From the IMG/VR virus record IMGVR_UViG_3300009285_001124, positions 1-23,111 of that record: 23,111 bases of DNA; one strand, written 5' to 3'. A program made the position numbers and the translations under genes. The DNA comes from a virus. A model generated the notes under the pieces. The model worked only from the letters and a program-made list of their open reading frames with translations, did not search any database and was not told the DNA's origin. This document shows, one piece after another, positions 1 to 23,111 of the stretch; positions within the stretch are counted from its first letter, which is position 1; each line of letters starts with the position of its first letter.

Positions 1-94
1 CGCCGTCCTGGGACTTCTCGGCGTTCAACAGGGTGAACCAGACGCCGGGACTCTTTCTGAGGGTGGCGGTCCACTGGGAATGCGGATAGATCAT
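1..94 (-). CDS. Truncated small protein, 5' end only
   Basis: An open frame begins with ATG at 94 and stays open to the left edge, giving 31 residues starting MIYPHSQWTATLRKS. Its ATG overlaps the TGA of the upstream gene as ATGA, the junction used throughout this operon, which is the main reason to call it. The product is not recognised and the C-terminal part lies outside the window. Confidence 0.6.
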   Translation of the reverse strand, partial: MIYPHSQWTATLRKSPGVWFTLLNAEKSQDG

Positions 95-684
95 TCGGCA
101 CCATCCGGGTAGAGGTATCCCATGAGCATGTCGGTCTGCTTGACCCTGGCAGCATCCCTGGCAGCAGCCCCGGCAGCAGCCAAGACAGCAGCCCTGGCAG
201 CCCTGGCAGCATCCAAGACAGCATCCCTGACAGCAGCCCTGGCAGCATCCAACTGCTTCGCCGTCGCCTTCCCGTCAGCGAACCGCCGGGCCACTTTGAC
301 CGCCTCCCAACTACGCGGGTCGGGTTCCCTCCCCGCCCTCCGAACCCGCCGCAGGGCACGCTCCGCACAGTCGCAGGCGAACAGCCTCAGCAGCCGCGCA
401 TTCAGTCGGTAGGTGTGGACGATCCGCAGCCGGCAGGTCATGCTCTTGCCGTCACCCCGGAGCGGTTCGTGCTTCGGGCAGGGTTTCACCTCGCAGAGCA
501 GACCCTCGGCCAGCCATTCCAACACGTCCGTGCCCTGGCAGTAGTGGTAGCCGTGCGCGCATTCCCGCAGCTGGGCCGGGTCCAAATGCTTGGTCCACGC
601 CCTCGCCGGATATTTGAACCTTGTCCCGGACACTAGGGACTGCCGTTCCGGGCCGAGCACCTTCCACAGTCGCTCTTCAGTCAT
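91..684 (-). CDS. DUF7666-like phage protein with a C-terminal tetrapeptide repeat tail
   Basis: The 197-residue start at 684 is chosen because AAGGAGGAG lies a few bases upstream; the frame stays open further upstream but would run through the preceding gene. The N-terminal 70 residues (MTEERLWKVLGPERQS, then ECAHGYHYCQGTDVLEWLAEG and CEVKP) resemble, from memory, small phage and bacterial proteins of the DUF7666 type; no biochemical function is known to me. Several Cys and His residues (ECAHGYHYC, CEVKPCPKH) could bind metal. Residues 144-178 are nine [DA]-A-[AV]-[RLG] units, almost certainly one long helix, encoded by a 12-bp tandem repeat. The start overlaps the upstream gene by 8 bases and the stop overlaps the next gene. 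The family call is tentative; the coding call is firm. Confidence 0.75.
   Translation of the reverse strand: MTEERLWKVLGPERQSLVSGTRFKYPARAWTKHLDPAQLRECAHGYHYCQGTDVLEWLAEGLLCEVKPCPKHEPLRGDGKSMTCRLRIVHTYRLNARLLRLFACDCAERALRRVRRAGREPDPRSWEAVKVARRFADGKATAKQLDAARAAVRDAVLDAARAARAAVLAAAGAAARDAARVKQTDMLMGYLYPDGAE
150..253. repeat. 12-bp coding minisatellite, nine units
   Basis: On the plus strand the units read CAGCATCCCTGG, CAGCAGCCCCGG, CAGCAGCCAAGA, CAGCAGCCCTGG, a 9-base CAGCCCTGG, CAGCATCCAAGA, CAGCATCCCTGA, CAGCAGCCCTGG and a final partial CAGCATCCAAC. Read on the minus strand they encode a four-residue unit such as DAAR, AAVR, DAVL or AAVL. All length changes are multiples of three, so the frame is kept. 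Such arrays tend to change copy number by replication slippage. Confidence 0.85.
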
Positions 685-874
685 TGCTCCTCCTTGCCGG
701 ATGCCGGGTCGGCTCCTGCCCGCATGGCCACTCAGCCGCCACATGCCACGGCTTGGCTTCGCAGCGGCCACACACCCATTCGCCGAAGGGCCGCCACCAG
801 TCGTGGGTCCGATAGTTGGTCCGCTTCTCCTCCTCCGTGCCGGGGAACGGGTCGGGAACACCGAGATCAAGCAT
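677..874 (-). CDS. Small Cys/His protein of unknown function
   Basis: The 65-residue product begins MLDLGVPDPFPGTEE. Of two adjacent ATG codons (877 and 874) the second sits at the better distance from GGGGAGG in the upstream gene's end. A longer frame from 922 would overlap the upstream gene by over 50 bases and is less likely. Residues CGRC, then a His and a later Cys (WVCGRCEAKPWHVAAEWPCG), look like a small zinc-binding knuckle; Trp is abundant. It overlaps both neighbours by 8 bases, which suggests coupled translation. The product is not recognised. Confidence 0.65.
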   Translation of the reverse strand: MLDLGVPDPFPGTEEEKRTNYRTHDWWRPFGEWVCGRCEAKPWHVAAEWPCGQEPTRHPARRSND

Positions 875-1139
875 CATGGGCCTCCCCGACAGCAGCACGG
901 AGCAGATCGCGCAACGGGCCACGGCACAGCGCCCGCTGCTTCTCCCCGAACGAGGCCCACTCTCGCGGACCGTACCAACGGACGGCCATCCGTTCTACAG
1001 CCTCATCGAACCAGGCTCCCCCCACATCCAAATGCCCCATGAGGTCGGCGGCGAACTCGGCTGGAATGCCGCCCGGCGTCATGGCCGCCGCAATCATCGC
1101 CTTGGCAATCGTCCGTTCCACTAGTTCTCGCAGCCCCAT
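867..1139 (-). CDS. Small helical protein of unknown function
   Basis: The 90-residue product begins MGLRELVERTIAKAMIAA. A strong GGAGGTGA ribosome-binding sequence precedes the ATG, and the start overlaps the preceding stop as TGATG. Composition suggests mostly helix, with an Arg-rich C-terminal half (RWYGPREWASFGEKQR). It lies in a run of small genes at the distal end of the late transcript. I do not recognise a family. The strong start signal and tight packing make it a real gene rather than a chance frame. Confidence 0.7.
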   Translation of the reverse strand: MGLRELVERTIAKAMIAAAMTPGGIPAEFAADLMGHLDVGGAWFDEAVERMAVRWYGPREWASFGEKQRALCRGPLRDLLRAAVGEAHDA

Positions 1140-1348
1140 CACTTCACCTCCGGCATGATGCCGATGACGGTTTCCGGCGCGGCCACCGCCCGCAGCACCG
1201 CCAGCGCGAACGCGTGCGCCAACTCCGAATCGGCGCCGAAATGGATCGTGACCTGACCGCCTTTGCCGTCGTACACGTTCAGCCACTGGTACAGGTTGCC
1301 CCGGTCTAGGAGCACCGTTTTCGGATTGTGCAGACCCGCAGTCATCAT
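1139..1348 (-). CDS. Small hypothetical protein
   Basis: The 69-residue product begins MMTAGLHNPKTVLLDRGN. The sequence AGGAGG lies seven bases before the ATG at 1348, so initiation is probably independent of the gene upstream, from which it is separated by 110 bases. The pattern QVTIHFGADSELAHAFALAVLRAV suggests a beta strand followed by an amphipathic helix. Its stop overlaps the next start (TGATG). It is the first gene of the distal small-gene group. No family is recognised. Confidence 0.7.
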   Translation of the reverse strand: MMTAGLHNPKTVLLDRGNLYQWLNVYDGKGGQVTIHFGADSELAHAFALAVLRAVAAPETVIGIMPEVK

Positions 1349-1458
1349 CGCTTATCCTCCTCGGCTGGTCTTACCCTGCAATCATCCGCCTGTCCAGGCC
1401 GGAAAGATAGAGTCTTTAGTCCCGGAAGGTTGGGACTTTGAAGAACCGGCGGTCTTGC
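1349..1458. other. Intergenic gap with two short inverted repeats
   Basis: This 110-base gap is the longest on the minus-strand transcript. TGCTC-AGCC-GAGCA (1456-1469) spans the stop codon of the phosphoesterase gene, and AGTCCC (1418-1423) pairs with GGGACT (1432-1437) around an 8-base loop. Neither is followed by a clear T-run, so I do not call a terminator. No convincing promoter is seen. The last bases contain the AGGAGG ribosome-binding site of the 69-residue gene. Confidence 0.5.
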
Positions 1459-3528
1459 TCAGCCGAGCAGGACGCGGTACTCGGCGGTTATGCCATTGTC
1501 CGGATGGACGAACAGCAAGCTCTGCGCCGGGGTGGTCGCGGCGGCGATAGTCTCACGGCTGAACGGATCGTAGGTCTGCAAGGTGCCGCACACCCGCAGG
1601 GTCATCGTCCCAATCTCGATGGATGAGGTGCGATGCCAGTGCCCGCAGTTGTGAACGATGATGCCATCAGCAACGAACGACTCGTCTTCCACCACCGTCA
1701 GGTTATATACGGAGACGGTCGGCCCCTTCTCCGCCTTCTTGACCCGAGAGGCGTTGGCTCCCTCCAAGACGAACGTGCCGGGATAGCGGGCGGGAGTCTC
1801 CATGAACTGTAGGCGCCAACGATCCCGTTGGGCCACGGGCCTGCCCATAATGGAGTGTTCCCTACCCGCCCTCTTTTCGAAGTGGAGGTTTACTCGCCAG
1901 CCGAGGGTCTGCGCGAGGATCTTCAAGCCGACAGCGAGAGGACGGCTTACCGTTGAGCAGGTCCACGCATACTGCTGGTCCCGGTGTCCGTCTGCGTCCA
2001 AGTAGCCTTCGATGAAACGCCTGCGCCACTCCCTGGGACATCCGAGTAGCCAGCCGGGTAGGGTCTTGCCGTGGGCGTATTTGCCAAACTGCCCCTCAAG
2101 CCAGGCCGCCAGGTCTTTCCCATTGATGCCGACCTGCGGGGAGGGTCCGGCCGTTACGGTATGGGGACCGAAGCCCATCTCGTCTAGCTTCTGTCCGAGG
2201 ATCGGGGCCTGTTCCTGGGAGCAGGCGATGAAGACCCTGTTTTGTCCGCAGTAGCCATCCCCCACCCACCGACCGGCCAGATACATGAGATCTTCCGTCA
2301 CATCGAAGCGCCGGCACCTCTTGTCTGTCCAGGATGGAGGAATCACGGGTACGGGGTCTGTCCGATTTGGCGACAGCCAGAATGTCCCGACCGCATCTTT
2401 CGCCTTGCGCCACTTCGGCTCTGCAAACCTTCCTGGGGTGCCGAGGCGTTTCCTCGTCAGGATGGGGTGCTCGGGCGTGCAGGTAAAAGAGGGATGTCCT
2501 TGCCCGATCAGGGTCACGGTCGCCGCGTCGCGGGTCTTCACATCTAGTACTGGACGCCAGCGGCCAAGATGCGTCAGAACCAGATCGCCGCACTTAACCT
2601 GCTCGATGGGAATTACGCCTTTCGCCGTCACAACCGTGGTTCCGGCGGGGAAGCACGCCAAATCGTCGAACGGGGGGATCTGCCCGGCCGTGCTCATGTC
2701 CCGCCAGGCCATCGCCTTCTTCCAAAACTGATACCAGGGGAGACCGCCGTAGCCGCCGCCGCGGAACAGGTCCCCGTGCGTCAAAAGGCAGCCGTAGGAA
2801 CCGACTGTGTCGACGACGATGCGGCCGGTTTCGCCCGGCTGATCGGCGCGGGCGATCTGCCAGGTCACCCGCGGTTCCCTCGTCCTCTCTTGGGCGATCA
2901 GGTAGGCGATCCGGTCGGCGTTCGTGTCCGGCGAGTAGGGCATCGCCTTGCCGCCGATGCGTCCATGATTGCCGGGCAGGCACACCACATGCACCCGGTC
3001 GAAGCCGCCCGCCAGCCGCAGGGCAAGATCAGAGAGTAGGCGTCCGACACCGAAAGACTGCTCGACCAGGGAGGCGTCGATCTCGTGTTCCTGCCCGGAG
3101 AAGATCTGCTCCCCGCCGACCAGATCCCCTAAAACCCAGAGGCGCACCGCGCGGACAGGATGGTCGGCCCGCTGGATCTCCGCCAAAGACAGGATCTTGT
3201 CGGCGTACCGTCCCACCCGGGTCTCGCAGACCTCCCGGCTGTAGTCGGGGGTGACCGCCCCGTAATGCCAGTCCGAACACATGGCCACACAGGTCTCTTC
3301 GGTGCGGGTGCGGGGATCCCTGGTCGGTTTGGGGATGGCCGGTTTCTCCCATGAGGAGAAGGCGGCGCGGGCAGCCAGCATGATCGTCTCCTCCAGACGG
3401 ATCCGCTGCTCCCGCTCCCGGGCCAGCGTTTTGGACAGTCGGCGCACCTCGGAGCGTAGATCCTGTTTGGTGGCTTCCTCCTCGGCGGCCTTCTGGGCGG
3501 CGAAGGCCGCTATATCATCGGAGGGCAT
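1459..3528 (-). CDS. Calcineurin-like metallophosphoesterase containing a LAGLIDADG intein
   Basis: The 689-residue precursor starts at the ATG at 3528, eight bases after GAGGA; an in-frame ATG at 3555 is possible but lacks a better site. Residues 5-55 look like a coiled coil. The phosphoesterase signature is complete: SDWHYG (Asp86, His88), GDLVGG (Asp135), GNHGRIGG (Asn187, His188), LLTHGD (His251) and, after the intein, CGHWH (His630, His632). These ligands define dinuclear-metal nucleases and phosphatases of the Mre11/SbcD-like superfamily, so a DNA nuclease or end-processing role is plausible but unproven. The intein occupies residues 292-627, between FDDLA and CGHWH; splicing would restore an uninterrupted enzyme of 353 residues. 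The gene overlaps the preceding 67-residue gene by 14 bases. Domain calls are firm; the substrate is unknown. Confidence 0.93.
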   Translation of the reverse strand: MPSDDIAAFAAQKAAEEEATKQDLRSEVRRLSKTLAREREQRIRLEETIMLAARAAFSSWEKPAIPKPTRDPRTRTEETCVAMCSDWHYGAVTPDYSREVCETRVGRYADKILSLAEIQRADHPVRAVRLWVLGDLVGGEQIFSGQEHEIDASLVEQSFGVGRLLSDLALRLAGGFDRVHVVCLPGNHGRIGGKAMPYSPDTNADRIAYLIAQERTREPRVTWQIARADQPGETGRIVVDTVGSYGCLLTHGDLFRGGGYGGLPWYQFWKKAMAWRDMSTAGQIPPFDDLACFPAGTTVVTAKGVIPIEQVKCGDLVLTHLGRWRPVLDVKTRDAATVTLIGQGHPSFTCTPEHPILTRKRLGTPGRFAEPKWRKAKDAVGTFWLSPNRTDPVPVIPPSWTDKRCRRFDVTEDLMYLAGRWVGDGYCGQNRVFIACSQEQAPILGQKLDEMGFGPHTVTAGPSPQVGINGKDLAAWLEGQFGKYAHGKTLPGWLLGCPREWRRRFIEGYLDADGHRDQQYAWTCSTVSRPLAVGLKILAQTLGWRVNLHFEKRAGREHSIMGRPVAQRDRWRLQFMETPARYPGTFVLEGANASRVKKAEKGPTVSVYNLTVVEDESFVADGIIVHNCGHWHRTSSIEIGTMTLRVCGTLQTYDPFSRETIAAATTPAQSLLFVHPDNGITAEYRVLLG
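1648..2655 (-). mobile_element. Intein with two-motif LAGLIDADG homing endonuclease
   Basis: The element is 336 codons, from Cys292 to Asn627 of the precursor. The N-terminal splicing block begins CFPAGTTVVTAKGVIPIEQV. The TxxH motif of block B is TPEH (residues 351-354). The endonuclease motifs are LAGRWVGDG (417-425) and IEGYLDADG (506-514), each keeping the acidic residue that binds catalytic metal. The C-terminal block ends SFVADGIIVHN followed by Cys628 as the +1 nucleophile. All residues expected for class 1 splicing (Cys1, TxxH, His-Asn, Cys+1) are present, so both splicing and homing look intact. The element sits in frame with no other disruption of the host gene. Confidence 0.93.
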
Positions 3529-3718
3529 TGCGTAATTCCTCGGCGGTGACCTCAACGCCGTGCAGGGCGAGCCATTCGGTGATTTGCGGCCAGGTCAGGC
3601 CAAGCTGGCGGCCTTTGTTCGCCTGCTCCCAAAGTCCCGCCGTTTTGAGCCGTTGGGCGGGTGAGGGCCGTGCGTGTTGGGCGGCCCAGTCGTCGATGGT
3701 CGGCGTGTCTCCGGTCAC
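3515..3718 (-). CDS. Small helix-turn-helix-like protein
   Basis: The 67-residue product is read from a GTG at 3718, four bases after AGGAGG (minus strand; complement 3723-3728). An ATG at 3781 is an alternative but would overlap the DUF1353 gene. The C-terminal half (GLTWPQITEWLALHG, then VTAEELRNAL) has the helix-turn-helix look of small DNA-binding proteins. Its 3' end overlaps the phosphoesterase start by 14 bases, suggesting coupled synthesis and perhaps partnership. The DNA-binding role is inference. Confidence 0.65.
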   Translation of the reverse strand: MTGDTPTIDDWAAQHARPSPAQRLKTAGLWEQANKGRQLGLTWPQITEWLALHGVEVTAEELRNALR

Positions 3719-3746
3719 GTCGCCTCCTCTCTCCACGGGAAGCGTA

Positions 3747-4187
3747 CTATACGCCGGCCCGTTCTGCCAGCATACCGACACGGTCCCGGCGCCAGCAGGC
3801 CCATCCGGCGACCCGGACAGCGGCCCAGCCGACCCAGCGTTTCCAGCCGGCCCAGCCGGTCACACCCTCAAGCTTCATCAGATTGCGGAACAGCCAGTCG
3901 ACCTTCCGGCGGGTGAACGGTGCGGGGAGCCCGTCGACCCAGCCCGCATTCTGGTACAGATGATCGTGCGCCAGGGCACCTACCGCGCCCAAATCCTCGG
4001 TACCGACCAGCGAGCGGACCAGATGGGGGACCGACGCGAGGTCGGTGAGGAACAGGGCGGGGATCATGATCGTGTACCCGTCGGCGGGGACCGCGTAGTC
4101 GCATTCCAGCCGCCACAGGCCGGGTTCGATGGGGCACATGAGCGGCGGGTCCGGGAACTGGCGGAAACCGCATTCGCCTATGCTCAT
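3747..4187 (-). CDS. DUF1353-family protein with Trp-rich C-terminus
   Basis: The 146-residue product starts at the ATG overlapping the endolysin stop (ATGA). Residues 48-54 (TDLASVP) and 73-78 (AHDHLY) match the conserved T-D-xAS-P and HD-LY elements of DUF1353, a family common near phage lysis genes whose function is unknown. The C-terminal segment 111-132 carries six tryptophans, four spaced every three residues (112, 115, 118, 121), mixed with Arg and Lys. This looks like a membrane-interface helix. Position directly after the endolysin suggests a lysis-related or envelope role, but this is inference. Confidence 0.8.
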   Translation of the reverse strand: MSIGECGFRQFPDPPLMCPIEPGLWRLECDYAVPADGYTIMIPALFLTDLASVPHLVRSLVGTEDLGAVGALAHDHLYQNAGWVDGLPAPFTRRKVDWLFRNLMKLEGVTGWAGWKRWVGWAAVRVAGWACWRRDRVGMLAERAGV

Positions 4188-5398
4188 TGTTCCGCCAACT
4201 GCTTCTCCGCCCATTCCAGGCATCCGTCCACGCCGGCCCACGCCCCCGACCAGTGTTTCCAACCGTTCGGTGTGTGGTAGACGAGCCAGGCGGCGGCGGC
4301 GATGTTCGCTTCCGGGTCGAAGATCGACGCGCCAGGGAACCCTGCCGCAGTAGCACGCTCCGGCCAGTAGCGGGGGAGATGCTGGAACAAGCCTTTCGCT
4401 TTCCACTCGTCCGCGGTGGCTTCGGTCCATCCGGCGGGTTTGACCGTCCACTTCTTCCGGGAGATAGCGTTCGGATCACCGACGGATTCGCAGCGGATCA
4501 GCCCCAGCGCCTTCTTCACATCTTCTGGCTTGAAGTGCTTGGCGACGAGGGGACGCCACCGTTCGGTCGCCGCTCCCCAGCGGGACGCCTCAGCTTTTGG
4601 GAGGGCCGCCTCGACCGTGGTGAGCCGCCGTTCAAGCCGTCCGATCCTCTGCGCTGCGGCGGCCTGCGCCTCCTCTGCGGCCTTGAGCCGAGCCATGATC
4701 CTGAGCCGCCACGGCCTGCCCCCCGGTGCCGGTTCGTCCAGGATCGCCTTAGCCATCCGGGTCAACTTCGCAACGTCCAACGCGCCGGGGTCCCAGTGGT
4801 CGTTGCCGGGGACATGCTGATGCCCGCACAGGAACGGGACGCCGGGCCGGCCGTTGATGCCGTCCCGCCATTCCGCCCAGGACATGCGGTAGGGGGTGGT
4901 GAAGCCCCAGGAGCCGGATGCGGACCACTTGTTCGGCCAGTTGTCGAGGGCGGGCCGCAGTTCGGGCACCGCGGTTACCACGTCGGCGAGCCATCCGGCC
5001 GCGAGGCCGTACATGCCGTCGGACCATTTGGGCGGGGTGGCGGCCATGCTGACGATTTCGACCTGGACGCAGTGGGAGCCGCGATGGTTGGTTTCCGGGT
5101 CGCCGCTGCGGTGGAGCAGGGCGTAGGAGGTGAGGTTCAGGTCACAATGCTGATGCTTGACCTGTTCGCCCGGCTTCAACGTGACGGTCCCGGCCGGGGT
5201 CCAGTACGATTTGGCGGGGAGGGAGTGCGGGTCGCCCGCCAGGCCGAGCGTGAAATGCGGCGGGTAGGGGTAGTCGTAGAGGCGTAGCCCTTCGGTGGTG
5301 TGGATGACGATACGGCCGGGGCTTCCGCCGCCGCGTGGGGCCTCCCCGGTGCGTTTGGTGGAGACGACGATCTTCTCATAGCCGGGCAGCCACATCAT
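4184..5398 (-). CDS. Endolysin: N-acetylmuramoyl-L-alanine amidase plus lytic-transglycosylase-like domain
   Basis: The 404-residue protein has two predicted catalytic domains. Residues about 25-215 form an Amidase_2/PGRP-type domain that would cut the bond between muramic acid and L-alanine. It has GRIVIHTTEG with zinc ligand His33, and CGHQHVPGNDHWDPG (191-205) supplying further His and the Asp-Pro-Gly typical of the last ligand. Residues 230-265 look like a coiled-coil linker. Residues about 285-390 resemble a soluble lytic transglycosylase: GLIRCESVGDPNAIS places Glu304 as the likely catalytic acid, and GLFQHLPRYW matches the GLMQ-type motif. No signal peptide is seen, so export by a holin is expected. 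Two adjacent ATG codons begin the gene, the first overlapping the upstream TGA (ATGA). It follows the holin candidate. Confidence 0.93.
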   Translation of the reverse strand: MMWLPGYEKIVVSTKRTGEAPRGGGSPGRIVIHTTEGLRLYDYPYPPHFTLGLAGDPHSLPAKSYWTPAGTVTLKPGEQVKHQHCDLNLTSYALLHRSGDPETNHRGSHCVQVEIVSMAATPPKWSDGMYGLAAGWLADVVTAVPELRPALDNWPNKWSASGSWGFTTPYRMSWAEWRDGINGRPGVPFLCGHQHVPGNDHWDPGALDVAKLTRMAKAILDEPAPGGRPWRLRIMARLKAAEEAQAAAAQRIGRLERRLTTVEAALPKAEASRWGAATERWRPLVAKHFKPEDVKKALGLIRCESVGDPNAISRKKWTVKPAGWTEATADEWKAKGLFQHLPRYWPERATAAGFPGASIFDPEANIAAAAWLVYHTPNGWKHWSGAWAGVDGCLEWAEKQLAEQ

Positions 5399-5532
5399 CG
5401 CCCCCTCAGTTCATGCAGGATTTCCAGCAGGGCCCGCCTCACCGCTTCTTTGAACGGGGGACGATGTACCGGGCACTCCCGGGTCGAATAGTAGAAGTGT
5501 CCGCATTCCGCACAGTAGTAGCCCCAGTTCAT
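5395..5532 (-). CDS. 45-residue zinc-finger-like protein
   Basis: The product begins MNWGYYCAECGHFYYS. The start overlaps the holin candidate's stop as TGATG and the stop overlaps the endolysin start as ATGA, so it is embedded in the lysis cassette. CAEC, followed ten residues later by CPVH, forms a Cx2C-x10-Cx2H arrangement suited to binding one zinc ion. The C-terminal 20 residues look like a charged amphipathic helix (FKEAVRRALLEILHEL). Function is unknown. Confidence 0.75.
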   Translation of the reverse strand: MNWGYYCAECGHFYYSTRECPVHRPPFKEAVRRALLEILHELRGR

Positions 5533-5849
5533 CAGAGTAGCACCCGGAGGGCTTCGCCGGCGGCGGTGATGAACACGACCAGGCCACTGATCCACGCTTT
5601 CTGCTGCCGCGACCAGGAGACTTTCACGCCGCCGTTGGATAGCAGGGCTTCGATGCGTTGCAGCCGGTGAATGCCGCCGTCGGGGTTGCGGCCCCCGCCC
5701 GCAAACTCGGTTTTCCGGGTTCCGAGCCAGCCGTCCGCGAGTTCACTAATGCACAGGCTGTTGCGTTCGGAGGTGCGTTCCAGCAGGCAGAGCCGCTCGC
5801 TCGTGGTCGTCTCCAAGTGGATGACCCTTTCCGTAAGTGTTGGTGTCAT
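5532..5849 (-). CDS. Holin candidate with one C-terminal membrane segment
   Basis: The 105-residue protein begins MTPTLTERVIHLETTTS, has a helical, probably coiled-coil N-terminal half, and ends with a single hydrophobic stretch (WISGLVVFITAAGEALRVLL) preceded by a basic patch (SRQQKAW). The small size, single transmembrane helix and position between tail genes and endolysin fit holins or holin-like membrane proteins. No specific holin family is recognised. Start and stop overlap both neighbours by the usual stop/start junctions. The membrane segment is clear; the holin role is positional inference. Confidence 0.7.
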   Translation of the reverse strand: MTPTLTERVIHLETTTSERLCLLERTSERNSLCISELADGWLGTRKTEFAGGGRNPDGGIHRLQRIEALLSNGGVKVSWSRQQKAWISGLVVFITAAGEALRVLL

Positions 5850-6343
5850 GTTGCCGCCCGGTAGATGAGTTGGCCGCGTATCCGGTCACCGTAGCCCCAT
5901 GCCGCCGGCGACGCGTGGGTGACCACACCGTCCGCCGTCTTCGCATTCCACAGCAGCTTCACCGTGGCCGCGGCGGTGGAGGAGGAGTAGTGGATGATGG
6001 TCCAGGCGTCGTAGGCGGAGATGTCGTGGAGGATGCCGGAGCCGCAGCGTAGATTGTTGTTCATGTTGCCGTTGACTGGTAGGGATACCGTGTAGTCGCC
6101 GGAGCCGGCGGTGGAGCCGAGCAGGAACGTGTAGGCGCAGAAGACCAGGTTGCCGACCCGCAGGTAGTGGCCGGCGTAGCCGGCGGGGACCGGGTTAGTC
6201 ACAGACGCGGTGAGGGCGGGCGAGTATGCGGCCCAGCCGGTGTGATCCCCGGCCGCGTTCAGATTGTCGCGGATCTGGGCGTTGAACAGGGCCGCGTCGG
6301 GAACCTGCCCGGTGGTGAAGGTCGTAGGGTTAGCCCAGGCCAT
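5846..6343 (-). CDS. Fibre-like minor tail protein, paralogue 3 of 3
   Basis: The 165-residue product begins MAWANPTTFTTGQVPDAA. The N-terminal pattern W-x-P-TT-x-TGQ, then IRDNLNAAGDHTGW and SPAL, is shared with the two genes upstream. In many phage tail-fibre and minor tail proteins a similar 'TGQ..T..dlN..iRDNL' segment precedes a beta-rich domain. The remaining 120 residues are beta-rich (GNLVFCAYTFLLGS, GDYTVSLPVNG), consistent with a small trimeric or jelly-roll tip domain. It starts at a TAATG overlap. A receptor-contact role is inferred from position after the hub gene. Confidence 0.8.
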   Translation of the reverse strand: MAWANPTTFTTGQVPDAALFNAQIRDNLNAAGDHTGWAAYSPALTASVTNPVPAGYAGHYLRVGNLVFCAYTFLLGSTAGSGDYTVSLPVNGNMNNNLRCGSGILHDISAYDAWTIIHYSSSTAAATVKLLWNAKTADGVVTHASPAAWGYGDRIRGQLIYRAAT

Positions 6344-6882
6344 TAGCGGATCTCGTAGTGCAGGTCGAGGTGGATCTGGTCGGAGGAGGCGAAGGCGAAC
6401 GGTGCGGCGCCGGTGACCCAGGTTTCGGTGGAGCCGGTCGAAGTGTATTTCAGTTTGCACACCGCGGAGGAATGCTGGACGGCGATCACATGATGTGTGT
6501 CGGCGGCGGACGCGTCGTAGATGGCGCCGCCGCCCAGGACGTGCTGTCTTGCAGCGTCGGAGGAGGACATGGCGAGCGGGAGGGAAACAGTGTAGATGCC
6601 GGTCCCTGCCGCGGTGCCGGAGGTTCCGAAGCGGATCTGGCAGGAGGCGTGGACCAGGCCGTTCGTCGTCGTACCCACCCGGATCCACGAACCCGATTGG
6701 ATCGGGCTGGCTCCCAGGTTGGGGGCGGTTGTACCCGACGTGATGGCCAGCGCGGGCGCCCAGGTGGAGAATGCCAGATGGTCGCCGACACAGTTCAGGT
6801 TGTCCCGCAGATACAAGTTCATCGCCGCGGCGGTGACTAGTTCGGCGGTCTTCCACGTGGTTTTCGGGACGGTCCAGCTCAT
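6343..6882 (-). CDS. Fibre-like minor tail protein, paralogue 2 of 3
   Basis: The 179-residue product starts MSWTVPKTTWKTAELVTA; the ATG at 6882 overlaps the upstream stop as ATGA, and a longer frame from 7188 is a shadow of the upstream gene. It shares the W-x-P-TTW-T-LVT and LRDNLNCVGDH elements and the FSTWAPAL segment with its neighbours. The C-terminal part is beta-rich and shares GIYTVSLPLA with paralogue 3 (GDYTVSLPVN). It is probably a distal tail or tip component. It differs from paralogue 1 mostly after residue 55. Confidence 0.8.
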   Translation of the reverse strand: MSWTVPKTTWKTAELVTAAAMNLYLRDNLNCVGDHLAFSTWAPALAITSGTTAPNLGASPIQSGSWIRVGTTTNGLVHASCQIRFGTSGTAAGTGIYTVSLPLAMSSSDAARQHVLGGGAIYDASAADTHHVIAVQHSSAVCKLKYTSTGSTETWVTGAAPFAFASSDQIHLDLHYEIR

Positions 6883-7451
6883 GTGTTGGTCCGGTAGGTG
6901 AGGATGCCGGAGAAGCGGCAGCCGGCAATAGAAAAGTCGGCGCCGGTAGAGATCCCGGGAAGCGGCCAGCTCTTCGTCGCGTACGGCGGCTGGAGGGAGG
7001 TTCCGGCCCTGGTCCCCCAGAAGCGCACGGCTGTTTTGCTTTGCAGGACGGGGGTGAGCAGATGGATGTTGTCGGGAGCGGCGGCGTAGGCGTAGGCCCA
7101 GCCGGCGGCGACCGTGTCCGAAGCGGTCGAGGCGGCCCAGGGGAGCGGGGCGATGACCGGCAGGACAGAGGAGCCGAGGACCATCCATTGGGCGCCGTTG
7201 GCGGTGGTGCCGAACTGGAAGTCGAAGGTGCAGATGGCGAGCCGGCCGACTCTCAGTTTGCGGCCCCGCTTCGCACCGTCCGAACCGACTTCAGCGCCGA
7301 AGGCGGTCGAAGTGTGGTAGAGTTCCGGGTTCCAGGTTGACCAGCCGGTATGATCCCCCGCCGCAGCCATCGAATTGTTCCAGTCGACGAACTGCTGTTT
7401 GGTCACCAGCTGCCCGGTACTCCACGTGGTAGGGGTCACCCAGGTAGGCAT
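6879..7451 (-). CDS. Fibre-like minor tail protein, paralogue 1 of 3
   Basis: The 190-residue product begins MPTWVTPTTWSTGQLVTK and contains MAAAGDHTGWSTWNPEL, aligning with the two downstream genes over the first 50 residues. The C-terminal part is beta-rich but diverges from them (AICTFDFQFGTTANG, then a longer tail ending SGILTYRTNT). It starts one base after the hub gene's stop. The conserved N-terminus probably docks the protein to the tail, with the variable C-terminus exposed; this is inferred from how phage fibre proteins usually diversify. Confidence 0.8.
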   Translation of the reverse strand: MPTWVTPTTWSTGQLVTKQQFVDWNNSMAAAGDHTGWSTWNPELYHTSTAFGAEVGSDGAKRGRKLRVGRLAICTFDFQFGTTANGAQWMVLGSSVLPVIAPLPWAASTASDTVAAGWAYAYAAAPDNIHLLTPVLQSKTAVRFWGTRAGTSLQPPYATKSWPLPGISTGADFSIAGCRFSGILTYRTNT

Positions 7452-7452
7452 G

Positions 7453-8691
7453 TCACCATCCCAGGTAGGCGGTCTGACCCAGAATGCCCAGATCCGTGTC
7501 GCCTAGAAGCCAGTAGGTTCCCGCCAGCGACGCCGGGGAGAGGGAGTAGGTGAATTCGCAGGGCTGCCCAACCTTGAAAGAAACCTGGCAGGCGTCAACC
7601 ATCATGTCCTCGTCCACCCCGCCCCGCCTTACCGTCACCCAGCGGAGCGGCCCGTAGGCGTCCACCGCTAAATCTACCGCCCGGTCATAATCCATCCCTT
7701 TCCGGAGCAGGGAAGTGATCGTGCCGGACAGGGCGGGTGAGGCGGTGGTGTGGACGCCGGCCAGGGCACGATCATCGGCCTCGCCGGTCGTCTTCAACAG
7801 CAGACCGGTCTGCTGGTACACTCTTAAACCGTACTGGTCCTGGCTGTCGGTGGAGTCGGAGCGGGCGGTTTTGGTGGAGGCGGTGATGCCGATCTTCCAC
7901 CGGTTCCGTATCCGCTCCTCATCCTCACACAGCGCCACATCCTGGTAGGGCACACACGATGTGGTCTCCCCGAACAGGGCTTGGACCGTGTTGTTCTCCT
8001 GCGGGTAGAGCCGGTCCCGGAAGATCAGCCTCGGCGTGTGCGCCGTCGAATGCGGCATCGAGTAGAAGTAGCCGCCGTCGGAGACCATCACCGTATTAAT
8101 CAGCGTGAGCGCGGCGGTGTCCTTGTTGCCGGTCGAAGACGACAGACTGGAGACGCCGCCCGGGTCGATGGTGCGCCACAGGGCGCCGGTGGACCAGCCG
8201 AACCCGTCCAGGATGTCGTTGATCTGCCCGCCCGGCGACGTGGACGGCAAATCAAACACCCCCGTCGAGCCGCCGCCCAACTGGTAGTTGGCGGGGATTT
8301 TCATGCCGTCCGTCGCCTGGATCTGGCAGACCGTGTCCGAACCCACCCCCGGGTATTCGACGATCCACCGTTCGATGAACCCGGAGAACAGGCATTGCAC
8401 GGTCGTGTCCGACCCGTCGGTGAAGGTGACGCCGGCTTTGACCGGCGTCCACGGTTTCACGTTCGGCGAGTAGGGTGAGGACGTGTTCAGCGGGGTGAAC
8501 CGGGAGTCCCGGTTGTCCAGGACGGCGGTGAGGGTGCCGGCCCGGTAGGCGTCGTATTCGCCGGAGCGTCCCCAGGAGACGGTGAATTCCCGCAGATAGG
8601 GGGTCAGGTCGGTCCATGTTTGGGATGCGGTCTGCCAGGTGTCCCCGAAGGCGGCGTGGCAGGTGCCCCACACTTTGGTGACGGTGCTCAT
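7453..8691 (-). CDS. Minor tail protein, probable tail-tip hub
   Basis: The 412-residue product begins MSTVTKVWGTCHAAFGDTW. Segments such as LREFTVSWGRSGEYDAYRAG, then AVLDNRDSRFTPLN, match the opening beta-barrel of phage hub proteins (T4 gp27-like / distal tail family), where a G-[RS] loop and an LDN-dG-R-F element recur. LFSGFIERW (about residue 100) is another common hub element. This type of protein closes the tube and anchors fibres. The gene lies between the tape measure and the fibre paralogues, the standard siphovirus position, and its start overlaps the tape measure stop (ATGA). Confidence 0.85.
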   Translation of the reverse strand: MSTVTKVWGTCHAAFGDTWQTASQTWTDLTPYLREFTVSWGRSGEYDAYRAGTLTAVLDNRDSRFTPLNTSSPYSPNVKPWTPVKAGVTFTDGSDTTVQCLFSGFIERWIVEYPGVGSDTVCQIQATDGMKIPANYQLGGGSTGVFDLPSTSPGGQINDILDGFGWSTGALWRTIDPGGVSSLSSSTGNKDTAALTLINTVMVSDGGYFYSMPHSTAHTPRLIFRDRLYPQENNTVQALFGETTSCVPYQDVALCEDEERIRNRWKIGITASTKTARSDSTDSQDQYGLRVYQQTGLLLKTTGEADDRALAGVHTTASPALSGTITSLLRKGMDYDRAVDLAVDAYGPLRWVTVRRGGVDEDMMVDACQVSFKVGQPCEFTYSLSPASLAGTYWLLGDTDLGILGQTAYLGW

Positions 8692-10904
8692 GAGAGGATC
8701 TCCGACGCGCCGCCCCGGCGGACCGCACGGACTAGTTCCGCCTCGACGACTTTGGCGAGTTCTTTGTCGGAGCGGATCGAGCCTTCGACGGTGACGTACA
8801 CGTTGATGACGTTGCCGACCCCGGAGGCCCGGGGCGCGGCCGCCAAAGCTTCGACTCTCCGTGTCAGGTCAGGCAGCGCCCAGCCCATCCGCTCGAATAC
8901 GGCCGCCTGCATTGCGGTCAGATTGCCCCAACCGCTAACCGCCTCGACCTTTCCGGCCGTCCCTTCATACACCGTATCGGTGTAGCCGCCCCAGGTAGCC
9001 GGGTCTCTCGGGTTCAACGCTTCGACCTTGCCGCCGCCTTGCAACTTCGGGATCTTGTCCAGCGGGGTGACCATCGCCCCCCTGCCGGAAACAGTGAGCA
9101 GTTCCGGGCCGGCTTCGCCGACGATCGCTGCCCCGCCCGGAAACACCGGCCCCCCCGAAGCCCGCTCCTGCATGCCGCCGCCGGTGACCATCTGCGTAGC
9201 CCAGTTCAGCGCCTGCCCGCCATATCCGGCGGCAGAGGCCGCGGCGGCAGCCACCTGCGCGTGGACGGTGAACCACTTGTCGTCGATGGTGGTCCCGTTC
9301 AGGATACGGATGTTCGCGACAATCTGGGCGATCTCGTCTGCCGTCAGGCCGGCCTGCTCCAACACGTTGCTTAGCTGGGCGACCGCCGTGTCCATGTTCA
9401 GCGCCCCGGAAGCCGCATTCAAATCCAGCTGCGCCCCATACAGCCGTTCGGTAGCATCGGCCGCCGCCTGGAGATCCCCGGTGGCCATCGCGTCAGCCAA
9501 ATCCGTTTGCGCCTGCCGCAACTGGCCGGTCGCGTCCACCACGGCGAACAGCGGGTCGATCGCCGCCCGCCGCAGATCCGCGATCCGCTCCTCCGACGAG
9601 ATGAGCCGTTCCAGGGCCCGGTGCTGACCCTGGATCTCGTCGGTCAGCGCCGCCTCATCGTCGGCGGCCTGCTGGGCGGCGTCGGCCGCGTCGTCCAGGG
9701 CCGCCATCCAGTCCGGGAACAGGTCCCGCACCGCCGTGTCGATCGCCTCGCCGACCGTGTCCAAAGCGTCGGGTAGCTCGTCCCGCATCCGGCGGATAAG
9801 CGGATCGATGTCGCGGGCGGAGAAGCCGAGTTCGACCAGCCGGTCCCGCATCGCCTCGACCGCTTCCCCGCCTTCCACGATCGCCGGCGCCAACTCTTCG
9901 AGCGCGTCCCGCCAGTCGTCCATGATGGTGCGCTGACCGACCCCGAACAGGGCCAGGCCGGCGACCGCGCCGACCAGGCCGAGGGCGGCCATCCTCGCGG
10001 CGGACAATTCCAGTTTCAGCATTTTCGCTGCGGCGGCCGCCCCGCCGACGACGACGACCGCCGTCCCCAGGCCGGTGGTCAGGGCGGGGACTTTCGCCGC
10101 GAAATCCATGATACCCTTGAAGGCGGGGATCAGCCCACCGACGATCGGGACCAGCGCGTTACCGACCGACACCTTCAGCTCTTCGAACCCGGCCCGCATC
10201 TGCCGCAACTGGTTCGCTGACGAGTTCTGCGTCCGGTCCAGGTCGCCGACCGCCTTGGACGCCTTAGTGTAGGCGAGTTCGACCGTGGCTAAAGCCTTGT
10301 CCATCCGGGTCAGTTCGGCAACCGAATCCTTCCCGGTCATTTCGAACGCTTTTTGCTGCACCTCCGCTTCCGACAGGGCAAGCCCGTAGGTTTTCAACGC
10401 TTCCCGCTCACCGTTGATCGCCGACTGCAAGGCGAGCATGACCGCCTGCGCGCCGCCCTGCGCGTTGGAGAACGAAGCCACGTCGCCGGCCAGGGTGACC
10501 ATCCGTTCCGCCAGGGCGGCAGACTCCGCCTCGGTCGCCCCCAAACCCTGGACGACGGAACCGGTCACAGCCATCATCTGCTGCAACTGGTAGTTCGCCA
10601 TGCCGGCCTTGTTGGCGAACTCCTCCACGAACCTTCCGGCCGTGTCGGCGGCCGGGCCGAACGAGGTGGCGAACGCGGAGGCGGCCTCCTCCGCGTCCAC
10701 CGCCGCGGAAAGGGCCGCCCGGCCGAAGGCGACCATGGCGACGCCGGCGACGACGGCCATCGTGTTCGCCTGCCGGGTCATCTGGTCATGCAGCCGGGAC
10801 GACGCTGTCTCCAGTTTCTTGGTGGCGGCGGCGGCCCGGTCCATGCCCGCCGTGAAGTCCTGGTCCCTGACTTTGAGGGTCGCGACGACCTCACCGATGT
10901 TCAT
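8688..10904 (-). CDS. Tail tape measure protein
   Basis: At 738 residues this is the largest product in the window. The opening (MNIGEVVATLKVRDQDFTAG) and the long helical region are typical. Hydrophobic stretches lie at about 47-66, 266-293 and 304-322, as expected for the segments that reach the host membrane during DNA delivery. ASGGPVFPGGAAIVGEAGPE (583-601) is a frequent C-terminal element of actinophage tape measures. From the usual 0.15 nm per residue the tail would be about 110 nm long; this is an estimate. It follows the frameshifted chaperone genes and its ATG overlaps the end of the frameshift product (ATGA). Confidence 0.95.
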   Translation of the reverse strand: MNIGEVVATLKVRDQDFTAGMDRAAAATKKLETASSRLHDQMTRQANTMAVVAGVAMVAFGRAALSAAVDAEEAASAFATSFGPAADTAGRFVEEFANKAGMANYQLQQMMAVTGSVVQGLGATEAESAALAERMVTLAGDVASFSNAQGGAQAVMLALQSAINGEREALKTYGLALSEAEVQQKAFEMTGKDSVAELTRMDKALATVELAYTKASKAVGDLDRTQNSSANQLRQMRAGFEELKVSVGNALVPIVGGLIPAFKGIMDFAAKVPALTTGLGTAVVVVGGAAAAAKMLKLELSAARMAALGLVGAVAGLALFGVGQRTIMDDWRDALEELAPAIVEGGEAVEAMRDRLVELGFSARDIDPLIRRMRDELPDALDTVGEAIDTAVRDLFPDWMAALDDAADAAQQAADDEAALTDEIQGQHRALERLISSEERIADLRRAAIDPLFAVVDATGQLRQAQTDLADAMATGDLQAAADATERLYGAQLDLNAASGALNMDTAVAQLSNVLEQAGLTADEIAQIVANIRILNGTTIDDKWFTVHAQVAAAAASAAGYGGQALNWATQMVTGGGMQERASGGPVFPGGAAIVGEAGPELLTVSGRGAMVTPLDKIPKLQGGGKVEALNPRDPATWGGYTDTVYEGTAGKVEAVSGWGNLTAMQAAVFERMGWALPDLTRRVEALAAAPRASGVGNVINVYVTVEGSIRSDKELAKVVEAELVRAVRRGGASEILS

Positions 10905-11373
10905 CGGTGCTTACCTTCCGGCGGTTTCAGATGTTCGGCCCACAGCATCAGCTCCCACCCTGACATTTCACGCCGCAACCGGCCGACGGTCATCCCCAGC
11001 CGTTCGGCGACCGTGAACATCAGCCGGAGGAGCCCCCCGCTTTTAGGTCCGCCCCCTCATCGGGGACCAGACCGGCCAAACGTTGCGCGACACGGACGAG
11101 CTGCATGACCGGCCCGGCCGCCTTACGGATCAGGCTGTCACGGTCGGCCTGTTCGAACAGCGGCTTCCCCGACTCCGGGTCTTTCAGGCAGAGGATGAGC
11201 AGCTCCGCGTTCTGCAATTTGGCGGGCTGATCCGCATACTTGCGGACGAAATCGCTGAGTTCCCCCGCCGACAATCCTTTGACGAGTACTGTCCCCTCAC
11301 CCCACGCTCTCGGCAGAGGATGCGTCTCCTGCGGGATATCATCTGATGCGAGGATGCGTTCACGTAGTGTCAT
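10901..11373 (-). CDS. Tail assembly chaperone, -1 frameshift fusion product (G-T type)
   Basis: Shifting back one base on the heptamer at 11032-11038 joins the first 114 residues of the upstream chaperone to a 43-residue extension starting LLRLMFTVAERLGMTV and ending at a TGA that overlaps the tape measure ATG. The extension contains SGWELMLWAEHL, similar to the T domain of other phage tail chaperones. The 157-residue product would be made at a low ratio to the unshifted protein, bind the tape measure and recruit tube subunits. The extension has no good start of its own. The frameshift is predicted, not measured. Confidence 0.82.
11020..11373 (-). CDS. Tail assembly chaperone (G-type, zero frame)
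   Basis: The 117-residue product starts at 11373, eight bases after AAGGAG; longer upstream frames run into the tail-tube gene. The sequence begins MTLRERILASDDIPQETHPL and is mostly helical (AGELSDFVRKYADQ, LIRKAAGPVMQLVRVAQRL). Position between tail tube and tape measure plus the frameshift signal near its 3' end identify it as the first chaperone product, equivalent in role to lambda gpG. It ends GADLKAGGSSG. Confidence 0.88.
   Translation of the reverse strand: MTLRERILASDDIPQETHPLPRAWGEGTVLVKGLSAGELSDFVRKYADQPAKLQNAELLILCLKDPESGKPLFEQADRDSLIRKAAGPVMQLVRVAQRLAGLVPDEGADLKAGGSSG
11032..11038 (-). promoter_or_regulatory. Programmed -1 ribosomal frameshift site
   Basis: On the minus strand the heptamer is G GGG GGC, in phase with the zero-frame codons GCG GGG GGC, so it fits X XXY YYZ. 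It lies four codons before the zero-frame stop. The -1 frame is open for 43 codons and ends exactly at the tape measure start. Location and reading frames match the conserved frameshift of siphovirus tail chaperones. Confidence 0.8.
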
Positions 11374-11390
11374 GGCCAATGCTCCTTGGT

Positions 11391-12047
11391 CTAAGTCGAA
11401 GTCGTCCAATATGTCTTGCCGTCCACCTTCAACGTCACGTTCTCCGTGATCGGCCCGTCCAGGCCCGTCTGCCAGGCGTCCCCCTGGATGCGGGCGTAGC
11501 ATTCGAACTTGGACGCTTCGGTCCCGTTCGGCAGCAACTCCACATACAGCGGACTCTGCAACGACTGCCGGTCAATGAACGGCGGCGCCGAAGTCTCCGA
11601 CGACGCGTACAGCCGTCCCAGCTGGATGGTGCCTTCGTTCAGCCCGGCCGCGAACTGCCGCCAGATCCGGCCGCCGGTGGAGGAGGAGAACACGGTCACA
11701 TCGGCCATGTCCTGCGACACATCCAGCGACCATGAGCGGGTCATGCCCAGGAAGGAGGTCGGGTACCAGGCGTAGTCGATCTTGTAAGCGACCGCGGTGG
11801 AGTGGGCGGTGGCGAACGTGACGATCCCCCGCACATGATCGACCACGTAGGAGCCGATCTCCGTGTTGGTGGTCGCCCCGTACACGCGGGGCAGCGTCGA
11901 GCCGGGCGGCCAGTGCCGCTGTGTCGAGTCGGCGATGGTCAGCGTCTTGTAGTCGGCGGATGAGAGGGTGCCCGCCGCGTCGGTTGAGGTGGTGGCAATC
12001 GACGCGGTGATGTTCACCCGGCCCATCCGGCCGTGCTGGGCGGCCAT
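11391..12047 (-). CDS. Major tail tube protein paralogue with inserted beta domain
   Basis: The 218-residue protein begins MAAQHGRMGRVNI and its core (SWSLDVSQDMADVTVFSS, then IWRQFAAGLNEGTIQLGRL) aligns with the 141-residue protein encoded just upstream. An extra segment of about 80 residues lies between the N-terminus and this core and includes IGSYVVDHVRGIVTFATAHS, a beta-rich element I associate with some tail-tube proteins. The start overlaps the upstream stop as TAATG. It immediately precedes the chaperones, the usual place for the tube subunit, so this copy may be the main tube protein. Confidence 0.8.
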   Translation of the reverse strand: MAAQHGRMGRVNITASIATTSTDAAGTLSSADYKTLTIADSTQRHWPPGSTLPRVYGATTNTEIGSYVVDHVRGIVTFATAHSTAVAYKIDYAWYPTSFLGMTRSWSLDVSQDMADVTVFSSSTGGRIWRQFAAGLNEGTIQLGRLYASSETSAPPFIDRQSLQSPLYVELLPNGTEASKFECYARIQGDAWQTGLDGPITENVTLKVDGKTYWTTST

Positions 12048-12472
12048 TAGCCGGTCGTCGAGTAGGACAGGACGCCGTTGCCCTGGAACGTGTAGCCGAC
12101 CGGCACCGGCGCGTCCAGGCTGGCGCCGAACTGGCCGGACTTCCAGTAGATGCCGCCGGAGAAGTGCCCGCCGCCCGAGTCGTCGAAGGCGAGTTTGATC
12201 GAACCGGTGGCCGGGGTGAGCAGGCTGGTCAGGATGACCGCCTGCCCGGACGAGTCGGCGATCTCATCCCAGAAGCCGGAGACCGAACCGTCCCACGAGT
12301 TCAACCCCGACACGAAGGTCCGCCACACCGGCCCGCCGTCCGTGGTGAACGCGGTCACATCCCCCTGATCCGAGTTGACGTTCAGGGACCAGGAGGTGAT
12401 CCGGTACACGCCTTTCCGTGCGGCGGCCGCCCCGTAGGACACCCATCCGCTCTTACCGTGAATCGCAGCCAT
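12047..12472 (-). CDS. Tail tube protein paralogue, short form
   Basis: The 141-residue product begins MAAIHGKSGWVSYGAAAARK, with core segments SWSLNVNSDQGDVTAFTT and VWRTFVSGLNSWDGSVSGFW matching the next gene. Such proteins form the hexameric rings of the tail tube or its ends. The C-terminal part is beta-rich (GQFGASLDAPVPVGYTFQGN). A GGGGGG run four bases before the ATG serves as ribosome-binding site. With two homologous genes in a row, one could form the tube and the other a minor ring or adaptor; which does which cannot be told from sequence. Confidence 0.8.
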   Translation of the reverse strand: MAAIHGKSGWVSYGAAAARKGVYRITSWSLNVNSDQGDVTAFTTDGGPVWRTFVSGLNSWDGSVSGFWDEIADSSGQAVILTSLLTPATGSIKLAFDDSGGGHFSGGIYWKSGQFGASLDAPVPVGYTFQGNGVLSYSTTG

Positions 12473-12481
12473 GCAACCCCC

Positions 12482-12670
12482 CTAGGTTGTTTCCAGCAGA
12501 ACCACTGTCGGTTCTGACATCCACCCGTCCCACCGTAGAAGCCGCAGATGATGGCATCTGGGGCATTTGATTTCGATGACACCCTCCCCTATCCGCATGA
12601 GCAGCTGCCCGCACACCCCGCTTCCGCCGGGCCTGCGGAACGGTCCCAGGCATCTGAGGTCACGCCACAC
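12482..12670 (-). CDS. Com-like zinc-ribbon protein
   Basis: The 62-residue product is read from a GTG at 12670, overlapping the preceding gene by 11 bases and preceded by a G-rich stretch. Cys7 and Cys20 (VCGQLL) plus Cys36 and Cys39 (VIEIKCPRCHHLRLL) form a four-cysteine zinc ribbon with the xEIKCPRC signature of the Mu Com family (PF10122). Mu Com is known to activate translation of mom, a DNA-modification gene. No mom-like gene is visible here. Upstream in-frame ATG at 12739 would overlap the previous gene by 80 bases and is rejected as a start. Confidence 0.75.
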   Translation of the reverse strand: MWRDLRCLGPFRRPGGSGVCGQLLMRIGEGVIEIKCPRCHHLRLLRWDGWMSEPTVVLLETT

Positions 12671-12860
12671 GGCCCGCCCCCAGATTGTGGGCGACGACCA
12701 TCGCCACCCACTGGGTGCCGACCCGCATCGCCTCCTCATGGGTGAACCCGGCCTTCTCCAACTGCTCTACCGCCGACGCCAGGGTTTCCGCCCACACCCG
12801 CATCGCCGCATCCACCTGATCCTTCTGGGCGACATGCCGGGCTTCCGGATCGTATGTCAT
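12660..12860 (-). CDS. Small helical protein between tail terminator and Com-like gene
   Basis: The 66-residue product begins MTYDPEARHVAQKDQVDAAM and appears helical throughout (MRVWAETLASAVEQLEKAGF, then HEEAMRVGTQWVAMVVAH). The ATG overlaps the tail terminator stop (ATGA). Longer forms from 13133 are shadows of the terminator gene. No family is recognised. Its helical heptad-like pattern would suit a small chaperone or adaptor, but no evidence beyond location supports this. Confidence 0.75.
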   Translation of the reverse strand: MTYDPEARHVAQKDQVDAAMRVWAETLASAVEQLEKAGFTHEEAMRVGTQWVAMVVAHNLGAGRVA

Positions 12861-13303
12861 GAGGATCTCACCTTGGACACGTCGAAGTTGACGGACAGCA
12901 GGAACCGGCCGTTCTGGTCCTGGCCCAGCGAGTATGGGGATCCGACCGCCGAAATAGTCAGGTAGCGGGTTCCCGACGACGTGTGCGGCAGCGTCTTGTT
13001 CCTCACCGAATCCAAAATCCGGAAGACCCGGTAGGCGTGGCCCCTCGCCACCGTGTAGGAGGTGGAACGGGCGATGACTTGCAGGCCGGGCCGTTCGAAC
13101 GCCGGTGCGGAGGATCCGGTGGTGAACGTCCACTGCGGCGCCCAGCCGGGCGTCTCATACAGCCCTACGACCGTGTCCGGCACTTTCGAATGGTCGAGCA
13201 TGCGAGCTTTCACCATGTTCCCTGAACCGCCGGTCCCGGACAGCAGGGTGAGCGCCGAGGTGGAATCGTCCAGGTAGTGGGCGATGTCATCGAGCAGCGC
13301 CAC
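12857..13303 (-). CDS. Tail terminator (minor capsid / PF12691-like)
   Basis: The 148-residue product begins MALLDDIAHYLDDSTSALTL. The pattern of an opening helix, then KVPDTVVGLYETPGW, then RPGLQVIARS followed by a helix (AYRVFRILDSV) matches phage tail terminators and 'minor capsid protein' entries of the PF12691 type. These form a hexameric ring capping the tail tube and joining it to the neck. Gene order after the gp10-like gene and before the tail tube supports this. It overlaps the preceding gene by 17 bases. Confidence 0.82.
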   Translation of the reverse strand: MALLDDIAHYLDDSTSALTLLSGTGGSGNMVKARMLDHSKVPDTVVGLYETPGWAPQWTFTTGSSAPAFERPGLQVIARSTSYTVARGHAYRVFRILDSVRNKTLPHTSSGTRYLTISAVGSPYSLGQDQNGRFLLSVNFDVSKVRSS

Positions 13304-13691
13304 GTTCCAGGGCCTCTCTGATCGGCCTCGCCAGGAAATGCTCTATCCCGGTGGGGGTGCCCATCAGTTTCAGGGGTGCTTCCAGGTATTTGGCCTGCCC
13401 GTGGGGATGCCTATGCCAGGTGATCTCATGCACATACACGGCGTAGGGTGCCGACGCGCCCCCGTAGGAGAGTTCCACTGTGATCTCATCGCCGCGCGTT
13501 TTGGCCTGTCCGGCCTGCCCAGACGCGCGCAGGGCGCCGGTCTTGTACGGCACATAGTGCTCTTTCGACATTTTCATGATGCGGTCGCCGAAGTCGTACA
13601 GGCCGGACGCGGCCGCCTGACGGACCTGCCTCGGCTTGGCTTTCAGCCGGTCCACCAGCTCCTTCACACCTTTCAACTCAACGTCGGCCAT
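13287..13691 (-). CDS. HK97 gp10-like neck / tail-completion protein
   Basis: The 134-residue product begins MADVELKGVKELVDRLKAKP, the typical opening of HK97-gp10-like proteins (PF04883). It continues with a helix, YKTGALRASGQAG, VELSYGGASAPYAVYVHEI and a C-terminal helix. The 'TGaLR' and 'YAxyvHE' elements are family hallmarks. It is thought to act in joining head and tail. The ATG at 13691 overlaps the preceding stop as TGATG; the longer frame to 13823 is a shadow. Confidence 0.9.
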   Translation of the reverse strand: MADVELKGVKELVDRLKAKPRQVRQAAASGLYDFGDRIMKMSKEHYVPYKTGALRASGQAGQAKTRGDEITVELSYGGASAPYAVYVHEITWHRHPHGQAKYLEAPLKLMGTPTGIEHFLARPIREALERGAAR

Positions 13692-14017
13692 CAGAAGAAC
13701 ACTTTCTGATGATGATGCCCGCCTTCGTCCCGGTAATCCTCCACCGCCAGAAGCTGCGGTGAGGTGCCGTCCGGCAAAGTGATCTTGTCCCACGGGCCGA
13801 ACGTGGTCGTGGACTTCACCCACACGACCGTCCGGGCGACCTGTTCGACACCTTCGAAAGTGGTGATCAGATGCTGCTTCTCAACGACCCGGCACCTGTA
13901 CGATTTCGCCGCCGTCGAATACGATGCGGTCCCGTACCCGTCGGTCGAAACACCCTTCAACGCGTACACGCTCAGGGTGTCGGGCATGAGGTCGAGGAGG
14001 GCGTCGTCGAAGGACAT
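13691..14017 (-). CDS. Head-tail stopper / head closure protein
   Basis: The 108-residue product begins MSFDDALLDLMPDTLSVYAL and is beta-rich (SYRCRVVEKQHLITTFEGVE, then VWVKSTTTFGPWDKITLPDG). Size, beta-barrel pattern and a short 'P..v.V......D.G' opening are typical of SPP1 gp16-type stopper proteins, which plug the connector until infection. It lies between the connector adaptor and the gp10-like gene, the standard order. Its start overlaps the preceding stop by one base (TGATG). Confidence 0.82.
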   Translation of the reverse strand: MSFDDALLDLMPDTLSVYALKGVSTDGYGTASYSTAAKSYRCRVVEKQHLITTFEGVEQVARTVVWVKSTTTFGPWDKITLPDGTSPQLLAVEDYRDEGGHHHQKVFF

Positions 14018-14430
14018 CAGTACGTGGATCCCGCATAGTCGAACTGGCCGACCCTGAATGCCGGTGTGGAACGGGCCGTGTCAGCGTTCTCGGTGTCCTT
14101 GTCGGCGGAGAAGATGCCGCCCGCGAATGGCACCGCCCCCCGGGAACCGCGGGAGCGCCAGCGTGCCGCCAGATTCTCATAATGCTGGGCGGAGCCGCCG
14201 TAATCGATGCGCAGCTCACCGACCGACTTGGAAGCGCCCGACGCGGTGATCCTCGCGGCGAGGGTGTCTGCGGCTTCGGCGGCCGCATACCAGACGTTGG
14301 CGGAGTTGTCGACGAACCATTGCAGATCCTCGTCGGAGAACTTCGCTGTGCCGGAGGAGGTGTCGTGCAGGAGCATGCGGAGCAGGTCAACGTTCGACCC
14401 GGCCGGATTGTTGGAATACGAGTAGCTCAC
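14017..14430 (-). CDS. Head-tail connector adaptor (gp6/gp15-like)
   Basis: A GTG start at 14430 is chosen: it overlaps the upstream TGA as GTGA and has AAGGG eight bases upstream; there is no in-frame ATG after it near the N-terminus and the longer frame is a shadow. The 137-residue product begins (M)SYSYSNNPAGSNVDLLRML. The elements VDLLRMLLHDT, FSDEDLQWFVD and the helix AAAEAADTLAARI followed by a Ser/Tyr-rich HYENLAARWRSRG are typical of adaptor proteins that bind under the portal. Confidence 0.88.
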   Translation of the reverse strand: MSYSYSNNPAGSNVDLLRMLLHDTSSGTAKFSDEDLQWFVDNSANVWYAAAEAADTLAARITASGASKSVGELRIDYGGSAQHYENLAARWRSRGSRGAVPFAGGIFSADKDTENADTARSTPAFRVGQFDYAGSTY

Positions 14431-14729
14431 GTTGACACCCTTCGTGGCCTGACCGAGAACCAGCCTTCGACAGAGGCGACCACGGTGCCGGTGCCGGACC
14501 AGCGGACTTCGTAACGGCCGAAACCGGTGGTCGTAATGTCCAGGTAGTAGACGCCTGTCGAGGAGCGGACGATCGACCCGGTGGACACGGCGTAGATGTG
14601 GGAGGTGACCCCGCCGGACGGGGCCTCCACATGGCATTTGACGGCGGTCGGATCCGCTACCGCGGACGACGCGTTTTTGAAGGTGACGGTTTCCCGTATC
14701 TGATCGCCGATGTCATAGGTCGTGGCCAT
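14427..14729 (-). CDS. Beta-sandwich virion protein of unknown role
   Basis: The 100-residue product begins MATTYDIGDQIRETVTFKNA. It reads as an immunoglobulin-like or related beta sandwich: TVTFKN, AVKCHVEAPSGG, GVYYLDITTTG and YEVRWSGTGTV are alternating strands, and the 'D-x-T/S.v.c.v..P.g' pattern recurs in bacterial and phage surface modules. GAAGG lies four bases before the ATG. It sits between the LamG-repeat gene and the connector. It may decorate the capsid or neck; this is inference. Confidence 0.75.
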   Translation of the reverse strand: MATTYDIGDQIRETVTFKNASSAVADPTAVKCHVEAPSGGVTSHIYAVSTGSIVRSSTGVYYLDITTTGFGRYEVRWSGTGTVVASVEGWFSVRPRRVST

Positions 14730-14736
14730 AGAACCT

Positions 14737-16593
14737 TCAGTTTCCGGGAGTCAGGACGAGAGTGGCCTGCCCGGCCTCTAACCCGGTATTGTCCGCCGAT
14801 GCGGTAAGCGTTTCGGTCAGGGCCGCCCGGGCGGCCAGGCTGTCGGCTAGTACGGCGGTCGCCGCTGTTTCGGCGAGGGCGGCGGTGCTGGCCAGTCGGC
14901 TGCTGCGGGTGGCGGTGTAGGGTCCGGGGAGGAGCAAGTTCAGGTGGCCGACCGCGGCGGATATGGTCAGGGCGGCGGCGCGGAGCCGGTGGGTCAGAGC
15001 GAGGGTTCCGGCTGTGGTCGAGGAGGTGAGGGCGGCGCCGGTCATGTCGGTTACCGCCCCGGTGTCTATCGCGGCTGCTGCGACGCTCGCTGAGAGGGCG
15101 GCCCCGGTCAAAGGGTGGCCGAGTTTCAGATCTGCGGCGACGGTTGACGCCGATACGGCGGCGGCGGCGAGTCGGTGGACCGGTGTCGCATCCAGGGCTC
15201 CCGAGACGGTGGACGCTGCCGCCGCGGCCCCGGCCAGATGGTGGGTGAGGCTGAGCCCGGCGCCCGCGACACTGGCAGTGACGGCCGACCCGGTGATCCG
15301 GCGGGCGAGTTTCAGCCCGGCCGCAGCGGTTGAGGCGGTCAGGGCCGCGCCGCTGAGGGGGATCGTCACGGTCAGTCTGGCGGTGCTGCTGCTGGCGGCG
15401 GTGGCGGCCCCATTTAGTTTGTGGGTTAGCCGCAGATCCCCGGCCGTGGCCGAAGCCGTAGTGGTAACACCAGCGAGGTTGCGGACAGTGTCAAGGCTGG
15501 CGCTAGTCGTGGATGCGGCGGCGGCCGCCCCGGCGGCCGTGTGGCCGACTTTGAGTGCGGCGGCTGTGACGCTGGCCGAGACGACGGCCCCGGTGGGCCG
15601 CTTGTAATCGTCCAGGACGGCCCCGGTGGTGCTGGCCGCTGTGGCGGCACCGGTTAGGCTGTGGATGATTGTGAGGGCCGCTAGGGTGGCTGTCGCGGAT
15701 TCGGCGGCCCCGCCGAGCGGGATGGTCTGTTCGGCGGTCAGCCCGGCCGTGGCGACGGATGCTGATTCGGCGGCGCCGGTTAGGCTGCGGGCGAGTTTCA
15801 GCCCGGCCGCGGCGGCCGAGGCTGAAGTAGCGGCGCCGGTCAGGGGATGGCCGACCCGTAGGGCTGCCGTAGTAGTTGATGCGGATACGGCGGCCCCGGC
15901 AGGCCGGTGGGTGATCTTCAGGGTGCCACTAGTGGTGGAGGCGGCCGACGCTGCCGCGTAAAGGTCGGATCGTATGACCGCGCCGGTCAGGGTCCACGTG
16001 TTGCCCTGCAAGTCGTCGTTGACGGTCTCCCCCGGATCCCAAGGGGAGGAGTCGAACTTCGGATTGGCGACCAGCACACCGCCGTCGTAGATGGCAGCCT
16101 CATAGATGCGGCCCGCCCACGAGTAGTAACCCGACCCGTCATTGCCAACTGTGAGTGGCTCTCCCGAGTCGATGATGCTGGTCGGTGCTGCGCCGAGGGC
16201 CGCGTCGCCCAATCGGGTCCAGTCTGTGCCGTTGGCCGAGTAGTAGAAGCCGACTTCCCACACGGTGCCGTTGTCCAGGTCCAACTCGGCCTTCACCCAG
16301 ATGTCGGATACGCCGTCGGTGAGGGAGGCGGCGGTCTGCAACACCGCGGTCGATGCGGCCGTGCCGCCGTCGGCCCCGTCGTCCCAGGCCAGAAACAGGC
16401 TGCCGTCTTCGAGGAAGAGCAGATACCACGCGTAGGCCAGCGCCCCGGACTGGGCGGCGACGATCGGATAGTTGGCGGGGGTCCAGTCGTCTGCCCGCAG
16501 TCGGGCGACGATCTTCAGATCCCCGGCGATAGCCGCGGTCAGGTCCGATGTGGCAACGTCGGCGGACCCGTCGAAGTAAGCCCAACGGGCCAT
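14737..16593 (-). CDS. LamG-like protein with long Ala-rich repeat domain
   Basis: The 618-residue protein has three parts. Residues 1-210 resemble a concanavalin/LamG jelly roll: RWAYFDGSADVATSDLTA at the start, SDIWVKAELDLDNGTVWEV in the middle and GRIYEAAIYDGGVLVANPKF near the end are standard strand motifs, and such domains often bind carbohydrate. Residues 211-553 hold about 17 copies of a 20-residue unit, consensus xHxLTGAAxxASxxxAxLxL. Residues 554-618 are Ala-rich with a short beta ending. It lies in the accessory block between capsid and connector genes, so a virion fibre or surface role is likely. The repeat fold is unknown to me. Its ATG overlaps the stop of a 15-codon ORF. Confidence 0.85.
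   Translation of the reverse strand: MARWAYFDGSADVATSDLTAAIAGDLKIVARLRADDWTPANYPIVAAQSGALAYAWYLLFLEDGSLFLAWDDGADGGTAASTAVLQTAASLTDGVSDIWVKAELDLDNGTVWEVGFYYSANGTDWTRLGDAALGAAPTSIIDSGEPLTVGNDGSGYYSWAGRIYEAAIYDGGVLVANPKFDSSPWDPGETVNDDLQGNTWTLTGAVIRSDLYAAASAASTTSGTLKITHRPAGAAVSASTTTAALRVGHPLTGAATSASAAAAGLKLARSLTGAAESASVATAGLTAEQTIPLGGAAESATATLAALTIIHSLTGAATAASTTGAVLDDYKRPTGAVVSASVTAAALKVGHTAAGAAAAASTTSASLDTVRNLAGVTTTASATAGDLRLTHKLNGAATAASSSTARLTVTIPLSGAALTASTAAAGLKLARRITGSAVTASVAGAGLSLTHHLAGAAAAASTVSGALDATPVHRLAAAAVSASTVAADLKLGHPLTGAALSASVAAAAIDTGAVTDMTGAALTSSTTAGTLALTHRLRAAALTISAAVGHLNLLLPGPYTATRSSRLASTAALAETAATAVLADSLAARAALTETLTASADNTGLEAGQATLVLTPGN
14935..15963. repeat. About 17 diverged 60-bp coding repeats
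   Basis: The units encode a 20-residue motif, for example GHPLTGAATSASAAAAGLKL, ARSLTGAAESASVATAGLTA and THHLAGAAAAASTVSGALDA. A few units are 17 or 22 residues long. Spacing is constant although the residues vary, which suggests old duplication with selection on structure rather than recent slippage. The antisense frames over this stretch are also open because of the Ala/Gly-rich codons. Confidence 0.85.
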
Positions 16594-16640
16594 CAGAACC
16601 CGCCTACAGCAAAGCCGACGGTTTCAGTCTGGCCAGACAT
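16593..16640 (-). CDS. 15-codon ORF directly before the LamG-repeat gene
   Basis: The ORF encodes MSGQTETVGFAVGGF and its TGA overlaps the ATG of the LamG-repeat gene as TGATG. It fills the only gap over 50 bases in this block. Its ribosome-binding sequence (CGGGG two bases before the ATG) is weak. It may be a leader that couples or tunes translation of the next gene, or a chance frame. Confidence 0.4.
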   Translation of the reverse strand: MSGQTETVGFAVGGF

Positions 16641-16650
16641 GGCCCCGGGT

Positions 16651-17082
16651 CTATGTCAGGGTGACTGAGAAACCGGTCGAAACGATGACCGTATCACCCG
16701 AATTGATCACCTTCGCCCCGCCCGTCACCGTCGACCAGACCAGAATGTTGCCCGACGACGTGCCCGACGTGCCGATGCAGATGAACCCGATAGTCCCCCA
16801 GTCCGCACCGGCGGCGGTGGTCATTGTCGCCGCCACCTTCAGCAGCTTCACCCCGCCCGTACAGTTCGCCCAATATGCGGACGTGTTCGGAATCGCCACC
16901 CGCGCATACGTGGACCCCGGACATTCGCCGGTGTCGCCGCCGGTGATCGCATCCGTCACCCCACCCGTCGACTCCCACAGCGACACATACCAGTTCGCGA
17001 TCCCCGTCGACAGTTCCGACGAGCCGCCCAACGCCGCATCCAAGACGGCGTTCTCACCCCAGTTAGAAAAAGACCCGGCCAT
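16651..17082 (-). CDS. Fibre-associated virion protein, 'NW-ENA-LD' type
   Basis: The 143-residue product begins MAGSFSNWGENAVLDAALGG. An N-terminal helix (NWxENAxLDxxLGG) followed by WYVSLWESTGG, a GTYARVAIPNTSAYW segment and a final beta region (NSGDTVIVSTGFSVTL) is a pattern I associate with many small phage tail-fibre or minor structural proteins. Such proteins are abundant beta-rich virion components of unclear role. Gap to the next gene upstream is 10 bases, containing GGGGGTAAGGG. Confidence 0.78.
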   Translation of the reverse strand: MAGSFSNWGENAVLDAALGGSSELSTGIANWYVSLWESTGGVTDAITGGDTGECPGSTYARVAIPNTSAYWANCTGGVKLLKVAATMTTAAGADWGTIGFICIGTSGTSSGNILVWSTVTGGAKVINSGDTVIVSTGFSVTLT

Positions 17083-17092
17083 CCCTTACCCC

Positions 17093-17443
17093 CTAACGTG
17101 CGGACAGGACAAACACGAACGATGTGGACGCGGTAGTCGCCGAAGCCGCCGTCGTCTCCACCCGCAGCCGATCAAACACCACCTGATAGGTCGAAGTCAC
17201 CCTCACCGCCGCCGCCGCAGCCACCGTAGACGCCGCCGGCTTCATGTCGAACCAGGAGCCATCCGTCGTATTACACGCCTGCAACATGAAGTACACGGCG
17301 CCGGTCGAACCGTTCGTGAACTCAGCCTGACCGACCGCCCGGCCCGGCGCGAAATAGGCGGCCCCATACGACGAGCCGCCCGCCGTCGCCCCCGGCGTAA
17401 TCGTCACCTTCTGCGCATCAGACCATGCTTTCCTGTCACCCAT
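17093..17443 (-). CDS. Small beta-rich virion protein
   Basis: The 116-residue product begins MGDRKAWSDAQKVTITPGAT and is rich in Thr, Ala and Ser with alternating hydrophobic residues (AEFTNGSTGAVYFMLQACN, YQVVFDRLRVETTAAS, FVFVLSAR). This looks like a compact jelly-roll or similar structural protein. AGAGG lies five bases before its ATG. It is between the MptE-like gene and the NW-ENA-type gene in the accessory virion block. No family is recognised. Confidence 0.72.
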   Translation of the reverse strand: MGDRKAWSDAQKVTITPGATAGGSSYGAAYFAPGRAVGQAEFTNGSTGAVYFMLQACNTTDGSWFDMKPAASTVAAAAAVRVTSTYQVVFDRLRVETTAASATTASTSFVFVLSAR

Positions 17444-17452
17444 ACGAACCTC

Positions 17453-18352
17453 TCACTGGTGTGTCACCTGAACCTGCTGCGCCGGCAGAATCTCCGGCGG
17501 CGGCGACAGGTTCGTCTGCTCGTAAACTGTCTCCTGCAACGCACCGTCCAACTGGTTGATCTGCGCTACCAGCGCAATCTCCTGCTGGTGCATCTGCTCC
17601 GCCTGCAACACCTTCTGCTGCTTCAACTGCTCCAACGCCTGCCGGATACCGTCCTTGCGCCGGTTCAGCTCCTGCATTCTGGATAGGCGCTTACCCATGA
17701 TCGCGTCCCCGTCCTCCAGGCCGTACATGAACGACGCTTTCAGCAGATCCGACCCTTCCGGCAGGAAGATTCTGATGCCATGCCCTATCGCGATCCCCAA
17801 AAACAGTTCGCATGAGGGTCTTTGCGCCCGGTATTCGCTGTGGGTGACGAACACGCCGTCCTGCGCCATGTCCACCCCGTACAGGTGCATCTCTTTGAAA
17901 CCCATGACGATCGCGAGGGCCATCATGTAGGAGATCGAGTTGGTGAAGTAGCGGGGGAACTCCTGCAAGATCCCGTCCACCGGGTACGGGACACCCTGCG
18001 GAATGTCATACACGCCCATGTCCTGCGGACGCAGGTAGATGGGGCCTTTGAACTGGCGCATCCATTCCCGGTGCTGCGGGTCGTTCTCGTAGAATTTGCG
18101 GACATCGTGGATTTCGAACCAGCGGTCGAACCGGCCTGGCTGCACGGTCCATAGCCGGTTCAATCCCCAAATTTCGAATGACGGGTCGTCGAATGGTGCC
18201 TGGGCCCGGTGGCCTTCGGCGAAGCCGACGATCGCCACCTTATCCCGGGTACGCGTCGGGAACGGTGACACCAGAACGGGTGCCTCGTCGACGATGACCG
18301 GCTTCTTTGGTTTGATGGGCGTGCCGCTGCCCGCGGTCTTAGAAACCATCAT
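17453..18352 (-). CDS. MptE/DUF115-like protein with C-terminal coiled coil
   Basis: Of 299 residues, about 38-200 resemble the Rossmann-like fold of the DUF115/MptE and GT42 sialyltransferase group: KVAIVGFAEGHR, FEIWGLNRLW, then TNSISYMMALAIVMGFKE followed by MHLYGVDMA. In that group the last element lies near the nucleotide-sugar or pyrophosphate substrate. Residues 220-280 are a strong coiled coil (Gln/Lys/Glu-rich) and the end is Pro/Gln-rich. The gene starts with two ATG codons; AAGGAG is one base before the first and four before the second, so 18349 may be the real start. It may modify a sugar or be a structural protein with that fold. Confidence 0.72.
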   Translation of the reverse strand: MMVSKTAGSGTPIKPKKPVIVDEAPVLVSPFPTRTRDKVAIVGFAEGHRAQAPFDDPSFEIWGLNRLWTVQPGRFDRWFEIHDVRKFYENDPQHREWMRQFKGPIYLRPQDMGVYDIPQGVPYPVDGILQEFPRYFTNSISYMMALAIVMGFKEMHLYGVDMAQDGVFVTHSEYRAQRPSCELFLGIAIGHGIRIFLPEGSDLLKASFMYGLEDGDAIMGKRLSRMQELNRRKDGIRQALEQLKQQKVLQAEQMHQQEIALVAQINQLDGALQETVYEQTNLSPPPEILPAQQVQVTHQ

Positions 18353-18358
18353 GCTCCT

Positions 18359-19015
18359 TTACGCTGTCGCCCCAGCGAACGACTCCGCCGTACTCAACTT
18401 GCCGGGCAGGGTCACAGCCCACTGCGTGGTAGACAGGCCACGCAGACGAACCCCGAACCCGACACCCAGATCATTGATAGTGGTAGTGAACGCGAACGAG
18501 TTCTTCGTCGATCCGAAAAACACGTGGGTCGAAGTCGCCGTCCTAATCGACACTACCTTCGTCGACGCGGACGTGCCAGTAACGTAGATCTCCTTCAACA
18601 CCCCGGCCTTAATCGGCGACGACAGCTTGAATACCAGGTCGTTGGCCGTGGATCCGGCGGTCGTTCCCGACGTTCCGGTGACAGTGATCGCCGTCACCCC
18701 GTAGCCGAGGATCGCCTGATATCCGGCCTTCGAACTGCCGCCCGTGTCGGTCAGGGCCGCATAGTCGTTCAGGGTCTGCACCTTGTCCGCGACGTAGCCG
18801 CCGGTGCCCATGATGATCCCCGCCGCCTGCGCGGACACCGAGCCCAGGGAGGCGGCCCCGGCCGAAAAGACGGGTGCCGCCGCGAACGTCGCCACCCCGG
18901 TTTGTGTGAGGGTGCCGGTGATTGTCGCGTTGCCGGTCAAAGTCGAATTGCCGGTGACCTCCAAGCCGCCGTCGATGAGGAGGTCACGCTTCAGTTTACG
19001 TGGAAAGACTGCCAT
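18359..19015 (-). CDS. Fibre-like virion protein with short beta repeats
   Basis: The 218-residue product begins MAVFPRKLKRDLLIDGGLEV, then a run of short strands TGNSTLTGNATITGTLTQTG (6-residue periodicity) as in phage fibre stalks or tail-spike heads. The middle contains VADKVQTLNDYAALTD, and the C-terminal half is beta-rich (LKEIYVTGTSASTKVVSIRT). Being only two genes after the major capsid gene makes a head fibre or decoration conceivable. Its start overlaps the 75-residue gene by 20 bases; AAGGAG is about 10 bases upstream. Confidence 0.75.
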   Translation of the reverse strand: MAVFPRKLKRDLLIDGGLEVTGNSTLTGNATITGTLTQTGVATFAAAPVFSAGAASLGSVSAQAAGIIMGTGGYVADKVQTLNDYAALTDTGGSSKAGYQAILGYGVTAITVTGTSGTTAGSTANDLVFKLSSPIKAGVLKEIYVTGTSASTKVVSIRTATSTHVFFGSTKNSFAFTTTINDLGVGFGVRLRGLSTTQWAVTLPGKLSTAESFAGATA

Positions 19016-19223
19016 CTATACCAGGCTCCTTCTCCTGAACCTTCCGCCTTTTCGGCCTGGGCGCCGGCCCTTCCGCCAGAGACGCTTCCCCTAGAGGGGC
19101 CGACGCGCTGATTTCCTGTGCCCAATGCAGACGGCGCAGAGCACCCACCTTATCATCCGGGACCGTGATCCGGTCCCCCCTTTTAGCCCCGCCGAACGGG
19201 TACAGAACCTCAACCAGAGCCAT
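18996..19223 (-). CDS. Small protein following the major capsid gene
   Basis: The 75-residue product begins MALVEVLYPFGGAKRGDRIT and contains a short beta pattern (RGDRITVPDDKVGALRRLHW), followed by a disordered basic tail (APRPKRRKVQEKEPG). Small proteins of this shape often follow capsid genes in actinophages; their role is unknown to me. GGGAGGG before the ATG lies within a short inverted repeat. It is co-directional with the capsid gene at an 18-base gap. Confidence 0.72.
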   Translation of the reverse strand: MALVEVLYPFGGAKRGDRITVPDDKVGALRRLHWAQEISASAPLGEASLAEGPAPRPKRRKVQEKEPGIDGSLST

Positions 19224-19225
19224 CG

Positions 19226-19240
19226 AACCCTCCCAGGGTT
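19226..19240 (-). promoter_or_regulatory. Short hairpin covering the ribosome-binding site after the capsid gene
   Basis: On the minus strand AACCC-TGGGA-GGGTT forms a 5-bp stem with a 5-base loop between the capsid stop and the next ATG. The GGGAGGG ribosome-binding sequence is partly in the loop and stem. There is no T-run, so termination is unlikely. It might lower expression of genes after the capsid gene. Confidence 0.4.
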
Positions 19241-19241
19241 T

Positions 19242-20183
19242 CTAGGTGATGCAGGTGTACAGGTAGTAGCCTAGTTCGGAGGCGACGATCTTATGCACGA
19301 ACGCCGACTCCACCGTCAGTTCCGGCATCGCGTCCTCGCGGGGAATGAACTCCCGCTGCACCCGCATGCCCTCCTGGGAGCCTTCAAGGCCGGACCAGAC
19401 GAACGTTGCCCCCGCGGTTGCCACACCCGGGGACGGGTTCGGATCCACATACAGCAGCAGGGCACTGTCGCCCAGAATGCTGGAATAGGATGCGGTGGCA
19501 CCCTCGGTCGCCGTGTTGTATCCGGCGGTCGCGATCGCCACCTCGTTCAGGCCGAGCAGGTTCGAGATGAATCCCGGCGTCGCAATACGCGGCGCATTGT
19601 CCGGCAGCCGTTCGATGATGTCCGAATGGTTCAGCAGACCACTGTACCAGGTTTCGGCGCCGAGGATCAGCTTGTTCGGAATCCGCCCAGTGTTGTACTG
19701 GATGGTCCTAATGCCGGTCGCCAGGTCCTTCAGCGGGTAGGCGGCGGCGTTCTCCCACGTCACCGACGGGGCACCGTTCGTCCCCCAGCTTGACGCGAAA
19801 GCGACCGTCGCGAACTCGATCTCCTCCCGGATATGCATGTCCTGCACCAGGCCCTTCAGCTTGGATTCCTCCAAGTTGAGGCCCGGATCAGCGTTCTTCG
19901 CGTCCTGCTCCGAAATAGACGCGGCGATCGCCCACACGTCGCAGAAATACTGCGCTTTCGTCGCCGAGAACGTGCGCTGCACGGCCCGCGTCCCGGCGGC
20001 ACGTTTCTTCGCCTCGGCCCTAAGCAGGTCTGCCCGGGACCACACGAAGTACTTGTCGGACTGCTTGCCGACCGGCACCGCCGGGAAGGCCCGGCGGGCC
20101 ACATAGGCGTTCGGTTCCATGAAATGCGCCACCGCGAAGTCGGTCAGCGCACTGTCCACGTGGACGGTGAAAGGCTCAGCCAT
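19242..20183 (-). CDS. Major capsid protein
   Basis: The 313-residue product begins MAEPFTVHVDSALTDFAVAH. The stretch AYVARRAFPAVPVGKQSDKY followed by FVW is the classic early segment of HK97-fold coat proteins of this type ('A..i.P.vpV.k.sd.y'). RIPNKLILGAETWYSGLLNH and the C-terminal region FVWSGLEG...RVQREFIPRED also match this class, as does the ending near VHKIVASELGYYLYT. It follows the protease, scaffold and decoration genes, the expected order. GAAGGGG lies six bases before the ATG. It would assemble the icosahedral shell. Confidence 0.93.
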   Translation of the reverse strand: MAEPFTVHVDSALTDFAVAHFMEPNAYVARRAFPAVPVGKQSDKYFVWSRADLLRAEAKKRAAGTRAVQRTFSATKAQYFCDVWAIAASISEQDAKNADPGLNLEESKLKGLVQDMHIREEIEFATVAFASSWGTNGAPSVTWENAAAYPLKDLATGIRTIQYNTGRIPNKLILGAETWYSGLLNHSDIIERLPDNAPRIATPGFISNLLGLNEVAIATAGYNTATEGATASYSSILGDSALLLYVDPNPSPGVATAGATFVWSGLEGSQEGMRVQREFIPREDAMPELTVESAFVHKIVASELGYYLYTCIT

Positions 20184-20207
20184 TCAAACCCCTTCTCTCT
20201 TAGCGGT

Positions 20208-20663
20208 TTACGTGTCGGCCGTTGAGGAGATCGCGGCCAGCGGGATACCACGGAACGGCACCGGCGCCCACAGCACGGAACCCACGTTCCGGCCCGCCCC
20301 GGTGGTCAGGGCGACCAGCCGGCCGATAATGAAGTTCGCCGTGGTCGGCGTAGTCCCGAAGCCGGCGCTCGACGCGCACACGAACTGGCCGGGCACATTC
20401 GTCGAATCCGACGAGAACTTCAGTTTGAGGATGCCGCCGACGCCGATCTGCACCGCCTCAACCTGCGTGGAGGTCGTCTTGCCGCCGCCGCCGTAGTACA
20501 CGCCGATCGGCGCCTGCTTCGGCCCGGTCGTGAAACCGGCCCCCGACGCCGGCACCAGCACGTAACCATCGCTGGACAGATAGGCCAGCTTGTACAGGTA
20601 GGCGGTCGTCAGCGTCGTCTCGCTGATGAACGAAGCGAACTGCGGGATCTCAGAGACTGCCAT
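20208..20663 (-). CDS. Capsid decoration / stabilisation protein (DUF2190-like)
   Basis: The 151-residue product begins MAVSEIPQFASFISETTLTT and is beta-rich with Gly/Thr turns: AYLSSDGYVLVPASGAG, APIGVYYGGGGKTTSTQVEA, VQIGVGGILKLKF. A 'G.LV..a..g..PiGV..' pattern is typical of DUF2190 and related head decoration proteins encoded between scaffold and coat genes. It probably binds the capsid surface during or after expansion. Its start directly abuts the scaffold stop (TAG-ATG), with GAGAGGAAAG upstream. Confidence 0.8.
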   Translation of the reverse strand: MAVSEIPQFASFISETTLTTAYLYKLAYLSSDGYVLVPASGAGFTTGPKQAPIGVYYGGGGKTTSTQVEAVQIGVGGILKLKFSSDSTNVPGQFVCASSAGFGTTPTTANFIIGRLVALTTGAGRNVGSVLWAPVPFRGIPLAAISSTADT

Positions 20664-21272
20664 CTAGCTTTCCTCTCGTAGCGCCGCCAGGGCGTCTGGG
20701 TTCAACTTCCAGTACAGGTCACGGGCCTTGTACGCCGGAACGTCAGGATGGTCTGCCACATACTTGGTGACCCATGTTTTCTTCCGTTCGTCCGGATCCG
20801 TCTCCGGCGTGCCCGGCGTACCCAGCTCGCCGGTCAGGGCGACCCGTTCCCGGGCGACGGTCAGGCGCTTCTCCAAGCCGGCGTAAGCGTCCGGTGCCCC
20901 GGCCTCCAAGGTTTCCAGGATGGGAGCGGTCTCGTCGGCCGGACCCAACAGCACCTCCAGGGTTTTCGCCCGCGCCCCGAAGTCGGCCCGGCGGGCCTTC
21001 CCCACCTCATCCGCTAGGGCGGCGATCGCAGCGTCCCTCTCCTCGCGGGCCTTCACGATTTCCGCTTCGGCATCGGCGATACGCTTCTCAAACCCGACCT
21101 CCGGCGGCTCGACCTGCTCGGTAGGCTCGGCGACGGGTTCCTCTACGTCCACAACAGGCTCGTCCACACGATCCCCTTTCGCTTTATACATGACGATCGC
21201 GGCGGGCGGATTGTCCCCCTCCGGCACCGCCCCGATCGAAGTCAACCGTTTCAGCCACAGCCTCGGCATCAT
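20664..21272 (-). CDS. Scaffold-like protein
   Basis: The 202-residue product begins MMPRLWLKRLTSIGAVPEGD. The opening (LTSIGAVPEGDNPPAAIVMY) resembles the C-terminal end of XkdF-type proteases, suggesting the two genes derive from one polyprotein. Residues 36-60 are acidic and Pro/Glu-rich, 60-95 are a coiled coil (EKRIADAEAEIVKAREERDA), and the remainder is helical. Size, composition and position between protease and decoration genes fit an internal scaffold that is removed by the protease. Its ATG overlaps the protease stop (ATGA). Confidence 0.8.
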   Translation of the reverse strand: MMPRLWLKRLTSIGAVPEGDNPPAAIVMYKAKGDRVDEPVVDVEEPVAEPTEQVEPPEVGFEKRIADAEAEIVKAREERDAAIAALADEVGKARRADFGARAKTLEVLLGPADETAPILETLEAGAPDAYAGLEKRLTVARERVALTGELGTPGTPETDPDERKKTWVTKYVADHPDVPAYKARDLYWKLNPDALAALREES

Positions 21273-21712
21273 TCATCCTCCGGTTCGCCGGGCAAAGCCT
21301 CCCGCCAGCCGTCCCCCACTATCGACAGGGAGCGGATCGTCCCGTTCTTGATCCCCTCCCATAGTCGGCGGCCGGCGGGAGAGGTACGCGCCTTGAAAGA
21401 CGCGTACACGCCCTGGGGGAGGCTCCCCGCGGGGAGGCCCAGGGCAGAAGCCTTCTCATCGTCCGCGATGAACAGTTCGACAAGGTCGGAGGCGCCGAAC
21501 TCCTCGTGGTCCAGATCGCCGGAACGGGAATCCAGCGCGTAGTCGACGAAGGCGTCCTCCAGAGCCCGCCACGCTTCGGGTGTGTCCACAACGTCCCCGG
21601 AATGATCCACAACCTGGGAGCCGTCGCGGGCGTGCGCAATATAGGCCCATCCGCCGAACAGGCGTTTCTCCAGGTCGATCTTGGCGATGGGGACGATCAA
21701 AGCATCGTCCAT
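21269..21712 (-). CDS. XkdF-like prohead maturation protease
   Basis: The 147-residue product begins MDDALIVPIAKIDLEKRLFG. The segments KRLFGGWAYIAHARDGSQVV, DHSGDVVDTPEAWRALEDAF and DYALDSRSGDLDHEEFGAS match the XkdF family (PF14550), with VVDHSGDVVD as the strongest part. WEGIKNGTIRSLSIVGDGW completes the domain. These proteins are regarded as proteases that process scaffold and capsid proteins. The ribosome-binding site is weak. A divergent plus-strand unit begins 98 bases away. Confidence 0.87.
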   Translation of the reverse strand: MDDALIVPIAKIDLEKRLFGGWAYIAHARDGSQVVDHSGDVVDTPEAWRALEDAFVDYALDSRSGDLDHEEFGASDLVELFIADDEKASALGLPAGSLPQGVYASFKARTSPAGRRLWEGIKNGTIRSLSIVGDGWREALPGEPEDE

Positions 21713-21809
21713 GCGGCCAGGATTGCCGCATGCGATAATCGGCCACCGGTGTTTCTCGCATCCGGCGGCCGAAACGGCTACACTCGGCGCTACTCAAGGA
21801 GCAGACGCA
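21713..21809 (+). promoter_or_regulatory. Divergent intergenic region with possible plus-strand promoter
   Basis: The region separates the protease gene from the plus-strand leader ORF. TGCGATAAT (21731-21739) looks like an extended -10 element for plus-strand transcription, without a good -35; TACACT (21779-21784) is a weaker alternative. Two 8-bp palindromes, CGCATGCG (21727-21734) and CACCGGTG (21744-21751), could be operators. Nothing convincing is seen for the minus strand. Confidence 0.4.
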
Positions 21810-21892
21810 ATGGGCGGACATCGTGTGACGGGGATAGGCGGAAAGCCTACGACCGTTACAGAATGTCCACTCAGAGAGGAACAGACGCAATG
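21792..21892 (+). repeat. Duplicated translation-initiation region (two copies)
   Basis: ACTCA-AGGAGCAGACGCAATG (21792-21812) and ACTCA-GAG-AGGAACAGACGCAATG (21869-21892) differ by a 3-base insertion and one substitution. Each contains a ribosome-binding site and the start codon of a frame: the first opens the 27-codon leader, the second the 147-residue gene. Confidence 0.8.
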
Positions 21893-21893
21893 A
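21810..21893 (+). CDS. 27-residue leader ORF
   Basis: The ORF starts MGGHRVTGIGGKPTTVTECP and ends EEQTQ, with its TGA overlapping the next ATG as ATGA. AAGGAG lies eight bases before the ATG. A 70-codon frame from 21681 includes it but would begin inside the protease gene without a good site. It may be a short peptide gene or a leader that couples translation to the downstream gene. Confidence 0.55.
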   Translation: MGGHRVTGIGGKPTTVTECPLREEQTQ

Positions 21894-22333
21894 ACGACAC
21901 GTTTCCGCCGTTTCCGTCACGCCCAATCGCGGCGGACGCGAAGCCGGTCTACTTCCAGCGATGCCCGCACGCATCGAAGGAGTACCCGGATGGCTCCTGG
22001 TGGTGTGAATGCCACGGTGCGGGCGGGATAGAAGAGGACGGCGCCGTTTACGGCCTGGTCGTGGCTGAGGGGACCATCATCGAAATCGGCGACGAAGCGG
22101 CAGAACGAATGGCGCGTTGGCGATGGGATAAGGCCCGGAGTGTCTGCGAGGAAGCCAACTACTACGACATCCCGCCTCGATGGAGCAATGTTGATAGGGC
22201 TATTCGGCGGCGATGGACCGAACGAGCATTGGAAGGGTTGCGGGCTGCGGCTGGGGAAGAAGCCCTAGCCGTACAGGATCGCTTCGGTGGCCCCGGTAAT
22301 CGCCGCCACCACCCCCAAATCGTCGTCGGATAA
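21890..22333 (+). CDS. Plus-strand accessory protein with Cys/His cluster (moron-like)
   Basis: The 147-residue product begins MNDTFPPFPSRPIAADAKPV. AGAGAGGA lies nine bases before the ATG, which fixes the start; the longer frame to 21506 runs antisense through the protease gene. RCPHASK, then WWCECHG, form a CxH...CxCH cluster that may bind metal. The middle is acidic and the C-terminal part Arg-rich (RAIRRRWTERALEGLRAA). It is the only gene pointing away from the late operon and its 3' end overlaps the sulfotransferase gene tail-to-tail by 69 bases. Codons include more A/T-ending and CGA codons than neighbours, suggesting separate acquisition. No family is recognised. Confidence 0.72.
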   Translation: MNDTFPPFPSRPIAADAKPVYFQRCPHASKEYPDGSWWCECHGAGGIEEDGAVYGLVVAEGTIIEIGDEAAERMARWRWDKARSVCEEANYYDIPPRWSNVDRAIRRRWTERALEGLRAAAGEEALAVQDRFGGPGNRRHHPQIVVG

Positions 22334-22972
22334 TGCGGGCGGCGCCGACATGTTCGACCATGGCAGCGGGCCACACGGGAGGCCCGACCATTGGGCGACC
22401 GCCTGGGCGGGGGCGGGGGTTTCCATGCGGACAATCCTCGTCCGCTCCGGCGGCAGCGTCGCCAACAGTCGCCTAGCAGTCCAGTCCCACCACCAGGCGC
22501 ACCGGCCGACCTGGCCGAGCCCTGACCATTCCGGCAGGCTGAGTTCGCCGACGAGTGGTGCGGTGATCCGGAGGGCGGCCTGGTTCACCCACCGCTGCCA
22601 GCGCAGACCGTCATCGACGGACGGCCAGCGGATCTGCACCGGCAGCAGACCGTCATCGTCGGGCCGGTACCAGCCTTTGCCGACCATTGACGCCACCGTG
22701 CTTGACGCCCGGCGGGCGGGCCACAGCCACAGCGGCGCAAACAGCGCATCCAGGACCGGGACGAGCGGCGTGTACATCCATCCGGCCTCAACCGGGGCCC
22801 ATTCGGCGGTTGCCAGCGCGTCGGCGACCAGCCGGCCGGGGATTCCGGCCGTGTACATGGCGGCGAGCGGGACGATCTCCGCCTTGTGTCCCTCATGTAC
22901 CCCGTTGAGGGCTTGCGCCCAGGAGAGGGTGCCGCTGCGGCCCGACCCGACGATGAATAGGGCCGGGTTCAT
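22265..22972 (-). CDS. Sulfotransferase-like P-loop protein
   Basis: The 235-residue product is read from the ATG at 22972, which overlaps the upstream TGA as ATGA; an ATG at 23002 is less likely. The N-terminus MNPALFIVGSGRSGTLSWAQ carries the GSGRSGT loop (residues 9-15) that binds the 5'-phosphosulfate of PAPS in sulfotransferases. RTRIVRMETPAPAQAVAQWS resembles the late 'RyEdl...p..v' helix of the family. A clear 3'-phosphate-binding motif is not obvious, so another P-loop kinase-like activity is possible. It may sulfate a sugar or small molecule of host or virion. Trp content is high. Confidence 0.75.
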   Translation of the reverse strand: MNPALFIVGSGRSGTLSWAQALNGVHEGHKAEIVPLAAMYTAGIPGRLVADALATAEWAPVEAGWMYTPLVPVLDALFAPLWLWPARRASSTVASMVGKGWYRPDDDGLLPVQIRWPSVDDGLRWQRWVNQAALRITAPLVGELSLPEWSGLGQVGRCAWWWDWTARRLLATLPPERTRIVRMETPAPAQAVAQWSGLPCGPLPWSNMSAPPALSDDDLGVVAAITGATEAILYG

Positions 22973-23111
22973 CCGTGCCGTATGAGCGCGTCGAAATCCC
23001 ACTTAGGATCGGCCCGCACCCGCCGCACATCCATATCCCGACCGGCCTGCAGCCAGACCCGCCATTGCGGCCCGTCACCGGTGATCCGCACCATGCGTTG
23101 CATGAGCAGGA
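22969..23111 (-). CDS. C-terminal part of a gene truncated by the right edge
   Basis: The frame is open from the right edge to a TGA at 22969-22971 that overlaps the sulfotransferase ATG. Visible residues include MQRMVRITGDGPQWRVWLQA and end DFDALIRHG. The in-frame Met at 23103 could be internal. No family can be assigned from this fragment; its position suggests a gene between portal and protease. Confidence 0.6.
   Translation of the reverse strand, partial: LLMQRMVRITGDGPQWRVWLQAGRDMDVRRVRADPKWDFDALIRHG

Follow-up and report, generated by a model that had tools for sequence, protein, structure and literature searches.

Thirty-seven inteins have been described in the recombination directionality factors (RDFs) of cluster A1 mycobacteriophages; these hosts are putative calcineurin-like metallophosphoesterases, and the intein lies beside one of the conserved motifs in the domain (Kelley et al. 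2016, PMC5050341). The RDF intein of mycobacteriophage Bethlehem spliced completely in an E. coli reporter (PMC5050341). In Bxb1 gp47, GNHD lies at residues 91-94 and GHTH at 174-177, and the RDF insertion site, as read from phage Adahisdi, is right after GNHD, the intein ending in Gly-Asn before Ser (GNHD/CSWT...TGN/SRARD; here and below a slash marks a splice junction).

The DNA analysed here (the window) comprises positions 1 to 23,111 of the IMG/VR record IMGVR_UViG_3300009285_001124. We consider it very likely that its phrog_284 metallophosphoesterase gene carries a mobile, class-1-type LAGLIDADG intein, which would splice constitutively to form the active site of the enzyme and would spread by homing. 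Like the RDF inteins (Bxb1 gp47 family; Bethlehem gp51, Adahisdi gp51), the window intein has Cys1 and a homing endonuclease, and it sits beside an active-site motif of a phage calcineurin-like metallophosphoesterase. However, the RDF intein follows GNHD and ends in Gly-Asn with Ser at +1, whereas the window intein lies at FDDLA/CGHWH and ends in His-Asn with Cys at +1. In addition, the two sequences are barely similar (best E 0.026), and the window host is a DP1/Mre11-like protein of phrog_284 rather than a member of the Bxb1 gp47 family. Identity with the mycobacteriophage RDF allele was rejected because the insertion site differs. Precedent thus exists for the host superfamily and for the active-site logic, whereas the insertion point itself, the family of the host and the lineage of the intein are different. 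A full-text literature search, weak on this point since little subscription literature was covered, found no phage metallophosphoesterase inteins beyond those of the RDFs. The biology is that of an ordinary intein, in a host enzyme and at an insertion point that are apparently undescribed before. The earlier note on this DNA had placed the host outside the usual classes; that view does not hold, as mycobacteriophage calcineurin-like metallophosphoesterases are published intein hosts (PMC5050341), and a phrog_284 protein with a DP1/Mre11-like fold belongs to DNA metabolism, a usual intein-host category.

The intein and its splicing residues

The intein is encoded within one open frame of 698 codons (1459-3555, minus strand) without internal stop, the probable start being the ATG at 3528 with a ribosome-binding-like GAGGA upstream (Table 1). 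An upstream ORF of 88 aa (3515-3781) overlaps the precursor gene by a few codons. Removal of the intein leaves a 353-residue extein joined as FDDLA-CGHWH, so that the insertion point falls between Ala291 and Cys292 of the spliced protein, directly before the metal-ligand motif. The earlier note had proposed a complete LAGLIDADG intein of 336 residues at this place, separating FDDLA from CGHWH ahead of GHxH; its boundaries prove exact to the base, its figure of 353 residues for the spliced extein agrees with the ATG start, and signature residues, profiles and predicted fold all concur.

Table 1. Features of the intein-containing gene, in window coordinates
Feature	Position	Strand	Evidence
Intein-containing metallophosphoesterase precursor, 689 aa from ATG 3528	1459..3528	-	ORF open from TTG 3555; GAGGA
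N-extein, residues 1-291, metal-ligand motifs DxH, GD, GNH, HGD	2656..3528	-	phrog_284 3.5e-40; alignment to L003, L004, L005, L006
Intein, 336 aa, Hint splicing domain with inserted LAGLIDADG endonuclease	1648..2655	-	profiles, alignments, fold model
Cys1, splicing nucleophile	2653..2655	-	invariant in intein alignments
TPEH, splicing block B	2467..2478	-	His63 invariant
LAGLIDADG motif 1 (LAGRWVGDG, D133)	2254..2280	-	intein alignments
LAGLIDADG motif 2 (IEGYLDADG, D222)	1987..2013	-	LAGLIDADG_3; D222 invariant
His335-Asn336, C-terminal splicing residues	1648..1653	-	TIGR01443; HN invariant
C-extein, residues 292-353, starting with Cys+1 then GHWH	1462..1647	-	translation and homologue alignment
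GHWH metal-ligand motif (H294, H296 of spliced protein)	1633..1644	-	both His invariant; GHxH in 87/87 relatives

The residues expected of a class 1 intein are all present (Cys1, T60PEH63, H335-N336 and Cys+1), and His63 is invariant in the alignment with the methyltransferase inteins discussed below. Two LAGLIDADG motifs were found, each with its acidic residue. Block F of many class-1 inteins has a canonical Asp and His; in the window intein both are substituted (VYNLTVVEDESF). These substitutions, together with the single known copy, might be seen as signs of a degenerate, non-splicing insertion, that is, a dead enzyme allele carried by a selfish or decaying element. We regard this as very unlikely, for the frame, both splice junctions, Cys1, TPEH, His-Asn and Cys+1 are intact, as are both endonuclease aspartates, and the alignment shows the block F substitutions to be common to most of the methyltransferase-intein relatives.

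The insert matches Pfam Hint_2 (3.3e-07) and LAGLIDADG_3 (1e-06) above the curated cut-offs, as well as NCBIfam TIGR01443 (intein_Cterm). Its AlphaFold model (pLDDT 89.7, pTM 0.89) shows a Hint plus LAGLIDADG fold, and the best PDB matches of the model by Foldseek are the TliVMA intein (E 2.4e-18) and PI-SceI, the VMA1 intein (E 4.7e-16), so that the Hint fold is indicated by both profile and model; I-DmoI is also among the fold matches. The predicted architecture is thus that of TliVMA and PI-SceI, but identity to them is 15-18%, the window intein is shorter, and their host, V-ATPase subunit A, is unlike the window host. The GC3 of the intein (0.73) lies below the minimum of 0.777 across 85 windows of 336 codons in the other genes of the contig, which overlap and are non-independent; this low value is consistent with arrival from elsewhere.

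Relationship to other inteins

The closest inteins (30-38% identity) are those of DNA-cytosine methyltransferases of phages and plasmids. Full-length similarity was found to members in EBPR siphovirus 2 (gp44), Pseudomonas phage Lana (gp71), a Euzebya plasmid and IMG/VR contigs; seven phage and plasmid methyltransferase inteins align end to end at 31-36% identity. Blocks common to both groups are CFPAGT, TxEH, GRWxGDG, DADG, VYNLxVxxDES and HN; where the window intein has the Asp D133, two of the methyltransferase inteins (those of Lana and contig L111) have Asn. The methyltransferase inteins are inserted between Pro/Asp and a Cys of the catalytic region and thus, like the window intein, just before an active-site Cys that is used as +1, although the host protein and the site are different. 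A phylogenetic tree groups the window intein with the methyltransferase inteins without firm support, and no sister is firmly supported. Chance similarity can be excluded because of the profile matches, the full-length identity to seven inteins and the confident intein fold.

Further intein-like elements were observed in other contigs. A ribonucleotide-reductase-like protein (L090:765-3374) contains an apparent LAGLIDADG intein (CVSGDTLVLTDQG ... GLRAHN/CLEVN). In L124:2501-3301 (IMGVR_UViG_3300037478_000858) an intein-like element occurs at HPN/CRCAL; the resemblance of this sequence to the Mu F-like minor capsid motif points to a structural-protein host. Related inteins precede CSIC at the same site of a phage host protein in four contigs (L115, L118, L119 and L120, around 2501-3658), with PYDT, PFDT or AYDL on the N side, and these form a clade in the intein tree. 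An intein at GQPW/CAMFISW within a 1377-aa ORF (L113:2501-3460) again lies directly before a catalytic-type Cys, seemingly that in the active site of a cysteine peptidase or amidase.

Host enzyme and intein-free homologues

The host belongs to phrog_284 (exonuclease) by a profile match of 3.5e-40, with Pfam Metallophos matched only below cut-off. Its fold was read from the model of an intein-free homologue, L003 (pLDDT 77), which most resembles DP1 (Z 16.4 over 230 residues), the archaeal PolD exonuclease subunit, and Mre11 (Z 15). The metal-ligand motifs DxH, GD, GNH, H and GHxH are all present, and in an alignment of five proteins, one of them from an SPbeta-like Bacillus phage, the ligands D86, D135, N187, H188, H251, H294 and H296 never vary. 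The host is therefore an enzyme of DNA metabolism, a predicted DP1/Mre11-like nuclease. Since the metal site needs an uninterrupted chain through H294 and H296, the precursor is very probably inactive until splicing, as the earlier note had soundly reasoned from the interruption of GHWH.

Extein and insert, searched separately as that note had suggested, gave different answers: the extein retrieved phrog_284 and intein-free homologues with an intact junction, and the insert retrieved inteins in unrelated proteins. The nearest homologue, L003 (356 aa; IMG/VR contig IMGVR_UViG_3300037461_000260), is 60-61% identical to the spliced extein and reads GFKDLACGHWHKT, uninterrupted through DLA-CGHWH; in the DNA flanking the insertion site, 25 of 35 positions are identical. 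The homologues of Streptomyces phage Dagobah (38% identity, DVFMGHWH) and Actinomycetia phage DSL-LC01 (35% identity, DVYMGHWH) are likewise intein-free. The GHxH motif was uninterrupted in 87 of 87 loci, a count that gives no frequency estimate, because 80 of them were selected on their best single match in tblastn and on patterns, and one pattern extends across the junction and so under-samples intein-bearing relatives, and because near-identical loci are included (L003 and L007 are the same contig). Because L003 and all other recovered homologues are without the insert, the 336 residues represent an in-frame insertion. The reading in which they are a domain native to the enzyme family, conserved in all its members, which the earlier note had named as a refutation of its own proposal, has a negligible probability: it is refuted by these homologues, L003 at 61% identity among them, and the insert finds its best matches among inteins whose host proteins are unrelated.

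The residue preceding GHxH among the 87 loci is Met in 64, Cys in 10 and Leu in eight. A native Cys at this position in some relatives, including the nearest, meets the need of the intein for a Cys at +1. A second carrier was sought in the IMG/VR DNA with three patterns. HN/CGHWH gave one match, a chance one in a 26-aa frame of L090; HN/CGHYH gave three matches, with no metallophosphoesterase among them; and C[F/L][P/S]AGT directly after DLA gave none. The intein alone, as a single-protein query against IMG/VR, gave no match. In these searches of IMG/VR, therefore, an intein at the CGHWH site occurs in one contig only.

Gene neighbourhood and phage lineage

In the window the metallophosphoesterase gene follows a DUF1353 gene and an endolysin-like gene (4184-5398) with endolysin similarity and a C-terminal SLT domain. 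The homologue in L003 precedes the small and large terminase genes, that of DSL-LC01 adjoins the small terminase gene, and those of other relatives lie near baseplate genes or a DnaB-like helicase. The neighbourhood varies among relatives, and thus the gene context is not fixed; the placement next to lysis genes described in the earlier note applies to the window itself, through the endolysin-like gene.

Among isolates, Roseobacter and Rhizobium phages come closest in the major head protein (19242-20183, phrog_1005), at only about 31% identity, whereas for the metallophosphoesterase the closest are actinobacterial phages. Three adjacent frames at 5846-7451 have similar sequences (MPTWVTPTTWSTGQ..., MSWTVPKTTWKTAE..., MAWANPTTFTTGQ...), which suggests tandem duplicated tail or fibre genes. 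In a 618-aa Ala/Thr-rich protein (14737-16593), degenerate repeats about 18-36 residues long (LTGAAxSASxxAAxLxLxH...) are numerous, and the N-terminal part before the repeats looks lectin-like. The frame at 91-870 has weak, below-cut-off similarity to Imm5_like and DUF7666 and an Ala/Arg-rich tail.

Predicted splicing and homing, and the possibility of a switch

On the basis of the sequence features, splicing, its requirement for enzyme activity, endonuclease activity and homing are predicted to proceed as follows. The precursor would be translated as a single chain; Cys1 would begin an N-S acyl shift, followed by transesterification to Cys+1; cyclisation of Asn336, helped by His335 and the TPEH histidine, would free the intein; and ligation of FDDLA to CGHWH would form the active site. 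The predicted role of the endonuclease domain is to cleave alleles that lack the intein, for which L003 offers a candidate target sequence, and repair would copy the intein in. Splicing would be constitutive, and homing into a conserved stretch of active-site codons would account for spread. The position in the active site is best explained by the usual target selection of inteins, i.e. a conserved DNA site at which imprecise loss is costly.

The earlier note had also suggested a post-translational switch. In such a scheme splicing would be withheld until a cue arrives, which might be redox state or the binding of free Zn2+/Mn2+ to Cys+1 and the His pair next to it, and nuclease activity would thereby be timed within infection. 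The insertion site lies beside metal-ligand histidines, and zinc binding to the nucleophilic Cys reversibly blocks the mycobacterial DnaB intein (PMC7360933); therefore a metal-gated switch is conceivable. However, a beneficial switch predicts a conserved intein, and the site is empty in all 87 loci of the biased sample. A selected switch is thus argued against by the apparent rarity of an intein at the CGHWH site, and splicing is fast in the phage RDF intein, a comparable case (PMC5050341). Conditional splicing is accordingly very unlikely, and gating by metal or redox, with the enzyme's own metals on Cys+1 and the GHWH histidines controlling precursor splicing, is to be regarded as highly improbable; if it were true, the nuclease would be released only under particular infection conditions. 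The switch proposal is unsupported, and invisible, constitutive splicing fits equally well.

Constitutive splicing with homing thus remains our preferred reading. The window intein leaves the understanding of inteins in general unchanged; what it contributes is an insertion site that appears to be undescribed among phage inteins, and its endonuclease, if active, would represent a new cutting specificity. It also extends the pattern of inteins placed immediately ahead of catalytic residues; in this case the native Cys before GHWH serves as the +1 residue.
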